Positions 1-64,000 of a stretch of DNA of 64,000 bases are shown piece after piece. The notes below the pieces were generated by a model. That model saw only the letters and a program-made list of their open reading frames with translations. It searched no databases and was not told where the DNA came from. How positions within the stretch are numbered: the stretch's first letter is position 1; each line of letters starts with the position of its first letter. Both the position numbers and the translations under genes were made by a program. The stretch spans positions 62,001 through 126,000 of the forward strand of contig JAJVIK010000014.1 in NCBI GenBank assembly GCA_022072055.1, given 5' to 3'. This DNA comes from a bacterium. GTDB lineage: Bacteria > Hinthialibacterota > Hinthialibacteria > OLB16.

Positions 1-1311
1 TTCGTCCACCGTATAATTCCATTTGGCGATGTAATCGGCGGCTGGGAGGAAGCGGTCATCCCGCTCGGCAAGTTTGGTGGCAAGGAGTTGGTCGAGGCGC
101 GCCTGGAGCTCCTGAACCTCTTCTTTCCCGCACAGGTTGTCCATCTGGTAGGGGTCTGTTTCGTTGTCAAAGAGCAGCCAGGGACCGTTTAGGTCCCGGA
201 TGTAGGTGTGGCGGAGGGTCCGAATCCCCCGGCACTCACGTCCCCCTTGGTTGCGGGTCCACTGTCCGAAGGGCGCGGGGCAGGCATACAGCGCGGCATC
301 CACCACCGGTTCCCTTCCGGCAAGGAGCTCCGAGGAGAAATCGATTCCCTCGGCGGTGTCGGGCGGGTTGATCCCCAATAGCCCCAGCACGGTGGGAAGA
401 ATATCGGGGGTGTTCAGGAGCGTCTTCAGTTCCTTGCCGGTCCCACCCAGCCGGGAGGGGAATCGCAGCAGAAAGGGAACGCGAATCGATTCGTCGTACG
501 GCCGCTGTTTGTTCTTCTCGCCATGCGAGTAGAGCATGTCGCCGTGGTCGGAGGTGAAGATGAAGAGGGTGTTGTCCGCCTGGCCCAAATCACCGAGGGT
601 CTTGAGGAGGTCTCCCACACAGGCATCGAGCGCGGCGCAGTGGGCGTAGTACCCCGCAAGCATCTTCCGGGCTTCCGCTTCCATCTCCTTGGGGACATTC
701 GGGCGCAACACAAGCTTCTCCGGATCAAACAGATCCCGATATTCCTGGGGCGCGGTGAGGTAGGGGTCATGCGGCGGCCCCCAGGAGAGAAACAGCGCAA
801 AGGGTTTTTCGCCCTTGTGTTCGCGGAGATAGCGCTCCGCCTCTCGTGTTTGCGCGATGGCGTCGTAGCCCTCCCATCTGAGCGGTGTCGGATCGTCCCC
901 GTAGTAGAGGGAGTCGTTGTAGTCGTGGGTGCATTCGAGCACCCGCCAGAGCTGGAACCCCTGCCTGCGCTCGCGCGGGATGAAGCTGGAGCGCCCGTGG
1001 CCATCCAGGTGCCACTTGCCGATGTATGCGGTGTCATACCCGTCCTCATTGAGCGCTTCCGCGAAGGAGGTGGCCTCGTTCCCAAGACAGACATCGTTCA
1101 GGAACACGCCGTGGGTGAGCCAGTACTGGCCGGTGAGGAGGCTTCCGCGATAGGGCGAACAGACCGGGCAGCCGGAGACGGCGTGGGTGAAGTTGAGCGA
1201 CTCCCCGGCCAGGGCATCCACATGGGGGGTCTTGGCGTTGGGGTCTCCGGTGCAACCGGTGGCCTGGGCCCGCCATTGATCGGCAAAGACATACACAAGG
1301 TTGGGTTTCAT
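1..1311 (-). CDS. Sulfatase (Cys-type), partial, C-terminus beyond window
   Basis: The frame is open from an ATG at 1311 to the window edge (437 codons, no stop), so the C-terminus is missing. The N-terminus begins MKPNLVYVFADQ, with the metal-binding Asp11-Gln12 of the alkaline phosphatase/sulfatase superfamily. The sulfatase signature CSPYRGSLLTG follows at Cys51, the residue that is oxidised to formylglycine in active type I sulfatases. A second metal motif, FTSDHGD, lies about 255 residues in. There is no signal peptide, so it is probably cytoplasmic unless this start is wrong. It would hydrolyse a sulfate ester, perhaps of a polysaccharide or choline; the substrate cannot be read from sequence. 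No maturase (FGE or anSME) is in the window. Family assignment is firm; specificity is unknown. Confidence 0.93.
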   Translation of the reverse strand, partial: MKPNLVYVFADQWRAQATGCTGDPNAKTPHVDALAGESLNFTHAVSGCPVCSPYRGSLLTGQYWLTHGVFLNDVCLGNEATSFAEALNEDGYDTAYIGKWHLDGHGRSSFIPRERRQGFQLWRVLECTHDYNDSLYYGDDPTPLRWEGYDAIAQTREAERYLREHKGEKPFALFLSWGPPHDPYLTAPQEYRDLFDPEKLVLRPNVPKEMEAEARKMLAGYYAHCAALDACVGDLLKTLGDLGQADNTLFIFTSDHGDMLYSHGEKNKQRPYDESIRVPFLLRFPSRLGGTGKELKTLLNTPDILPTVLGLLGINPPDTAEGIDFSSELLAGREPVVDAALYACPAPFGQWTRNQGGRECRGIRTLRHTYIRDLNGPWLLFDNETDPYQMDNLCGKEEVQELQARLDQLLATKLAERDDRFLPAADYIAKWNYTVDE

Positions 1312-1343
1312 CGCTCATGCATCCTCCAGAGTTCGATTGTGAC

Positions 1344-3071
1344 TCAATCGATCCATTCTGTCTCGATCCATTTTCGGACCGAATTGAAGAGCAGGATTCG
1401 CTTGGCGCGAGGGAGGTCCTCGCGATGGAGGACTCTTTCCTCGATCTCGCCCCGGGCGAGGAGATATCCACGGAAGACCCCCGCGAGTAGCCCCGACTCG
1501 ACCGGAGGGGTCAGGAGCTTGCCCTCGATCTCCAACGCGAGATTGGCGATGGCGCTTTCGGTGAGTTCTCCCTTTCTGTTCCAGAGCAAGACATCCTCGC
1601 AATCCGGGCGCTGTCTTCCGGCGTTCTCGTATACCGCTCGGTGGGTGGTCTTGTGGAACAGGAACAGGTCCCGCTCATCGACCGGCTCGCGGGCAAGTCC
1701 GAGGCGGACCGGATTCGCGGGAGGAAGCGGAGCGGATTCGAGGCGCGCTTTGCCGCCTCGATCCACGAGCAGCCGGACCCTTAAAGGCTCGGCTCCGAAG
1801 ACGCGCGCCTGCTCCTCCAAGAAGACCCGGACGCTTTCGGGATCGAGCGGAATTCCAAAGTATTCCGCACTTGCCGCAAGCCGGGCGAGGTGCTCGTCCG
1901 GGAGATGGAAGCCGCCCTCATAGAGGAAAGTTTCCAGGAGCTCAAAATCCGGCGTCCTTCGCCTCAGCACCTCGGCCTTGAGGAGACACTCGCCATACTC
2001 TTGTTCCGTGCTGGAATCCCATGTGATCCCACCGCCCACCGAGTAGCGCGCCATGCCTGTCTCGGAGTCGAGAGTGACCGTGCGGATCGCGACATTGAAT
2101 TTCGCTCGTTTGCCGGGCAGCCACCATCCGATCATCCCGCAATAAACCCCTCGGGGATGCGGCTCCAGGTCTCGAATGACCCGCATGGTCCGAATCTTGG
2201 GCGCGCCAGTGACCGATCCGGAGGGAAAGAGCGAGGCGATCACTTGCGGAACCGGCGCGTCTGTCTTGGCCCGGATGGTGGAGGTCATCTGCCAAACTGT
2301 TTCATAGCGCTCGATCTCAAAGAGTTGGCGCGCCTCCACCGAACCGAGTCGGGCCACCCGGCCGAGATCGTTCCTTAAGAGATCCACGATCATCAGGTTT
2401 TCCGCGCGCTCCTTGGAGGAGGACTCCAGGAGACGCTTGCGCTCTCGGTCTTCGGAGGGAAAACGACCCCGTGGCGAGGTTCCCTTCATGGGACGGGTGG
2501 TCAGAGTTTCCCCCTCCAGATGGAAGAACAGCTCGGGTGAGACAGAAAGCAGGATGTGCCGGCCCGCGTGGACCAAAGCCGCGTGTTCGGTTCGCTGCTC
2601 ACACAGCAGGGCGCGAAACCAGTCGAGCGGGCTCCCCTCGAACTCGGCCTCGAGCGGAAACGTATAGTTGACCTGATAGGTGTCGCCCGCGGCGATCAGC
2701 TCGCGGATCATTTCCACCGCGGCCCGATAGTCCGTTTCGGTGATCAGGGCTTCCCAGTCTCCGACCTTGAAATCACAATCAACGGTCTTGGTCGGTTGGC
2801 CTTCAACTCCTTCCCGATAGACCCCAAACCAAGCCAGCGGAAACTCCCCCGGCGGATGAGTCGCCAGCGCCGGATCGAAGGCGGGCGCGGCCTCATACGC
2901 CAGAAAGCCCGCAACCGACTTGCCGCGATCCACCTCCAAGCGAAGTGTTTCTAAAAGGGGAACGACCTCATCCAGGGTCCGAGCGACGACCATCCGTTCC
3001 GGACTGCGGAAGCGGAGTTCACGGTCGCGCTTGACAAAGAGAACATCCCCTTCGACCAATCCCAGTTCCAT
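1344..3071 (-). CDS. pabB: Aminodeoxychorismate synthase component I fused to aminodeoxychorismate lyase (PabB-PabC)
   Basis: This 575-residue protein has two parts. Residues 1 to about 360 form a chorismate-binding domain with the signature SGSVTGAPKIRTM and the motif RPMKGTSPRG. The Lys in the latter is the PabB catalytic lysine; anthranilate synthase has Ala there, so the call is PabB and not TrpE. Residues from about 365 are a fold-type IV PLP enzyme (PabC-like), with the Schiff-base Lys in FLFHKTTHR and the cofactor motif LTESAIANLALE. Together they would turn chorismate plus amino-group nitrogen into 4-amino-4-deoxychorismate and then p-aminobenzoate and pyruvate, for folate. The glutaminase PabA is not in the window. 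Fused PabB-PabC proteins are known in other bacteria. The next gene is divergent. Confidence 0.93.
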   Translation of the reverse strand: MELGLVEGDVLFVKRDRELRFRSPERMVVARTLDEVVPLLETLRLEVDRGKSVAGFLAYEAAPAFDPALATHPPGEFPLAWFGVYREGVEGQPTKTVDCDFKVGDWEALITETDYRAAVEMIRELIAAGDTYQVNYTFPLEAEFEGSPLDWFRALLCEQRTEHAALVHAGRHILLSVSPELFFHLEGETLTTRPMKGTSPRGRFPSEDRERKRLLESSSKERAENLMIVDLLRNDLGRVARLGSVEARQLFEIERYETVWQMTSTIRAKTDAPVPQVIASLFPSGSVTGAPKIRTMRVIRDLEPHPRGVYCGMIGWWLPGKRAKFNVAIRTVTLDSETGMARYSVGGGITWDSSTEQEYGECLLKAEVLRRRTPDFELLETFLYEGGFHLPDEHLARLAASAEYFGIPLDPESVRVFLEEQARVFGAEPLRVRLLVDRGGKARLESAPLPPANPVRLGLAREPVDERDLFLFHKTTHRAVYENAGRQRPDCEDVLLWNRKGELTESAIANLALEIEGKLLTPPVESGLLAGVFRGYLLARGEIEERVLHREDLPRAKRILLFNSVRKWIETEWID

Positions 3072-3145
3072 ATCAACCCCAGAACGGCTGTCAGCCCTGA
3101 TGGAAAGCTCTTTCCGGCATCGGCAACGGCTGTCACACTCCCGCC

Positions 3146-4132
3146 ATGATCTCGCTCGTGACCGGAGGAACAGGGTATCTCGGAGGTCGGCTGGTGACCA
3201 TGCTCTTGGCGCGGGGAGACACGGTGCGGGTCCTGCATCGTCCCGAGAGTGATGTCTCTCGTCTTTCCGGCGAGGTGGTTCTCATGGAGGGGGATGTGAC
3301 CGCTCCGGACTCCCTACGGCGCGCGGCCGAGGGTTGCGAGCGGATCTTCCATGCCGCCGCGTTGGTCAAGACCTGGGTTAGGGACAGCTCCGAGTTTGAT
3401 CGAATCAATGTCCGAGGGACCGAGAATGTCTTTCGGATCGCCGCGGAGGCGAACGCGAGATTGATCTACACCAGCTCGTTCTTCGCGCTGGGTCCTACCG
3501 GTCCCACGCCGGTGGGAGAGGATCATGTTCGCTCCACGCTTCCGTACTGCACCGATTATGAGCGCACCAAGACCGAGGCGGACCGGATTGCCCGACAGTT
3601 TCTGGATGAAGGGCGGGATGCGGTGGTTCTTTATCCCGGATTGGTCTATGGTCCGGGACCGATGACCCAGGGGAATTACGTGTCACAATTGGCTCTCGAT
3701 CTCCTTCGGGGACGTTTGCCTGGGGTTCCTGGAAGCGGAGACCAGGTTTGGACCTTTGCCTACATCGAGGATGTGGCTGCGGCGCACCTGACCGCCGCCG
3801 ACTTGGCCAGACCGGGCAGCCGCTATATCTTGGGAGGCCCAACAGCGACCGTGCGGGAAACCCTCCGTATTCTGGGAGAGCTCCTGCGGGTCCGGACTCC
3901 TCGACTCAACATTCCCATCCCAATCCTCAGGATGGTTGGCCTGTTTGGAGAGGGGTTTGCTCAAGTCACCGGCAAGGCTCCGAAGCTGACTCGAGGGGTT
4001 GCCGAGGTGTACCGACGCCACTGGGCCTACGACAGCTCCCGGGCCGCGCGCGACCTGGGGTATCCCATTCGCCCGCTGGTTGAGGGGCTCGGGGAGGTTG
4101 TCCGTTACATCAAGGGGTTTTCCCACACATGA
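3146..4132 (+). CDS. NAD(P)-dependent sugar epimerase/dehydratase (extended SDR family)
   Basis: This 328-residue extended short-chain dehydrogenase begins with a Rossmann motif, TGGTGYLGGRL, for NAD(P) binding. The catalytic Ser/Tyr-x3-Lys set is visible as YTSSFFALG and YERTK. The sequence most resembles dihydroflavonol reductase-like and hopanoid-associated (HpnA-like) sugar epimerases, which act on nucleotide sugars or lipid-linked substrates. Its stop codon overlaps the start of the glycosyltransferase downstream (ATGA), which implies translational coupling and a shared pathway, perhaps a glycolipid or surface polysaccharide. The substrate is not deducible. No clear Shine-Dalgarno precedes the start. 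Confidence 0.88.
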   Translation: MISLVTGGTGYLGGRLVTMLLARGDTVRVLHRPESDVSRLSGEVVLMEGDVTAPDSLRRAAEGCERIFHAAALVKTWVRDSSEFDRINVRGTENVFRIAAEANARLIYTSSFFALGPTGPTPVGEDHVRSTLPYCTDYERTKTEADRIARQFLDEGRDAVVLYPGLVYGPGPMTQGNYVSQLALDLLRGRLPGVPGSGDQVWTFAYIEDVAAAHLTAADLARPGSRYILGGPTATVRETLRILGELLRVRTPRLNIPIPILRMVGLFGEGFAQVTGKAPKLTRGVAEVYRRHWAYDSSRAARDLGYPIRPLVEGLGEVVRYIKGFSHT

Positions 4133-5064
4133 CCGAAGGCGCGAAGACCGAACCCCCAACCGGAATGCCCCAATGGGACCGCTCGCTCACCGAAGGGCCG
4201 GTGGAGGTGACCATTGTCATCCCGGCCTACAACGAGGAAAAGGCCCTGGCGAAGGATATCCAGGCCCTGCGCGCGGCCATGGAAGCCACCGGGAGACCGT
4301 ATGAGATCCTCGTGGTGGATGACGGCTCCTCGGATGCCACCGCGGAAGCGGCGGTCGAGAATGGCGCGCGACTCTTGCGCCACTATTCCAACCGTGGCGG
4401 AGGCGCCGCCCGGAAAACCGGCATCCGCGCGGCGCGCGCCGAGATTGTGGTGGTGATCGATGGGGACAACACCTATCCGCCTCATCAGGTCCCCGAGCTC
4501 CTCGAGTACATGAACCGCTGCGATATGGTGGTCGGGGACCGCACGGTGGAGATGGGCACTCAGCGCGCGTTGCGCACCTTCGCCAAACGGCTGATCCGCT
4601 GGCTGGCCTCGTATCTGACACGCAAGAAGATCTATGACCTCAACTCCGGCATGCGCGCGTTCCGCAAGGAGACCGCGATGCTCTATTTCAACATCCTCCC
4701 GGAGGGGCACTCGTGGGTGAGCACGATCACCATCGCGTACCTGGCGAGCGGGCTCACGGTTAAATACCATCCCATCGAGTACTACAAGCGCACGGGTTCC
4801 TCCACTTTTCGCCCCATCGCGGACACCGCCGCATTCATTGGGCTCGTGTTTCGGACTGTCATGTTCTTCAAGCCGCTGCGGTTCTTCAACCCGGTGGTGG
4901 CGGCGCTCGCCGCGGCGGGTGTCTACAAGACGGTCTGGATCGACAAGGCGCTCGGTCCCAACCGCATCAGCGAGTCGAGCATGATCCTGCTCCTCGGGGC
5001 GTTGATTCTGTTCGCGCTGGGTGTGCTGGCGGAGCTGCAGGTGAGATTGAATCGGAGGTGGTAG
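4129..5064 (+). CDS. Family 2 glycosyltransferase, polyprenyl-phosphate type
   Basis: This 311-residue GT2 protein has the opening motif VTIVIPAYNEE, the nucleotide-binding VVDDGSSD and the DGDNTYPP catalytic/metal motif, as in dolichyl/undecaprenyl-phosphate sugar transferases. The C-terminus holds about two hydrophobic segments (residues ~228-255 and ~282-305), so it is probably anchored on the inner face of the cytoplasmic membrane. It would transfer a sugar from a nucleotide donor to a polyprenyl phosphate. Its start overlaps the stop of the epimerase by four bases, so the two genes form one transcriptional and translational unit. Confidence 0.9.
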   Translation: MTEGAKTEPPTGMPQWDRSLTEGPVEVTIVIPAYNEEKALAKDIQALRAAMEATGRPYEILVVDDGSSDATAEAAVENGARLLRHYSNRGGGAARKTGIRAARAEIVVVIDGDNTYPPHQVPELLEYMNRCDMVVGDRTVEMGTQRALRTFAKRLIRWLASYLTRKKIYDLNSGMRAFRKETAMLYFNILPEGHSWVSTITIAYLASGLTVKYHPIEYYKRTGSSTFRPIADTAAFIGLVFRTVMFFKPLRFFNPVVAALAAAGVYKTVWIDKALGPNRISESSMILLLGALILFALGVLAELQVRLNRRW

Positions 5065-5071
5065 GAAGAAC

Positions 5072-5488
5072 TCAAAACGCGTGGACTGTCCATTGGCCCC
5101 CGTAGTCCGGGTTGGGAATGAGTCGCTCCCGCCTCGGGTCAACGACCAAGTCGAGCGCCTCAAGCACCAAGACCCCGATCAGGGGCGGCGTCTCGTCATC
5201 CGTTTCCATGACAGACATCTGAACGGATCGTCCGAAAAGAGTGATTTGGGCGACACCGTAGAGTGTTCGAGCCACAAAGCCGTTAGCGGTTTGAACCCGC
5301 TGCCGATCCCCCGGGTGGAGGCCGAGTTCTTCGATACAGTATGCTGGAAGACATAGGAAGGTGGCGCCCGTGTCTACAATCGCCTCCACCTCCACGGAAC
5401 GGATGGCATCTTCCGGAATACTGCCCTCCTTGAACGCGGCCAAGTCCAAATAGTTTTGGACCATGATTCTCGTCTTAACATGTCCCAT
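5072..5488 (-). CDS. Retropepsin-like aspartic protease domain protein
   Basis: I use the ATG at 5488 (138 residues) because GGAG lies eight bases upstream; an in-frame ATG at 5563 has no ribosome-binding site. The protein carries one aspartic protease half-site, AIVDTGATFLCLP, followed by a beta-rich segment ending LIGVLVLEALDLVVD, the usual layout of bacterial clan AA single-domain retropepsin-like proteins. Such proteins act as dimers, like retroviral proteases. There is no signal peptide. Function and substrate are unknown; it lies convergent to the glycosyltransferase gene. Confidence 0.8.
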   Translation of the reverse strand: MGHVKTRIMVQNYLDLAAFKEGSIPEDAIRSVEVEAIVDTGATFLCLPAYCIEELGLHPGDRQRVQTANGFVARTLYGVAQITLFGRSVQMSVMETDDETPPLIGVLVLEALDLVVDPRRERLIPNPDYGGQWTVHAF

Positions 5489-5674
5489 GCGTTCCACTCC
5501 GTAGAGAGTCCTCGGACCGGCGAGCGTGTATTCGGAATAGGGGGTCTGATGGGTGATTTTCATGGCGCTGGTTCAATCCACGGAGGCCCTTCCACGGCAA
5601 GAAGGGATTTCCTCCAAATCTTGTCCATGATTTCATCTGACTATACATTATCATTTGAAGCAAGAGGAGAGCCC

Positions 5675-5977
5675 ATGTCGCATCCCGTTGACCTCGCGAC
5701 GTTTTCGGCCCAAGTGGGGCAGGTGTTTCATGTCGGTGAGAATGCGGTTCCGCTGGTCCTCCTCGGGGTCAGGGAGCTCCCCCGTCCGATGAAGGCCGAT
5801 GGGACCCCGCTAAACCCCCGCGAGTCCTTTTCGTTGCTCTTCAAGGGACCGTTGGTGTCCTTTCTGCCGCAAGGAACCTATCGGTTTTCGAACGAGACCC
5901 TCGGAGAACTGGAGGTTTTCATCGTGCCCGTGGGCAAGGAGAGCGATGGCTATCACTATGAGGCGGTGTTCAACTGA
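5675..5977 (+). CDS. DUF6916-like small protein of the tail-collar locus
   Basis: I use the ATG at 5675 (100 residues), preceded by AGAGGAG; the frame extends further upstream but without a comparable start signal. The product opens MSHPVDLATFSAQVGQ and has a short beta-rich composition with a central LFKGP motif and a VFIVPVG segment near the end. It resembles a family (DUF6916) that I recall being encoded beside phage-tail-collar proteins; that recollection needs a profile search. No signal peptide is evident. It is convergent with the GNAT gene of the same locus. Function unknown. Confidence 0.6.
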   Translation: MSHPVDLATFSAQVGQVFHVGENAVPLVLLGVRELPRPMKADGTPLNPRESFSLLFKGPLVSFLPQGTYRFSNETLGELEVFIVPVGKESDGYHYEAVFN

Positions 5978-5997
5978 GCGGGATGGGGATGAATCCC

Positions 5998-6498
5998 CTA
6001 CTGCGAGGCGTTCCATTCCCAGAAGTCGTAAACCCCCTTGTCCGCGGTGATCCTGAAGCCGAGGCGGTCGTAGAGTCGCCGCGCCGGGTTCATCTTCTCC
6101 ACATGAATGGAGGCCTTTCTCCCAGTCTCTCCCGCCTCGGCAAGGATCAGCCGCAAGAGCTCTCCCCCGACACCGCGACCGCGGAATTCGGGAAGGAGAG
6201 CTATGTCCACAATCCGTATCTCCGAGGAGGAAAGGAAGAGGTACAACCTTCCGGCGGGGATTTGGTCCAGAAGAACCACCAGGAGATCCGCGCCGTCATA
6301 AACCTCCTGGTACCACTTGTGTTGCGCCTGGAACTGCATCTCGAGGAAAGCGAGCTTCTGTTCATCCGTCCAAGGAACGGGCGCGAGCTCCTCCCAGCGG
6401 GTGGAGGCGTAAACGCGGGACAGGAACGGGAGGTCACTCGGCTCGATTCGCCGAAGGCTGACACCCTCAAGCGGGTGTCGTGGCTTGTTCGCTCCCAT
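5998..6498 (-). CDS. GNAT family N-acetyltransferase
   Basis: This protein of about 166 residues has the GNAT acetyl-CoA binding motif A, LLPEFRGRGVGGELL, followed by the ARRLYDRLGF motif B segment. I choose the ATG at 6498 because the family starts close to the first beta strand (VSLRRIEPSD); a longer frame upstream adds low-complexity residues not seen in the family. The start overlaps the end of the Tat-exported protein gene by about 32 bp, so the two are co-transcribed. The acceptor is unknown. Its place in the collar locus suggests it may modify a product of the locus, which is inference. Confidence 0.85.
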   Translation of the reverse strand: MGANKPRHPLEGVSLRRIEPSDLPFLSRVYASTRWEELAPVPWTDEQKLAFLEMQFQAQHKWYQEVYDGADLLVVLLDQIPAGRLYLFLSSSEIRIVDIALLPEFRGRGVGGELLRLILAEAGETGRKASIHVEKMNPARRLYDRLGFRITADKGVYDFWEWNASQ

Positions 6499-7354
6499 AT
6501 TGTGTTTCAAGAAGCAGCATGGGGGTGGTGACCTCGGACATCGCGCCTCCTTGGGAGAGTCGCGCGAGGTCATCCCGGCCGGATTCAAAGAGCGGGATCA
6601 GGTGGACACCCGGGAGCAGTTTGGGCGCGCCGGATTCAGGGGCCACCGCGAAATGAACTCTCCGGGCGACTTCCCGGTCCGCGATGATTCGACCGGCCCT
6701 GTCACGCAAGTTCCCCCAGCGCATCAAGACGGAAAGGTTCAGGCCGCTTGCCGGGTCCACCGGGACATTCAGTTGACGCGGCCCCTGAACTGTCCACGTG
6801 GGGGACTTGCGGAACCCCCAGGCGGTGAAGGGGTAGGGGTGGAACGGTTCGAACAAGACATCCACATCGATGACGTCCGGAACATCCTCGAAGACAGCCG
6901 GAACCACGCCCCAGACTGAAAGACGAACTCCGCGCTCCACAAACAGGCTGTCCCCTTCCTCGAAGGAGCAGGGGTCCACCATCGCCGCAATCGGATCCGC
7001 CGCCCTCTCCTCCTCGGCCGTTCCAGTCGGGACACAAACCATGTCGTCATTCCTGCGATCCACGCCGCGATTCCCGAGGGTCATCGCGTCATTCCCGAGG
7101 TCCATCGCGTCATTCCCGCGAAAGCGGGAATCCACCGTTGTGATCCGCTCCAGCAGCCGCTTGGCCCTCGGAGCCGAAATGGCCTCAAAGGGCACAAACC
7201 CTCCCCGGACCCGCGCCAAGTCCGTTCGCGTAAGGCCTTGTGGAAAGGCCAACCCCCAACCTTCCTTGGCGACAACCGAGGCCGAAAGAAGGGTGAATGA
7301 CCCCACGGCGAGGAAATCGCGGCGTGACACCACTGCGCAGTTCTCTTGTGTCAT
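6467..7354 (-). CDS. Tat-exported protein of unknown function carrying an in-frame repeat insertion
   Basis: The ATG at 7354 gives 295 residues. The N-terminus MTQENCAVVSRRDFLAVGS is a twin-arginine signal followed by a hydrophobic stretch, so the protein is probably exported folded. I recognise no enzyme motif. The C-terminal half (after PCSFEEGDSLFVERG) looks like a beta-sandwich with conserved-looking PYPFTAWGF and FAVAPESG segments. Residues ~80-110 (DSRFRGNDAM, LGNDAMTLGN) are low complexity and are encoded by tandem palindromic repeats at 7060-7133, apparently inserted in frame. The gene follows the nucleotidyltransferase and overlaps the GNAT gene. Confidence 0.7.
   Translation of the reverse strand: MTQENCAVVSRRDFLAVGSFTLLSASVVAKEGWGLAFPQGLTRTDLARVRGGFVPFEAISAPRAKRLLERITTVDSRFRGNDAMDLGNDAMTLGNRGVDRRNDDMVCVPTGTAEEERAADPIAAMVDPCSFEEGDSLFVERGVRLSVWGVVPAVFEDVPDVIDVDVLFEPFHPYPFTAWGFRKSPTWTVQGPRQLNVPVDPASGLNLSVLMRWGNLRDRAGRIIADREVARRVHFAVAPESGAPKLLPGVHLIPLFESGRDDLARLSQGGAMSEVTTPMLLLETQYGSEQATTPA
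7060..7133. repeat. Tandem and palindromic short repeats inside a coding sequence
   Basis: Three tandem, slightly diverged units of about 20 bp contain the core CGCGTCATTCCCGAGG. The last unit continues into a palindrome, ATTCCCGCGAAAGCGGGAAT. The palindrome is the core of a widespread dispersed bacterial repeat that, when translated, yields the telltale SRFRGND. The copy is in frame with the Tat-exported protein and adds about 25 residues without breaking it. Confidence 0.8.
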
Positions 7355-7379
7355 TGTCTTGCTCCCGTATCCACAGCGC

Positions 7380-8177
7380 TCAACCCACGAGGGGATTATC
7401 TCGCTTGATCTCGGGGTTGGAACCGGATGATCGGCGACGTTCGCGGAGCATTTGCTCCAATTCCTTTCGCAGAGGACGCCAATACTCGGCGTCCGCCTCC
7501 CGCTCTCGTCGTTCTTCTTCCTCCAACCCCACCAACAGAGACTCCCTGTCAGCGGCAAGCGCATGATTGAGTAATGGTCTATTCACGGCAACTCTTTCGC
7601 ACGCCTGGGGATGCCGCCGCGCGAACTCCTCAAGCAGCCGAGCGGTTCGGCACTCCTGCAACCAGAAGGCGATCCGGTTGGGGGATGGAGTTCCCGCGTT
7701 TTGAATAACATCAGCCTCGATCAATCGACGGATCATGGGCCAATCTCTCTCCCGCTGAGTCTTCTTGGCGCGAACAAGGTCGCTCAGCGAGAGCACCGGA
7801 ACCTCCCCAATTCCTTGGAGATCCACGATGGAACGCTTCTCCCACAGTTCCTCAAACGGTCCGCACCCTCGCATCTTGGACATCATGTCGATGCGCGTTC
7901 CTTCCGCGCCCGGCGCCCTGGCTCGGAAATGGCACGCATGTCCCCGGATCAACGCGGAGCGATCCAGGTCTGGGACAAACACCCGTTCCGCTTCTAATCT
8001 CTCCAACGCTTCCCGCACCGCCTCCAGATTCTCCGCGTCCGGATCCACGGCGATGTCGATATCACGACTGAACTCCGCCCCGCCGTATAAAATGCACGCC
8101 TGACCGCCCATCAGGAGAAACCGCGCGCTGGAGCTCCGGAAAATCGAAAGGGCTTTGTGAATCGGGCTCGGGATCAA
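7380..8177 (-). CDS. Nucleotidyltransferase-fold protein (MNT/AbiEii-like)
   Basis: The protein (265 residues) has the minimal nucleotidyltransferase core: LLMGGQACILYGG (helix-turn with the GG motif) followed by FSRDIDIAVD, whose two Asp residues match the metal-binding DxD pattern. The start is a TTG at 8177 preceded by GGGAGG five bases upstream, a strong site that lies inside the preceding gene. The C-terminus is charged and probably coiled. Similar proteins serve in toxin-antitoxin pairs (MNT-HEPN, AbiE) or as orphan nucleotidyltransferases. Which applies here is not shown by sequence. Confidence 0.7.
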   Translation of the reverse strand: MIPSPIHKALSIFRSSSARFLLMGGQACILYGGAEFSRDIDIAVDPDAENLEAVREALERLEAERVFVPDLDRSALIRGHACHFRARAPGAEGTRIDMMSKMRGCGPFEELWEKRSIVDLQGIGEVPVLSLSDLVRAKKTQRERDWPMIRRLIEADVIQNAGTPSPNRIAFWLQECRTARLLEEFARRHPQACERVAVNRPLLNHALAADRESLLVGLEEEERREREADAEYWRPLRKELEQMLRERRRSSGSNPEIKRDNPLVG

Positions 8178-8295
8178 GGCTTCCTCCCAGCGCGAGATAG
8201 GTCGCCCATAACTTCGCCGATTCCAAGTATCTCTCCGCCGGAGTCATTCGCGCCCATTCGACCCATTCGTCCTCCTCTTCCCAAGCATCCGTCAT
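8062..8295 (-). CDS. Small acidic protein nested with the nucleotidyltransferase gene
   Basis: An ATG at 8295 with GGAG six bases upstream gives 77 residues (MTDAWEEEDEWVEWARM...). The segment ALGGSLDPEPDSQSPF is the part I expect to be conserved. Its last 116 bp overlap the start of the nucleotidyltransferase gene in another frame, and its own codons for LGGS supply that gene's ribosome-binding site. The arrangement implies tight translational coupling, and the pair may be a toxin-antitoxin-like or regulatory unit. No catalytic motif is visible. Confidence 0.65.
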   Translation of the reverse strand: MTDAWEEEDEWVEWARMTPAERYLESAKLWATYLALGGSLDPEPDSQSPFDFPELQRAVSPDGRSGVHFIRRGGVQS

Positions 8296-8421
8296 CAGGT
8301 TCTCCATGGTCCGGCCCAAGCCATCCCATCCGGCGGGGCATGATTCGATTTGCGTTATCTACCGGCGTTCGCGGAAGATGTCCACGATGGTCATCGTTTA
8401 TGGTCGGCTCTCCCTCTCATC

Positions 8422-8940
8422 TCAAGTCCTGGGCGGGAAGACCCCCTGGAGGGCGATGTTAAAGTAGAAGGTGAGAAAGGGCATCAGGTTGTTGTGGGGT
8501 TGATCGCCGCCGGCGGGGGTTGCGGCGTTTGGGCTCAGGTTGACGATTGGGCTGGTCGAGCCATAAAGAGAAAGTCCCAGACCAGTCGCCGGTAATTGGC
8601 CCGTCACCACCCGCGTCAGCGAATCCGCTTGAGAGGCCCTCAGGGAATGGCTGTGTGCGGGAATTTCGCTCTCAAGGAGCGTCACTGTCTCGCTGCCTCC
8701 CGTCTCACCCAAGTCATGAAGAGACAGCCCCGGTCCCTGCCCCGGATGCATGGGGGCTCGGCCCTGGAGGTCCGGAAGGGCAAAGTTGCTCTTTCCATTT
8801 CCACCGTACGTGGTTCCCAAGAGCGAGAACAGGGCGGTGTTCTGAGAAAGCGGCAGGAGCTGTCCGTCACACCATGCCCAGCCACGGGGAGCAAAGTTAA
8901 ACGGAAAGATTCTGATCTCAGCGACAAATGGATCCGCCAT
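8422..8940 (-). CDS. Phage tail collar domain protein, paralogue 1
   Basis: This 172-residue protein belongs to the phage-tail-collar (microcystin-dependent protein, MdpB) family. It starts MADPFVAEIRIFPFNFAPRGW, then WCDGQLLPLSQNTALFSLLG, the glycine-rich YGGNGKSNFALPDLQGR and the IPAHSH motif that probably binds metal or shapes the collar fold. The C-terminus is QPHNNLMPFLTFYFNIALQGVFPP. There is no signal peptide. It is the last of three tandem paralogues (gaps of 11-12 bp) that follow the giant adhesin gene. The role of such cellular collar proteins is not established. Confidence 0.92.
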   Translation of the reverse strand: MADPFVAEIRIFPFNFAPRGWAWCDGQLLPLSQNTALFSLLGTTYGGNGKSNFALPDLQGRAPMHPGQGPGLSLHDLGETGGSETVTLLESEIPAHSHSLRASQADSLTRVVTGQLPATGLGLSLYGSTSPIVNLSPNAATPAGGDQPHNNLMPFLTFYFNIALQGVFPPRT

Positions 8941-8952
8941 GGTAACCTCCGA

Positions 8953-9462
8953 TCAAGTTGGGCTTGGGAAGATCCCGAACAAAGAGATGATATAATCAAC
9001 GCAAAGATACGGCTGGAAATTCGTATGAGGCTGACTGCCGCCGACCGAGGAGACGCTACTCGGGTGGAGGTTGGTCAACGGAGCGTCCGTTCCGTAGGCG
9101 GTGTTGGTGGCGGATGGCAAGTTTGTCAAGAGATTATTTTGGGGCGCGGTCCCGGTCCCCGTATTGGTCGAACCGAGGGCGGCATGGGAGTGAGCGGGGA
9201 TCTGACTCACCGTGAGGGTGATTTCCTCCGCGCCGCCTGTTTCCGCAAGGATGAATCCGTCGCCCTGATGGATCGGAATTCGACCACGAAGATCGGGTAG
9301 AGCGAACGTGCTCTCTCCATCCCCTCCGTATGTTGTGCCGATGAGTTGAAACAGGGTCTCGTTCTCACTGATCGGCAGGAGTTGGCCTTCGCAGAACATC
9401 CAGCCCGCGGGGGCGAAGTTCCCGGCGAACATTCGAATCTCTCCAACATAAGGTTGCGCCAT
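8953..9462 (-). CDS. Phage tail collar domain protein, paralogue 2
   Basis: This 169-residue tail-collar paralogue starts MAQPYVGEIRMFAGNFAPAGW, with FCEGQLLPISENETLFQLIG, STFALPDLRGRIPIHQG and IPAHSH in order. It diverges from its neighbours mainly in the middle loop (residues ~95-130, Thr/Asn-rich), which is the variable region of the family. Its end, QPHTNFQPYLCVDYIISLFGIFPS, matches the other two copies. It is transcribed between paralogues 3 and 1 with almost no spacing. Confidence 0.92.
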   Translation of the reverse strand: MAQPYVGEIRMFAGNFAPAGWMFCEGQLLPISENETLFQLIGTTYGGDGESTFALPDLRGRIPIHQGDGFILAETGGAEEITLTVSQIPAHSHAALGSTNTGTGTAPQNNLLTNLPSATNTAYGTDAPLTNLHPSSVSSVGGSQPHTNFQPYLCVDYIISLFGIFPSPT

Positions 9463-9473
9463 TTGAGGTCTCC

Positions 9474-9980
9474 TCAGTTCGGACTCGGGAAAATACCCTG
9501 CAGCGCGATGCAGAAGCTCAAGGTCAGGAACGGCTGCATGTTCAGATGAGCCTGGGAGCCGCCCGTGTTCAGAATCGAGGAGGGGCTCATCGCCACCAGA
9601 TTGGATGCGGGTCCCCAGGCGTTATCCCCTGTCGATTGCGCAAGATAGAGGGTGCTGTCTGGAGTGTTGGTTGTGGCGGGAGAGCCACTCGCATTGACCA
9701 CGTGAACATGTTCTGGAAGTTCGGCTATGGACACGGTGTGCGCCTGCTCCCCTCCTCGCTCGCCCAAAGTGTGACCGCTTCCCACATGAATCGGCGTCCT
9801 TCCACGCAAGTCGGGCAGCGCAAAATTCACACGTCCGTCGCCGCCGAAGGTTGTCCCCAGCAGTGAGAACAAGCCTTGATTCTGATTGATAGGCAGTAAT
9901 TGGCCATTGCAGAGCGCCCACCCCTTGGGGGCGAACACGAAGCTCATGATCCGTATTTCAGACAGAAAAGGTTCAGCCAC
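9474..9980 (-). CDS. Phage tail collar domain protein, paralogue 3
   Basis: This 168-residue protein is the first of the three collar genes and the one next to the adhesin gene (43 bp gap). Motifs run MAEPFLSEIRIMSFVFAPKGW, LCNGQLLPINQNQGLFSLLG, NFALPDLRGRTPIHVG, and LPEHVHV where the other copies have IPAHSH. The His positions are kept but the loop differs. The C-terminus is LNMQPFLTLSFCIALQGIFPS. The three genes look like an amplified, diversified set co-expressed with the adhesin. Confidence 0.92.
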   Translation of the reverse strand: MAEPFLSEIRIMSFVFAPKGWALCNGQLLPINQNQGLFSLLGTTFGGDGRVNFALPDLRGRTPIHVGSGHTLGERGGEQAHTVSIAELPEHVHVVNASGSPATTNTPDSTLYLAQSTGDNAWGPASNLVAMSPSSILNTGGSQAHLNMQPFLTLSFCIALQGIFPSPN

Positions 9981-10023
9981 CGGACATTCCTCCTTCGTCT
10001 TTCATTGCGCCTGCTCCATTCGA

Positions 10024-13000
10024 TCAGGGGAATGAACAGTTGGTGAATCCGCTTGTCGCAGAGATCAACAACGTTCCTCCGCCGGCTGGGTTCAATCCAT
10101 CAACGTACGCCTCGACTCCCGGGGTGCTGGTCGCGGCCATTCCGTTCACCCCGAAATCATTGGTTGTTGAGACCGTGCCTTGCTTGCGGAGCCCGATGCC
10201 CTGCGAGCCGCCGCTCCCGGCGCTGGTATTACCCGAGATGTTCAAACAAACGGAATCATCGACGCTGACTGCGTTGCCGGCATCCACTCGGATTCCCGGC
10301 CGGACTCCACCCAAGGGAGCAGCGACTGTGTTGTTTTGGATTTTCGCCCTGACTATCGCAGTGGCGTCGCGAGCGGTTACCAGAATCCCGTTGCCGTCCG
10401 TCTGGCTGATATTGTTGTTGTTGGCGGTAATCTCCAGTGAGGGTGAGTCGGAGGCTGCAAAGGTCTGGCTGGTTCCTGCGCCGATGCCCTGCGCCCCCAC
10501 CGCGTTGTTGGCGACGATGACATTGTTATTGACCGTGGCGGTTACATCAGCTTCGCCCAGGGCGGAAACAGAAATGGCGGTCCCGAGCACGTTCGTGATC
10601 GGATTGGCCACGGTTCCGTTGCTGGTGATGTTGAAATTGCCCTGTCCTTTCCCGTTGACCACCGCCAGGATGGCTTGAGTGCCGATTCGATTCGCCGCGC
10701 TGAATCCCGCCACTCGGTTGTTGGTGATGGCGATGATATTCGTCCCGCTTCCCAAAGTCCCGAACGTGCCGGCCGGTCCTGCCGCGTTGCCGTTGCCGCC
10801 CTGCGCCTGGATTCCGTTCGCGCTCGGGAAATTGCTGACGATATTGCCATCGATGGTGGCCTTGGTCACATTGGCGACCGTGCTCGCAGACCCAAAAGCG
10901 ACAAACCGGATTCCCGATCCCTTCGAGGTCGCGGTTGAGTTGGTGCTCGTAATCGTATTGTTCGAGAGGTTCGCGTCGCTGATGGTCCCGTTGAAATTAA
11001 AGATGTCGATCCCGTGATAGTAGGCGGTGGTCAAGGTGTTTCCGGTGACGGTCACCACGCCCGAGAGGTTGTTCTCGTTCCCCACCGCCGCCGTGTTGAA
11101 GGCAATATTCGAGGTCTCGACGCCCAACCCTGTCCCGGAATTGTTGACCGTGCTGTTCGTGAACGTGAAATTGACCACGCCGGTCCCCTGGACGCCGCTG
11201 CCGGAGGTGCTCTGGATGTTCATTCGCGTGAAGGAGGGACTGGTCGTACTGGTTAGACTGATGCCGGGCCCCGTGGTGTTCTGAATCGTTCCACCGGAAT
11301 TGGCCGAGCCCGTGCCGGTCACGGTCAGCCCAGCGGTCGACCCGGTATTGTTCAGCACGATCCCGCTGGACGCGCCATTCGCCGAAATGCTCTCGAACGT
11401 CAGCCCGCCTGCGCCGATGGTCGTGTTGGCCACATTCAGCGCCGTCCCCGTGGTCGAGGTCAGCGTGTTATTGGTCATGCCCGCCGGGTCGGTCACGATC
11501 ACCGTGGCGCCCGAACCGGTGGCGTTGAAACCGACCCCGCTGGTCGTGCTGACCGTCATGCCGCCGTCGAACCGGACCGTGCCGCCGGTGTTGGTCAGGT
11601 CGATCGCGTTGGCCGTGGACGTGGTCGCGTTGAGCTGCCCGTTGAAGTCCGTGGTCCCGCCGGTCTTGGCGTTGATGTCCACCGCGTGGTTGGCGTTGTT
11701 GGTCTTGGTGATCGTCCCGTTGTAGGTCACGTTGGCCGTGCTGGTGTCTTCACGGTAGGCGATGCCGCTTGGGTTGTTGATCGAGGCATTCGCGCCGAAC
11801 GTGAATGTCCCGGCGGACCCGGTGGTGATATCGATTCCCGCGTCGCCGCCGTTGAGAGTGGTGGTCCCGTTGAAGTTGTAAGAGGTCGTGCTGTCGGCGT
11901 TGCTGAACTGGAGGCCTGTGCCGTTGGTGGCCGAAAGCGTCCCGGTCTGGAACGTGATCGTGCCGGTGTTGTGGTTGCTGACGTTGACCATCGCCGCGTT
12001 GTTGGCCTGGGTGATCGCCCCGCTGTAGGTCACGCCCGCGGTGCTGGTGGACATGCCGCCGTCCACATTGAAGGCGATTCCCGTGGGGCTGGTGATTGCG
12101 CACCCGGTTCCAAAGGTGAATGCCCCCGCCGAACCGCTGAGAATATCAATGCCGGCGTCACCACCGTTCAGCGTGGTGGTCCCGTTGAAGTTATAAGTCC
12201 CATCGGCGTTGTCGAACTGGAGTCCGGTTCCCATCGAGGCGGAAAGGGTCCCGGTTTGGAAGGTGATGGTCCCGGTCGAGTGCCCGCCGGAGATGCTTGC
12301 CATTGGATTATTGGCGGCCTGGGTGATGCCGCCGGAGTAGGTGCAAGACAGCGTGCCCCCGTTCACCACGAAGGGGATGCCCGTGGCAAGCGTAATCGAA
12401 CCGCCGTTGATGGTCAGGGTTCCAGCGCAGGAGACCAGGTTGATTCCCTGAGCCGCCGAGTTGGTGGAGGTCACGCTCGAGAAGGTCGCTGAAAGCGTGC
12501 CGGTGTTCAGATTGAGCGCCTGATCATCCGTGTTGTTGATGGCGCATTCGTTGACCGTCAAGGTCCCGAAATTTGCGCCGGTGATGGCGTGGCTGGAGCA
12601 AGCGCCGAAGGAGAGACCTCGAATGGTGTTGGTCGATCCGAGGGTGACTCCCACCCCGGAGCCGTTGGCGATGGTCGGATTGCTCCCCCCCGTCGAGGGA
12701 GGACTGCTATCCGCCGGGAAGGTGACACCGGCGGCGGTGGCGAGCGAAACGGTGGATCCTTGCCCGATCAGTTTCTGGTTGTTCAAGAGGGTCAACCCAC
12801 CCGAATAGGGGTTGATGTCGCTGTACAGAAAGATGTTGTCGCCGGCCTCATCCGCCGCTCCGGCGTCGAAGCTGCCCGCTCCGGTGAGTTGGTTGAACGG
12901 GCTGTTCAAACGCCCGTCGCCACCCGCCATCGCCTCATTGTCCACGAACCAGATCACCTCGTTGACCATGAGGTTGACCGTGCCCGTGACCGTGCCGAAT

Positions 13001-16000
13001 CCATTGGTGAGGTCATAGGTGAAGCTCGCCGCGCCCTCGTAGCCCGGATCGGGATTGAAGGTGAAGGTCCCGTTCGAGTTCACCGTGGCGGTGCCGTTGG
13101 TGTCGCTGTTCAGTGACGCCGTAATTGCATCTCCCGAATCATTCGTGAGCACGCTGAAGTTGGTGCTCGCGGCGGTGTTGACCGGCACATTGCCGACAAG
13201 GGTGTGGGGATAGGTGTCGGTCACCGCCACGGGGCGGTTCCCGACGGCCAGGGTGACCGTCCCATCATCAATCCCGGTGGCGTTGCGAAGGCGATACATG
13301 AAACTGAACTCGCCCACGAAGCCTGTGTCGGGAATAAAGGTCAAAGTGCCGTCGCCATTAACTTGGAGCGAGCCCGAGGCTCCCACGACCGCCGTTGTGC
13401 CGGAGGCGTTATCGGTCACCGCGCCGCCTAGATCGAGGCCGCCGAAGAAATCGAGCTCGGCGATTGGGAACCCGAGAGCGTCGTTGAAGAGCAGGTCCGC
13501 GGTGCCGTCCGCCACCATCAACGCAGCATCCATTCCCGTGTGGTATTTATCCCCGGGCGCGCTATTCGAGGCCACGATGTCGTCCACGGCGGTTGGGCTG
13601 GCGTTCACGATGACCGTGGCCGTCGCGTCGTCGAACCCGGCCACGTTTTGAATCCGATACTGGAACGTGTGGGTCCCCGAAACAGTCGGGTTGGCGACCG
13701 CGAAACTCCCGTCGCTGTTTACTGTCAATGTTCCGCCGGCAAAGGTTCCCGCGCCGGTGGTGGCTCCCGCCGCGAAGTCGGTGACCAACACGCTCCCCGT
13801 GATCGAACCGCCGCCGAAGTTGACCAGTGTCGCGGCGGGGAGACCGAGATCGTCATTGGCGAGCAGGCCGGACCCGGCGGAAACGTTGAGCGGATTTCCC
13901 AGAACCACGGAGTAGGTCGGATCATCCACGGCCGTTGGAGCGATTTGGACCTGGATCGTTACTGAACCGACATCCGACCCGGCCACGTTTTGAATCTGGT
14001 AGTCAAAGGTGTATGTCCCGGCGACGGTCGGGGTGGCGAGCGTGATGCTGCCGTTGGCGTTGACGGTCAGATTTCCTCCCGCAAGCGCAACCGTGCTTCC
14101 GGAGGCATGATCGATGACCGTGCCGCCCAAGTCGCCCGCGCCGAAGGAAACCAACGACGCGGGCGGAAACCCGAGGGCGTCGTTCGCCAAGAGATCCGTC
14201 GGTCCGTCGGGCACCGTGAGGGTGACTCCCGCAAGCGTGGCATAGTTGGGGTCATCCACCGCCGTGGGGGCCTCCCGCACCTCGATCGTCGCGGTGGCGT
14301 CGCTGGTCGCAACAATGTTGGTGATTCGATAGATGAAGGTGTATGCGCCCGGGGTGGTGGGCGTGGTGAGAGTGAAGCTCCCATCCGAGTTGACGGTCAG
14401 GGTGCCGCCTGCAAGCGCGACCATGCTTCCGGAGGCATTATCGATGACCGCGCCGCCCAAACTGCCGCCGCCAAAGGAGGTGAGGGTCGCGAGCGGGACT
14501 CCGAGGTCATCGTTGGCAAGCAGATCGGTCGGTCCATCCGGCACGGTCAGTGTCCCACCGGTCACAACGTTGTAATTCGGATCATCAACCGCCATCGGAG
14601 GAGCCTGAAACGTGGTGGTGATGGTGAACACTTGCGGGCCGGAAAGATCGACTCCTCCGTTGGCGGTCCCGCCATCGTCCATGAGCTCGACCGTGACCGA
14701 GGTCACCCCCTCCGCCGTGGCGGTGAAGGTCAGATCGCCGGACAGCGCGTTCACCGCGGGTTGGGTGGAGAACAGCTCCGGACTGGCGCTGGTGACATTG
14801 AAGATGAGCGCTTGCGCGGCCTCATTGGCCGGACCGGCCAGGATACTGGTGGCCCAGCCGGATACCGTGTGAGGGGTCAGCGCGGGACCGGCATAGTCCA
14901 CATCCGGGCCCTTGGCGAAGGAGGGCGCGTCATTCACCCCCTCAAAGGTGATGGTGAACATCTGGCCGGGAGAGGTGTCGTCTCCGCCGTTGGCCGTTCC
15001 GCCGTTGTCCATCGCCTCGACCGTGATCGTGGCCGTGCCGCTGGCGTCCATCGCCCCTTCATAAGTGAGCGTTCCGGTGGGGGAAACCGCGGGTCCGGCG
15101 GCAAATAAAGCCGGACTGGTGTTACCCGTGATGTTGAATGTCACGGTCTGCGCGGACTCATCCGCGGGTCCTGAGGAGATCGAGGTGGCCCAACCGCTCA
15201 CCGAGTGCGGGCCGGAGTCTTCCAATACCTGCTGATTGGCGCCCGCCATGAACGAGGGTTCGTCATTGACCGGGGTCACGCTGAGGACAAAGCTCGCGGT
15301 GGCGGAGGTGTTGTCCCCGCCGTTGGCGGTCCCGCCGCTATCCACCAGCTGCAGGGTGATCGTGGCCGAGCCGACCTGATTCAGCGCCGTGGTGAAGGTC
15401 AGCACGCCGGTCGAAGAGACCGCCGGTCCCGCCGCGAACAGGGAGGAATTCGTGTTCCCAACCACCTCGAAGGTGACTGTTTGGATGGCTTCATCCGCCG
15501 GGCCGCGCGAAATCCCGGTGACCCAGGGGTCTACGGTCTGGGGTCCGGCGTCCTCGAGGACCGCCTGGTCCGCGCCCACCACGAAGCTGGGCTCGTCGTT
15601 GACCGGGTCAATCGTGATCAGGAAACTTTGAGGCGGCGAGGTGTCCGAGCCCCCGTTCGCGGTCCCGGCGTCATCCATCAGTTCGGCTGTAATCGTGGCG
15701 CTCCCGACCTGGTTCGGCGCGGGAGTGAAGGTCAGATCGCCGGTGGAGGAGATTGCCGGTTGGACTGAAAACAGCCCCATGTTGGTGTTGCCGGTGACAT
15801 TGAAGGTCAGATTCTGCCCGGTTTCTCCTTGCCCCTGGTCGAGGTTCGTAGCCCATCCGGGGAGGGTCTGCATCCCACCGTCCTCGAAGACGTTGACATC
15901 GGGCCCCTTGGTGAAGCTGGGCGCGTCGTTGATTCCCGAAACGACAATGCAGACACTGGCCGAGTTGAGATTCCCGCTGGCGTCGGAAATCGTGTAGGAG

Positions 16001-16521
16001 AAGGTGTCGGTGACCGACTGGGTCGGTCCGAGGAACTGGAATACCGCGCCGGGCGTGAACATCAGGCTGCCATCCATGCCGACTTTCACCACGGCCCCGG
16101 AGGCGCTGGTCATCTCGGCGGTGGCGACCTGGATCAGGCTCCCGTCCAGATCGTTGTCGTTGGTGAGCACGCCGCTTGCGGCAACCACCAGCATGGCGTC
16201 CTCGGTGGTGCTGTAAACATCCTTGCGCGCTATCGGAGAGGTGTAGATGGAGCCCGTGACAAACAGGGTGTTCAGGTCCAGGGTCACATCCGCGATCACC
16301 CCTGTGGCGTCCATGACTCCGGTGTTCGAGAGGATCAGCGTGTAGCGCAGCGTGTCCCCGCCGTCGGGGTTGGAGTTCATGTTGTTGTCAACCTGAAGGT
16401 TGTCCTCCAACGTGGCGGTGACATTCTGACTCCAGGAAATGGGAACGACGCAAAAGAGAACCGCCAACGGCAGGAGAATGAATCCGGCTCTCGACAGGAA
16501 TGAGAGAGAGGAAAGGGCCAT
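10024..16521 (-). CDS. Giant secreted multidomain adhesin (cadherin-like/VNDxP repeats plus beta-helix)
   Basis: I choose the ATG at 16521 (2165 residues): it has AGGGG eight bases upstream and begins a clear signal peptide, MALSSLSFLSRAGFILLP, cleaved near ISWSQN. The domains run in order. Residues ~30-200 are DUF11-like and a tandem-95 repeat ending SGINDAP. About four repeats of ~110 residues follow, several ending VNDEP or VNDAP, to ~645. Then about four units of the DDPNY...DLLAND type run to ~1095. From ~1190 (IWFVDNEAMAGGDG, NNQKLIGQG) the protein is a right-handed beta-helix rich in NNT, ITGT and TFQTGTL repeats. It ends in a Cys-containing tail with no recognised anchor. It is probably exported and surface-bound or released. 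It heads the operon with the three collar genes. Confidence 0.88.
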   Translation of the reverse strand: MALSSLSFLSRAGFILLPLAVLFCVVPISWSQNVTATLEDNLQVDNNMNSNPDGGDTLRYTLILSNTGVMDATGVIADVTLDLNTLFVTGSIYTSPIARKDVYSTTEDAMLVVAASGVLTNDNDLDGSLIQVATAEMTSASGAVVKVGMDGSLMFTPGAVFQFLGPTQSVTDTFSYTISDASGNLNSASVCIVVSGINDAPSFTKGPDVNVFEDGGMQTLPGWATNLDQGQGETGQNLTFNVTGNTNMGLFSVQPAISSTGDLTFTPAPNQVGSATITAELMDDAGTANGGSDTSPPQSFLITIDPVNDEPSFVVGADQAVLEDAGPQTVDPWVTGISRGPADEAIQTVTFEVVGNTNSSLFAAGPAVSSTGVLTFTTALNQVGSATITLQLVDSGGTANGGDNTSATASFVLSVTPVNDEPSFMAGANQQVLEDSGPHSVSGWATSISSGPADESAQTVTFNITGNTSPALFAAGPAVSPTGTLTYEGAMDASGTATITVEAMDNGGTANGGDDTSPGQMFTITFEGVNDAPSFAKGPDVDYAGPALTPHTVSGWATSILAGPANEAAQALIFNVTSASPELFSTQPAVNALSGDLTFTATAEGVTSVTVELMDDGGTANGGVDLSGPQVFTITTTFQAPPMAVDDPNYNVVTGGTLTVPDGPTDLLANDDLGVPLATLTSFGGGSLGGAVIDNASGSMVALAGGTLTVNSDGSFTLTTPTTPGAYTFIYRITNIVATSDATATIEVREAPTAVDDPNYATLAGVTLTVPDGPTDLLANDALGFPPASLVSFGAGDLGGTVIDHASGSTVALAGGNLTVNANGSITLATPTVAGTYTFDYQIQNVAGSDVGSVTIQVQIAPTAVDDPTYSVVLGNPLNVSAGSGLLANDDLGLPAATLVNFGGGSITGSVLVTDFAAGATTGAGTFAGGTLTVNSDGSFAVANPTVSGTHTFQYRIQNVAGFDDATATVIVNASPTAVDDIVASNSAPGDKYHTGMDAALMVADGTADLLFNDALGFPIAELDFFGGLDLGGAVTDNASGTTAVVGASGSLQVNGDGTLTFIPDTGFVGEFSFMYRLRNATGIDDGTVTLAVGNRPVAVTDTYPHTLVGNVPVNTAASTNFSVLTNDSGDAITASLNSDTNGTATVNSNGTFTFNPDPGYEGAASFTYDLTNGFGTVTGTVNLMVNEVIWFVDNEAMAGGDGRLNSPFNQLTGAGSFDAGAADEAGDNIFLYSDINPYSGGLTLLNNQKLIGQGSTVSLATAAGVTFPADSSPPSTGGSNPTIANGSGVGVTLGSTNTIRGLSFGACSSHAITGANFGTLTVNECAINNTDDQALNLNTGTLSATFSSVTSTNSAAQGINLVSCAGTLTINGGSITLATGIPFVVNGGTLSCTYSGGITQAANNPMASISGGHSTGTITFQTGTLSASMGTGLQFDNADGTYNFNGTTTLNGGDAGIDILSGSAGAFTFGTGCAITSPTGIAFNVDGGMSTSTAGVTYSGAITQANNAAMVNVSNHNTGTITFQTGTLSATNGTGLQFSNADSTTSYNFNGTTTLNGGDAGIDITTGSAGTFTFGANASINNPSGIAYREDTSTANVTYNGTITKTNNANHAVDINAKTGGTTDFNGQLNATTSTANAIDLTNTGGTVRFDGGMTVSTTSGVGFNATGSGATVIVTDPAGMTNNTLTSTTGTALNVANTTIGAGGLTFESISANGASSGIVLNNTGSTAGLTVTGTGSANSGGTIQNTTGPGISLTSTTSPSFTRMNIQSTSGSGVQGTGVVNFTFTNSTVNNSGTGLGVETSNIAFNTAAVGNENNLSGVVTVTGNTLTTAYYHGIDIFNFNGTISDANLSNNTITSTNSTATSKGSGIRFVAFGSASTVANVTKATIDGNIVSNFPSANGIQAQGGNGNAAGPAGTFGTLGSGTNIIAITNNRVAGFSAANRIGTQAILAVVNGKGQGNFNITSNGTVANPITNVLGTAISVSALGEADVTATVNNNVIVANNAVGAQGIGAGTSQTFAASDSPSLEITANNNNISQTDGNGILVTARDATAIVRAKIQNNTVAAPLGGVRPGIRVDAGNAVSVDDSVCLNISGNTSAGSGGSQGIGLRKQGTVSTTNDFGVNGMAATSTPGVEAYVDGLNPAGGGTLLISATSGFTNCSFP

Positions 16522-16616
16522 GGAGAATCCCCTTGACAGGCGCGCAGGATGGTCCGTGTCGGACAAAGACGGACTTTATTCTATCACATGTCAAGAAAAA
16601 GGCAGAGGATGCCGCA

Positions 16617-16636
16617 TTTTTTTTTCGCGGGGGGGG
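16617..16636. repeat. Homopolymer pair T9-CGC-G8 upstream of the adhesin
   Basis: A run of nine T is followed by CGC and eight G, in the 178-bp gap between the divergent adhesin and URO-D genes, about 100-115 bp from the adhesin start. Tracts like this are length-unstable and can tune promoters. I see no certain promoter elements in the gap. Confidence 0.7.
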
Positions 16637-16699
16637 CTCCCCGAGACCTCGTTCCTATTCCTGGATATCCGGATTAGCCTTACGTGAGGTGCCGCTACC

Positions 16700-17782
16700 A
16701 TGACCCAGCCCATCAGCTCCCGTGAACGTGTTCGCCTTGTCTTCTCCCACCGGGAGGCCGACCGGATCCCGTGTTGCGACTCGTATTGGCCTGAAACCCT
16801 ATCCCAATGGCGGGAAGAGGGCGCTCCGGACGAAGCAGGGATCCGCTCCCGATTCGACTTCGACATTGTGGGGGCGGGTTGGGTCAACCATCAGGCTCGG
16901 GTGGGGTTTGAGGAGGTGATCGAGGAATCCGAGGAGTGGGTCACTCGTCGGGATGGGAATGGAGCGATCCTCCGGTATTGGCGGAACCGCAGTGGAACCC
17001 CCGAGCATGTCGCCTTTGAGACCGGCACGCCGGAGCGCTGGCGCGCGCTCAAACGGGTGCTCCTGGATGCGCCTCCGGCCTCAAGAATGGACTTGGAGGG
17101 CGCCAAGCGCGCGATGGCGCTGGCCGAACGGGAGAAACGTTGGTTTGTGTGGGCCGGAATCGAGGCCTTCGAGGCCGCCAAGGATGTGCTGGGACATGAG
17201 ATCCTATGCGCGGCGATGGCCGAGGACCCCGAATGGGCCAGGGATGTGTTCGACACCGAGACCGAAGTGTGCCTGCGCTGCCTGGAACTCCTGGAATCCG
17301 AGGGGTTGCGCTTTGATGGCGCCTGGATTTATGGGGACATTGCCTACAATCACGCTCCGTTCTGCTCGCCCCGGATGTATCGCGAGCTGGTGATGGGCGC
17401 GCATGCTCGCCAAGTGGCTTGGTTCAAGGATCGCGGGTTGCCGGTCATCTACCACACGGATGGCGACTTTCGACCCCTGATTCCCGCCATGCTCGAAATC
17501 GGAGTGGATTGTTTCCAGCCGCTTGAGGCCAAGGCCAACCTCGATGTCCGGGACTTGAAGGTCCAGTTTGGGAGCCGCGCGGCTTGGATGGGGAACATCG
17601 ACGCCACCATCCTGCTTACCAATGACCGGGAGCGGATCGAGGCGGAGGTCTCCTCAAAAATCTCCGTGGCCAAGGCGGGCGGAGGGTACATCTACCATTC
17701 GGACCATTCGGTTCCGCCCGGGGTTTCGTGGGAGACCTACCGCTTCCTGATGGAGCGAGTGGAGCTCCACGGGCGTTATTAG
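16700..17782 (+). CDS. Uroporphyrinogen decarboxylase-family (URO-D) protein
   Basis: This 360-residue TIM-barrel protein has URO-D fold features: an opening SSRERVRLVFSHREADRIP, a central DGAWIYGDIAYNHAPFCSP and a late VIYHTDGDFRPLI and QPLEAKANLDV. These fit the large group of URO-D-like proteins that includes corrinoid methyltransferases and uncharacterised catabolic members. The N-terminal Arg-rich porphyrin-binding loop of true HemE is not evident, so I do not call it hemE. It stands alone, convergent with the O-methyltransferase gene. Confidence 0.85.
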   Translation: MTQPISSRERVRLVFSHREADRIPCCDSYWPETLSQWREEGAPDEAGIRSRFDFDIVGAGWVNHQARVGFEEVIEESEEWVTRRDGNGAILRYWRNRSGTPEHVAFETGTPERWRALKRVLLDAPPASRMDLEGAKRAMALAEREKRWFVWAGIEAFEAAKDVLGHEILCAAMAEDPEWARDVFDTETEVCLRCLELLESEGLRFDGAWIYGDIAYNHAPFCSPRMYRELVMGAHARQVAWFKDRGLPVIYHTDGDFRPLIPAMLEIGVDCFQPLEAKANLDVRDLKVQFGSRAAWMGNIDATILLTNDRERIEAEVSSKISVAKAGGGYIYHSDHSVPPGVSWETYRFLMERVELHGRY

Positions 17783-17795
17783 ACCGTGGCGGCAA

Positions 17796-18458
17796 TCATC
17801 GTTTTCTCGCCAAGGTAAGCCCATCCCCGATTGGGACCAAGCTCATCGACACCCGTTCATCCTCGGCGATTTTCCGGTTCAAGTTCCGAATCGCGACCGT
17901 ATCCGGCTCAACCTCCGTGGGGTCCGCCACCTTTCCACTCCAAAGGACATTGTCGATGGCGATCAGGCCACCCGGGCGCAGAAGTTCGAGGGCGAGCTCG
18001 TAATAAGCGTCATAATTCTGCTTGTCGGCGTCGATGAAAGCAAAATCGAAAGTAGGACGTGGGTTCTGGTTCCTGAGCGACTGAAGTGTGTCCAGTGCCG
18101 GTCCGATCCGAAGGTCGATCTTGGAGTCGAGGCCAGCCTCCTTCCAGTAACCATGCGCGATCCCGGTCCATTCCGCGCTGACATCGCAGGCCACGAGGCG
18201 GCCATCAGCCGGGAGCGCGGAAGCCACACAAAGCGCGCTGTAGCCGGTGAACACACCAACCTCGAGGGCGGTTTTCGCCCCGATCAGTTCCACAAGGAGT
18301 TGCATGAACTGCCCCTGCTCAGGGGCAATCTGCATCGAGGACTCGGGCATGGCGTAGGTCTCCTCGCGCAGTCGGCGGAACAGTTCGGGCTCCCGGGTCG
18401 AGACCGAAAGGAGGTATTCGTGCAAGCAATCATCAAAGTGGATGGTTCGGTTGGCCAA
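17796..18458 (-). CDS. Class I SAM-dependent O-methyltransferase (caffeoyl-CoA type)
   Basis: I use a TTG at 18458 (220 residues, the normal family length), with GGAG eight bases upstream. The open frame extends to 18617 but adds low-quality sequence. Motif I is ALEVGVFTGYSAL for SAM binding; FAFIDADKQNYDAYYELAL contains the metal-binding Asp set, and GGLIAIDNVLWSG follows. The family methylates catechol-type hydroxyls using a divalent metal. Substrate unknown. Confidence 0.9.
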   Translation of the reverse strand: MANRTIHFDDCLHEYLLSVSTREPELFRRLREETYAMPESSMQIAPEQGQFMQLLVELIGAKTALEVGVFTGYSALCVASALPADGRLVACDVSAEWTGIAHGYWKEAGLDSKIDLRIGPALDTLQSLRNQNPRPTFDFAFIDADKQNYDAYYELALELLRPGGLIAIDNVLWSGKVADPTEVEPDTVAIRNLNRKIAEDERVSMSLVPIGDGLTLARKR

Positions 18459-18646
18459 GACTCTGCTCCACGAGTGAATTCGCGACTCCGATGGACGGAG
18501 GAAGGGGGAGATTCTCTCTGATTCCGGGCCTTGGGAAGACCCTTGTGGCCTTTTCGGAGGCCGAGCTGTGGGAAACAAACTCCCCCATCTCCCCAGGTCC
18601 CCCGATTCGGGTATCATGCCGATTCAAACGAGGTGAGAGGAAGGTC

Positions 18647-19111
18647 ATGAGCATAGCGGAATCCTTGAAGGGTGGCCGGGTGGTCATCGGCGTTACCGGC
18701 TCCAGCAAGGCCGAAATCATACGCAACCTGCTCCGAAGGGTGGAGGAAAAAGGGATTGTTTCCGATTTGGAGGGGCTGGTGCAGGCGTTTCTTGAGCGAG
18801 AGGCCAAGGGGAGCACCGGAATCGGAAACGGGATCGCCATTCCTCACGTGCGCTCGGATCAGGTTCAGGAACTGGAGTATGTGTTGGGCAACTCCGCGGA
18901 AGGGGTCGATTTCGAGTCGCTGGATGGAGAGCCGGTTCACATCATTTTCCTGATGATCGCCCCCGCCGGTTCGCATGGGGTCCATATCAAGGCGCTGGCG
19001 CGGGTTTCCCGGATCCTGAATGATGAGGCGCTGCGCTTGCGCCTGCGTCGCGCCGAGGACCCCGATGAAGTCGTGCGGCTGATCGCCGAGCGCGAAGAGG
19101 AGTTCGACTAA
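18647..19111 (+). CDS. PTS EIIA (fructose/nitrogen-regulatory type) domain protein
   Basis: An ATG at 18647 behind AGAGGAAGG gives 154 residues. The phosphorylated His lies in IGNGIAIPHVRSD. The fold and length match EIIA of the fructose/PtsN type, with no EIIB or EIIC domain attached. It starts the operon IIA-hprK-ptsH-ptsI, so it would receive a phosphoryl group from HPr and act as a regulator, because no sugar permease is present here. Its output partner is unknown. Confidence 0.9.
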   Translation: MSIAESLKGGRVVIGVTGSSKAEIIRNLLRRVEEKGIVSDLEGLVQAFLEREAKGSTGIGNGIAIPHVRSDQVQELEYVLGNSAEGVDFESLDGEPVHIIFLMIAPAGSHGVHIKALARVSRILNDEALRLRLRRAEDPDEVVRLIAEREEEFD

Positions 19112-19115
19112 GGTC

Positions 19116-20075
19116 ATGGTCCAGGTGGAAATCCTCAGTGAATTCAAGGACTTGTGCCTGGAACTCCTGGTCGGCGAGGAGGGTCTGGACCGAGAGATCA
19201 AGTCCGCGGACTTGAACCGCCCTGGGCTTGAGGTCACCGGTTGCTTTGACTTCTTTGATGCTGAGCGGATCCAAATCTTCGGGGGTGGGGAGATCCTGTT
19301 CTTGGAGAAATACGGGTCCGGGGAAGCCGCCCAGGCAAGCGTCGAGCGGATGTTTTCCTCGAACATCCCCTGTGTGATCGTAACCAACGATGAAAAAGTC
19401 CCGGAGGTGATGGTCGAGGCCGGGCGACATCACCAAGTCCCGGTGTTCCGGACGGCGATGAGCACCACGCGCCTCTACAAGCGCCTGTTCGAGTGCCTGG
19501 AACGCTATTTCTCCCCCACGACCCTGCTGCACGGCAGCCTGGTGGACATTCTCGGGATGGGCGTGCTGCTGATGGGGGACAGCGGTGTCGGGAAAAGTGA
19601 GTGCGCGCTGGAGTTGGTCTCGCGCGGACACTCGCTGGTGGCGGATGACGTGGTCCGGATCATCTGCCTGGGAGAACGAGTCCTTCAGGGGAGCAGCCCC
19701 CACCTGTTGCGCCATTATATCGAGGTCAGGGGTCTGGGGATTGTGGACTTGTCGAAACTTTACGGCATCCGTGCCGTTCGGAGAGAGAAGCAGATCGACA
19801 TGGTCATCACCCTTGAGGATTGGAAGCCGGACACCCATGTGGAGCGTCTGGGGCTGGACCAGCAATACTATACCATCTTGGGGGTGGAGCTCCCGCACTT
19901 AACCATCCCGGTGAAACCGGGGCGGAACATCTCCACGATCGTGGAGGTGGGCGCGCGCGACCAGCGCCTGAAGTTGCTTGGGGTCCACTCCGCCCAGGAT
20001 TTCAATAAGCGCTTGCTGAAGGTCACCAAGCCGAGCCGGGATGAAGATGATTTCGAGGGGTTGGATCGCAGCTGA
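19116..20075 (+). CDS. hprK: HPr kinase/phosphorylase
   Basis: This 319-residue protein has a degenerate N-terminal domain and a C-terminal kinase with the Walker A GDSGVGKSECALEL followed by VADDVVRI, and the family segment HYIEVRGLGIVDL. HprK phosphorylates or dephosphorylates a serine in HPr depending on ATP, phosphate and metabolites. It is translated four bases after the EIIA gene and directly before HPr, its substrate. In Gram-negatives HprK is usually tied to regulatory PTS systems and not to sugar uptake. Confidence 0.95.
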   Translation: MVQVEILSEFKDLCLELLVGEEGLDREIKSADLNRPGLEVTGCFDFFDAERIQIFGGGEILFLEKYGSGEAAQASVERMFSSNIPCVIVTNDEKVPEVMVEAGRHHQVPVFRTAMSTTRLYKRLFECLERYFSPTTLLHGSLVDILGMGVLLMGDSGVGKSECALELVSRGHSLVADDVVRIICLGERVLQGSSPHLLRHYIEVRGLGIVDLSKLYGIRAVRREKQIDMVITLEDWKPDTHVERLGLDQQYYTILGVELPHLTIPVKPGRNISTIVEVGARDQRLKLLGVHSAQDFNKRLLKVTKPSRDEDDFEGLDRS

Positions 20076-20100
20076 GCGGCGCCAGCGTGGGACATCTGGG

Positions 20101-20382
20101 ATGAGCGAAGAGATCCGTATTCAGATCGTGGTGGGAAACGAGGAGGGCCTGCATGCCCGTCCGGCGGCTCAGCTGGTGCAGGCGCTGAGGAATCTGAACT
20201 GCAAGGTGCGTCTCTCCAACAATCCCGCCGAGGAAGTGGATGGGAAGAGCATTCTGGGGGTGATGATGCTGGGAGCGGAGCGGGGTGCGCGGCTGAATGT
20301 GCGAGCCTCCGGTCCGGATGCCCAGCGGGCGGTGGATGAGATCAGCCGGATTCTGGAGGATCAGCGGGGCGCCGGACCATGA
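20101..20382 (+). CDS. ptsH: HPr phosphocarrier protein
   Basis: The ATG at 20101 gives 93 residues. It contains the His phosphorylation site GLHARPAAQLVQ and the Ser region DGKSILGVMMLGAERG, the target of HprK. It carries phosphate from enzyme I to EIIA. Its last four bases overlap the ptsI start (ATGA), so EI and HPr are translationally coupled. Confidence 0.95.
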   Translation: MSEEIRIQIVVGNEEGLHARPAAQLVQALRNLNCKVRLSNNPAEEVDGKSILGVMMLGAERGARLNVRASGPDAQRAVDEISRILEDQRGAGP

Positions 20383-22169
20383 CCGAGCCATCCACATCCG
20401 AACAGGTCCTGAGGGGGATTCCGGTTTCGCTGGGGATCGAGATCGGCCCCGCCTTTGTCATTCAGGAGGAGGGGTTTCACCTCCCAACCCTGGCGATTGA
20501 CCCCTCCGAGGTGGACGGGGAGCTCGAGCGTCTGGACAAAGCCTGGGAGACAACGATCGAGCAGATCAAGGGGATGCGCGAATCCCAGGGGGAGGGCGAG
20601 AGGCAGCTCTTCGACGACATCCTTGAGATCCACCTGATGCTCGCCAACGACATCCCGATCTATATCGGGTCGCGTGTCGAGGAGCTGGTTCGCGGCAAGT
20701 TGCTTCCGGTCGAAACAGCCTTCCATCAAGCCCTGAACGAACTCTTGGAGCGTCTGAGCAAGAGCCCTTTGCAGCGCTCCGAGGATGTGGCGGACATCGG
20801 CGATCAGGTCCTGCGCAACCTGGTCGGGCGCGACGCCGCCCAGTTCGACGAAATCGAGGCCCCGGTGATTGTGGTGGCGGAGGATCTTTCCCCCTCAATG
20901 ACCGTGCGCCTCCCCAAGGACAAGGTCCTGGCGTTCGCCACCACCCGCGGGAGCCGCTCCTCGCACACCGCGATCATGGCGCGCTCGCTGGAGATCCCCG
21001 CGGTGGTCGGGCTCGCCGATCTGGTCGATCATGTCACCGAGGGGGACCTGATCATCATCGATGGCGACCGTGGGCAAGCCATTCTCCGCCCCACCCCGGA
21101 AACCGTTTCCCGCTTCAACCGCCTGCGCGAGGCCGCCCGGCAGCGAGTGGAGGCTCAGGTCCACCTTCGCGAGCTCCAGGCGGAAACCCGAGATGGATAT
21201 GTGATCCATGTGCAGGCCAACATTGAACTGCCTGAGGAAGTCGAGGCGGTCATCGAGCACGGCGGCCATGGAATCGGCCTGTATCGGAGCGAATTCCTGT
21301 TCCTGAATCGGGATGACCTGCCCAACGAAGAGGAGCAGTTCCTCGCCTATCGCGCGGTGGTCGAGGCGGTGGCCCCCGATCCGGTGACTTTGCGGACGCT
21401 CGATATCGGCGGGGACAAGTTCCTTTCCTCGCTGCGCACTCCGAGGGAGATGAATCCTTTCATGGGGTGGCGCGCGATCCGTTTCTGCCTCCAGCAGCCG
21501 GAGATCTTCCACACGCAGTTGAGGGCGATCTTGCGGGCCAGCGCCTTCGGCAACCTCTCAATCATGTTCCCGATGATTTCCGAGATTCGGGAGCTGGCCT
21601 TGGCTTCGGAGGCTCTGGAGCGGGTTCGGGAAGAGCTCCGTCGCGAGGGCGAGCCGTTCAACGAGTTGATGGAGGTGGGGGCGATGATCGAGGTCCCCTC
21701 CGCCGCGCTTGTGATCGAGGGGCTCGCCCCGATGGTCGATTTCTTCTCCATCGGAACCAACGACCTCATTCAGTACACGCTCGCAGTGGACCGCGGCAAC
21801 GAGCGCACCGCCTATCTCTACGATCCGCTCCACCCGGGAGTTCTGCGGCTCATCAAGGAGATCGTGGAGAAGGCGCACTCCTTCGGCAAACGGGTGTGCA
21901 TGTGCGGGGAGATGGCGGGGGAGATCGAGTTCACCCTGATTCTGGTGGGGTTGATGCTGGATGAGGTCTCGATGAGCCCGATCTCGATCCCCACGATCAA
22001 GCGGTTGATCCGATCGATCTCCCTTGAAGATGCCGTTCCGGTGGCGGAGGAGGCCCTGCGGATGACTGATCCCTCCGAAATCCGAAGCTTCCTGCGTTCC
22101 AAAACCCTTGAACTCGCGCCTTGGACCGTGGATTACCTTCCGGCCGAGGCGGTGTCGGCCTCCGCCTGA
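20379..22169 (+). CDS. ptsI: Phosphoenolpyruvate-protein phosphotransferase (enzyme I)
   Basis: This 596-residue enzyme I has the active His in TRGSRSSHTAIMARS, the PEP-binding GGDKFLSSLRTPREMNP and the catalytic-Cys region RVCMCGEMAGE, all in family order. It is slightly longer than the usual ~575 residues. It autophosphorylates from PEP and phosphorylates HPr. No EIIB or EIIC gene is near, so this is a regulatory PTS unless permeases lie elsewhere. Confidence 0.95.
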   Translation: MTEPSTSEQVLRGIPVSLGIEIGPAFVIQEEGFHLPTLAIDPSEVDGELERLDKAWETTIEQIKGMRESQGEGERQLFDDILEIHLMLANDIPIYIGSRVEELVRGKLLPVETAFHQALNELLERLSKSPLQRSEDVADIGDQVLRNLVGRDAAQFDEIEAPVIVVAEDLSPSMTVRLPKDKVLAFATTRGSRSSHTAIMARSLEIPAVVGLADLVDHVTEGDLIIIDGDRGQAILRPTPETVSRFNRLREAARQRVEAQVHLRELQAETRDGYVIHVQANIELPEEVEAVIEHGGHGIGLYRSEFLFLNRDDLPNEEEQFLAYRAVVEAVAPDPVTLRTLDIGGDKFLSSLRTPREMNPFMGWRAIRFCLQQPEIFHTQLRAILRASAFGNLSIMFPMISEIRELALASEALERVREELRREGEPFNELMEVGAMIEVPSAALVIEGLAPMVDFFSIGTNDLIQYTLAVDRGNERTAYLYDPLHPGVLRLIKEIVEKAHSFGKRVCMCGEMAGEIEFTLILVGLMLDEVSMSPISIPTIKRLIRSISLEDAVPVAEEALRMTDPSEIRSFLRSKTLELAPWTVDYLPAEAVSASA

Positions 22170-22185
22170 TCGCCTCCGGTTCGCC

Positions 22186-22452
22186 GTGGGAACCCTTCAA
22201 GTTCGTGTGAAGCCGCGCTCCTCCCGCAGAGGGGTCCTCGGATGCCGGGATGGGATCCTCGAGGTGGCGGTCCATTCCCCGCCCGAAGGGGGCAAGGCGA
22301 ATCAGGAATTAATTGAGGTTCTTTCCAAGGAGCTGGGAGTCCCCAAGTCGGAACTGTCGCTTCAATCCGGGGAGAAATCGCGGAATAAGGTGGTGTCGGT
22401 GACCGGGCTTGGGGATGGAGAGCTCCAGGAAAAACTGGGAGGCGCGCGCTGA
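22186..22452 (+). CDS. DUF167/YggU family protein
   Basis: A GTG at 22186 gives 88 residues, the usual family length. The sequence reads LQVRVKPRSSRRGVLG with AVHSPPEGGKANQELIEVL, the core of UPF0235/DUF167. The function is unknown in the family. It follows ptsI by 16 bp and ends close to the convergent aroB. Confidence 0.85.
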   Translation: MGTLQVRVKPRSSRRGVLGCRDGILEVAVHSPPEGGKANQELIEVLSKELGVPKSELSLQSGEKSRNKVVSVTGLGDGELQEKLGGAR

Positions 22453-22460
22453 AAACCGCT

Positions 22461-23561
22461 CTACACACCCTCGCAGATCTTCCAACCCATTTCGAATTCC
22501 GCTTGAGTAATCCCACCCACCGTCTCGACTCGCCCCAAACGGGTGGGCAGAACCATCCGGATTCTCCCCTCGCGGGCCTTCTTGTCGGCGTGCATCAGCC
22601 TCCAGATCCGATCCAGATCACACTTGTGTGGAGTGGTCGGGAGGGCGGCGCGACTCAACAGACCGCGCAAGCGCCCGCGGAGGTCTCCGAGCTGTGTCCC
22701 GCGCGTTTCGGCAATCGCGGTTTCCACCAACATTCCGATGGAGATCGCCTCGCCGTGGAGCCATTCCCCATACTCGGTGGCCGCCTCGATGGCATGCCCG
22801 ACCGTGTGGCCGAAATTGAGAATTTCCCGCAGGCCGCTTTCTCGTTCATCCTTGGAGACCACCTCGGCCTTGATCTCGCAGCAGCGGGCGATCACCTCGG
22901 GAAGGGCTTCCGAGTCCACGGACAACAATCCCTCCATCCCGACTTCGAGCGCGCCGAAGAGTTCCTTATCCCAGATGACCCCATACTTGATCACCTCCGC
23001 CATGCCCGCCGAGATCTCGCGTTGCGGCAGGGTCTTGAGGGTGTCCAGGGAGATGACCACAAGCGAGGGTTGGTGAAAGGCTCCAATCAGGTTCTTGCCT
23101 TGAGGCATGTCCACGCCGGTCTTTCCCCCCACGCTGCTGTCCACCATTGCAAGCAGGGTGGTCGGAGTCTGGATGAATGGGAGGCCGCGTAGGAGAGTGG
23201 CGGCCACAAACCCGGCGGTGTCTCCGGGGACCCCGCCGCCCAGGGCCAGAATCGGAGTCTTCCGATCACAACCGACATCCAGGATTTCATGGTAGAGCGC
23301 CTCGACCGACGCCAGGTTCTTGTGGCTCTCCCCGGCGGGCATGCGGTGGTGGGAGGTCTTCCAGGGTCGATCCTCGAACGCCGCCTCGAGCTGGGGTTCG
23401 TACAGGGGGCCGACCGTGGAATCGGAAATCACCGCCAAGCGAGTGGGGGCGAAGCGCGAGGCGATCTCCTCGGCCAGAGCGCTCCACAGGGAGCTCCCGA
23501 TCAGAATGGGATAGGAGCGCTCCCCCAATTCCACCTGAACAACGCGCGCGGGATGGGACAA
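22461..23561 (-). CDS. aroB: 3-dehydroquinate synthase
   Basis: I choose a TTG at 23561 (366 residues, normal length) with GGAG seven bases upstream; the frame continues to 23738 but that part is not AroB-like. Characteristic segments are ALGGGVPGDTAGFVAAT (NAD site), PTTLLAMVDSSVGGKTGVD, and the zinc-binding HTVGHAIE with LHGEAISIGM. It makes dehydroquinate from DAHP in the shikimate pathway, which feeds chorismate to the PabBC enzyme encoded at 1344-3071. Confidence 0.95.
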   Translation of the reverse strand: MSHPARVVQVELGERSYPILIGSSLWSALAEEIASRFAPTRLAVISDSTVGPLYEPQLEAAFEDRPWKTSHHRMPAGESHKNLASVEALYHEILDVGCDRKTPILALGGGVPGDTAGFVAATLLRGLPFIQTPTTLLAMVDSSVGGKTGVDMPQGKNLIGAFHQPSLVVISLDTLKTLPQREISAGMAEVIKYGVIWDKELFGALEVGMEGLLSVDSEALPEVIARCCEIKAEVVSKDERESGLREILNFGHTVGHAIEAATEYGEWLHGEAISIGMLVETAIAETRGTQLGDLRGRLRGLLSRAALPTTPHKCDLDRIWRLMHADKKAREGRIRMVLPTRLGRVETVGGITQAEFEMGWKICEGV

Positions 23562-23620
23562 AGGTTCTCTCCGAAAGTCGGTGCGATTGAAGACAGATTG
23601 AACTGGAACGGGGCGCGGGG

Positions 23621-25858
23621 CTAAAGCGGCTCGGAGGTGATCTGGTTCAGCATCTCCTCCACCGTGGCGTCGCCGGGCGCGTTCTGAATGTATTCGGTCA
23701 AATACTCGGCGGCGCGCTCTTTGTTCCCAATCCGCCAATTAAGTTCCCCAAGCGAGGCAAGGCAGCGATTGACCAAGTCCTTACCGTCCGCCTGACGTCG
23801 CGCGAACCCGAGCGCCAATTCATAGTGTTGAAGCGCCTTGGTCACATTGGAGCCTTCGTACAGGATTCCGAGGTGGTAATGAGCGCTCGCGTATTCGGGA
23901 TTGAGCGAAATGGACTTTTCATAGGCCTTGATCGCCGCGGCGCGCTTGGTGTCGTCCCACTGTCTCTGAATCGCCAGGCCCAGGTTGTACCAGTCCTTGA
24001 AATCGCCCTCGGTCAGGTTCACCACTTGATCGTAGGCGCGCTCGGAGGAGAGCCAGGTGCGTTTGATGTCGGCCTCCAACTGACCCGCGTTCGAGGCGCC
24101 CGCCGCCAAGGCGCCCTCCTTGGCCACGGCGTCCGCGGCGTAAACCCTCCCGAGCTCCCGGTGGGCCTCGACCATGTCCGGGTACTTCTCCACCAGCGGC
24201 ATCAGAACCGCCACCGCATCGGGGTAATTGCCCTGAGTTCGCAGGCTCTTGGCGCGTCCGACCTCCAGGCGAGCCAAGGTCTTGGGATACTCGGCGTTCT
24301 TGGGATCATAGCGCATTGCCAGTTCGAGATTCTTGCGGGCCAGCGTGTAATCCCCGGCATCCTCGAGAACCAGGGCAAGCTCGTAATAGAGCGTCGGCTC
24401 CTCCGGGAAATCGATCTTCTTGTCGGTGAAGCAGCGAACCGCCCCCTCCAGATCCTTCTCCTTGTAGTAGCGATCCTTGCAGACTTGAAGATCGAGCTCG
24501 CGCTTGGGACGACCCTTGAGGCGTTCGAGATGGAAGGGTCGAACATCAAGCTCTTCCTTATCGCTCACATAAGGCGAAGGGAGACGCTCGGAGCCTTTCG
24601 GTTGGGAGCGCTCCGGATAGGTGATCACATCCTCTTCAAACAGGCCGGGACGATCCGGCTTGTCGGCTCGCGATCCCTCCTCCTCTTCAGCGGATTTCGT
24701 CTGAGCGGCGGAGGAGGCGCCGGATTGCAGGCTGGGTTTCGGGGTTTGACGGTCGGTGTGACGGGTTCGCTCCTCAAGAATCTGAGCGGACTCCGGGAAC
24801 CGCGAGCGGGTGCTCCCCCACCCTCGCTCCCCAGGCTTTCCGGTAACCATGGCGACCTGGTCGGCGCGACCTGACCGTGCGGTCGGCTCATCCATTTGAG
24901 AGATCGACGATGCGGCGGACTCGGAATCTCCCGACTCGCCCCACTCCGGGAAGCTTGGTGAAGATGGCTCCTCTTCCTCCCCTTGCCCGGCCACCACGAT
25001 GGCCGGAAGGCTCGGCCCGCCGCGCAACAAGCCGCGCCCTCCGCGAAGCGCGCGGTTCTTTGAGGCCTGGCGCGCGCCCGCTCCGGCGGAGGGGACCGTG
25101 AAACCTTCCTCCTCATAGCGGCCTCCATCGCCGCCGGAGGTCTCGGAGCCTCGCCCGCGCCCATACAGCGCTTCGGTGTCCGCCATCAAGGTGTCCGCCG
25201 GGTCGGCGCCGGAGGTCTGAGGGTCGCCGGTTTCAATTGCGCCCATGCTTGAATCCGGTTCGCCCTTGGGGGGCTGAATCTTCTCCATTTCGGCGAACAG
25301 ACGATCCTCCTCATAGACATCTTGAGGAACGGGTTTGGATCCTCCGGAGGGAGCGCCCGTCCCGGTCGATCCGCTGGCGTCCGTGACCTTGGAGGAGGCG
25401 CTGGAGGGGCTTGAGGATCTTGTTGAGGGAAGGGCTTGGGGACCGGAGGAAGATTGCTTGGCCAGGGACATTTGGGCTTCGAGGCGCTCCAGGCCCTCGC
25501 GCGCTTCGGGCATTCCCGGGTTCTTGGCGATGGCGAGTTCGAATTGCGAGCGGGCTTCCTCAGTCTTGCCGAGTTTGGCCAGGACCTCGCCGAGTTCATA
25601 GTGAACCGAGGGGGTTGGGCTGTAGCGGAGCGCTTCCTGGTACTTGGCGGCGGCGGCCTGAAGGTTGCCGTCGTCTCGAAGCTTCTGCGCCTCCTCCTTG
25701 GCGTCCAGGGAGAGTTTGGCGAGCTCCTTGGGTTCGGTCTTCTTGGAGGCCGTGGAACAGCCGAAAAGCAGACCCATCGCGGCCAGGCAGACCAAGGCCG
25801 CCAGTGTCCGAGCCTTCTTCGTTGAAGGTGGGGTGAAACCCCAAACGATGAAATTCAT
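23621..25858 (-). CDS. TPR lipoprotein with a disordered central region
   Basis: The ATG at 25858 (745 residues) follows GAGG and gives a lipoprotein signal ending GLLFGC, so it is probably membrane-anchored. Residues ~45-125 and ~505-745 hold tetratricopeptide repeats (NLQAAAAKYQEALRYSP, YTLARKNLELAMRYDP, AIKAYEKSISLNPEYASAH). The centre (~125-480) is Ser/Pro/Glu/Arg-rich and lacks predicted structure. TPR lipoproteins often scaffold envelope machines. No partner is evident: aroB follows by 60 bp and the aminotransferase lies upstream. Confidence 0.8.
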   Translation of the reverse strand: MNFIVWGFTPPSTKKARTLAALVCLAAMGLLFGCSTASKKTEPKELAKLSLDAKEEAQKLRDDGNLQAAAAKYQEALRYSPTPSVHYELGEVLAKLGKTEEARSQFELAIAKNPGMPEAREGLERLEAQMSLAKQSSSGPQALPSTRSSSPSSASSKVTDASGSTGTGAPSGGSKPVPQDVYEEDRLFAEMEKIQPPKGEPDSSMGAIETGDPQTSGADPADTLMADTEALYGRGRGSETSGGDGGRYEEEGFTVPSAGAGARQASKNRALRGGRGLLRGGPSLPAIVVAGQGEEEEPSSPSFPEWGESGDSESAASSISQMDEPTARSGRADQVAMVTGKPGERGWGSTRSRFPESAQILEERTRHTDRQTPKPSLQSGASSAAQTKSAEEEEGSRADKPDRPGLFEEDVITYPERSQPKGSERLPSPYVSDKEELDVRPFHLERLKGRPKRELDLQVCKDRYYKEKDLEGAVRCFTDKKIDFPEEPTLYYELALVLEDAGDYTLARKNLELAMRYDPKNAEYPKTLARLEVGRAKSLRTQGNYPDAVAVLMPLVEKYPDMVEAHRELGRVYAADAVAKEGALAAGASNAGQLEADIKRTWLSSERAYDQVVNLTEGDFKDWYNLGLAIQRQWDDTKRAAAIKAYEKSISLNPEYASAHYHLGILYEGSNVTKALQHYELALGFARRQADGKDLVNRCLASLGELNWRIGNKERAAEYLTEYIQNAPGDATVEEMLNQITSEPL

Positions 25859-25900
25859 GACCTCAATCCCGATTCTATGTTTCCCCTGAGGGAACGTCAA

Positions 25901-27013
25901 TCAACCGAATTTCTCCGCGAATTCCCGGATGGATTCGGCCACAAAAGCCTGTTGTTCCTCGCGAATCTCCGGATAGAGGGGCAGGCTCAAGATCCTCAAG
26001 GCGTTTGCCTCGCTGACTGGGAAATCCCCTTTCCGGTACCCGAGCCGTGAGTAAGCCGGTTGCAGATGGAGCGGCGCGGGGTAGTGGATCCCCGCCTCGA
26101 TTCCCCGTTCCCGGAGAAACGCCAGGCATTCATCCCTTCGGTCCAACCGGATGACATACAGGTGCCAAGCCGACTCGCAGCCGGGCTCCTCCGCCGGGAG
26201 TTCGAGTGCCTCAATTCCGGAAAGAAGCTCTTGATAGACCCGCGCCTTGGCCCGTCGGGCCTCGATCCAGCCGTTGAGGTAGGGGAGTTTGGCGCGAAGG
26301 ATCGCCGCCTGGAGCCCATCCATGCGGGCGTTCAGCCCCTCGATTTCATGGAGGTATTTGTCGCTTCGACCATGATTGGAGAGCATGCGAACCTTGTGAG
26401 CGATGGCCGGGTCGCCGCTGATCACCGCGCCCGCGTCTCCATAGGCTCCCAGGTTCTTGCCGGGGAAGAAGCTAAAACATCCGGCGTCCCCCAAGGTTCC
26501 AACCGGTTTTCCGTTGACCCTCGCGCCATGGGCTTGGGCGGCATCCTCGACCACCGCGAGGTTATGCTTGCGGGCGATGGAGAGGAGGTCTTCCATCTTG
26601 GCCGGATGGCCGTTCAGATGAACTGGGAGGATCGCGCGAGTGCGGGAGTCCACCGCGTCGCGGACTTGATCCGGATCGATGTTCATGGATTCGGGGAGGG
26701 TGTCCACAAAGCGGATCGCCGCGCCGCAAAGACTGATGGCTTCGGCGGTGGCGATGAAGGTGTGTGGCGTGGTCAGGACCGCGTCGCCCCTGCCGATCCC
26801 GAGCGCCCGGAGCGCCAGGTAGAGGGCGTCGGTTCCACTTGCGGTGCCCGCGCATGCTGGAGCGCCGCACCAAGCGGCGAATTCCCGCTCAAAGGCCTCC
26901 ACCTCGGGGCCGCGGATAAAGGCGGCGGTCTCGATCACGCGCGCGATGGCGGCCTGGACCTCCGCCGCGAGGGTCTCGTATTGAGCCTTAAGATCAACCA
27001 ATGGAACGCGCAT
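25901..27013 (-). CDS. DegT/DnrJ/EryC1/StrS aminotransferase
   Basis: This 370-residue protein is a fold-type I PLP aminotransferase with ASGTDALYLALRALGIGRGD, VVEDAAQAHGA (PLP-binding Asp) and the Schiff-base Lys in SFFPGKNLGAYGDAGAV. The family aminates nucleotide-linked keto-sugars in surface polysaccharide or glycoprotein synthesis. The sugar is unknown. A terminator-like hairpin separates it from glnA, so it is probably transcribed on its own. Confidence 0.92.
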   Translation of the reverse strand: MRVPLVDLKAQYETLAAEVQAAIARVIETAAFIRGPEVEAFEREFAAWCGAPACAGTASGTDALYLALRALGIGRGDAVLTTPHTFIATAEAISLCGAAIRFVDTLPESMNIDPDQVRDAVDSRTRAILPVHLNGHPAKMEDLLSIARKHNLAVVEDAAQAHGARVNGKPVGTLGDAGCFSFFPGKNLGAYGDAGAVISGDPAIAHKVRMLSNHGRSDKYLHEIEGLNARMDGLQAAILRAKLPYLNGWIEARRAKARVYQELLSGIEALELPAEEPGCESAWHLYVIRLDRRDECLAFLRERGIEAGIHYPAPLHLQPAYSRLGYRKGDFPVSEANALRILSLPLYPEIREEQQAFVAESIREFAEKFG

Positions 27014-27051
27014 TCTGAGTAGGAATTATCGGCCTGAAGGTCCGTGCCCTG

Positions 27052-27092
27052 AACAGACAAACGCCCCTCCGGCTCTTGAGCCGGAGGGGCGT
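27052..27092 (-). terminator. Rho-independent terminator of glnA
   Basis: A perfect 15-bp GC-rich stem (27061-27075 with 27078-27092, loop TT) is followed in the glnA direction by TTTGTCTG. A U-rich run also follows on the other side, so it could work in both directions. It lies 25 bp past the glnA stop. Confidence 0.85.
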
Positions 27093-27117
27093 TTTCGTCC
27101 GCCACGGACGAGTGGGA

Positions 27118-28530
27118 TCAAGCGTCGAAATACAGGAAGAACTCATGCGGATGCGGACGCAGGCGAACCGGGTCCACTTCGTTCTCGCGCTTGTACTCCA
27201 GCCACGTGTCGATCACGTCTTGGGTGAACACATCCCCCTTGAGCAGGTACTCATGGTCCTTTTCAAGAGCATCCAGCGCCTCGCCCAGCGAACCCGGCAC
27301 GCGCGGGACCGCGGCGAGCTCCTCGGGCGGGAGATCGTAGATGTTCTTGTCGAGCGGATCGCCCGGATCGAGCTTGTTCTGCACCCCATCCAGACCCGCC
27401 ATCAGCATCGCGGCGAAGGTCAGGTACGGGTTGCAGCTCGGGTCGGGCGGACGGAACTCCACGCGCTTGGCCTTGGGCGAGGGGGAGTACATCGGAATGC
27501 GGCAGGCGGCGCTGCGGTTGCGCTGCGAGTAGGCCAGGTTCACCGGCGCCTCATAACCCGGGACCAGACGGCGGTAGGAGTTGGTGCCCGGGGCCGCGAA
27601 AGCCAGGATCGAGGCGGCGTGCTTGAGCAGACCGCCGATGAAGTGCAGGGCCATGTCCGAAAGACCGGCGTATTTGTTGCCCGCGAAAAGGGGAGTCCCG
27701 CCCTTCCACAGCGAAACGTGAACGTGCATTCCCGAGCCGTTGTCACCGAAGAGCGGCTTGGGCATGAAGGTCACCGTCTTGCCGTGCTTCTTGGCCACAT
27801 TCTTGGCGGTGTACTTGTAGGTCATGAGGGCATCGGCCATCCTCACCAAGGGCGAAAAGCGCAGGTCGATTTCGCACTGCCCGCCCGTGGCGACCTCGTG
27901 GTGGTGCGCCTCGACATGGATCCCGATGTCGAGCAGGGTCTGGACCACATCCTGACGGAAGTTGGCCAGCTCATCGGAGGGCGGACAGGGGAAATAGCCT
28001 TCCTTGTGACGCGGCTTGTGACCCAGATTGGGGCGCTCGTCGCGACCGGTGTTCCAGGTCCCCTCTATCGAGTCCACCGTGTAAAAGGCGTGGTTCGCGG
28101 CGCTTCCGTACTGCACGTTGTCGAAGCAGAAAAACTCCGCCTCGGGGCCGAAAAACGCCGTGTCGGCGATCCCGGTGCTCTTCAGGTAAGCCTCCGCCTT
28201 GAGCGCGATCGAGCGGGGATCGCGGGAGTAAGGCTCCTTGGTGATCGGGTCCAGAATCGTGGAGGTCAAAGACACCGTCGGGATCGTGTAGAAGGGATCC
28301 AGGAAGGCGGTGGCGGGGTCCGGCAGGATGATCATGTCGGACTCGTTGATCGCCTGCCAACCTCGGATGCTTGAACCATCGAACCCAAACCCATCCTCGA
28401 AGCTCGATTCCTCGAGTTCCGCCGCGGGAACCGTGAAATGCTGCCAGGTCCCCACGAAGTCCATGAACTTGAAGTCCACGAACTTCACATTCTTCTCAGC
28501 AATGAATTTCAACACCCCTTTAGCGTCCAT
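27118..28530 (-). CDS. glnA: Glutamine synthetase type I
   Basis: This 470-residue protein has the GS signature set: FDGSSIRGW near the start, [40 protein letters not shown] and [27 protein letters not shown] in order. Near residue 400 the sequence runs [14 protein letters not shown]; this is where the family's adenylylation Tyr loop normally lies. It condenses glutamate and ammonia. AAGGAG precedes the ATG at 28530. It lies directly downstream of a PII gene, so its expression is probably nitrogen-controlled. Confidence 0.97.
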
Positions 28531-28584
28531 TTGGATCTCCTTCAGTTGTTTCTCGTTCCGCGGTGAAACGGAATCGTTATACCC

Positions 28585-28935
28585 TTAGTCATCTCCTCGC
28601 GCGGAGCCCGCCATGCGCTCCGTCTTGGGGTTTTCCACGCTCATCACAAACACCTTGCCATCCCCCACATGGCCGGTGTAGACCGTGTCCCGCACCTGGC
28701 GAATGAGCTGCTCGCGCTGCTCAATGGATTCCACAAGAACTTCCAGGCGGACCTTGGGGCGGGTTTCAATAGCATATTCGCGGCCTCGGAAGATCTCCGT
28801 GTGACCGCGCTGACGACCCGCCCCCTGCACGTGGCCCAGGGAGAACACCTCAATCCCCAGAGCCTCCAGGAGTCTCAAGACCTCCTCCACCGCTTCGGGG
28901 CGCAAGAGCAGTTCAACCAGTTCAATCCGCGCCAC
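28585..28935 (-). CDS. PII nitrogen regulatory protein, upstream of glnA
   Basis: The GTG at 28935 gives 116 residues and aligns at its start with other PII proteins. The frame extends to 29085 but the extra residues are low complexity. The T-loop has FRGREYAIETRPK with the uridylylation Tyr, and the signature TGHVGDGKVFVMSVEN is present. It is 54 bp upstream of glnA, so the two are one operon. The 223 bp to the upstream kinase gene hold no gene I can support and may carry the promoter. Confidence 0.85.
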   Translation of the reverse strand: MARIELVELLLRPEAVEEVLRLLEALGIEVFSLGHVQGAGRQRGHTEIFRGREYAIETRPKVRLEVLVESIEQREQLIRQVRDTVYTGHVGDGKVFVMSVENPKTERMAGSARGDD

Positions 28936-29158
28936 GTCGCCAGGATTAGCAGATTCCGCGCCATCACGCGCGTCCGATTCCGCCTTCCCGCTCCGAGTCG
29001 GACCCGAAGGGGGGATGGTGGTTCGGTTTGGCTTGGAACCATTCAGGTTGTGACCTCCGTCTTTAGAAGAGACAGCGGAACACACTCTCGAAAACGGACG
29101 AGCAGGTCTAGATTGACTTGTTCAGTTTTGGACAGAACCGTGGTGAGAACTAACCAAT

Positions 29159-31480
29159 TCACACTCGGGAGCCCAGCTCTCGGTCCAGGGCTTCCCGGAC
29201 TCCACGGAGGAGCTGGTCGAGACGGTAGGGTTTCTGGACAAAGGTGCAATCCGCAAACTCTGTCTGGGTGGCGTGGCGGAGATACCCGCTTGAAACGATG
29301 ACTCTGGCCTCCGGGTTCATTTCCCGAATCTTGCGAAGCGCCTCGCGCCCCGACATCTTGGGCATGGAGAGGTCGAGAATCACCAAGTCGATCCGATTCC
29401 ACTCCCGCAGGTAGAGCTCGACCGCCTCTTCTCCATCCGCCGCTGTCAGAACCGAATAGCCGTGCGAGGTGAGCGTGTCCCGGGCCAGGTCACAGATGGA
29501 GGCCTCGTCATCCACCACCAAAATGGTCTCTTCCCCTCCCCGAAGGGCTGAATCAGACTCGGGAACCTCATCAATCGGCTCCTGGCTGGGGACCGAGGGG
29601 AGATAGATCGAAAAGGTGGATCCGACTCCGCGCTCGCTGTCCACGACGATCCAGCCCCCATGGTTCTTGATGATCCCGTAGGCGGTGGCGAGCCCCAAGC
29701 CGGTCCCTTTGCCGACTTCCTTAGTGGTGAAGAAAGGCTCGAAGAGATGCGCCTGGGTTTTGGAGTCCATGCCGATCCCGGTGTCGGTCACGGAGAGGAC
29801 CACATACTCGCCGGGAGTGGCCTCGCTGTCCGGGAACTGGATGCCCTCGGTGAGCTGGAAGCGATCCGTGCGAATGGTGATGCGCAGCACTCTGCGCCCG
29901 GCGCCGGGCGCCCCTTCGCGGGGCTGGGTTTCGGCCGCCGCGGCCTCGATGGCGTCCCTGGCGTTGACCACAAGGTTGAGCAAAACCTGATGGAGCTGCC
30001 CGGGATCCGCGCGCACCGAGGGGAGTTCCTCGCGCAGGTCGGTGACAATCTCGATGCGGCGATCGATGGTCTCGCGCGCGAGGGCAATCACCTCGCGGAT
30101 GATCAGGTTGAGGTTCACCTGTTCCTTCTCGGAGGCCGACTTGCGGCTGTAAAGCAGCAACTGCTGGACCAGGCTCGCCCCACGCAGGCAGGCCTGCTCG
30201 GCGCGCTGGAGGTACCCTTGGATATCCACTCCATGACGGGTCCGGGCGAGCTGGATATTCCCAATCACGGTGGTGAGCAGGTTGTTGAAGTCGTGGGCGA
30301 TCCCCCCGGCAAGCTGAGCGATCGCCTCCACTTTCTGGGATTCGCGGAGTTGCTGCTCGAGCATGACCTGTTCGGTGATGTCCCGTTTCACGGCCACGAA
30401 GTTGATGATGCTCCCCATCGCGTCGTGCACCGGGGAGATGGTGGCCTCTTCCTCGTAAAAGCGCCCGTCCTTGCGCTTGTTGGTGAAACGTCCCTTCCAA
30501 ACCCGCCCCGCGAGGACCGTGGTCCACAGGTCATTGAAAAAGGCCGCGTCGTGGACCCCGCTCTTGAGGATGCTGACCGGATGGCCGACCGCCTCCTCCC
30601 GGGTGTATCCGGTGATCCGTTCAAAAGAAGGGTTCACATACTGGATGACCCCCTCGGGATCGGTGATCAGGATCATCTCGGCCGACTGGTCCACCGCGGT
30701 GGCGAGTCGGCGGAGTTCCTCGCGCGCCTGGCGGCGCTGGGAGAGGTCGCGTATGCCGAGGACTTTTCCGATTCTTTCACCGGACTGGAAGATGGTCGTG
30801 GCGACCAGTTCGACCTCCAGGGTCTCCCCTTCGCGGTTGGCCGCCGTGGTTTCGCAACGGAGGACTGGGGAGTCCCCAGGGGGAGCGCCGGGGCCCTCCT
30901 CGAAATCCCCCTGGGTCGGGGGCCAGGGGACATTTCCGGGAAGGATGGTTTCCTTGAGGGTGCGCCCGAGCAGCTCCGCCTCATCCCAGCCAAGCAAGCG
31001 CTCGGCGGCGGGGTTGGCGAAGAGAATCTTATCGTCGCTGTCCAATCCGAGGACCGCCTCGCCCAGGGCGGCGATCAGCTGGGTGGTGAACGCGTGGGAT
31101 TGCCAGAGGGCCTCGCGGCGGCTCTGGACTCGGACCGCCTCATTCTCCGGCGGAGGCCCGATCTCAAACAGGTTGACCAGATTCGAGACTTGAAGAAGTT
31201 TGAGGACATAATCGTGGACATTCACCAGGCGGAAGCCGACTTCGCGTTCGGTGAACTGACGGTAGAAGGACAGGAGGGTGGAAAGGCCGCGAGAGTCGAT
31301 GTGCGTGAGGCCGTCCATGTTGAGGATGACCTCGCGGACCGAGGGATCCTGGCGGATCGGCTCCAAGTGGCGAATCAGTTCCTCGCGCGTGCTGGTGTTC
31401 AGGACGCCGTGGAGTTTGATGACCGTGGTTTCCTTGCGACTGGAGACCTCGATCTCAAGCAGGTTCGATGTGAATCGCAT
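29159..31480 (-). CDS. Hybrid histidine kinase: STAS-PAS-PAS-HisKA-HATPase-REC
   Basis: I use the ATG at 31480 (773 residues), the start of the STAS fold; the frame continues to 31510. The STAS domain (~1-105, HIDSRGLSTLLSF) resembles anti-sigma factor antagonists. Two PAS domains follow (~125-235, ~255-375). HisKA has the phospho-His in GGIAHDFNNLLT at about residue 396, and the ATPase has NLVVNARDAIEA, VTDTGIGMD and GTGLGLATAYG. The C-terminal receiver (~645-765) holds ILVVDDEASICD and the phospho-acceptor in VILDLSMPKM at about residue 703. No transmembrane segment is evident, so it is likely cytoplasmic. The STAS module could tie it to a sigma-factor partner-switching circuit. The PII-glnA operon follows. 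Confidence 0.9.
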   Translation of the reverse strand: MRFTSNLLEIEVSSRKETTVIKLHGVLNTSTREELIRHLEPIRQDPSVREVILNMDGLTHIDSRGLSTLLSFYRQFTEREVGFRLVNVHDYVLKLLQVSNLVNLFEIGPPPENEAVRVQSRREALWQSHAFTTQLIAALGEAVLGLDSDDKILFANPAAERLLGWDEAELLGRTLKETILPGNVPWPPTQGDFEEGPGAPPGDSPVLRCETTAANREGETLEVELVATTIFQSGERIGKVLGIRDLSQRRQAREELRRLATAVDQSAEMILITDPEGVIQYVNPSFERITGYTREEAVGHPVSILKSGVHDAAFFNDLWTTVLAGRVWKGRFTNKRKDGRFYEEEATISPVHDAMGSIINFVAVKRDITEQVMLEQQLRESQKVEAIAQLAGGIAHDFNNLLTTVIGNIQLARTRHGVDIQGYLQRAEQACLRGASLVQQLLLYSRKSASEKEQVNLNLIIREVIALARETIDRRIEIVTDLREELPSVRADPGQLHQVLLNLVVNARDAIEAAAAETQPREGAPGAGRRVLRITIRTDRFQLTEGIQFPDSEATPGEYVVLSVTDTGIGMDSKTQAHLFEPFFTTKEVGKGTGLGLATAYGIIKNHGGWIVVDSERGVGSTFSIYLPSVPSQEPIDEVPESDSALRGGEETILVVDDEASICDLARDTLTSHGYSVLTAADGEEAVELYLREWNRIDLVILDLSMPKMSGREALRKIREMNPEARVIVSSGYLRHATQTEFADCTFVQKPYRLDQLLRGVREALDRELGSRV

Positions 31481-31611
31481 GGTGTGTGCCGACGGCGCAC
31501 CGCCCCCCATTCCTCACCGTATACCGATTGACGGAATGGGATTCTACGCTTGATTCCCCCGGCGCGTCAAATCAAGCGTGGAGGCGCGCGCCCCCTCGGG
31601 ATGCGATTCGG

Positions 31612-31642
31612 GCCCGGACACGACGGAGCGTGTCCCTCCGGG
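31612..31642. repeat. GC palindrome related to the dispersed repeat
   Basis: The sequence GCCCGGACACGACGGAGCGT, continuing GTCCCTCCGGGC, forms a hairpin with seven-base inner arms (GGACACG/CGTGTCC) and CCCGGA/TCCGGG outside. It shares the core GGAGGGACACGCTCCGTCG (reverse strand) with the repeats at 41195, 51258 and 57555. It lies in the 187-bp gap between the kinase and LVIVD genes, where I see no gene. Confidence 0.75.
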
Positions 31643-31667
31643 CACTGCATTCAAAGGAATTCCGCCG

Positions 31668-32831
31668 CTAATTGCTTTGCCAGAACTTGGCGAACATGAA
31701 CAAAGTCTCCTGCTCCCCTTTGTCCTCTGAAAGGATCTGGAGCAGGTCGTTGGCATTGATCGCCCCATCCCCCCCATTCGGCCAGCGGTCGAAGACTTCG
31801 GGTGTCACTGGGGTCTCGGTGGGGGTGGGAACCGGTTCCGGGGTGATGGAGGTCAGCAGCTCAGGCATGTCGGGATTGCTCACATCCACAATCAGGATCG
31901 CGTCCGCGGACGAGAGGATCGCTGTGCCTCCCTCCACATCGAGGGTTCGCACCTCCTCGACGGGATCCACATACCCCCTGGGAGTGGGAGATTGTGGGTC
32001 GCTGATGTCGATGATTTCGAGCCCTTTGGCCCCTTCGGAGACATAGGCGAACGAACCCTCGATGTCCAAATCGCGCGTGTGTCCGCGCAGTCCGACCTGG
32101 CCGACCGAAAGGATCGATTCCGGGTCGGAGACATCGAGAACCTGGAGGTTATCATAGTCCGCCACAAAGACGTGGTTCCCCGCCACCCTCATCCGAACAT
32201 AGGGCCACGCTCGGACCTCTGAAAACACATGGTCGCCCAGCAGCCGGGATCGGTAGTACTCGCCCGGGGGGTCACCCACGTAAATCTCATGGATTTCAAG
32301 CTTGTCCGTGCCAAGGAGATACACTTTCATCCCCGAAGCGTCGAGGTCGAGGGCTGAGAGCGGGAGGAGCTGCTGGTAGTAACCGAGGTTCGGTTGTTCC
32401 AGGTTGTAGAACGGGTTGCCCGAGAGATCGACGAAGAACACAAAGGGACTCCTCACGACCGTTCGAAGCGCCGTACCCAGCCGATACTGATAGTGGCCCA
32501 ACAGGGCCGGATGCCCCGGATCCGAGATGTCGTAAATGTTAAACGCCGTGTACGCGCGAGTCCCTTCGATTTGAATGTAACGAACGATTCCACCGGCGCC
32601 CACTGACCCCATCCGAACGGGTTCGGTCGGATTCGAAATGTCCGCCACCACCAGGGCATCCCCTTCGCTAAAGTAGGCGTGCATCCCGTCCAGGGCGACG
32701 CCTCGATCGGCGCGGTCAAAGTCCTTGGCCACAGGGTCGAGTCCCTTGGCGCACACGGAATCCAAAGCCACTGCGCGGGGGAGGAGGCATAGGACTGTGT
32801 AAACGAGGAAATTTGAACGGAGATTACGCAT
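31668..32831 (-). CDS. Secreted LVIVD-repeat beta-propeller protein with a dockerin-like C-terminus
   Basis: This 387-residue protein has an N-terminal signal peptide (MRNLRSNFLVYTVLCLLPRA). LVIVD-type repeats follow (LVVADISNP, FNIYDISDP, LQVLDVSDP, LEIIDISDP, LIVDVSNP) that build a beta-propeller. A TP-rich linker (TPEPVPTPTETP) leads to a C-terminal ~45-residue module with NGGDGAINANDLLQIL and LFMFAKFWQ. The same kind of module ends the beta-helix proteins at 57722-59368 and 60501-62186. The role of LVIVD proteins is unknown; they are predicted to be surface or periplasmic. Confidence 0.85.
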   Translation of the reverse strand: MRNLRSNFLVYTVLCLLPRAVALDSVCAKGLDPVAKDFDRADRGVALDGMHAYFSEGDALVVADISNPTEPVRMGSVGAGGIVRYIQIEGTRAYTAFNIYDISDPGHPALLGHYQYRLGTALRTVVRSPFVFFVDLSGNPFYNLEQPNLGYYQQLLPLSALDLDASGMKVYLLGTDKLEIHEIYVGDPPGEYYRSRLLGDHVFSEVRAWPYVRMRVAGNHVFVADYDNLQVLDVSDPESILSVGQVGLRGHTRDLDIEGSFAYVSEGAKGLEIIDISDPQSPTPRGYVDPVEEVRTLDVEGGTAILSSADAILIVDVSNPDMPELLTSITPEPVPTPTETPVTPEVFDRWPNGGDGAINANDLLQILSEDKGEQETLFMFAKFWQSN

Positions 32832-32963
32832 GGCCGAATCTCCTTTGTGACAGAAAGATGATATCCCTATTTAAGGCTCACTTCTCCGCTCTGTCAAGGT
32901 TTTTCTTCGTCGATCCAACAATCCTGCGCGGAATATAGGTCCGTGTGATAGGCAAATTCAGTG

Positions 32964-34745
32964 TCAGTCCGGGAGACGTCGGTCCGGCGAATCCTGATTC
33001 CACCGGCTCCAGACCCATGATCCGACGGAGACCGCTCCCCCGATGGAGGACATGCTGAAGACCAGCGGAAGACCCTGCAGGTTCCACAGGTCATGCCCGA
33101 ACACGCGCATCGCTCCAATGGCGGCAACCGACGCGCCGATTCCGACGATCCGGGAGTCCCTTTTCAGGCCCCCGATGAGGATCAGCCCCAGGGCGCCCAG
33201 ATTGATCAGGATCGATTGCCCGCCCAGGAACAGATTCTCGCCTTCAATGTCCAACGGATGGAGGGCCTGAAACCACACCAGTCGGAGCGCCGCGAAGGAG
33301 TAGATCAAGGCGCACGCGAATGGGAGCAGCCCGGTTTGATTGGTCGTGTCCAGATCCGGCGCGAATCCGCCGCGAGAGCCCTCGACACCTCTTCGCGCGA
33401 GGGCGAAATGCAACAGGCACGAAAGGGCCAAAGAGGCCAGCGGCCATGCCTTGGCCGCTCCCGGTTCGAGTGGGAGCCCGAGACTCCCCAACCAGGCCGC
33501 GAGGGCGCAAACAACGGCTTGGAGCAGGTTGGCGATCACCCGGAAATCATTGACGGGGGCGAATCGGCTCCAGGCCGAGATCAGGGTGGCCAAGAGGGAA
33601 CATCCGGCCAACGTCGGGAAGGGCGACACCGATAGGAATGAGGCGCCCCCCGCGGTCAGGAGGATTCCCGCGAGGAGAAAGGCTGTAGAGGCGCGCCCTT
33701 CGTGGTGGCTCCCTTTGGCGAACCACCAAGCGGCCATCAGCTGCGCCGCGGCGCACCCCAAGAGGGTCCACCCCACTGTGGACGGGTCCGCTCGCCAGGG
33801 TCTCGCCACGCCATGGACCACCGCGAGCAACAAAAGGCTGCCCGCGGCCGGGGAGAACCCATCCCAGGCTCGGAAGGGGGTTTTCCCTTCACTCGCCACA
33901 AGTAGGGCGCTCAAGAAACTCCCCGCGAAGAAGATCCCGACCATCGGAAACAGGAAGGGGAGCGCCATCTCGGCGGGAGCTGACTGACCTCTGAGGAGAA
34001 AAGCCCGAACTTTGAGGACCCACAGCCACCAGAGGACAACTGTCAGGGCGAACACGCCGAAAGACAGCCAGGATATGGCTTGTTTTCGCCGGACCAGATA
34101 AGAAGCCCAACCCGCAAACAGGAGGAGCGCCGCAGGATAGGGGAAATAGGGGGAGGGGAACTCCAGACAGAGGGCGGCGGAGCAGGCGCCGAGAAACCCG
34201 GCTGAGAGCGCGGAACGGGCCTGCTGCCGGAGACCGATGTGAAGCGCCCAAACAAGACTCAACCCGAGGACCAGGTATGCGGCCTCGGAGGGCAAGGAGC
34301 CGAAACGCCTGTGAGTCTCGAGGACTATCGAGAACAGGAGGAGGAATCCGCAGACCACAAAAAGCGCCGAGGATTTCTTTCCCCGCGCGCGCCTCAATTG
34401 ACCGTAACCGATCAGGCAGGCCGAATAACCCATCCCCAGCAACACCCCGGCCCCCTGACCGACCACTTTGTTGTCCGTGAGCGTTCGCAGGGCGAGCGCG
34501 ACCACCAATAAGAAGCAGATGGTCGCGAACTCAGACAACGCCTCGGAGGCCAGGCCCGAACCGTTTGCTCCCTGAATCAGCGCGCCGGACAGGGAGGGGC
34601 TTTGCTCCCGGTCCCCTCGATCACCGGGTGGAACGTGGGACCGCTCCATCCCGGATTGGAGGGCGTCGAGGCGCTCTGCGAGGGATCGAACCTCCTCGCC
34701 CAACCGGTTCAAACGAGCCTCGAGTTCAGAAAGCCTGTCGATCAT
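32964..34745 (-). CDS. Polytopic membrane protein with N-terminal coiled coil, DUF2339-like
   Basis: This 593-residue protein opens with a coiled-coil stretch (IDRLSELEARLNRLGEEVRS...) and continues with about 13-16 hydrophobic segments, e.g. FATICFLLVVALALRTL. This is the layout of DUF2339-family membrane proteins, but I see no catalytic motif. It follows the NrfD gene by 53 bp on the same strand and may be co-transcribed with the redox module. Function unknown. Confidence 0.65.
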   Translation of the reverse strand: MIDRLSELEARLNRLGEEVRSLAERLDALQSGMERSHVPPGDRGDREQSPSLSGALIQGANGSGLASEALSEFATICFLLVVALALRTLTDNKVVGQGAGVLLGMGYSACLIGYGQLRRARGKKSSALFVVCGFLLLFSIVLETHRRFGSLPSEAAYLVLGLSLVWALHIGLRQQARSALSAGFLGACSAALCLEFPSPYFPYPAALLLFAGWASYLVRRKQAISWLSFGVFALTVVLWWLWVLKVRAFLLRGQSAPAEMALPFLFPMVGIFFAGSFLSALLVASEGKTPFRAWDGFSPAAGSLLLLAVVHGVARPWRADPSTVGWTLLGCAAAQLMAAWWFAKGSHHEGRASTAFLLAGILLTAGGASFLSVSPFPTLAGCSLLATLISAWSRFAPVNDFRVIANLLQAVVCALAAWLGSLGLPLEPGAAKAWPLASLALSCLLHFALARRGVEGSRGGFAPDLDTTNQTGLLPFACALIYSFAALRLVWFQALHPLDIEGENLFLGGQSILINLGALGLILIGGLKRDSRIVGIGASVAAIGAMRVFGHDLWNLQGLPLVFSMSSIGGAVSVGSWVWSRWNQDSPDRRLPD

Positions 34746-34798
34746 GCTCCCTCCCCTCGAACCGGGTCATCCCTGGAGGAGATTCTTCGCATCGCTTG

Positions 34799-35962
34799 CT
34801 ACATCTGAGTGATCTCCCGCGTGGGGGTGGTGAAAAAGGGGAACAGCCGGTCGAACTCCCGCAGAAGCAGAAACGGGATGATGAGAATGAGGGCGGCCAC
34901 AAAGAGACCCTCCTTGTCCCATATCCCCGGCAGGTATGAGGTGAACCCGCGATAGCTCTTGGAGAGCAGCTGTCCCCCAATCACCACATTCCACCGCATC
35001 AGCAGGACCTGAAGGAGCAGGAGACCCGCCGAGATGAAGATCAAGAAGTTCCCGACCCGTGTCGGCAATCGGAACAGGTTCCTCACCGCGAGCAGGAGGA
35101 ACGGGACCAACGAGCAAATCAGGATTTGGAGAATGACATAGGTGAACCACAGGCGGCCGTTGATCAGGTCCTTGAGCACCGCCCAGCGCGCGGTCTGCTC
35201 GTAGGCCACGGAGAGAATCTCCATCAACTCCAGGCTCACCGCAACAATCATGAAGCCCCACAGGAACCGCGCCAGGGTGTCCAGCGCGGCCTGGTCGACC
35301 GGAATGCGACGGAGCCAAGTCACGAACTGGAAGAGGAAGATCAGCACCGAAACCCCGGAAACCAGCGCGGAGCAGATGAAGATGATGAACATGAGCGGTG
35401 TCGACCACCAAGGGTTGGCCTTGATCGAGCCGAAGAGAAACCCGACATAGCCATGAAGCACGAGCGCGATGGGAATTCCCACGCCGGCAAGGGTCTTAAC
35501 AATGGCGTGGTCCACCCGGTCGGTCTCGGGCGTGCGCGTGGTCCCGCCAAGGAGCAGCAAATAATACAGCTTGCGGGGCAGCCCCTTGGCGCGATTCCAG
35601 CGATCAATGAAATCGGCGCGGTAATGGAACCAGATTTCGAGGAACACAATCCCGGTGTAGATCGCGTAGACAAAACCGAAACCGCTCATGGCCGAGCGGA
35701 AGTTCGGGGTGATCATGATGTTGAAGGCCCGCTCCGGCCTGCCGAGGTGGTTCAGGAGCGGCACCGGCGCGAAGAGGAGGAAGAAGAACGCCGACACCAA
35801 GGAAAATCTTCCGATCTGACGGAGTTGCTCGAACCCAAAGACATGGTAGAGGGAGGAGACAATGAAGGCGCCGGCCACAAGGCCCGTGATGTACGGGTAC
35901 ATCACAATCATCACCGACCAGGTGACATGGGTCTCATTCGGAAAGACAAACCCTTCCATCAT
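34799..35962 (-). CDS. NrfD/PsrC-type quinol-interacting membrane subunit
   Basis: I use the ATG at 35962 (387 residues), overlapping the stop of the ferredoxin gene by ATGA; a longer frame starts at 35995. The protein begins MMEGFVFPNETHVTWSVMI and has about eight transmembrane segments typical of NrfD/PolyS-reductase subunits. In known complexes this subunit moves electrons between menaquinone or ubiquinone and the ferredoxin/cytochrome parts. The catalytic partner enzyme is not in the window. Confidence 0.88.
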   Translation of the reverse strand: MMEGFVFPNETHVTWSVMIVMYPYITGLVAGAFIVSSLYHVFGFEQLRQIGRFSLVSAFFFLLFAPVPLLNHLGRPERAFNIMITPNFRSAMSGFGFVYAIYTGIVFLEIWFHYRADFIDRWNRAKGLPRKLYYLLLLGGTTRTPETDRVDHAIVKTLAGVGIPIALVLHGYVGFLFGSIKANPWWSTPLMFIIFICSALVSGVSVLIFLFQFVTWLRRIPVDQAALDTLARFLWGFMIVAVSLELMEILSVAYEQTARWAVLKDLINGRLWFTYVILQILICSLVPFLLLAVRNLFRLPTRVGNFLIFISAGLLLLQVLLMRWNVVIGGQLLSKSYRGFTSYLPGIWDKEGLFVAALILIIPFLLLREFDRLFPFFTTPTREITQM

Positions 35963-36738
35963 TTGACCTCCATGTCCAAGCCGATGTAGTAGCACTTGGG
36001 GTTGGTGCCCATGTCGGGCTTGAGCAAGCTGTAGCGCCGCTCATGCAGGACCGCGCGGATGCGGCTCTTGGGGTCCTTCAGATTGCCGTGCAGACGAGCC
36101 TCCCTCGGGCAGGCGTCCACACAGGCCGGACTCAGCCCTTTGTGAATCCGGTGGTAACAGAGCGTGCACTTGTCCGCGACCCCCTTTTCGTGGTCGATAT
36201 ACCGGGAACCGTAAGGGCAAGCTTGAACACAGTATCCGCAACCGACACAGTGATCCTGGTCCACCAGAACCACCCCGTCGGGCGTGTGGTAAGAGGCCCC
36301 CACCGGACAGACCTGGGTGCAGGCGGAATTCACGCAATGATTGCAGAGCTTCGGGACAAAGAAGGCCTTGACCACCTTCTTGGTTTGAACGGAATTCGCC
36401 TTGAAGCTCTCCAGCGCGCCATCCGGGGAATCGACCGTGATGGTCTCGTCCTCGTCAATCTCGTATCTCTCCACCCAGGTCCGGAAATAGGTTTCAGGGA
36501 CATGGTTTTCGAGTTTGCAGGCGCGCACGCACGATCCGCAGCCGATGCAGCGGGTGGTGTCCACCAGGAAACCCCACTCGAAGGCGTGGAGGTCCTCGAT
36601 GCTGGGAACCTGGGGAACGTCCTCCGGGTTGCCGAGCACAGTGACCGAGCCGACACACAGGCCGCCCGCGCCATAGAGGGCGTATTGCAGGAACCGCCGC
36701 CGGCTGGAGGTCCGCTCCGCCTCACTGGACATCGACAA
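35959..36738 (-). CDS. Tat-exported 4x[4Fe-4S] ferredoxin subunit (DmsB/NrfC/PsrB-like)
   Basis: This 259-residue protein has a twin-arginine signal, SSRRRFLQYALYGAGG, and four Cys clusters: CIGCGSCVRAC, CNHCVNSACTQVCP, CVGCGYCVQACP and CTLCYHRIHKGLSPACVDACP. Each should bind a [4Fe-4S] centre, as in DmsB, NrfC and PsrB. It would wire the cytochrome to the NrfD quinone subunit. Its start overlaps the cytochrome gene stop by 17 bp. An ATG two codons downstream could also be the start. Confidence 0.92.
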   Translation of the reverse strand: MSMSSEAERTSSRRRFLQYALYGAGGLCVGSVTVLGNPEDVPQVPSIEDLHAFEWGFLVDTTRCIGCGSCVRACKLENHVPETYFRTWVERYEIDEDETITVDSPDGALESFKANSVQTKKVVKAFFVPKLCNHCVNSACTQVCPVGASYHTPDGVVLVDQDHCVGCGYCVQACPYGSRYIDHEKGVADKCTLCYHRIHKGLSPACVDACPREARLHGNLKDPKSRIRAVLHERRYSLLKPDMGTNPKCYYIGLDMEVK

Positions 36739-37684
36739 TCACCCCCTTCTTGATCAATTCGGAGTCGTGGATGAAATCAAAGTGGCAGTCCAGGCAGGCC
36801 CGCGAGTGGTGGGAGATTTCCTCGGGGGTCATGTTCAAGTCGGGGGCCATCTCGGCCAGGTGTTCCGAGGACACGATCTGTGGGACCGCCTCCCCGTCCT
36901 TAAAGGGCTTCTTCTCATGGCAGAGGAGGCAGAATTTGCCGTTGCCGTTCTTGAAGATCCGCCCGGCGTTCTCGTTCTCGGCGTGGAACAGATGGCAGGC
37001 GGTGCAATCCATGAAGGCGTGCTCGTGAGTCTCAAAGTCCTCCACGATCGCCTTGTGGCAGTCGCGGCAGGTGAAGATCACAGGATGGCCTTCCACCTCG
37101 CGGTGATCCTTTTCAGGCTTGCCGTCGTGGCAATCCTCACACTGGTGGATCACCGGGTGGATGCGCGCCTCGTTCACCTTGGCCAGCAAATAGATCGGCT
37201 CATGCGGGCTGTGACATTCGATGCAGCGCGTGGTGTTGTCGGTGACATGCAGGAACTTGTAGTGTTCAGTCGGATCGATCTGGGGGAAGTTGGTGGGGCG
37301 GGCGGCGAGCTTCCGGTGACAGAAGAGGCACCCCTCCAGGGTGTATTCCATCGGCATGAGGGCCTCTTCCTCGGACACCGTGGGAGTGTCTTCGGTGTGA
37401 TGGCGGACATGCAGGTTGCCGGGTCCGTGGCAGTCTTCGCATTCAACCCCGTAGTGGATGTCCTTATCATGCAGCGCATGAATGTCCTCGTGGCACTCGG
37501 CGCAGGCTTCCCGCCCCTGATGGACCGGTTCGTGGGACATGATCTCGTACACGCTGTCCTTCCGGTAATGCCCAACCTCCCCGAAGCTCGCGGGTTTGAG
37601 GAGGCGCTGGGCGGCCAATCCTCCAACCCCCAGGGCGGCAACCACCAGGACGACTCTCAGGACATGGGTGGCGTGGGTCATCAT
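36722..37684 (-). CDS. Nine-heme c-type cytochrome
   Basis: This 320-residue protein has an N-terminal signal or membrane anchor (MTHATHVLRVVLVVAALGVGG) and nine CxxCH motifs (CAECH, CEDCH, CLFCH, CIECH, CEDCH, CRDCH, CTACH, CLLCH, CLDCH), so it should bind nine hemes in the periplasm. It is the first gene of a tight cytochrome-ferredoxin-NrfD operon. Related modules feed electrons between quinone and periplasmic reductases or extracellular acceptors. The number of hemes does not match the standard NrfB pentaheme protein. Confidence 0.92.
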   Translation of the reverse strand: MMTHATHVLRVVLVVAALGVGGLAAQRLLKPASFGEVGHYRKDSVYEIMSHEPVHQGREACAECHEDIHALHDKDIHYGVECEDCHGPGNLHVRHHTEDTPTVSEEEALMPMEYTLEGCLFCHRKLAARPTNFPQIDPTEHYKFLHVTDNTTRCIECHSPHEPIYLLAKVNEARIHPVIHQCEDCHDGKPEKDHREVEGHPVIFTCRDCHKAIVEDFETHEHAFMDCTACHLFHAENENAGRIFKNGNGKFCLLCHEKKPFKDGEAVPQIVSSEHLAEMAPDLNMTPEEISHHSRACLDCHFDFIHDSELIKKGVIVDVQ

Positions 37685-37842
37685 GATAGCGTATTGACGA
37701 TAGAGATTACCGGTATACTCTTCTTTTGGGATACATGCAAGCTGGAATCAAAAAATGTTCCGGACTAAAGACGTATCTCCAAGGGAAACAACAATTCGCA
37801 TAGCCGCGGACGCCGGAAATCACGGATCCGGGCTTGGGACAT

Positions 37843-39264
37843 CTACTTTTCTTCACCTCGGGTCACACGGACATCCGGCCGCGACTTATCGGGAATCACC
37901 CGGATCGATTTCTCCCGTGTGGTGACTTGGTATACCGCCTCGGACTCGGGGCGCAAACGCTCCGCTCGGAGGGGACCATGATGCCGGTTTTCCAGCCACA
38001 CCAAGGTCCACAGCGCCTCTTCCGGTCCCGAGATTTCATACGCGCCGGGGCGGCTTGCGGCGAAGGTCTCCGCTTCCTCGAGCCACCCCTCCCAGGTTTT
38101 GTTCCAGGTATTCCATTCCAACGGAAGGAAGCTGATCGGCTGGGTGTAGCGGATCATCCCAAGGCGCTCCTTCAGGCTCTCCCCCAGCGGGTGAAGGGCC
38201 AGCATCGCCGAAAGCAGGATCGAGGAGAGGGGAATCCCGGCAAGGGCGAAAGCTCCCCCGATCCCTTTCCTCTTCGCATCGATGCCTCGAAAGCCGAGCG
38301 CCGCGGCAAGCGGCCAGACCGGATGGGTCCAACAGGTGATTCGCGCGAAGTCGATATCCCGGAATGGGAGGAGAAACAAGGCGCCCGCGAGCCACGCGGT
38401 GAGCCAGCGCGCAAGGGCGCGGTCTTCAGACTTCCAAAGGCGAACCAGTCCCCACAGCCCAAGGCCGAAGAGGATCGGGTGAACCGCGAGCAGCGTGTGG
38501 AGGAGGTACTTGAGAATCTGACCCGGAAGCGAGCCGAGCGTGAAGTAGGAGGAAAAATTCTCCCAAGTGAGCATCGCGCCGGAAGGGGCGAATAGGGGAT
38601 CGGAGAGGCGCCGCAGATAGAGATAAAAGGCCGCCCCTGAAAGGAACACAAGCCACCCGCGCCACCGTGTGAAAAGGTTTTCCTTCGGGTTCGTGGGGAG
38701 AAAGAATAGCGCGCCTGAAGCAAGCGCGAAATCCGCGCGAAACAGGAGAGAGGCAGTCCAGGGAAGGAAAGCGAAGGCCCACAAGCCTGCCTTTACCGCG
38801 GAGGGCCACAGCAAGAAGAGTAGAGTCAGTTGCAGGAAGAAAGTCGCCAAAACCACCGGCTGAACGATCAGGGAAAGCCCCCAGAACCTTGGAAGAAGCG
38901 CGGTGGCGACGAGCAGCCAGAGGCTGGACCACGCTTCCAGCCCAAGGCATCTTCCGATCAGCGGGACGATCAGGACAGACAGGATTCCGGCCAGCGCGTT
39001 TTGCAGGACTTGACCCCTCAAGAAGGTTTTTGGACTGTGCTCGCCGTCCAAGAGTTCGTAGTGTGCATGGAGGTAGAAGGCTCTCACCGTGTCCTGATTG
39101 AAAACCTGTGTGTAAGGGGGGGACTGATGCGCCATCTGACTGATGCCGGTCAGATACAGCGCCGAATCGAGGCTGCCGGGACCCGAACAGCGGTACGCCA
39201 GGCGCGAGTAAACCACGAGAGAAATCAGGAGGATCGAGGCGAGGATCAGGGGGAGCCGTGACAT
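37843..39264 (-). CDS. Membrane protein, probable GT-C-type glycosyltransferase
   Basis: I use the ATG at 39264 (473 residues), six bases after the permease stop. About nine or ten hydrophobic segments follow an early luminal/periplasmic motif (CSGPGSLDSALYLTG, VFNQDTVRAFYLH), which resembles polyprenol-sugar dependent GT-C enzymes. The soluble C-terminus (~390-473) carries EWNTWNKTWEGW. The family is not confirmed; it could also be a generic membrane protein. It shares an operon with the ABC genes. Confidence 0.5.
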   Translation of the reverse strand: MSRLPLILASILLISLVVYSRLAYRCSGPGSLDSALYLTGISQMAHQSPPYTQVFNQDTVRAFYLHAHYELLDGEHSPKTFLRGQVLQNALAGILSVLIVPLIGRCLGLEAWSSLWLLVATALLPRFWGLSLIVQPVVLATFFLQLTLLFLLWPSAVKAGLWAFAFLPWTASLLFRADFALASGALFFLPTNPKENLFTRWRGWLVFLSGAAFYLYLRRLSDPLFAPSGAMLTWENFSSYFTLGSLPGQILKYLLHTLLAVHPILFGLGLWGLVRLWKSEDRALARWLTAWLAGALFLLPFRDIDFARITCWTHPVWPLAAALGFRGIDAKRKGIGGAFALAGIPLSSILLSAMLALHPLGESLKERLGMIRYTQPISFLPLEWNTWNKTWEGWLEEAETFAASRPGAYEISGPEEALWTLVWLENRHHGPLRAERLRPESEAVYQVTTREKSIRVIPDKSRPDVRVTRGEEK

Positions 39265-39269
39265 TCCCA

Positions 39270-40208
39270 CTAACGCCTGGTGGTCCACTCGTTGAGGACC
39301 GCCATCACAATCACCACCAAGCCCATCAGGATGGTCTGCCATTGCTGGGGAAACCCGGTCATGTCGAGACCATAGCGGAGGATCCCGACCGCGAGGATTC
39401 CCAGCCCGGTGCCGAGGACCGAACCGTTGCCCCCGGTGATCCGAGTGCCGCCGACCACCACCGCCGCGATCACTTCCAGTTCCAAGGTGGGGGCATGCTC
39501 CGGATTGGCGGTGGCGAAACGCGCCACATAGATCGGCGCGGAAAGCCCGCACATGAATCCGGAAAAGGTGTACAAACCGGTCTTGAGGGCGCGCGTGGGA
39601 ACGGCCGCGAACTCCGCCGCCCTCTCGCTAGCTCCGATGGCCACCGCATAGCGCCCGATCCAACTTTTCCGGAACACCAAGTGGCCGGCGACTATGGCCA
39701 CCAACAGCAAGAGGAAGGTGTGCGGGACATAGCCTAGATTCAGCTCGGCGATGCGCAAGAACTCAGGCGGGAATTTCCGAACCGGGTCCGCCGAGGAGAT
39801 CCCCAGCGCGAGTCCCCGATAGAGCGCGCGAGTGGCCAGGGTCACCACCAGCGGCGCAATGCCGAGGAAACTTCCCATCCAGCCGTTGAAAAAGCCCGCC
39901 ACGGTTCCGGTGAGCACGGAGAGCAGCAGGGCAACCCCCATCCCCAAGCCCCAATCCCGCCAAGCGGCGCCCATCACAATCCCCGAAAGGACCATCATTG
40001 AACCGACCGAAATGTCGATCCCCCCGGTGCAGATGATGAAGGTCATCGGCACCGCGATCAGCCCGACCTCGACCAAGTGCCGCGAACGGTCCGAAAGGTT
40101 CCAGGGATCAAGGAAACCCTCCGTGACCATGCCAAAAGACGCAAAGAGGAGGATGCACATCAGAAGCAGCCCCCACTCGTGAGGAGAAAGGAAACGCGCG
40201 GCCTTCAT
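39270..40208 (-). CDS. ABC transporter permease, RbsC/XylH-type sugar family
   Basis: The ATG at 40208 (312 residues) overlaps the upstream stop by ATGA. The permease signature GGIDISVGSMMVLSG and the late GGNGSVLGTGLGILAVG mark a BPD_transp_2 monosaccharide permease with about eight to ten transmembrane segments. It pairs with the permease domain fused to the ATPase just upstream. No substrate-binding protein gene is seen in the window. Confidence 0.9.
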   Translation of the reverse strand: MKAARFLSPHEWGLLLMCILLFASFGMVTEGFLDPWNLSDRSRHLVEVGLIAVPMTFIICTGGIDISVGSMMVLSGIVMGAAWRDWGLGMGVALLLSVLTGTVAGFFNGWMGSFLGIAPLVVTLATRALYRGLALGISSADPVRKFPPEFLRIAELNLGYVPHTFLLLLVAIVAGHLVFRKSWIGRYAVAIGASERAAEFAAVPTRALKTGLYTFSGFMCGLSAPIYVARFATANPEHAPTLELEVIAAVVVGGTRITGGNGSVLGTGLGILAVGILRYGLDMTGFPQQWQTILMGLVVIVMAVLNEWTTRR

Positions 40209-42754
40209 CGCGCGCGACTCCGCCCCGCGCGGTTCACCACCCAACTGTCGATCAAGACTGTCGCCAGGATGAATAACCCGATAAACACCGGCTGCCAGTA
40301 AGAGCTGATGTCGAGGAGGATCAAGCCGTTGTTGATCACCCCGATCAAACAAGCCCCGAGAAAGGTTCCGGCGGCGGTTCCGCTGCCGCCCATGATATTG
40401 CAGCCGCCGATCACCGCCGCGGCGATGGCCTGGAGCTCCAGGCCCTCTCCCGCGTTGGCCTGCACCTTGCCGTTATAGGCTCCATACAGGACCGAAGCCA
40501 GACCGATGAAGGCCCCACTTACCGCGAAGGAGAGGATCGAGAGTCGCGCGGCGGGAAGCCCGATCTGCGCGGCGGCTGTCTTGGAGTTTCCCACCGCGAG
40601 AATCTGACGACCGATGGTGGTTCTTTGGAGCAGCGCCCAGGCCAGCGCCAGAACCGCGAGCGCAAACCACACCACTCGCGGGACTTGAAGCAGGAACCCA
40701 TCCCCCAGCGCGCGGTAACTGTCGGGGAGATTGGTGACCTCGTAACCTCCGGTGAGCTGACGCATCAATCCGCGATAGATCGAAAGCCCCGCCAGAGTCA
40801 CAATGATCGGATGAACCCGTCCGAGCAGGCTGACCCCCATGTTCACGCTCCCAATCGCCGCGCCCAGCAGCACCGCCAGGATTAGGCACAGTGGGATCGG
40901 AACACCCGCCACCGCCGCCATGCCCGCCGCGGCGCCGACCAGTCCGAGCATCGAACCGACCGAGATGTCGATTCCGCCCCCGCCGATCACAAAGGTCGCG
41001 CCGATCGCCGCCACCGAGAGGATCGAGATGGAGCTCAGAACATCGGACAGGTTGGAGAAGGTGAGAAAGGTGTCCGGCCGCAAGATCGCCATGAGGCTCA
41101 TCACCGCGAGCAGCGCCAAGCCGATGCCCGCCTCGCGAACCAGGGAGAGGTCAAATCGTGTTTTCCGCGCCTGGGCGGAGCCTTCTTTTTCGTCGGGGAC
41201 GCGACCGAGCGTGTCCCTCCACCCCTGCTCCCCCGACGGGAAGGCGGCCGCCGCGACCGCCTCGGGAGAGTCCCGTCTTGGGTCGAACTCGCCCACAATC
41301 CGCCCTTCGGACATGACCGCCACGCGGTCGCTGAGCAGCATGACCTCGGGAAGTTCCGAGGAGATCAGCAGAACCCCTTTCCCGGAGTCGGCCAACTCGG
41401 AAATCGCCTTGTGAATTTCCGCCTTGGCCCCGACATCCACGCCGCGCGTGGGTTCATCCAGAAGCAGCGCGTCGGGATTTGTTTCCAGCCAGCGCCCAAG
41501 GACCACCTTTTGTTGATTTCCGCCGGAGAGGGTTTCGATGGAGGCCTCCGGGCTCTCTGTCTTCACACGGTTTTCCGCAAGGATGCGTTCCGTGCTCTCA
41601 CGCTCGCCTCGCCGTTTCACGAGGGTGAAGGCCGACAGTCGCCGCAAGACCGCCATCACCGAGTTTTCCCTGACCGAAAGCCCCCTGAAGATCCCCTGGG
41701 TCAAGCGATCCTCGGGGAGGTAGGCGATTCCCGCTCGAAGGGAAGCGCCCGGGGAACAGACCGTGAGCGACTTGCCATTTACAGATATCTCGCCGGAAGC
41801 CTTCTTGCGAAACCCAAAAACAGTTTGTGCGAACTCGCTTCTTCCCGCGCCCACAAGACCGTAAAGGCCGACAATCTCCCCACGGCGCACCTCAAGGTCC
41901 ACGTGGGAGAATGCGGCTTCCCGGTCGGTCAGTCCCTTGGTCGCCAAAAGGGTTGCTCCGGGAGCCGCCTTTCGCTCGATTCGCGCTTGTGTCACCGAGC
42001 GACCCACCATTCCCTGGACAATATCCTCGAGCGCGACCTCGCGAACCGTGCGTGTCCAAACATGCGCGCCATCCCGCAGAACCATGACCCGGTCGCAGAG
42101 GTTCAGCACCTCCTCGAGCCGGTGGCTCACATAGACCACCGCCATGCCGCGCTCGCGCAATCGGCGGATGTGCGCGAACAGGGATTCGCATTCCTTGTGA
42201 GTCAGCGAGGCGGTGGGTTCATCAAGGAACAGGACTGTCGCCTTCTGATGGAGCGCCGAGGCGATCTGGGCGAGGACCCGCTGGGCCACCGACAGGCTCC
42301 GCGCTCGCCCTCGAACCGGCAGCGGTTCGCCGAGATCGGCAAGAGCCTCTTGGGCGGTTCTGAAGGTGGACTTCCAGTCCACCCAGCCCGGGGGACGAGT
42401 GGGAAGACCGGGGCCGAGGAGCATGTTTTCGGCCAGGGAAAGATCGGCGAAGAGCTCGGCTTCCTGGTGGACCACCGCGATGCCCGCCTCGGTGGCCTGA
42501 CGAGGCGAGGTGAAATGGCGCGCCGCGCCACCGAGAAGCAATTCCCCCGAATCCGGACGATGGACTCCGGTGGCGATATTGATGAGGGTGCTCTTGCCCG
42601 CGCCGTTCTCGCCGACAAGCCCCAGGACCTCCCCTTTTCCCACGGCAAGGGACACATCCGAGAGCGCGCGGATGCCTCCGAAAGACTTCGAGATGCGGCG
42701 CAGTTCAAACCAAGAAGGCGCGGACAACATGACCCGCGAGGTTACCACAGGCAT
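40205..42754 (-). CDS. Fused double ABC ATPase (RbsA-like) and permease (RbsC-like)
   Basis: This 849-residue single frame starts at an ATG with GAGG six bases upstream. Residues ~15-240 and ~265-500 are two ABC ATPase domains: the first has GENGAGKST and the second has the signature LSGGNQQKVVLGRWLETNP with LLLDEPTRGVDVG. After a linker (~503-527, SGEQGWRDTLGRVPDEKE) the C-terminus is an RbsC-type permease with GGGIDISVGSMLGLVG. Separate ATPase and permease genes are usual in this family; a fusion is unusual. The linker is partly encoded by the dispersed palindrome at 41195-41220. It and the next permease would form a ribose/galactose-type importer. Confidence 0.92.
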   Translation of the reverse strand: MPVVTSRVMLSAPSWFELRRISKSFGGIRALSDVSLAVGKGEVLGLVGENGAGKSTLINIATGVHRPDSGELLLGGAARHFTSPRQATEAGIAVVHQEAELFADLSLAENMLLGPGLPTRPPGWVDWKSTFRTAQEALADLGEPLPVRGRARSLSVAQRVLAQIASALHQKATVLFLDEPTASLTHKECESLFAHIRRLRERGMAVVYVSHRLEEVLNLCDRVMVLRDGAHVWTRTVREVALEDIVQGMVGRSVTQARIERKAAPGATLLATKGLTDREAAFSHVDLEVRRGEIVGLYGLVGAGRSEFAQTVFGFRKKASGEISVNGKSLTVCSPGASLRAGIAYLPEDRLTQGIFRGLSVRENSVMAVLRRLSAFTLVKRRGERESTERILAENRVKTESPEASIETLSGGNQQKVVLGRWLETNPDALLLDEPTRGVDVGAKAEIHKAISELADSGKGVLLISSELPEVMLLSDRVAVMSEGRIVGEFDPRRDSPEAVAAAAFPSGEQGWRDTLGRVPDEKEGSAQARKTRFDLSLVREAGIGLALLAVMSLMAILRPDTFLTFSNLSDVLSSISILSVAAIGATFVIGGGGIDISVGSMLGLVGAAAGMAAVAGVPIPLCLILAVLLGAAIGSVNMGVSLLGRVHPIIVTLAGLSIYRGLMRQLTGGYEVTNLPDSYRALGDGFLLQVPRVVWFALAVLALAWALLQRTTIGRQILAVGNSKTAAAQIGLPAARLSILSFAVSGAFIGLASVLYGAYNGKVQANAGEGLELQAIAAAVIGGCNIMGGSGTAAGTFLGACLIGVINNGLILLDISSYWQPVFIGLFILATVLIDSWVVNRAGRSRAR
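41195..41220. repeat. Palindromic repeat within the ABC fusion linker
   Basis: The sequence GGGGACGCGACCGAGCGTGT then CCCTCC has near-palindromic arms GGGACGCG/CGTGTCCC. The reverse strand reads GGAGGGACACGCTCGGTCGC, matching the core in the repeats at 31612, 51258 and 57555. It sits at codons ~511-520, exactly in the linker between the ATPase and permease halves, and is in frame. Confidence 0.75.
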
Positions 42755-42821
42755 GGCCCTCGTAGCACGGGCGTCCCGCCGGGGCCGGGATTTGAAAGGA
42801 GGCGAGGGCTCGGTGGAGCAA

Positions 42822-43445
42822 TTAGTGCAGCGGGGCGCGGGCCTTGGCGGCGAGGTCGTACAAGACTTCCTGATAGGCGCGCAGCAGCGGGGGAAAGTCG
42901 TAATCCATAATGTCGCCCAGCTCTACCGTGTCGCGATTCTCGAAGGCGCGCTGGGTTTCCTCAAGCAGCCGATTCAGTTCGGCCACAACCTCCTCGGCGG
43001 GGGTTTCATTCGTCGTGAAGACCCCATCCCACCCGCGGCCCAACACCTTCATCGCGCTGCCTGTCCCCTCCACCAGTTCGATGAAGAGCTGGAGCCCCTG
43101 CTCCAGGGTGACCATCCCTTCGCGCGGGTCGCTCCCGCGCAGCTCCCGCGCGGCGCGAGTGAACACATCCATCACCTTGGAGAGATGCTCCGCGCATCCT
43201 TGAAGCACCTCCGCCGCGACCTCGCGCATCGATCCGGTCTTGACCTCGAGCAGGGATTCGGAGCGGACTGTCGCGGCGCTCGGGAGCGCCCCACCGCCGA
43301 CGGCAATGGGGACTCCATCGAGAAGGACCGCGGTAATGGCTCTCTTTTGAAGGGTGCAATGGGAAGTGATCGCGGAAAGCGCCTCGGCCAAGCTGCCGGT
43401 GGGCGAGGCGAGATCAGCGGGGACCCCATCGATGTGGATACGCAT
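42822..43445 (-). CDS. Hypothetical protein
   Basis: This 207-residue protein is not recognised. Residues 1-70 look like a beta-rich N-terminal domain (MRIHIDGVPADLA, ITAVLLDGVPIAVG). The rest is alpha-helical and acidic (LEQGLQLFIELVEGTG, EEVVAELNRLLEETQRAFE). There is no signal peptide or membrane segment. It lies upstream of the ABC operon by 67 bp and downstream of the HD-GYP gene. GGAGGG lies about 11 bases before the start. Confidence 0.55.
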   Translation of the reverse strand: MRIHIDGVPADLASPTGSLAEALSAITSHCTLQKRAITAVLLDGVPIAVGGGALPSAATVRSESLLEVKTGSMREVAAEVLQGCAEHLSKVMDVFTRAARELRGSDPREGMVTLEQGLQLFIELVEGTGSAMKVLGRGWDGVFTTNETPAEEVVAELNRLLEETQRAFENRDTVELGDIMDYDFPPLLRAYQEVLYDLAAKARAPLH

Positions 43446-43505
43446 TGGCGTCCATTCCCTCCCCCTCGGTGGAATGCTGTAGGGTGCCTTGTCGCCTCCG
43501 CCCGG

Positions 43506-45011
43506 TCAATACACGACCACGTTTTCCTTGTAAAACGATTCGCCCTCACGCTCCAGTATCCCAACCAGGATGTCCACCATGTCGCGGTCGAAGTGGGTGT
43601 CGGCGTTTTCGCGCAAGAAGCCGATAACTTTGGGAATCGGCCATGCGGGCTTGTAGGACCGCTCGGTCACGAGCGCATCAAAGACCTCCGCGACGATCAG
43701 CGCCCTGCTGGGAATCGCAAGGTCCGAACCTCCGATCCCCTCGGGATAGCCTTTCCCATCCACCCGCTCATGATGCTGATAGACCCACACTCGCACCTCC
43801 TCGAGGGATCGGATGGGGCCGAGGATGCGGTCGCCGATAATGGGATGCAGCTTCATTTCGGCGTATTCGTCATCGGTGAGTTTTCCCGGCTTGAGGAGCA
43901 CATCATCCCGAATCCCGATCTTGCCGATGTCGTGGAGGATCGCCGCCACCTTGAGTTTATCGAGGGTCTCCTCGCCAAACCCGATCTGCGAACCGATGGC
44001 TTGGGTGTATTTGACCACCCGGTCCCCATGCCCGCGCGTGTAGGGATCCTTAGCCTCGACCGCGTTGGCCAACGCCCGGATGATCGCAAGGTAATCGCGA
44101 TGGAGGCTGTCGTAGAGGCTGGCGTTTTCGATCGCAAAGGTGGCTTGTGAGGCAATCATCTCCAGGGTGCGAAGGTTGGCCTCGGTGAACGGCTGCGGAC
44201 TCTTGTTGCGGGCGACATGCAGCACGCCGATGAATTCCCCCTTTGCCCGCAGGGGAACGCTCATCGCGGAGCGGCGAGTGGGGCGACTGAACAGCGGGCA
44301 CGGGAAGGGGGCTTCGATTCCGGCCGAGGCCAAGACCGGCTCCCGCGAACCGAGGCGCCACTCCTCATGGTCCTTGGGCGGATACAACACGGTGAGATCG
44401 GGGCGCTCGGATTCGTTCCCAAGATAAGCCGCCAATCGGACTCGTCGCTGATCCCGACAATCGAGAAGCACCGCGCCGGAATCGGCCTGGAACTCAGAGA
44501 GCGCGCTCTCCAGGACCACCTGCAGAACTTCGTTGAGCTCCAGAGTGGAGTTGAGCGCCTCGGTGATCCGCTGGAGGTTGACCGCCTCGCGAAGTTGAAC
44601 GTTCTCGCGACGGAGCCGGAGGTTGTCGAGAGCGCGCCTCACCACCGCGCGGATGGAATCCACGGTGAACGGCTTGGTGACATAGTCATAAGCGCCCGAT
44701 TTCAGCGAAGTGACCGCGTTCTCCAGCGTGGGGAATCCGGTCATCAAGATGACAGGGACCTCGGGGTGGAAGCGGATGGTCTGACTGAGAATCTGCATGC
44801 CATCCGTCTGGTTTCCCAGCTTGAGGTCGGTGAGCACCAGATCAAACGGCTCGCGTTCGAGAACCTCAAGCGCCGAGCGACCATCGACCTGCGTGACAAC
44901 CTCCGCGCCCTCATCCTCCAGGAGTTCCTGGATGAGTTCGCATATCAGGACCTCGTCATCCACCACCAGAATTCGTGGCGAGTCCAACCCGGGTGTACTG
45001 GCAGTCAGCAT
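43506..45011 (-). CDS. Response regulator with GAF and HD-GYP domains
   Basis: I choose the ATG at 45011 (501 residues) with GGGGAG six bases upstream; the frame extends to 45083. A receiver domain (PRILVVDDEVLICEL, DLVLTDLKLG) is followed by a GAF domain (~155-300) and a C-terminal HD-GYP domain with HDIGKIGIRDDVLLKPGKL and the motif HHERVDGKGYPEG. HD-GYP enzymes hydrolyse cyclic-di-GMP or similar dinucleotides. All key His/Asp/GYP residues are present, so it is likely active. Confidence 0.93.
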   Translation of the reverse strand: MLTASTPGLDSPRILVVDDEVLICELIQELLEDEGAEVVTQVDGRSALEVLEREPFDLVLTDLKLGNQTDGMQILSQTIRFHPEVPVILMTGFPTLENAVTSLKSGAYDYVTKPFTVDSIRAVVRRALDNLRLRRENVQLREAVNLQRITEALNSTLELNEVLQVVLESALSEFQADSGAVLLDCRDQRRVRLAAYLGNESERPDLTVLYPPKDHEEWRLGSREPVLASAGIEAPFPCPLFSRPTRRSAMSVPLRAKGEFIGVLHVARNKSPQPFTEANLRTLEMIASQATFAIENASLYDSLHRDYLAIIRALANAVEAKDPYTRGHGDRVVKYTQAIGSQIGFGEETLDKLKVAAILHDIGKIGIRDDVLLKPGKLTDDEYAEMKLHPIIGDRILGPIRSLEEVRVWVYQHHERVDGKGYPEGIGGSDLAIPSRALIVAEVFDALVTERSYKPAWPIPKVIGFLRENADTHFDRDMVDILVGILEREGESFYKENVVVY

Positions 45012-45123
45012 CAAAGGCTCCCCAAGCGTCTTTAATATAGCCAAACGCATGATACATGGATTTATATTGAAAGTCAACCGCAATTCTCGAAGGGCCGGAA
45101 AAAAAGGTCCAAGAACTGAAAGA

Positions 45124-45147
45124 GGCCAAACCCCGAAAGGCTTGGCC
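45124..45147 (-). terminator. Hairpin terminator after the pseudopilin gene
   Basis: In the minus-strand direction GGCCAAGCC, loop TTTCGG and GGTTTGGCC form a 9-bp stem (one G-U pair) followed by TCTTTC; a run of seven T lies further on, before the HD-GYP gene. The hairpin is 28 bp past the stop. Confidence 0.6.
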
Positions 45148-45174
45148 CCCTAGACTGTCGGAATCACCTGTAGG

Positions 45175-45654
45175 TTAGTTGGCGAATGTGTGGTTGGTGT
45201 CCCGAACATAGTCGCCGTTGGCGTCCTGATTGTACGATCGGCGGTGGATGTGAAGCCCCTCCTGCTCGTAGGTGATCCCCCCGCCACCATCATCCGCGGA
45301 CATGGAGCAGACAGGGACAACCACGAGGCCGTTTGCGTCATTGATGTCCCCAACCGTGTAGGTTCCTCCCCCGGGACAGGGGTCGTTTACATCCGTTCCG
45401 CGCAAGTAGCTGTTGATCTGATCGGCATCAAAGGCGATAATCGGCCCGCCCACGTGGACATCTTTCTTCCAAGCAACCTGCTCCTTGGCTCCATAGATCG
45501 AATCGAGCACGCCATTGCAGGCGCTTCCTTGGGCGTCGCGCCGGTTTTTCAGAAAAGCCGGCACGGCAATCGAGACTATGAGGCCGATGATTGCCAAGAC
45601 GATCATGATTTCCACCAGGGTGAAGCCGTGATTCCGTCTCTTATTGGTGTTCAT
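45175..45654 (-). CDS. Type II secretion/type IV pilus pseudopilin (small)
   Basis: I use the ATG at 45654 (159 residues). The leader ends NHG followed by FTLVEIMIVLAIIGLIVSIA, the prepilin peptidase cleavage site and methylated Phe of type IV pilins and GspG-like pseudopilins. The mature body has an A-rich helix and a short beta domain with a Cys pair candidate (CNGVLDS, PVCSMS). It is likely assembled in a pseudopilus. A candidate sigma-54 promoter is 109 bp upstream. The two other domains of a secretion system are not here. Confidence 0.93.
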   Translation of the reverse strand: MNTNKRRNHGFTLVEIMIVLAIIGLIVSIAVPAFLKNRRDAQGSACNGVLDSIYGAKEQVAWKKDVHVGGPIIAFDADQINSYLRGTDVNDPCPGGGTYTVGDINDANGLVVVPVCSMSADDGGGGITYEQEGLHIHRRSYNQDANGDYVRDTNHTFAN

Positions 45655-45762
45655 GGACTCTGGTCCTCCATCTTTCATCCCTCTGTTCAGCCGCGTGGTT
45701 GCCCCACGTCGTGTCCCAGCTAGAGCCACCGGGCAACACCCCCCATGGCGCGCCTCCTCCTT

Positions 45763-45780
45763 GAGCAGCCCGCATGCCAA
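45763..45780 (-). promoter_or_regulatory. Candidate sigma-54 promoter upstream of the pseudopilin
   Basis: The minus-strand sequence TTGGCATGCGGGCTGCTC has GG and GC exactly 10 bases apart, and TTGGCA plus TGCT match the -24/-12 consensus well. Sigma-54 controls many pilin genes. The 371-bp intergenic region 45655-46025 otherwise shows no gene that I can support. This is a pattern match, not a proven site. Confidence 0.5.
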
Positions 45781-46025
45781 CCATTGGGCTATCGGATTCC
45801 TGATTCACCTTTTCGTGAGTCTCCTTGTTTTCGCAAATTCGGCGGAGAATGGGTGACTTTCGCCCGCGAATCATCGAGAGACCGGAGGGCTATCCTGGGC
45901 CACTGAGACAGACGTGTCCCTAGAAATGGGACTGACCTGTCACATTGATGGCTTTCGGTGTCTTTGAAGGAACGGTCAACCTGCTATTCTTGGGGCCACT
46001 CTATCTGACCCGGGAGGACAACACC

Positions 46026-47921
46026 ATGCGGTCTGGCACAACACGCGGTCTGCTGGTTCTTGGATTGATTGTCAGTTTGGCGCCCGCTTCGAGCGGCACC
46101 TTTGAACTGCTGGGCGTCCCGGTTCGAAAGGCGGGGTTGATGGGGGTCCTGGTGGGTCCGGGGCCCACCGAGGGATCGGAGAGGATCTATTTCAATTTCC
46201 GTCAGGATGGCGGAAAGCTCTTTCTGGTGAGCGTGGACCCTGAGAGCGGAACCTCGGAGCAGTTCCAGTCCCCTGTGGGAACAGGGGCGTGGGGATTCAT
46301 GGTGGGGCCGGATGGGCGCATTTACCTCGGGACCCATGAGGGCCCCGATCCGGGAGACTCAGGCCAAATCCTCGCTTTCGATCCAAGACAGCCCGACAAG
46401 CAGATCCAAGTTGTGGGGCGTCCCTCGGAAACCGAGACCTATTTGTGGATGTTTGACCTCGGGAGAGACGGAAAGATCTACGGCTGCACATACCCGAACG
46501 CCAAGCTCATCTCCCACGACCCATCAACTGGAGCGATGGAAGACTTGGGCCGGATGGATAACGAACAGATGTACACCCGCGAAATCTGTGTCGGCTCAAA
46601 TGGAAGGGTATACCTGGGCATCGGGTATGGCCGCGCCAATGTGGTCGAGTACAACCCACAAACAAAATCTCACCGCTCGATTCTTCCGGAAGAGTATCGG
46701 CGCCACCCCGCGCAAACCTCCGCCTCGGTATACCGAGGGACGGATGGGGAGGTTTATATCCGGGCGACTTCGGTGGAGGAGAAACCCGAAGGTGGAGTTC
46801 CGCGCCCGGTTGTCCTTCATGTCACCGAGGCGGGTGTGGTCCCCGAGGAGAGTCCCGCGCCGCCGGTTTCGAAGGCGATCCTTCGGGATGGTCGCACGGT
46901 TCAGAACCCAACGCTCAATGGGACATACGATCTGGTTTCGCCGGATGGGAATGTGGAAAAGAAGACCTTCACCTATCGGGGAGACGGAGCGGGGATCTTC
47001 ATGGTGGCGAATGGTCCCAGTGGCAGAATCTACGGCGGGACCTACATGCCGAATGAACTCTTCTGGCATGACCCATCCAGTGGAGAAACGGAGAACCCGG
47101 GGAATCCGAGCGAGGTCAACGGCGAAATTTATTCGATGCTCGACCACCAGGGCTTTCTCTACACTTGCTCATACCCCGGCTCCTTTCTGTCCAAGTGGAA
47201 CCCTTCCCTGCCCTGGAATTACGGGCGCTCCCCCGAGAGCAATCCCCGAGGATTTGGTCCCCTGGGCAAGGGACACCTTCGTCCCCGGGCGATGATCCAT
47301 GGACCCGAGAACCTCATCTTCATCGGGAGCTATCCGGAGTACGGCATGCATGGCGGCTCGTTGGGGGTGTGGGACCCCAAGGAGGACCGCCTACTGGACA
47401 ACTTCCACCATCTCATCCAGAACCAAGCCATTGTGAGCCTGGTCCATGATCCGGAAACAGGCCTCGTTTTCGGCGGATCCAGCACGGAAGGCGGAGGCGG
47501 GACCACTCCGGTGGAACCAGCCGCCAAGTTCTTCGCCTTCGATTGGGGCAGGAAGGCCCTGGCTCTTGAAGACACGCCGTTCCCGGGGACGCGCGCGATT
47601 CGGTCACTGGCGCTTATCGGGAGGAAGATCCACGGGGTTGCGGGCGCGGACAACCTCTTTGTTTACGATATCTCCAAAAGGGAGTATGTCCACAAAGGCA
47701 AACTACCGTTTCCGGGGATGCTCGATTGCTCGCTTCAGGCCTGGAAAGACGGTCGTCTCTATGGCCTGACCGCGAAGACTGTGTTCGCCCTCAATCCCGA
47801 GACTTTCGTGGCAGAGGCGCTCGCGGAATACTCGGACGGGACCATCCGTTGCGGGTTCGCCATCGACGACCGAGGGATCTATTTCGGAGACCGCGCTCGA
47901 TTGGTGCGGTGGAATTGGTAG
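46026..47921 (+). CDS. Secreted beta-propeller protein (SMP-30/YncE-like)
   Basis: The ATG at 46026 (631 residues) follows GGGAGG and gives a signal peptide (MRSGTTRGLLVLGLIVSLA). Repeats such as GFMVGPDGRIYLGTHEG, LGRDGKIYGCTYPNAKL, CVGSNGRVYLGIGYG and NGPSGRIYGGTYMPN recur through the protein and indicate a 6-8-bladed propeller. Many such secreted propellers bind sugars or act as scaffolds; the catalytic residues of a lactonase are not evident. It is a single gene, convergent with dnaJ. Confidence 0.75.
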   Translation: MRSGTTRGLLVLGLIVSLAPASSGTFELLGVPVRKAGLMGVLVGPGPTEGSERIYFNFRQDGGKLFLVSVDPESGTSEQFQSPVGTGAWGFMVGPDGRIYLGTHEGPDPGDSGQILAFDPRQPDKQIQVVGRPSETETYLWMFDLGRDGKIYGCTYPNAKLISHDPSTGAMEDLGRMDNEQMYTREICVGSNGRVYLGIGYGRANVVEYNPQTKSHRSILPEEYRRHPAQTSASVYRGTDGEVYIRATSVEEKPEGGVPRPVVLHVTEAGVVPEESPAPPVSKAILRDGRTVQNPTLNGTYDLVSPDGNVEKKTFTYRGDGAGIFMVANGPSGRIYGGTYMPNELFWHDPSSGETENPGNPSEVNGEIYSMLDHQGFLYTCSYPGSFLSKWNPSLPWNYGRSPESNPRGFGPLGKGHLRPRAMIHGPENLIFIGSYPEYGMHGGSLGVWDPKEDRLLDNFHHLIQNQAIVSLVHDPETGLVFGGSSTEGGGGTTPVEPAAKFFAFDWGRKALALEDTPFPGTRAIRSLALIGRKIHGVAGADNLFVYDISKREYVHKGKLPFPGMLDCSLQAWKDGRLYGLTAKTVFALNPETFVAEALAEYSDGTIRCGFAIDDRGIYFGDRARLVRWNW

Positions 47922-47928
47922 CGCGCGC

Positions 47929-49065
47929 CTATCCTCCGAACATGTCCTTGACCTTGTCAAAAAAGCCCTGAGAGATGGGATTGTGCTGCTCACCGGAGAT
48001 GTGGGCAAACTCCTCCAGGAGCTCCTTCTGGCGCGAGGTGAGTCTTGTCGGGGTTTCCACGACCACTCGCACGAACTGATCGCCTTGGCCGTGCTGACGG
48101 ATATTGGGAAGGCCCTTTCCGCGAAGACGGAACATCTTGTGGGTCTGGGTGCCCGCCGGAATCTTCATCTTGGCCTTGCCGAAGAGAGTGGGGACCTCGA
48201 TCTCGGCTCCGAGCGCGGACTGGGTGATGCTGACCGGAACCTCGCACACGATATCGTCGCCATCCCGCTCAAAGAGCTCGTGCGGTTTGACCGTGATGAA
48301 AATGTAGAGGTCTCCCGGTGGGCCTCCGCGGAAACCGCGCTCGCCTTCTCCGGTCACCTTGAGGCGGAGACCCGTTTCCGCGCCCGCGGGGATCTTCACG
48401 GAGAGCTTCTTGCGGCGAAGCACCCGCCCCGCTCCGGAACAGGCGTTACAAGGGGAGTCGATGGTTGACCCACGCCCCCCACAGCGGGGGCAGGGGCGGC
48501 TGACACTGAAGAAACCCTGGGAAAATCGGACCTGCCCAAACCCGTTGCAGGCGCCGCAAGTGGTGGGACTGCTCCCCGGAGCGCAGCCGGTGCCGGTGCA
48601 GGTCTCGCAGGTTTCATGGCGGGGAACATCGATCTTCTTCTCAACCCCTTGGGCCACCTCCTCAAGGGTCAGCTCCAGGTCATACCGCAGATCCTCGCCG
48701 CGCATCGCCCCTCCGGGACGCCGCTGGCGACGCTGCCCGCCGAACAGCCCCTCGAAGAAGTCTGAGAAATCCCCGAAGATGTCCGAGAACTCGGCGAAGG
48801 TCTCCGGGTTAAATCCGCCGGAAAATCCACCCTGAACCCCTTGATGACCGAAACGGTCATAGGCTTCGCGCTTCTTCGGGTCGCTCAAGACCTCGTAGGC
48901 CTCGGTGGCCTCCTTGAACTTTTCCTCGGCGTCCGGGTCGTTTGAGTTGCGGTCGGGATGGTATTGGAGCGCCAGCTTGCGGTAAGCCTTCTTAAGCTCT
49001 TCTTGGGTCGCGCTCCTGGCGACGCCGAGAATCTCGTAGTAATCACGTTTGACTGTCGCGGCCAT
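47929..49065 (-). CDS. dnaJ: Chaperone DnaJ (type I J-protein)
   Basis: This 378-residue protein has the J domain with HPDRN, a Gly/Phe-rich region ([14 protein letters not shown]), and the four zinc-binding repeats [24 protein letters not shown] and CNACSGAG, then the C-terminal substrate-binding domains. It stimulates DnaK. No grpE or dnaK is adjacent in the window. The domain order and length are normal. Confidence 0.97.
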
Positions 49066-49291
49066 GCCGGTTTCGAATTGCCTCAGAGTATGGAATCCGC
49101 CGAGCAGGGAAAGCCCCCCGGCTCAGGGTCCCTCAGATTCTACGGAAACACGCGCAACGGTTGAAGGGTTGGGGCCCGGGGCGGCTTGGGCGGGTTCCTC
49201 CAGGCGTCTCGATTCTTCGTGGGAGATCATGTTAGCCTCTCCGGTGCGGTGAGTGGCGCGGGCGCCCTCGGATCCCCTCAAGGAGGCGCGA

Positions 49292-49627
49292 ATGCTCCGT
49301 TCAAGGCTGGACGGCGAGGAAGAGGATCCGTTGGTCGGGAAGATGGTGGAGGTCCACCTGCTGAACGACAAGCGATTCCTGGGGAAAGTCCGCCATCGGG
49401 ATCGTGACGGAATCACCCTCTATTGCATTCCGCTCAGCATGATCGACACCCTCCCCGCCGGGGCGAGCATCACCGGGCAGCTTTCGGAGGTTCTGCACAC
49501 CCTCTTCTTCCCGTATGTGAATATCGAGTATGTCGATATCGGTGGGGAGCCGGTGGGGTTCGACACGCTCTTTTCCCACGCGTTTGGCGGGGAGAAACTT
49601 GAAGACCTTTTTGAGTATTCGGAGTAG
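49292..49627 (+). CDS. Small protein with an Sm-like fold (hypothetical)
   Basis: The ATG at 49292 (111 residues) has GGAGG five bases upstream. The central segment PLVGKMVEVHLLNDKRFLGKVRHRD resembles the Sm1 region of Sm/LSm/Hfq-like folds (a bent five-strand sheet with V-x-L and G-x-V), but the Sm2 motif is not recognisable. The C-terminus is acidic. No signal peptide. It lies 12 bp before a membrane protein of unknown function, with which it is probably co-expressed. The RNA-binding idea is inference. Confidence 0.5.
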   Translation: MLRSRLDGEEEDPLVGKMVEVHLLNDKRFLGKVRHRDRDGITLYCIPLSMIDTLPAGASITGQLSEVLHTLFFPYVNIEYVDIGGEPVGFDTLFSHAFGGEKLEDLFEYSE

Positions 49628-49639
49628 ATTCACCGAACG

Positions 49640-50407
49640 ATGGGACAGCAAGAAGATCTCCAGCGGGTCCTTAACCTCGCGGGCCAGGTTCTCCGACGCG
49701 AGACGGGGTACGATGACGCCTTGCTTTTGGCCAACTCCTCGCATCTGGTGTCGAATTTCGTCGATGCCCTGAACGTGCTTTCAAACGGCGACTTCTTCTC
49801 GCACGCGGAGGCCGAAGACCGGGTCCGCTCCGGAATGGCGGTCCTGGCGATCCAAGGGAGCATTCCGCGCTTTCAGCTCCCCGACGAGGTGCGCTATTGG
49901 ACCGGGCAGGCCGAACCGCCGCCCACCCAGGAGATCGATCTCCTGCTCGCCTCATTGGAGGAGAATCTCCTCCGCGCCCTCGATGAGGAAGAGGGGGTTG
50001 TTCGGGAAATCCAATGGAAGCGAGCGATCCGCTCCAGCCGGCAGCACCCCCCCAAACCGTGGATTGTCCCGGTTGTCCTTTCGAGCGTGGGGCTGGGCGT
50101 TTCGATCGGCCTGGCGCTGGGGATCTCCCCGGCTGTCGGCGCGGGAGGAACGATTGTGACCATGGCGGTGGCGAGTCTGGTCACCGCCCAAGGCATGAAG
50201 AAATACCAAGAGGCGATGCGGAAGATCCTCGAGGAGGACGCCCGCGACCAAGCCGCCGAGGACGCCAAGAAGAAGACCTTGGACGAGATTCGGCAACGCA
50301 TCCATTCGATGCGGTCAGAGGCCTCTTCCCAGCTCAGGAACATGGATGCCGCCGAGGCGGAAAGGGCCAAAGCTGGCCATCCGCTGCTTTTCCCCACGGA
50401 CAAATAG
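49640..50407 (+). CDS. Hypothetical membrane protein with helical tail
   Basis: This 255-residue protein is not recognised. It has an N-terminal helical domain, one or two hydrophobic segments around residues 138-178 (WIVPVVLSSVGLGVSI, GAGGTIVTMAVASLV) and a C-terminal charged coiled coil (EEDARDQAAEDAKKKTLDE). It starts 12 bp after the Sm-like gene and is convergent with the second pseudopilin. Confidence 0.6.
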   Translation: MGQQEDLQRVLNLAGQVLRRETGYDDALLLANSSHLVSNFVDALNVLSNGDFFSHAEAEDRVRSGMAVLAIQGSIPRFQLPDEVRYWTGQAEPPPTQEIDLLLASLEENLLRALDEEEGVVREIQWKRAIRSSRQHPPKPWIVPVVLSSVGLGVSIGLALGISPAVGAGGTIVTMAVASLVTAQGMKKYQEAMRKILEEDARDQAAEDAKKKTLDEIRQRIHSMRSEASSQLRNMDAAEAERAKAGHPLLFPTDK

Positions 50408-50460
50408 GAAAGTTGACACCGCGGCGCGCCTCCGCCGCCAGTGGGAGTGGGGGGAGCCGC

Positions 50461-51129
50461 TTACGGACCCTCGTGACCTCGGTTGGAAACCACCAGGTCC
50501 CCTCGCGATTTCGTGCCGTTGGTCGGGCTGTAAATCCGCGGATTGCCGGTGACATGGTGCCGATGGCTCCCCAAGTCGAACCACAATTGCTCATAGTCCC
50601 CGGCATCCCGCAGCAGGTCCGGCCCTCGACTTAGGATGACATAACGCAGCCCGAATCGGTCTCCGGACTGCTTTCGGAAGGTTCCTCCCGACAGATAGGT
50701 GGTGTACTCCGGAAGGGAATAACGCTTCCCGGCTTGGGGGTCGTTTTGCTGCTGGAGAAACGGATCGTAGCAGAGCTCGGTGAGGTACCTGATCGGCGAA
50801 GTGAGGAGCGCGAAGGTGCAGAGCTCGCCCACATTGTCGCAGTTGAGCCCCCGGCGCATCAGCAGGACAGTGGACCATTGGATGCCGGTCCCTTTGACCG
50901 TTTCGCCGCCATCGACATCCGGCGGATACATCTTGAAATCGGTTTGGTAGGCCTCGTTGGCGGTCCGATAGGTTTGAAGACAAGCGCGTGTGTTCGCCAG
51001 GCGCGCGCGGACCTGCGCCTCCAAGAAGTTTGGGAGCGCGATCGCGATGAGGATGAGGATAATCGCGATGACAATCAGCAGTTCGATCAGGGTGAAACCC
51101 TTTCGACCATTAATGGGACTTACTCGCAT
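50461..51129 (-). CDS. Type II secretion pseudopilin (planctomycete-type H/G domain)
   Basis: The ATG at 51129 (222 residues) has GGAGG eight bases upstream; longer frames run to 51198. The leader NGRKG is followed by FTLIELLIVIAIILILIAIA, a class III signal with the Phe after Gly and Glu5. The mature region has ANEAYQTDFKMYPPDVDGG and RYVILSRGPD, seen in PVC-type pseudopilins that can be large. It is not linked to a secretion operon. A run of nine G lies about 100 bp upstream. Confidence 0.9.
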   Translation of the reverse strand: MRVSPINGRKGFTLIELLIVIAIILILIAIALPNFLEAQVRARLANTRACLQTYRTANEAYQTDFKMYPPDVDGGETVKGTGIQWSTVLLMRRGLNCDNVGELCTFALLTSPIRYLTELCYDPFLQQQNDPQAGKRYSLPEYTTYLSGGTFRKQSGDRFGLRYVILSRGPDLLRDAGDYEQLWFDLGSHRHHVTGNPRIYSPTNGTKSRGDLVVSNRGHEGP

Positions 51130-51228
51130 GTCAGTGGCCTCCATGCTGGGTCTTACCGCGGGGTGATTGTACCTCCAAAGGCGCGCGAACGGCACCACCT
51201 GATTTTGGAACGGACCCGATCCGCTCGC

Positions 51229-51237
51229 GGGGGGGGG
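51229..51237. repeat. G9 homopolymer upstream of the pseudopilin
   Basis: Nine consecutive G are present about 100 bp upstream of the pseudopilin start, in the 266-bp gap that also holds the MITE-like element. Slippage could change spacing in a promoter, but no promoter is clear. Confidence 0.6.
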
Positions 51238-51257
51238 TGGAAGGGTGGACCGGCGCT

Positions 51258-51406
51258 CCAGACTCTAGAGCATTTCTCGTTTGTTTGAATGTAGCGTTGG
51301 AGGGACGCGCCTCGACGCGCCCCATGGCACCGTAAGGCCAGCCACGACTGAGCGTGCCCCTCCGAGGTGCGCCATCCACGGCCGCGTAAACCGCTCTAGA
51401 GTCTGG
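51258..51406. mobile_element. MITE-like element with 14-bp perfect inverted ends
   Basis: The terminal sequences CCAGACTCTAGAGC (51258-51271) and GCTCTAGAGTCTGG (51393-51406) are perfect inverted repeats. Inside lie two palindromes, GGAGGGACGCGCCTCGACGC and the region CCAGCCACGACTGAGCGTGC. There is no coding capacity. The right end contains the stop codon of the glycoside-hydrolase-like gene. A second, inverted, diverged copy lies at 57555-57683. Target duplication is not obvious, so transposition is not proven. Confidence 0.65.
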
Positions 51407-53624
51407 GCGTGCCCATCAAGGAGGCCTCCACTAGGCCCCATTTGGAGGTGGATTCGAGGTGCCGTTGGCTGAAAAGGATCACCCCATTGGAGGGGGCGGC
51501 CAGAGAATCCGCGATCGCGGTCTTCAAACTTGCCGGTGGAATGGGGTCAGGAAGGTCGAAACACTGAACAATCGGAAGTATGGGCGAGCCGAGCTCCCTC
51601 GCCAGCGCGGCCACCCGGTCACGCACCCAAGTGGGCGGCTTGCCGAGCTCGTGGAAATAGAGCATCGGGGAGAGGATGTCCACGCGCTCCGAGAAGCCTT
51701 TGAGGTCCTGCGCGGCGATTCGGTGGAGCGCGCCCTCATGCTCCCCACTCTCCCAAGGGATCACAAAGGCGCCCACCAAGGTTTGTGGGGAAGCCGCTTT
51801 GGCCCTGCGGACCGCCTCGGAGACAAACTCAAGGATGTTGTCCGCGCGCCAGCGCCGCCAAACTTCCGCCTGATTCGCCAGAATCCATTCGGCCTGGGAA
51901 GCCGTGTCCGCGCCCGCCGGGCGGACTCCGGTCTTGGCCTCGAATGCCGCCAAGCACCGGGGACAGAAACAGGTGTCGACCAGGAACGGCTCGCGCTCCT
52001 CCCAAAACACCGGGTAGCGGATGAAGTCCAGCCAGACGCCATCAAGCTCCTGTTCCCGGACCAGCTGGGAGAGGGCGTTGAGCTTCTCCTCGCGCAGCCA
52101 CGGGGTGGTGGGGCAGACCGGAGCATACCACCCCTGTTTTCTCACTCGACGTCCATTGCGCGCCACCGGCTGAGATTCGGGATCCCTGGTCCAATGCTTC
52201 TCTCCGACGAAAACCGGGACCGAAGCGAAGCGTCGAATCTTCGCCACCTTAAGAGCCCGCCGCATGGCCTCCGAACCGGATCCGCCAAACACCGCGTTGA
52301 AGCCATAGGATCGCAACTTCTCAGCCGCTTGGTTCGGGGAAAGCCCTTTGAACGGCGGACTATCCGGCTGGAAATCATAGAGCGCCTTGGTCAAAGCCTC
52401 CGCGTCCGCATTCCCTGGTTCCTTGATTGTCCCTTCAACAACCGCCGCATGCCGGCTGGAGGCAAGACGCCAGGCGGCCTTCACCACCTGTCGCAGATCC
52501 TCCCTCTGGAACTGAGTGGCGCCGAAAAGGACCACCCCGGGTTGACCCGCGAAAGCCCCCAGACGTTCGGCCAGCACCGCCGGACGCTCCGCCTCGGGTT
52601 CCAGCGGAGCGGAGATCCAGACCCTCGCGCGCAGGTCCTCAGGGAGCAACCCGAGAAGTCTCGGAAAGCTTCCCGCCAATCGGTTGTCCGGCAGGATGAC
52701 CGCTTCCACAATCCCTTCGCGAATCCAGCTGGGCCAGTCCTGGAGCGCCACATCTCTCGCGAAATGGGGGTCGGGATAACCCACCACCGCGAGGCGAGTG
52801 GAGGGAAAGTCTCGCTCCAGCATGGCGCGGGTCTCCTGGAGCATGTGAGTCAGTTCGGCCCGTCGCCAGGAGTCCCAGGCATCTCGCAGGCGGGTCACTT
52901 GGCTCGATTCGAGGGTCGATGAAGTGGAGGGGACATCGCGGGCAAACCGGATCGGATCGACCCCGTTTTCGGCCTCGAAGCTCTTGCGCGCCGCGGGATG
53001 AAAACCAAAGGGTTGGGACCCCCGTGGGACTTCAGGAGAGAGCGTTTCGGGTATGGGGTACCGAACCTGATCGAGAACCACCCAATCGGGCCTGCTATAG
53101 GCGAGGGCCTCCGCCAGGATCCCTTGGAACCACTCGGCATAGCGCGGCACGCCGGGATCAAAGAAAAGGCCATCCGCGGCAACGGACCCCGCTTCTGGCG
53201 CGCGCAGGAAAGCATCGAGGCTTTTCCCCTCCCAGTCGCTGGAGAGCCACTCCGGATGAATCCGCGTGAGATGATCCGGACTGGAAAGGTCTCCGCCGTG
53301 AATAAACACCTGAAGGGCGACTCCGACTTGGAGTCCCTCGCTTCGGAGTCGATCCAGCGCTTCCGATATCCCGGCGCCATCCGCTCGGCTTGGGATCAGG
53401 CGACTCGGATAATGCGCCTGTCCCTCCATGATGGCCGGAAGCAGGACGCCCGTGCAACCGGACTCTCGGATCGCCCCGGCCAAGGTGGTCGCGCCGGTGG
53501 CCGAGATCAGGTCAGAAGGAGTCGCATAAACGAGCCGCACCGGTTCGGCATGGACCGGGATCGAGAGCAGCAGCCCCAACCAGAGCGCGCCCTGCGCGAC
53601 ACTACGGGCGATCCGGGAAGACAT
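51396..53624 (-). CDS. Secreted two-domain glycoside-hydrolase-like protein (GHL10/DUF4015-like)
   Basis: I use the ATG at 53624 (742 residues), six bases after GAAGGGG. A signal peptide is followed by two TIM-barrel halves. The first (~25-360) has VVLDQVRYPIPE; the second (~410-735) has a similar motif, GVWLDFIRYPVFWEE, plus CFCPRCL. These Asp-Arg-Tyr-Pro signatures resemble GHL10 and DUF4015 putative hydrolases that act on glycans. The catalytic residues cannot be named. The gene overlaps the TPR gene by 23 bp. Its stop codon lies inside the MITE-like repeat end. Confidence 0.75.
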   Translation of the reverse strand: MSSRIARSVAQGALWLGLLLSIPVHAEPVRLVYATPSDLISATGATTLAGAIRESGCTGVLLPAIMEGQAHYPSRLIPSRADGAGISEALDRLRSEGLQVGVALQVFIHGGDLSSPDHLTRIHPEWLSSDWEGKSLDAFLRAPEAGSVAADGLFFDPGVPRYAEWFQGILAEALAYSRPDWVVLDQVRYPIPETLSPEVPRGSQPFGFHPAARKSFEAENGVDPIRFARDVPSTSSTLESSQVTRLRDAWDSWRRAELTHMLQETRAMLERDFPSTRLAVVGYPDPHFARDVALQDWPSWIREGIVEAVILPDNRLAGSFPRLLGLLPEDLRARVWISAPLEPEAERPAVLAERLGAFAGQPGVVLFGATQFQREDLRQVVKAAWRLASSRHAAVVEGTIKEPGNADAEALTKALYDFQPDSPPFKGLSPNQAAEKLRSYGFNAVFGGSGSEAMRRALKVAKIRRFASVPVFVGEKHWTRDPESQPVARNGRRVRKQGWYAPVCPTTPWLREEKLNALSQLVREQELDGVWLDFIRYPVFWEEREPFLVDTCFCPRCLAAFEAKTGVRPAGADTASQAEWILANQAEVWRRWRADNILEFVSEAVRRAKAASPQTLVGAFVIPWESGEHEGALHRIAAQDLKGFSERVDILSPMLYFHELGKPPTWVRDRVAALARELGSPILPIVQCFDLPDPIPPASLKTAIADSLAAPSNGVILFSQRHLESTSKWGLVEASLMGTPRL

Positions 53625-54324
53625 AGCCATCCCCTTCTCGTCGATAGGGAACCGTTTCGCCCGGATGTTCCAGGTCTTCGGGGAGAGATCGGAGGAAGGG
53701 TGGGTTCTCCTCTTGCAGCTGCTCCAGGCGATCCGGGTAAATTCCCTTGACCGAGCGGTAGTCGGCCAGCGCCCGGTCCAGAATCCGTCTCTGGACCGCC
53801 GCGGCGCGAATCCGCTCCTCGGCGGTTCTGGGCGCTTTGCCGCCGAGGTGGATCCCGATTCGGCCCTCGTTTGCGATCATGCGCAGGATGGTCTCGATAT
53901 TCGCCTTGAGCGTTGGGTCTCGCGTGATCCGCGCAGCCTCCTCAAGGCGTTTGACAGCCTCCTCTTTCCTCCCAGTCTGACGGAGTGAGGAGGCGTACAG
54001 GAAAAGGACCTGATCCCGATTCTGGGAGGTGGGATAGAGCTGGAGATAGCGCTCGGCGCGTTCGTGACATTCCGGGTGGCGACCCATCCCTTGGAAGATG
54101 GCCACCTGGAACAGGAGAACCTGGGGATCATCCGGCGACTCGGCGGCGAGCGGCCCCAGTCTCGTCAAGGCCTCGTCCCAGCGCTTCTCGCCGATCAACC
54201 GGAAGATTTGCGCGATCTCGGGCGAGGGGGACGGGACAGCGGTGGGGGTTTCAGTCGGATTGGAGGCCTCCGCGATTTGGAGGCAAATCAAACCGAGGAG
54301 GGCGATGGGGGCAATTCGGCCCAT
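53602..54324 (-). CDS. Secreted TPR-domain protein
   Basis: This 240-residue protein has an N-terminal signal (MGRIAPIALLGLICLQIA), a TP-rich linker (SNPTETPTAVPSPSPE) and TPR-like repeats in the middle (RWDEALTRLGPLAA, RHPECHERAERYLQLYP, RKEEAVKRLEEAAR). The C-terminus (from AVQRRILDRALADYRS) resembles a pseudopilin-like mature domain and may be a small beta unit. It overlaps the hydrolase-like gene, so the two are co-transcribed. Confidence 0.7.
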   Translation of the reverse strand: MGRIAPIALLGLICLQIAEASNPTETPTAVPSPSPEIAQIFRLIGEKRWDEALTRLGPLAAESPDDPQVLLFQVAIFQGMGRHPECHERAERYLQLYPTSQNRDQVLFLYASSLRQTGRKEEAVKRLEEAARITRDPTLKANIETILRMIANEGRIGIHLGGKAPRTAEERIRAAAVQRRILDRALADYRSVKGIYPDRLEQLQEENPPFLRSLPEDLEHPGETVPYRREGDGYVFPDRP

Positions 54325-54327
54325 CGG

Positions 54328-55254
54328 TCAACGACCGGAGAACTCGTATTCCAGCTTCTCGAACACGGCCACCCGAGCGTCATCCTCGCCCCCCTGGTAG
54401 GGTGTGGCGAGCCAACGGTCCACAATCTCCAGGGCGACCGACTCTTCGGTGGTGGTGGCGCCGAGGCACAGGATGTTGGCGTTGTGGAGCTCGCGCGAAA
54501 GGGCGGCGTGACACGCGCTCGGACACAGCGCCGCGCGGACTCCGGGGATCTTATTGGCGGCGATGGACATCCCGATGCCGGTCACTCCGATCAGGATTCC
54601 AAACTGGGCAAGGCGACCCCCGATCCGTCTTCCGACATCGATCACCGCCCCCAGATCATCCACCGCCTCGCTGCCGGTTGGGCCGCAATCGACCACTTTT
54701 CTCCCGCTCTCTTGGAGGTGCGCGAGGATTCTCTGCTTGAGCGCGAGACCGGCGTCATCGCTGCCGATGAAGATTGTGTCCCAACGCTCCTGCAATTGGG
54801 GAAGTTGCTTGAGGACCCCCTTGAGGCAATCAAAGAGGTGATCGCGGCACTTGCGGTAATAGGAGAGGGGGAGTCCCACGGGGTCGGGGACCTCGAGCGG
54901 CTCCTCGGGCGGTCCGAACTCGCCGAGGAGGTGGGTCTTGGTGCTGGCGGTCGGAACCAGGTCGATCACATGGGCCACATGGTGGTTCTCCATGCACAGG
55001 ATCAGGTCGGCCCAAGAGATCAGTTCATGGGTGAGGTGAGTGGAGCGATGGCCGGAAAGGTCCACCTCGACCTCGCGACAGGCGGCTTGCGCCCCCTCGG
55101 AGGCTGGGGAGCCGCCCCCGGTCATGGTCCCGGCTGAGCGAACCTGGACCCCCTCGATCTTCCCCTCGCGGAGCATGCGTCTGAGCAGCCCCTCGGCCAT
55201 CGCGCTCCGGCAGGAATTCCCGGTGCACACAATCAGCAGCCTGAATCGACCCAT
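54328..55254 (-). CDS. Low-MW protein tyrosine/arginine phosphatase fused to RpiB-like domain
   Basis: The ATG at 55254 (308 residues). Residues 1-150 are a low-molecular-weight phosphatase with the P-loop VCTGNSCRS and VPDP, the general acid Asp. Residues ~160-308 match ribose-5-phosphate isomerase B, with IGSDDAGLALKQRI and GVTGIGMSIAANKIPG. In RpiB the residues before TGIGM are usually CG, the Cys being the catalytic base; here they are GV, so isomerase activity is doubtful unless another residue serves. In Firmicutes these two functions are neighbours (YwlE/YwlF); here they are one protein. Confidence 0.87.
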   Translation of the reverse strand: MGRFRLLIVCTGNSCRSAMAEGLLRRMLREGKIEGVQVRSAGTMTGGGSPASEGAQAACREVEVDLSGHRSTHLTHELISWADLILCMENHHVAHVIDLVPTASTKTHLLGEFGPPEEPLEVPDPVGLPLSYYRKCRDHLFDCLKGVLKQLPQLQERWDTIFIGSDDAGLALKQRILAHLQESGRKVVDCGPTGSEAVDDLGAVIDVGRRIGGRLAQFGILIGVTGIGMSIAANKIPGVRAALCPSACHAALSRELHNANILCLGATTTEESVALEIVDRWLATPYQGGEDDARVAVFEKLEYEFSGR

Positions 55255-55313
55255 GATCGATGAGCATATCAGACAGGCTTCAAAGAACCAAGGAAGGCAG
55301 CCTAACATGATTC

Positions 55314-56668
<1,355 letters not shown>

Positions 56669-56686
56669 AGCGGAGCCGGAGCTGCC

Positions 56687-57553
56687 ATGCAAATCTACAT
56701 CAACGGCGAGTATTGCGAGAAAGAGAACGCCAAGGTTTCGGTCTTCGATCACGGCCTTTTGTATGGCGATGGGGTCTTCGAGGGGATCCGGATCTATCAC
56801 CGGAAGGTCTTTCGCCTGACGCAGCACCTCGCGCGGCTGTTTCGCTCGGCCCGCTACATCAACCTGGCCATCGGCAAGACCCCGGAGGAGATGACCGAGA
56901 TTGTGCTGGAGACCTGCCGTCGCAACGGCCTTGATGACGGTTACATCCGCTTGGTGGTGACCCGAGGCGCCGGGACGCTCGGGCTTTCACCGAAGTCTTG
57001 CCCGAAGCCGACGATCTTTGTGATCGCGGACAAGCTCGCCATCTATCCCCCGGAATATTACGAGAAGGGGCTGGCGCTGCTGACCGTGTCCACGCGGCGG
57101 AACATCATTGACGCGCTCGATCCGCAGCTCAAGACGCTGAATTATCTGAACAACATCTTGGCCTCGATCGAGGCCAGCCGCTCCGGGTTTGAGGAGGCGC
57201 TGATGCTCAACAAGGAGGGGTATGTGGCCGAGGCGGCGGCGGACAACCTCTTCCTGATCCGGGGGACGCGGTTGATCACTCCGGCGACCCACCTGGGGGC
57301 CTTGCCGGGGATCACGCGCGAGGCGATCTTGGAGATCGCGCCGGAGCTGGGGCTGTCTCCGAGCGAGGGGTTCATCACGCTTTCGGATGTGTACAACGCG
57401 GACGAGTGTTTCCTCACCGGCACGGCCGCCGAGGTGATTCCGGTTTCGGAGGTGGACAGCCGTCCGATCGGAACCGGCAAGGCGGGTCCGATGACCAAGC
57501 GGATCATCGAGCGCTTCCGGGCGCTCACCGAGGCGGAGGGGACGGGGTTTTAG
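56687..57553 (+). CDS. ilvE: Branched-chain amino acid aminotransferase (IlvE-like, PLP fold IV)
   Basis: This 288-residue protein has GVFEGIRIYHRKVFRLTQHL, the Schiff-base Lys in DPQLKTLNYLNNI and the phosphate-binding AEAAADNLFLIRG. These match IlvE and the related D-amino acid transaminases; DAAT and IlvE are hard to tell apart by eye. It would transfer the amino group from glutamate to branched-chain keto acids, which fits its neighbour PII as a nitrogen sensor. Confidence 0.88.
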   Translation: MQIYINGEYCEKENAKVSVFDHGLLYGDGVFEGIRIYHRKVFRLTQHLARLFRSARYINLAIGKTPEEMTEIVLETCRRNGLDDGYIRLVVTRGAGTLGLSPKSCPKPTIFVIADKLAIYPPEYYEKGLALLTVSTRRNIIDALDPQLKTLNYLNNILASIEASRSGFEEALMLNKEGYVAEAAADNLFLIRGTRLITPATHLGALPGITREAILEIAPELGLSPSEGFITLSDVYNADECFLTGTAAEVIPVSEVDSRPIGTGKAGPMTKRIIERFRALTEAEGTGF

Positions 57554-57554
57554 G

Positions 57555-57683
57555 GCGGTTAACGTTATCCTTGTAGCGCGGTGGAGGGCCACGCTCGGTC
57601 GTGGCTGGTCTTACAGGACCACTGGACGCGACGGAGCGCGTCCCTCCAACGCTTCATCCGAGTGTGAAATGCTCTAGAGCCGC
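57555..57683. mobile_element. Inverted, diverged copy of the MITE-like repeat
   Basis: On the reverse strand the segment reads CTCTAGAGCATTTC near 57680, then AGCGTTGGAGGGACGCGCTC and CCAGCCACGACCGAGCGTGG, aligning over about 130 bp to 51264-51400. The far end (GTTAACCGCC) is degenerate and the terminal inverted repeat is lost. It fills most of the gap between the aminotransferase and the beta-helix gene B; no other gene is seen there. Confidence 0.7.
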
Positions 57684-57721
57684 CCGGTATTGAACGCGCC
57701 GGCACCGGAGCGCGGACAAAA

Positions 57722-59368
57722 TCAATTCCGCTTCTTCTCATTTGCCAACCTCTGAATCAATTCGAGTAGATCCCGGGCATCGATGATCGCCTCCTTGTCC
57801 CCTTTCAGCTTGGACTTTCCCCCAATTGCCTGATGCCAGAGACCCTGAAAATGGAAAACCTCCTCGGCGCGGCCCTGGCCGCCCTCCGGGGTCGGTGTGA
57901 GCGTGGCCTCCAACGTGCGGGTTGGCGTTGCCGTGAAGTCGGTTTCATCCAGCGTTGGAGTGGGGCTGAAGTCGGTTTCATTCATGGTCGGGGTGCGAGT
58001 GAAGGATTTTGTCCTTGTTATTGTTCGTGTTAAAGTCACCGTGGGAGTCAACGTGATGGTTGGCGTCCCTGTCGGAGTCCGGGTGGCGAAATCCTCCAAC
58101 TGGAACTCGTAGGCCCCCATGTCGAACGCGCCCGCGCCTTCGGTCCCCACTCCCACGATGTCCACGGGTCGCGGTTTCCCATCCAGATCGGTGGTCGCCG
58201 AGGTGATTGTTCCGGAGTCGATGCAGGGGGAGTTTGGCAAGAGCCGGTAATCGCCGACGTCGGGATTCACGAACATGGGGTCGGCGTCGATGTTACCGGG
58301 GCCGGGGTAACCCCCCTCCACCAAGGAATAGCTGACCTCCCCCGCATGGAGTTCCCCCGCGGGGTTTCGGAAAATACAATTCGTGGCGTGGAATGTGCCG
58401 CCCCAGTTGTCGATGGCCGAACTCTGCCTCGCATCATTGTCGGCGATGGTCGTTTCCGCCAGGTTGACAACCGACTCCTGCAGAAAAATTGCCCCGCCAT
58501 ACGAGATGTTCCCTGTCCCCAGAGCATAATCTTGACTCCTCACAATGGAGCAATTTCGCATCCAAAGCCGGGACCCCCCACGTACGTACACGCCTGCCCC
58601 ATATTGATAGTGATATCCCTTGATTGTGTTATCGCCAATTACGCAGTCATTCATTCGAACTTCGGATGATATCGCCGAAATAGCTCCACCATAACCTGAG
58701 TCATTAAATGGATTCCCGCCCAAGGCAACGTTTCGGACAATCTGAGAATCCTCAATCACCACGTTTGAGCGCCAGCAGTGGATTCCCCCTCCAGGATATC
58801 CAAAGGCGACATTCTCTTCGATGAGACAATTACGGATTGTCATTGTGCAGCTCTCAATCAACACTCCCCCTCCAGAGTCCGCAACACCGCCCGAAATGAT
58901 GAATCCGTCAATCATCGCTCCCTGGGCGCCCACCACCGCGTTTTGGTCGTCCGGTATTTGCACGTAAAGCAAAATGTCAGTAAACTCATCCAGGTTGATA
59001 TTCGGGTAAGCAAGCGCGAAGAGCGTTCCTTCGGACGCGCGGATCGACGAGGGCCGCAGATCCGGATCTCGTCGATGGAACTCATGGTCCATCTCCGTGC
59101 CGGAAAATCCACCATAAACCGAAACTTCAGGGACCAAGCGTACAGTTTCGGGATACAGCCCTTCTCGGACCCAAATCTGATCCCCGCTCGTTGCGGCGGC
59201 GATGGCGTCGGCAATTGTCACGAACGCGGATTCCCAGGATTGACCGTCGGCGCCGCTCCCTGTCGAGGAGACTTTGATAATATTGGAAGCGGAGTTCGCG
59301 GAGCTCCATTGTATCACGCCCATCAGGGCCAGAAGACCTACAAGCGAGTTAGCGCATCTGTTCCGCAT
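57722..59368 (-). CDS. Secreted beta-helix protein B with TP-linker and dockerin-like tail
   Basis: The ATG at 59368 (548 residues) follows AAGGAG. A signal peptide is followed by a pectate-lyase-like right-handed beta-helix (residues ~30-345, QIWVREGLYPETV, ISGGVADSGGGV), then the region NIDADPMFVNPDVGDYRLLP of choice-of-anchor-Q type. A Thr/Pro-rich linker (~425-490) and a C-terminal ~50-residue module with VFHFQGLWHQ and AIIDARDLLELIQRL end the protein. The last ~580 bp of the gene are nearly identical to gene A. The IS630 element ends 25 bp upstream of the start. Confidence 0.85.
   Translation of the reverse strand: MRNRCANSLVGLLALMGVIQWSSANSASNIIKVSSTGSGADGQSWESAFVTIADAIAAATSGDQIWVREGLYPETVRLVPEVSVYGGFSGTEMDHEFHRRDPDLRPSSIRASEGTLFALAYPNINLDEFTDILLYVQIPDDQNAVVGAQGAMIDGFIISGGVADSGGGVLIESCTMTIRNCLIEENVAFGYPGGGIHCWRSNVVIEDSQIVRNVALGGNPFNDSGYGGAISAISSEVRMNDCVIGDNTIKGYHYQYGAGVYVRGGSRLWMRNCSIVRSQDYALGTGNISYGGAIFLQESVVNLAETTIADNDARQSSAIDNWGGTFHATNCIFRNPAGELHAGEVSYSLVEGGYPGPGNIDADPMFVNPDVGDYRLLPNSPCIDSGTITSATTDLDGKPRPVDIVGVGTEGAGAFDMGAYEFQLEDFATRTPTGTPTITLTPTVTLTRTITRTKSFTRTPTMNETDFSPTPTLDETDFTATPTRTLEATLTPTPEGGQGRAEEVFHFQGLWHQAIGGKSKLKGDKEAIIDARDLLELIQRLANEKKRN
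57737..58317 (-). repeat. 580-bp near-identical 3' module shared with gene A (copy B)
   Basis: This stretch matches 60531-61110 with no indels that I can find, only scattered substitutions. It encodes the choice-of-anchor-Q segment, the TP-rich linker and the dockerin-like tail. The two genes differ sharply before this point. Recent duplication or gene conversion is likely. Confidence 0.85.
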
Positions 59369-59469
59369 GGCACTTCTCCTTGGAGGGGCTATTATACACG
59401 GCGTCTTAAGTGATTGCGCATCGTTCATGGTTGTGTTAACCTCCCTGCAGGGAATGGGGGAGGGACATC

Positions 59470-59994
59470 ATGCGCAGGTTGGAAGTACAACATGCTGAGT
59501 TCATGCGACTCGCGGTTCAGGACGAGATTCTCCGCTCGGAGGAGTCTCGCTATGACCACCGCCTGCACGGGATTCTGCTGGTTTGCTCCGGGTTCAGTTG
59601 TTCGGAAGTGGCGGAACTCTTGGGGCAAAGTCGGCGCACGGTTCAATACTGGGTTCGGCGCTTCGAGCGGAGCGGCTTCGCCGGGCTGCAGGAGGGCTTG
59701 CGAGCAGGGCGTCCGCCTGCGCTGGATGAGGAAACCCTGGAGGAGATTGGGAGAGACCTGCGGCGCTCGCCGCGTGATTGGGGGTACTCCCAGAATCTGT
59801 GGGATGGAAAACTTCTCAGTCATCACTTGGCCGAGCGGTACGGAGCCCGGCTGGGCGTGCGGCAATGCCAACGGTTGTTCCGGCGGTTGGGATTTCGGCG
59901 CCGCAAACCGCGGCCGGTTATTGCCCAGGCTGACCCTGAAGCCCAGCGGGCATATAAAAAAACTGCGCCGCTTGGCCGCCAGGGAAGACCTTGA
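59470..59994 (+). CDS. IS630 transposase, N-terminal frame
   Basis: This 174-residue frame starts at an ATG with GGAGGG seven bases upstream. It carries the helix-turn-helix DNA-binding region (GFSCSEVAELLGQSRRTVQYW) and the QRLFRRLGFRRRKPRP linker before the catalytic domain. The frame runs into a stretch of seven A (59956-59962) and then leaves the transposase sequence. Read on in the +1 frame it continues KKLRRLAARE, so full-length enzyme needs a +1 shift, slippage or a repaired A6. Confidence 0.85.
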   Translation: MRRLEVQHAEFMRLAVQDEILRSEESRYDHRLHGILLVCSGFSCSEVAELLGQSRRTVQYWVRRFERSGFAGLQEGLRAGRPPALDEETLEEIGRDLRRSPRDWGYSQNLWDGKLLSHHLAERYGARLGVRQCQRLFRRLGFRRRKPRPVIAQADPEAQRAYKKTAPLGRQGRP

Positions 59995-60508
59995 CCTCTG
60001 GTTCGAGGACGAGTGCCATTTCCAGCAGCACGGTTCACGCTGCACGATGTGGGTCCCTCCTGAAAATCGCGACCCCATTCTCCAGCACGCCCCAACCCGC
60101 AAGAGCCTCGCGGTCTTCGGAGCCGTACGCGTGGAAGACGGCCGCTTGGTCACACGGCAAGCGGAAGTGTTCGACGCCGCCTCGTTTCAGTCTTTCCTCA
60201 AGCAACTCCTGCGGCACCTTCATAACGGCCGCAGAATGTTGGTTGTTCTGGACAATGCACGCTATCATCACGCCGCGAACCTCCAACCGTGGTTGTGGAA
60301 ACACCGTCATGTACTCAGCCTTGATTTCCTGCCGCCATATAGCCCGGAGCTCAATCCCGTGGAGCGGGTTTGGAAGATGACCCGCCACCTGTGCACCCAC
60401 AACCGTTACTCCGCCCAGCTTGAAGAACTAACCCAGGCAGTCTTTGACCAATTCCATCTTTGGCAGAAACCAAACACAGAACTCCAGAGTGTATGCGCAA
60501 TCATTTAA
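59957..60508 (+). CDS. IS630 transposase, C-terminal DDE frame
   Basis: This frame carries the catalytic core: the first Asp in LDLWFEDECHFQQHG, the second in RMLVVLDNARYHHA and the Glu in YSPELNPVERVWKM, the DDE triad of IS630 enzymes. I give the coordinate from the A-run where the two frames meet; there is no independent start signal. It is offset by +1 from the N-terminal frame. Its stop (TAA at 60506) lies within the right terminal repeat. Confidence 0.8.
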   Translation, partial: KKLRRLAAREDLDLWFEDECHFQQHGSRCTMWVPPENRDPILQHAPTRKSLAVFGAVRVEDGRLVTRQAEVFDAASFQSFLKQLLRHLHNGRRMLVVLDNARYHHAANLQPWLWKHRHVLSLDFLPPYSPELNPVERVWKMTRHLCTHNRYSAQLEELTQAVFDQFHLWQKPNTELQSVCAII

Positions 60509-62186
60509 GGCGTAATGTATAACGCCTGTCCTCATTTGCCAACCTCTGAATCAATTCGAGTAGATCCCGGGCATCGATGATCGCCTCCTTGTCCCCTTTC
60601 AGCTTGGACTTTCCCCCAATTGCCTGATGCCAGAGACCCTGAAAATGGAAAACCTCCTCGGCGCGGCCCTGGCCGCCCTCCGGGGTCGGTGTGAGCGTGG
60701 CCTCCAACGTGCGCGTTGGGGTTGCCGTGAAATCGGTTTCATTCAGCGTGGGAGTGGGGCTGAAGTCGGTTTCATTCACGGTCGGAGTGCGAGTGAAGGA
60801 TTTGGTCCTCGTTATTGTTCGTGTTAGAGTCACCGTGGGAGTCAACGTGATGGTTGGCGTCCCAGTGGGAGTTCTGGTGGCGAAGTCCTCGAATTGGAAT
60901 TCGTAGGCCCCCATGTCGAACGCGCCCGCGCCCTCGGTCCCCACCCCCACGATATCCACGGGTCGCGGTTTCCCATCCAGATCGGTGGTCGCCGAGGTGA
61001 TTGTTCCGGAGTCGATGCAAGGCGAGTTTGGCAAGAGTCGGTAATCGCCCACCTCGGGATTGACGAACACCGGGTCCGCGTCAATGTTGCCCGGGCCGGG
61101 GTAACCCCCTTGGATGCTCGAGTACCTTGCGCTCCCCGTCGTTAGTTCATGTCCATGGTTCCAAAGGATGGAGTCCTGGATGGAAATGTCTGAGGCGACT
61201 CCTTGTATACCACCGACTGCGACCGATTCAGCTTCCCCCGCCACATTGTTCGCCAAAGTGCAATGTGTGGCAGAAAGGACAGAATCAAAAAGGAAAATGC
61301 CGCCTCCATTTCCGTTGTTCGCCACACCGATGTCTCTTCTCTGGTTTCCGGCGATCAAGCAATTGATCAAGTCCATTTTCGTCTTCTCGTCAGCCGCAAT
61401 TCCGGCCCCGTAGTCCTCGAATCCGTATACTGTAACGTTCCCCTTGATTAACGAGTCAACGATTGATATGACCGAGTTACGAGCGTACAACGCCCCACCA
61501 AACGAATCCGAGCCTCCCCAAGGGTTAACGCCAGAACAGAGATTAAACACGATCCTCGTTCTTTCTATACGGATCGTCGATGAAGCACACCAGATACCGC
61601 CCCCCTGGGCAAATTCACCGACTGCAAGGTTCCGGGTTATCTTGCAGTTTCGAAGAGTAAGTGTCGCATCGAGGCATCGGATACCACCTCCATTTTCCGA
61701 AACTCCTCCCGAAACCGTCACGCCGTCAATGATGGTGTCGGTTGCCGCCACAATGCAAGGGAGGTCGAGACCAGCAGCCTCGTGTGCGGGTTGTAGGCCT
61801 TCGAATCCTGTTGAAGCTGCAATGCGGTCGAAGTAGGGTGAATCGGTGGCGGATATTATAGTTTCGTGGGATTCGAAATCACGACTATGGATGGTTTCGC
61901 TAACTTCGCCTCCAGCAAAGCCGCCATAGAGTGACAAACCCGGCTTCAGGACAATCGCCTCCTTATATATCCCTTCGCTGATCCAAATGTCGTCCTCGGA
62001 AGTGGCGGATGAGATTGCATCCGAAATACGCCAGTGCGCAGAGGACCATGAGCGGCCATCCGAATCATCGCCTTGTGGGGACACAAACCAGGTTGCCGCA
62101 TGTGAAGTGACCTGGAATAGAGCAAGTGGCAGCAATCCACGTAGCACCAAGGGCCGTGCGTGATAAACCATGCCGGTCAAAACCAT
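60501..62186 (-). CDS. Secreted beta-helix protein A, 3' end truncated by IS630
   Basis: The ATG at 62186 (561 residues) follows GAGG and gives a signal peptide (VYHARPLVLRGLLPLALFQ). Residues ~35-385 are a beta-helix with ISEGIYKEAIVLKPGLSLYG and AIVSGG-like turns (VSGGVSENGGGIRC), then the same choice-of-anchor-Q, TP-linker and dockerin-like module as gene B. The last residues, DRRYTLRLK, come from the IS630 end, so the original C-terminus was replaced. It follows a GSDH-like gene by 25 bp on the same strand. Confidence 0.85.
   Translation of the reverse strand: MVLTGMVYHARPLVLRGLLPLALFQVTSHAATWFVSPQGDDSDGRSWSSAHWRISDAISSATSEDDIWISEGIYKEAIVLKPGLSLYGGFAGGEVSETIHSRDFESHETIISATDSPYFDRIAASTGFEGLQPAHEAAGLDLPCIVAATDTIIDGVTVSGGVSENGGGIRCLDATLTLRNCKITRNLAVGEFAQGGGIWCASSTIRIERTRIVFNLCSGVNPWGGSDSFGGALYARNSVISIVDSLIKGNVTVYGFEDYGAGIAADEKTKMDLINCLIAGNQRRDIGVANNGNGGGIFLFDSVLSATHCTLANNVAGEAESVAVGGIQGVASDISIQDSILWNHGHELTTGSARYSSIQGGYPGPGNIDADPVFVNPEVGDYRLLPNSPCIDSGTITSATTDLDGKPRPVDIVGVGTEGAGAFDMGAYEFQFEDFATRTPTGTPTITLTPTVTLTRTITRTKSFTRTPTVNETDFSPTPTLNETDFTATPTRTLEATLTPTPEGGQGRAEEVFHFQGLWHQAIGGKSKLKGDKEAIIDARDLLELIQRLANEDRRYTLRLK
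60531..61110 (-). repeat. 580-bp near-identical 3' module shared with gene B (copy A)
   Basis: This is the counterpart of the block at 57737-58317, same length, encoding the choice-of-anchor-Q segment, the TP-rich linker and the dockerin-like tail up to LIQRLANE. Similarity stops abruptly at GAG|GACAGG where gene A differs and the IS follows. Confidence 0.85.
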
Positions 62187-62211
62187 AATTGACCTCAATT
62201 CTCACAATTGT

Positions 62212-64000
62212 TCAGAGTCCGGTGCGAAAGCGAATTCGATGCATTGAATTGTTCAACAGTATATACAGTGAACCATCAGGACCTTCTATCATTTCACGAT
62301 TGGAGAAATTCCGACCTGTGTTGAACCAGTCAAAATTGTCTGTCAGGGTATTGATCGGCTCCGGATCATCGAGAATCGATTCATCGACTCTTGAAATGAT
62401 ACCGGTCACGAAATCCATGAATAGAAGATCCCTCTCATATCCACTTGGTAGAAATCCTGACGTTATGAAAACAGGAGAAGTCACTGTGCCATACTTGGGG
62501 TTGGTTCCGTACGGTCTTAAATAAAACACTGCAGGTGGGGAGAGGCCTGCAAAAGAAGTATTTGGGAAGCTGGCGCAATCGGAGAGATCTCCGTTCCCAT
62601 TGGAGCAGCCAGCATCACACCCGGTATACATTTCATACCCACTGCTTGGCCATACGACCGAGCCTGACGAGTTTCCTTCGACACGGGGAAAGCCGAAATT
62701 CTTGTGGTCTGAGGGATTCGGTGTCGCTGAAAAGGACAGGGACATTCGATTTATCTCCTCAAAACCTCGTGTGCTGACGCCTCCAACGTCTGCAACCCAT
62801 ATCTCACTCGGCACGTCCGGATCCTCCCCCGGCCTCAGACCAAAGGTATATGGATTACGAAGACCCGAGGCGATGATTTCAGCTCTTGGTAGACGCTCCC
62901 CAGGTGTCGGGACCGGAGTCGGTTCCTCGGTTGGTGTCGCAGTTAACCACCCGGTGAAGGGGTTGTTCTCAGGGATTGAGAGGTCTCCGTCGGATTCAAT
63001 CTCATATCGAAGGAGCTTCCCGGGGTAAACTCTGACGTCTTGCGGCCTACAACTCATTTCTCCCGAATCATTCTCATGGTCAACGCATCCCGTCGAAAGT
63101 AGCAAATAGTCGTGAGCTCCGTCTGAATAAGCCCGCAAGCATCCTCCGGTGTGATCTAGTCGCTCGATGGATGATGCGGGCCTGTTGCCCGCGTAGACCA
63201 AAGGGGAGCCAGGAACCGGTGCCGGCGTTGCAATAGGAGTCATCTGGGAATTGACCTCAAAACGATAAACCTTGTTAACCCATGCCTCAATATCTGGGCG
63301 ATAGGGATCACCTGAGAAAGTTACGCTATTCACATCCGTCCCATAAACATAAATGAACCGCTTCGGAGATTGGGGGGCGGCAAAGTCAGGGTGGCATGCA
63401 ATCCCCATTAGCCCATGCTGTCCCTCCTCGTCGGGTGGTCGTGTGAGCAAAGCCGACAAGTCCTCAAGATCACCGGCTCTAAGAGTTCCATCATCTTCTA
63501 TGATCCGGATTTTAAAAGTTTCCTGTTCAGTTACAAGGATCGTCCGATCGGTTCCGGGAACGAAGGTAAAGTGGTTTGGATCAGCTAATGACGCGGCTCC
63601 CTGCTCGGGATCATCCCATCGCTCCTCGATGAAGCCCACCGGACGATTGTCTTGCTTGGTACACTCAATTACGAGTGTACCGTCCGAGACATCCGTATCC
63701 TGATCATGGTATTCTTGCTTGAGCTCCATGAGGGGTACCGCGGATTTGGTGACCCTTATGTGATTCGGGGCTTCAGAATAATACGAGAAGTCTGGATCGT
63801 CCTCGTCGAGGGGTCCCGCCAGCACCAAGTCGTATTTCTCCGTCTGGTTGTTTTGGTAAACGGCGGCGACCTGGGTGCCTGAACTATTCTTGACTTGCCA
63901 CACCACGCTGCCCGACACGGCGTAGGTTGAGAGATGGGTGGCCACGGTCTTGTTCTCATGGACCTCGCCTTCGACAATCAGGTGGCCGTTCTCGTCCAGG
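62212..64000 (-). CDS. Secreted PQQ-dependent sugar dehydrogenase-like (GSDH) protein, partial N-terminus
   Basis: The frame is open from 63999 past the window edge, so the start is missing. The visible ~595 residues include propeller-type segments of soluble aldose sugar dehydrogenase: RILVTEQETFKIRI-like strands, GLMGIACHPDFAAP, GLRNPYTFGLRPGED and NFGFPRVEGNSSGS. A TP-rich insert (ATPTEEPTPVPTP) is placed in a loop. The sequence before the core (DENGHLIVEGEV) suggests an additional N-terminal domain. It heads the minus-strand set with genes A and B, 25 bp before A. PQQ-binding His residues cannot be confirmed. Confidence 0.75.
   Translation of the reverse strand, partial: LDENGHLIVEGEVHENKTVATHLSTYAVSGSVVWQVKNSSGTQVAAVYQNNQTEKYDLVLAGPLDEDDPDFSYYSEAPNHIRVTKSAVPLMELKQEYHDQDTDVSDGTLVIECTKQDNRPVGFIEERWDDPEQGAASLADPNHFTFVPGTDRTILVTEQETFKIRIIEDDGTLRAGDLEDLSALLTRPPDEEGQHGLMGIACHPDFAAPQSPKRFIYVYGTDVNSVTFSGDPYRPDIEAWVNKVYRFEVNSQMTPIATPAPVPGSPLVYAGNRPASSIERLDHTGGCLRAYSDGAHDYLLLSTGCVDHENDSGEMSCRPQDVRVYPGKLLRYEIESDGDLSIPENNPFTGWLTATPTEEPTPVPTPGERLPRAEIIASGLRNPYTFGLRPGEDPDVPSEIWVADVGGVSTRGFEEINRMSLSFSATPNPSDHKNFGFPRVEGNSSGSVVWPSSGYEMYTGCDAGCSNGNGDLSDCASFPNTSFAGLSPPAVFYLRPYGTNPKYGTVTSPVFITSGFLPSGYERDLLFMDFVTGIISRVDESILDDPEPINTLTDNFDWFNTGRNFSNREMIEGPDGSLYILLNNSMHRIRFRTGL

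Follow-up and report, generated by a model that had tools for sequence, protein, structure and literature searches.

Segmental gene conversion as the probable source of the shared ends in a tandem array of secreted beta-helix genes

Introduction

BH1 and BH2 are tandem genes of a Hinthialibacterota bacterium. They encode secreted-type proteins of 548 and 561 residues, respectively, each with an N-terminal hydrophobic segment. Their beta-helix heads differ, and the remainder of the two proteins, from the choice-of-anchor Q segment to the C-terminus, is nearly the same. This locus raises the question of how divergent heads came to carry a common 3' module, for which the initial annotation proposed gene conversion or module shuffling. 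The window analysed here is a stretch of 64,000 nucleotides (C19:62001-126000) from a 5.86-Mb genome of 32 contigs, which appears to be a draft assembly. Positions given without a contig refer to the window.

Organisation of the Array

The features of the array are listed in Table 1. The array is composed of a duplicated two-gene unit, in which a gene resembling glucose/sorbosone dehydrogenases (GSDH-like, PF07995) is followed by a beta-helix gene. A GSDH-like gene is found upstream of BH2 and of a third beta-helix head located on contig C5, unlike BH1, which has no such partner. The GTG start of the GSDH-like gene preceding BH2 lies past the window end, at the window-equivalent position 64164. 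The tandem gene pair annotated initially is real, but the ATG assigned to BH1 (59428) falls within an IS630 element, and the start codon is likely the one at 59368.

Table 1. Positions of the beta-helix array and its components in the window.
Feature	Position	Strand	Description
BH1	57722..59368	-	signal peptide, right-handed beta-helix (~residues 28-350), choice-of-anchor Q, Thr/Pro linker, two-helix tail
BH2	60501..62186	-	BH1-like architecture; stop moved six codons by IS630 in the original TAA
Shared 3' module in BH1 (choice-of-anchor Q region, TP linker, tail)	57729..58315	-	nucleotide alignment vs. BH2
Shared 3' module in BH2	60523..61109	-	nucleotide alignment vs. BH1
Perfect 183-bp module end, BH1	57737..57919	-	sequence comparison
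Perfect 183-bp module end, BH2	60531..60713	-	same sequence in the third copy, where contig C19 ends
IS630-family element	59395..60519	+	TA target 59393-59394 and 60520-60521; between BH2 and BH1
GSDH-like secreted protein gene, upstream of BH2	62212..64000 (window part)	-	PF07995

The insertion element, which the initial annotation leaves unmentioned, displays the TA target duplication, the terminal inverted repeats, and the transposase of the IS630 family (NF033545, E 7.9e-28; the N-terminal ORF alone reaches 97.7 bits, against a cut-off of 100 set for the whole protein). A second copy, 90% identical, is located at C3:23174-24291. At the BH2 stop, the third beta-helix copy reads CGTTAATAG (CGT TAA TAG at the stop), whereas BH2 reads CGTTA followed by TACATT; this TAA, compared with the TA plus IS end of BH2, indicates insertion of the element at the TA of the BH2 stop codon. 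The final residues of BH2, YTLRLK, are thus encoded by the IS630 end, and the present stop is inside the element. Before insertion, the BH2 stop would have been ~24 bp upstream of the BH1 start, and the two genes were probably co-transcribed. The transposase is split over two plus-strand ORFs, at 59470-59994 and, in another frame, up to 60508, that overlap at TATAAAAAAACTG. This overlap includes the heptamer A AAA AAC, and the split (59470-60508) reflects either a programmed -1 frameshift or decay.

Domains of the Beta-Helix Proteins

Both proteins match the choice-of-anchor Q family NF041518 above its curated cut-off of 25 (38.1 bits for BH1, 37.7 bits for BH2). The beta-helix family PF13229 (gathering cut-off 25.9) is matched by BH1 (38.3 bits) and by the C5 copy (45.5 bits), BH2 staying under the cut-off with 21.4 bits. 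Many similar proteins with NF041518 and PF13229 exist in the same genome and in G002, a relative of the same family. The AlphaFold2 model of BH1, calculated on a 12-sequence alignment, shows a solenoid of mostly high pLDDT up to ~residue 350, followed by a choice-of-anchor Q region of low confidence and a disordered linker; the C-terminus forms two helices (residues 501-515 and 531-547), and pLDDT values are below 50 for residues 383-532. The best PDB matches of a fold search for the head are Pme8A and Pel9A, of the pectin esterase and lyase kind, with TM-scores of at most 0.49 and ~10-13% identity, a likeness that is only that of a generic beta-helix.

The C-terminal tail had been termed dockerin-like. 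Taken alone, its helices do weakly resemble the double-repeat dockerin-like tail encoded at C16:53016-58004, but Pfam returns no dockerin match even at E 10, and the residues of the type I calcium loops (D-x-[DN]-x-D-G) are largely missing in the tail AEEVFHFQGLWHQAIGGKSKLKGDKEAIIDARDLLELIQRLAN. On these two grounds, the tail is not assigned to the type I dockerins. The BH1 and BH2 tail has a degenerate two-helix form, whereas the other paralogues examined in this genome carry a single canonical loop, such as DINQSGKVDTEDLLLLIADW. Its position after the linker, together with the weak likeness to the C16 tail, suggests that it may act as an anchor or docking element.

Divergence Along BH1 and BH2

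The shared module spans 587 bp with 93.9% identity between BH2 and BH1. It starts with the choice-of-anchor Q region, right after the confidently predicted beta-helix. The initial annotation had called it identical over 580 bp; a shared module of about that length is indeed present, but it is 94% identical, and perfectly so only over its last 183 bp. All 33 mismatches (33/574 bp) fall within the first 391 bp, and the 183 bp preceding the final codons are free of them. Random placement of the 33 mismatches leaves a clean run of this length in 8 of 200,000 permutations.

The heads are far more distant, with 35% amino acid identity and 45% nucleotide identity in a codon alignment, and their synonymous sites are saturated (pS 0.82 over 342 codons). 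The 197 codons of the module, which begins with GGYPGPG and runs to the C-terminus, display 96% amino acid identity, a dS of 0.226, and a dN of 0.021, in line with the original description of differing beta-helices joined to a near-identical segment running from choice-of-anchor Q to the tail. Synonymous differences amount to ~205 for 250 sites in the head vs. 29 for 149 in the module (Fisher odds ratio 18.6, p ~1.6e-35). Divergence is thus strongly unequal along the genes, and not even, the alternative outcome that the initial annotation had named.

The dN/dS of ~0.09 indicates that the module is maintained as a protein. Since the low divergence reaches synonymous sites, protein-level selection is insufficient to explain it, and the copies must have recombined. 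The gene conversion or recombinational shuffling put forward initially is therefore well supported. Furthermore, the module is not uniform: it comprises at least two levels of divergence, with a dS of 0, as in its last full 40-codon block, and of ~0.14-0.33. Such a pattern is consistent with overlapping tracts converted at different times.

The GSDH-Like Gene, the Other Homogenised End

The GSDH-like genes of C19 and C5 exhibit the same contrast at their 5' ends. Their first 89 codons are ~99% identical (dS 0.03), bar one G of a poly-G tract, while the remaining 541 codons have a pS of 0.85 and 59% residue identity. Near-identity covers 18 nt ahead of the GTG start and spans the ribosome-binding site. 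Homogenisation thus affects both outer ends of the two-gene unit but spares its middle. The poly-G tract, located in the signal-peptide region, counts ten G in C5 (C5:3187-3196, L010) and nine in C19 (C19:126082-126090), and, read from its GTG start, the C5 gene falls out of frame. This difference may reflect a slippage switch, a sequencing error, or decay.

The Third Copy and the Assembly Break

An assembly break divides the third beta-helix copy: the tail lies at the end of C19, just outside the window, and the head at the beginning of C5. The 5' third of the module recurs at C5:1-183, the extreme start of the contig, after the third head, and the 3' third at C19:127583-127773, the extreme contig end; over the last 191-194 bp of the module, identity is 98-100%. 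As these are the sole contig ends found with the two parts, C5 and C19 most likely join at the third copy. A single third gene would then run from C5:1293-1 into C19 from 127773 downwards, with ~207 bp lacking between them if it is collinear with BH1. The terminal 99 bp of C5 are exactly those of BH1, which looks like a k-mer overlap, the assembler having presumably halted at a repeated k-mer, and part of the 100% identity could stem from assembly merging.

Within the module, the C5 copy is BH2-like at most informative sites on the 5' side and BH1-like at the last three. This mosaic is suggestive only (change-point test, p = 0.055) and was dropped as a proof of conversion. At least seven of the 64 contig ends of the genome (C3 start, both ends of C4, C5 start, C7 end, C11 end, and C19 end) are located in or beside genes for secreted proteins that display features of beta-helices, choice-of-anchor Q regions, or Thr/Pro linkers, which suggests that secreted-protein repeats break the assembly.

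Distribution and Recurrence

A search at E up to 1 finds the 53-residue tail at three places in the genome, all in this cluster; at the thresholds used, the tail was not found in 13 other genomes of the class. This count, of the kind recommended by the initial annotation, rules out a genome-wide cassette. The proposed common anchoring tail on variable heads holds for the shared tail, but it is restricted to three genes of one cluster, the heads of which are probably old paralogues. The GSDH-like gene was not found, at the thresholds used, in other genomes of the class, and no second strain or close relative carrying the array was found. The choice-of-anchor Q region has 13 matches in the genome and 29 in G002, mostly without the BH tail.

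Similarity to BH1 led to further cases of shared modules in the same genome. In the C1 cluster (C1:408745-416787, L141), three consecutive genes possess unlike heads, namely a repeat-built domain, a beta-helix, and almost only a TP linker, followed by a shared C-terminal module. This module carries the canonical loop DANGDGIVNAKDLLWIL; its core has a dS of 0-0.07, and the second and third genes are identical across 300 codons. A tandem pair on C16 shows a weaker contrast, with a module dS of ~0.45-0.56 vs. saturated heads. The dispersed C7/C15 pair is alike over most of its length, with mosaic blocks of dS 0 and 0.4. The same pattern was rejected for G002: the 93% patches examined (C178/C578) recur mostly outside beta-helix genes and have the appearance of dispersed repeats, not of shared gene tails.

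Origin of the Contrast

The best explanation, to which we give a probability of roughly three in four, is that of old tandem paralogues whose ends underwent segmental gene conversion or an equivalent form of recombination. The locus would be a small tandem array of old secreted beta-helix paralogues, each but BH1 placed after a GSDH-like gene, and the beta-helix heads have diverged to synonymous saturation. The ends, i.e., the choice-of-anchor Q/linker/tail module and the GSDH-like signal-peptide end, would have been repeatedly replaced through homologous recombination among the copies. The conversion tracts would overlap and differ in age, the latest spanning the last 183 bp or more. Functionally, the heads may form variable binding or carbohydrate-active surfaces, the degenerate two-helix dockerin-like tail keeping one partner or location.

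We infer that the contrast arose by conversion, and not by the recent joining of new heads to a copied tail. The three heads are mutual best matches (155-164 bits vs. at most 128 bits for the other heads tested, taken from the same genome or the family relative), which favours old tandem duplication with end conversion over the capture of foreign heads. A tree of the heads is compatible with a three-head clade but lends it no support (p-AU 0.42), and it was set aside as a guide to the order of events.

Head replacement or domain shuffling is the foremost rival, and an unlikely one. A gene or its 3' module would have been duplicated recently and the heads swapped by crossover in the conserved ends, with new heads acquired by horizontal transfer or supplied by other parts of the genome. 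The ends would then be recombination joints and not converted tracts. The onset of the module at a domain boundary and the conservation of the two-gene unit at both outer ends are consistent with it, as is the C1 tail borne by unlike heads, which is beyond conversion alone. Those C1 heads imply module capture at some time, and both processes probably operate in the genome. In the BH array, however, the heads are homologous and best matched to one another, and the different divergence levels inside the module are unexpected from one recent fusion.

An assembly artefact, whereby a short-read assembler would have merged similar tails and put one consensus in several copies, is very improbable. 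Two contig ends do fall inside the module, C5 stopping after exactly 99 bp of BH1 sequence, and other contig ends are in or next to similar genes. Yet BH1 and BH2 keep 33 fixed differences within the module, the contrast returns with different dS values at the GSDH-like 5' end, in C1, and in C16, and merging accounts for the perfect stretch only, not for a 94% identical module next to 45% identical heads. Purifying selection alone, with the tail constrained by a single partner, agrees with the low dN/dS of the module but is hardly credible, as protein constraint cannot hold synonymous dS at 0-0.3 while the head saturates, nor does it account for the identity of the GSDH-like pair through the ribosome-binding site.

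Recombination between old paralogues, our preferred reading, may be extended to a diversification system, in which the conserved ends of the unit would serve as recombination arms, the middles would be exchanged or resorted, and the poly-G tract would act as an on/off switch. We consider this extension improbable. If true, it would reveal surface-protein diversification in a little-studied phylum, its arms being the GSDH-like signal-peptide end and the beta-helix docking tail.

Relation to Known Systems

In Helicobacter pylori, the babA/babB(/babC) and homA/homB outer-membrane protein genes are paralogues in which a variable middle separates an N-terminal homology region from a C-terminal region of more than 90% identity; the 5' region of babB contains a CT tract prone to slippage (PMC4552749; PMC2795765). 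The accounts available in these papers, with the work of Pride and Blaser 2002 cited there, describe concerted evolution of segment 3 by intragenomic gene conversion, with a homA/homB Ks of 0.051 within strains vs. 0.202 between strains (PMC4552749; PMC2795765). The BH array resembles these genes by its conserved N and C regions, its variable middle, and its concerted 3' segment. It differs in protein type and phylum, and its conserved ends belong to two adjacent genes, instead of one. Moreover, the bab and hom genes are documented by strain series, whereas the BH array is known from one genome. In both the BH and the GSDH-like pairs, the synonymous divergence of one segment is far under that of the rest of the gene, and by this within-genome contrast the array can be assigned to the babA/babB kind. 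In Mycobacterium tuberculosis, PE_PGRS17 and PE_PGRS18 are tandem duplicates with unrelated genes between them, and a segment was moved by gene conversion (PMC1762029). They are, however, far more alike overall than the BH genes, and conversion has been shown there across strains.

The kind is thus already known from Helicobacter; in an uncultured lineage, the present array provides a clear example of segmental concerted evolution, in which synonymous sites reveal recombination at one gene end only. Recurrence in other clusters suggests that the C-terminal modules of secreted proteins are commonly recombination substrates in this genome. Such homogenised modules interrupt draft assemblies and may also blur them.

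Other Features of the Window

A search of Rfam on 57000-64000 yields no family at gathering thresholds. Directly downstream of BH1, an intergenic element of ~125 bp (57547-57678, minus strand) has 41 matches in the genome, whole or partial, with 73-100% identity, and folds as a long hairpin (z -2.95). Further away, an ORF of 2180 residues (10024-16566, minus strand) contains internal repeats ~330 bp apart and probably encodes a large repeat-built protein.
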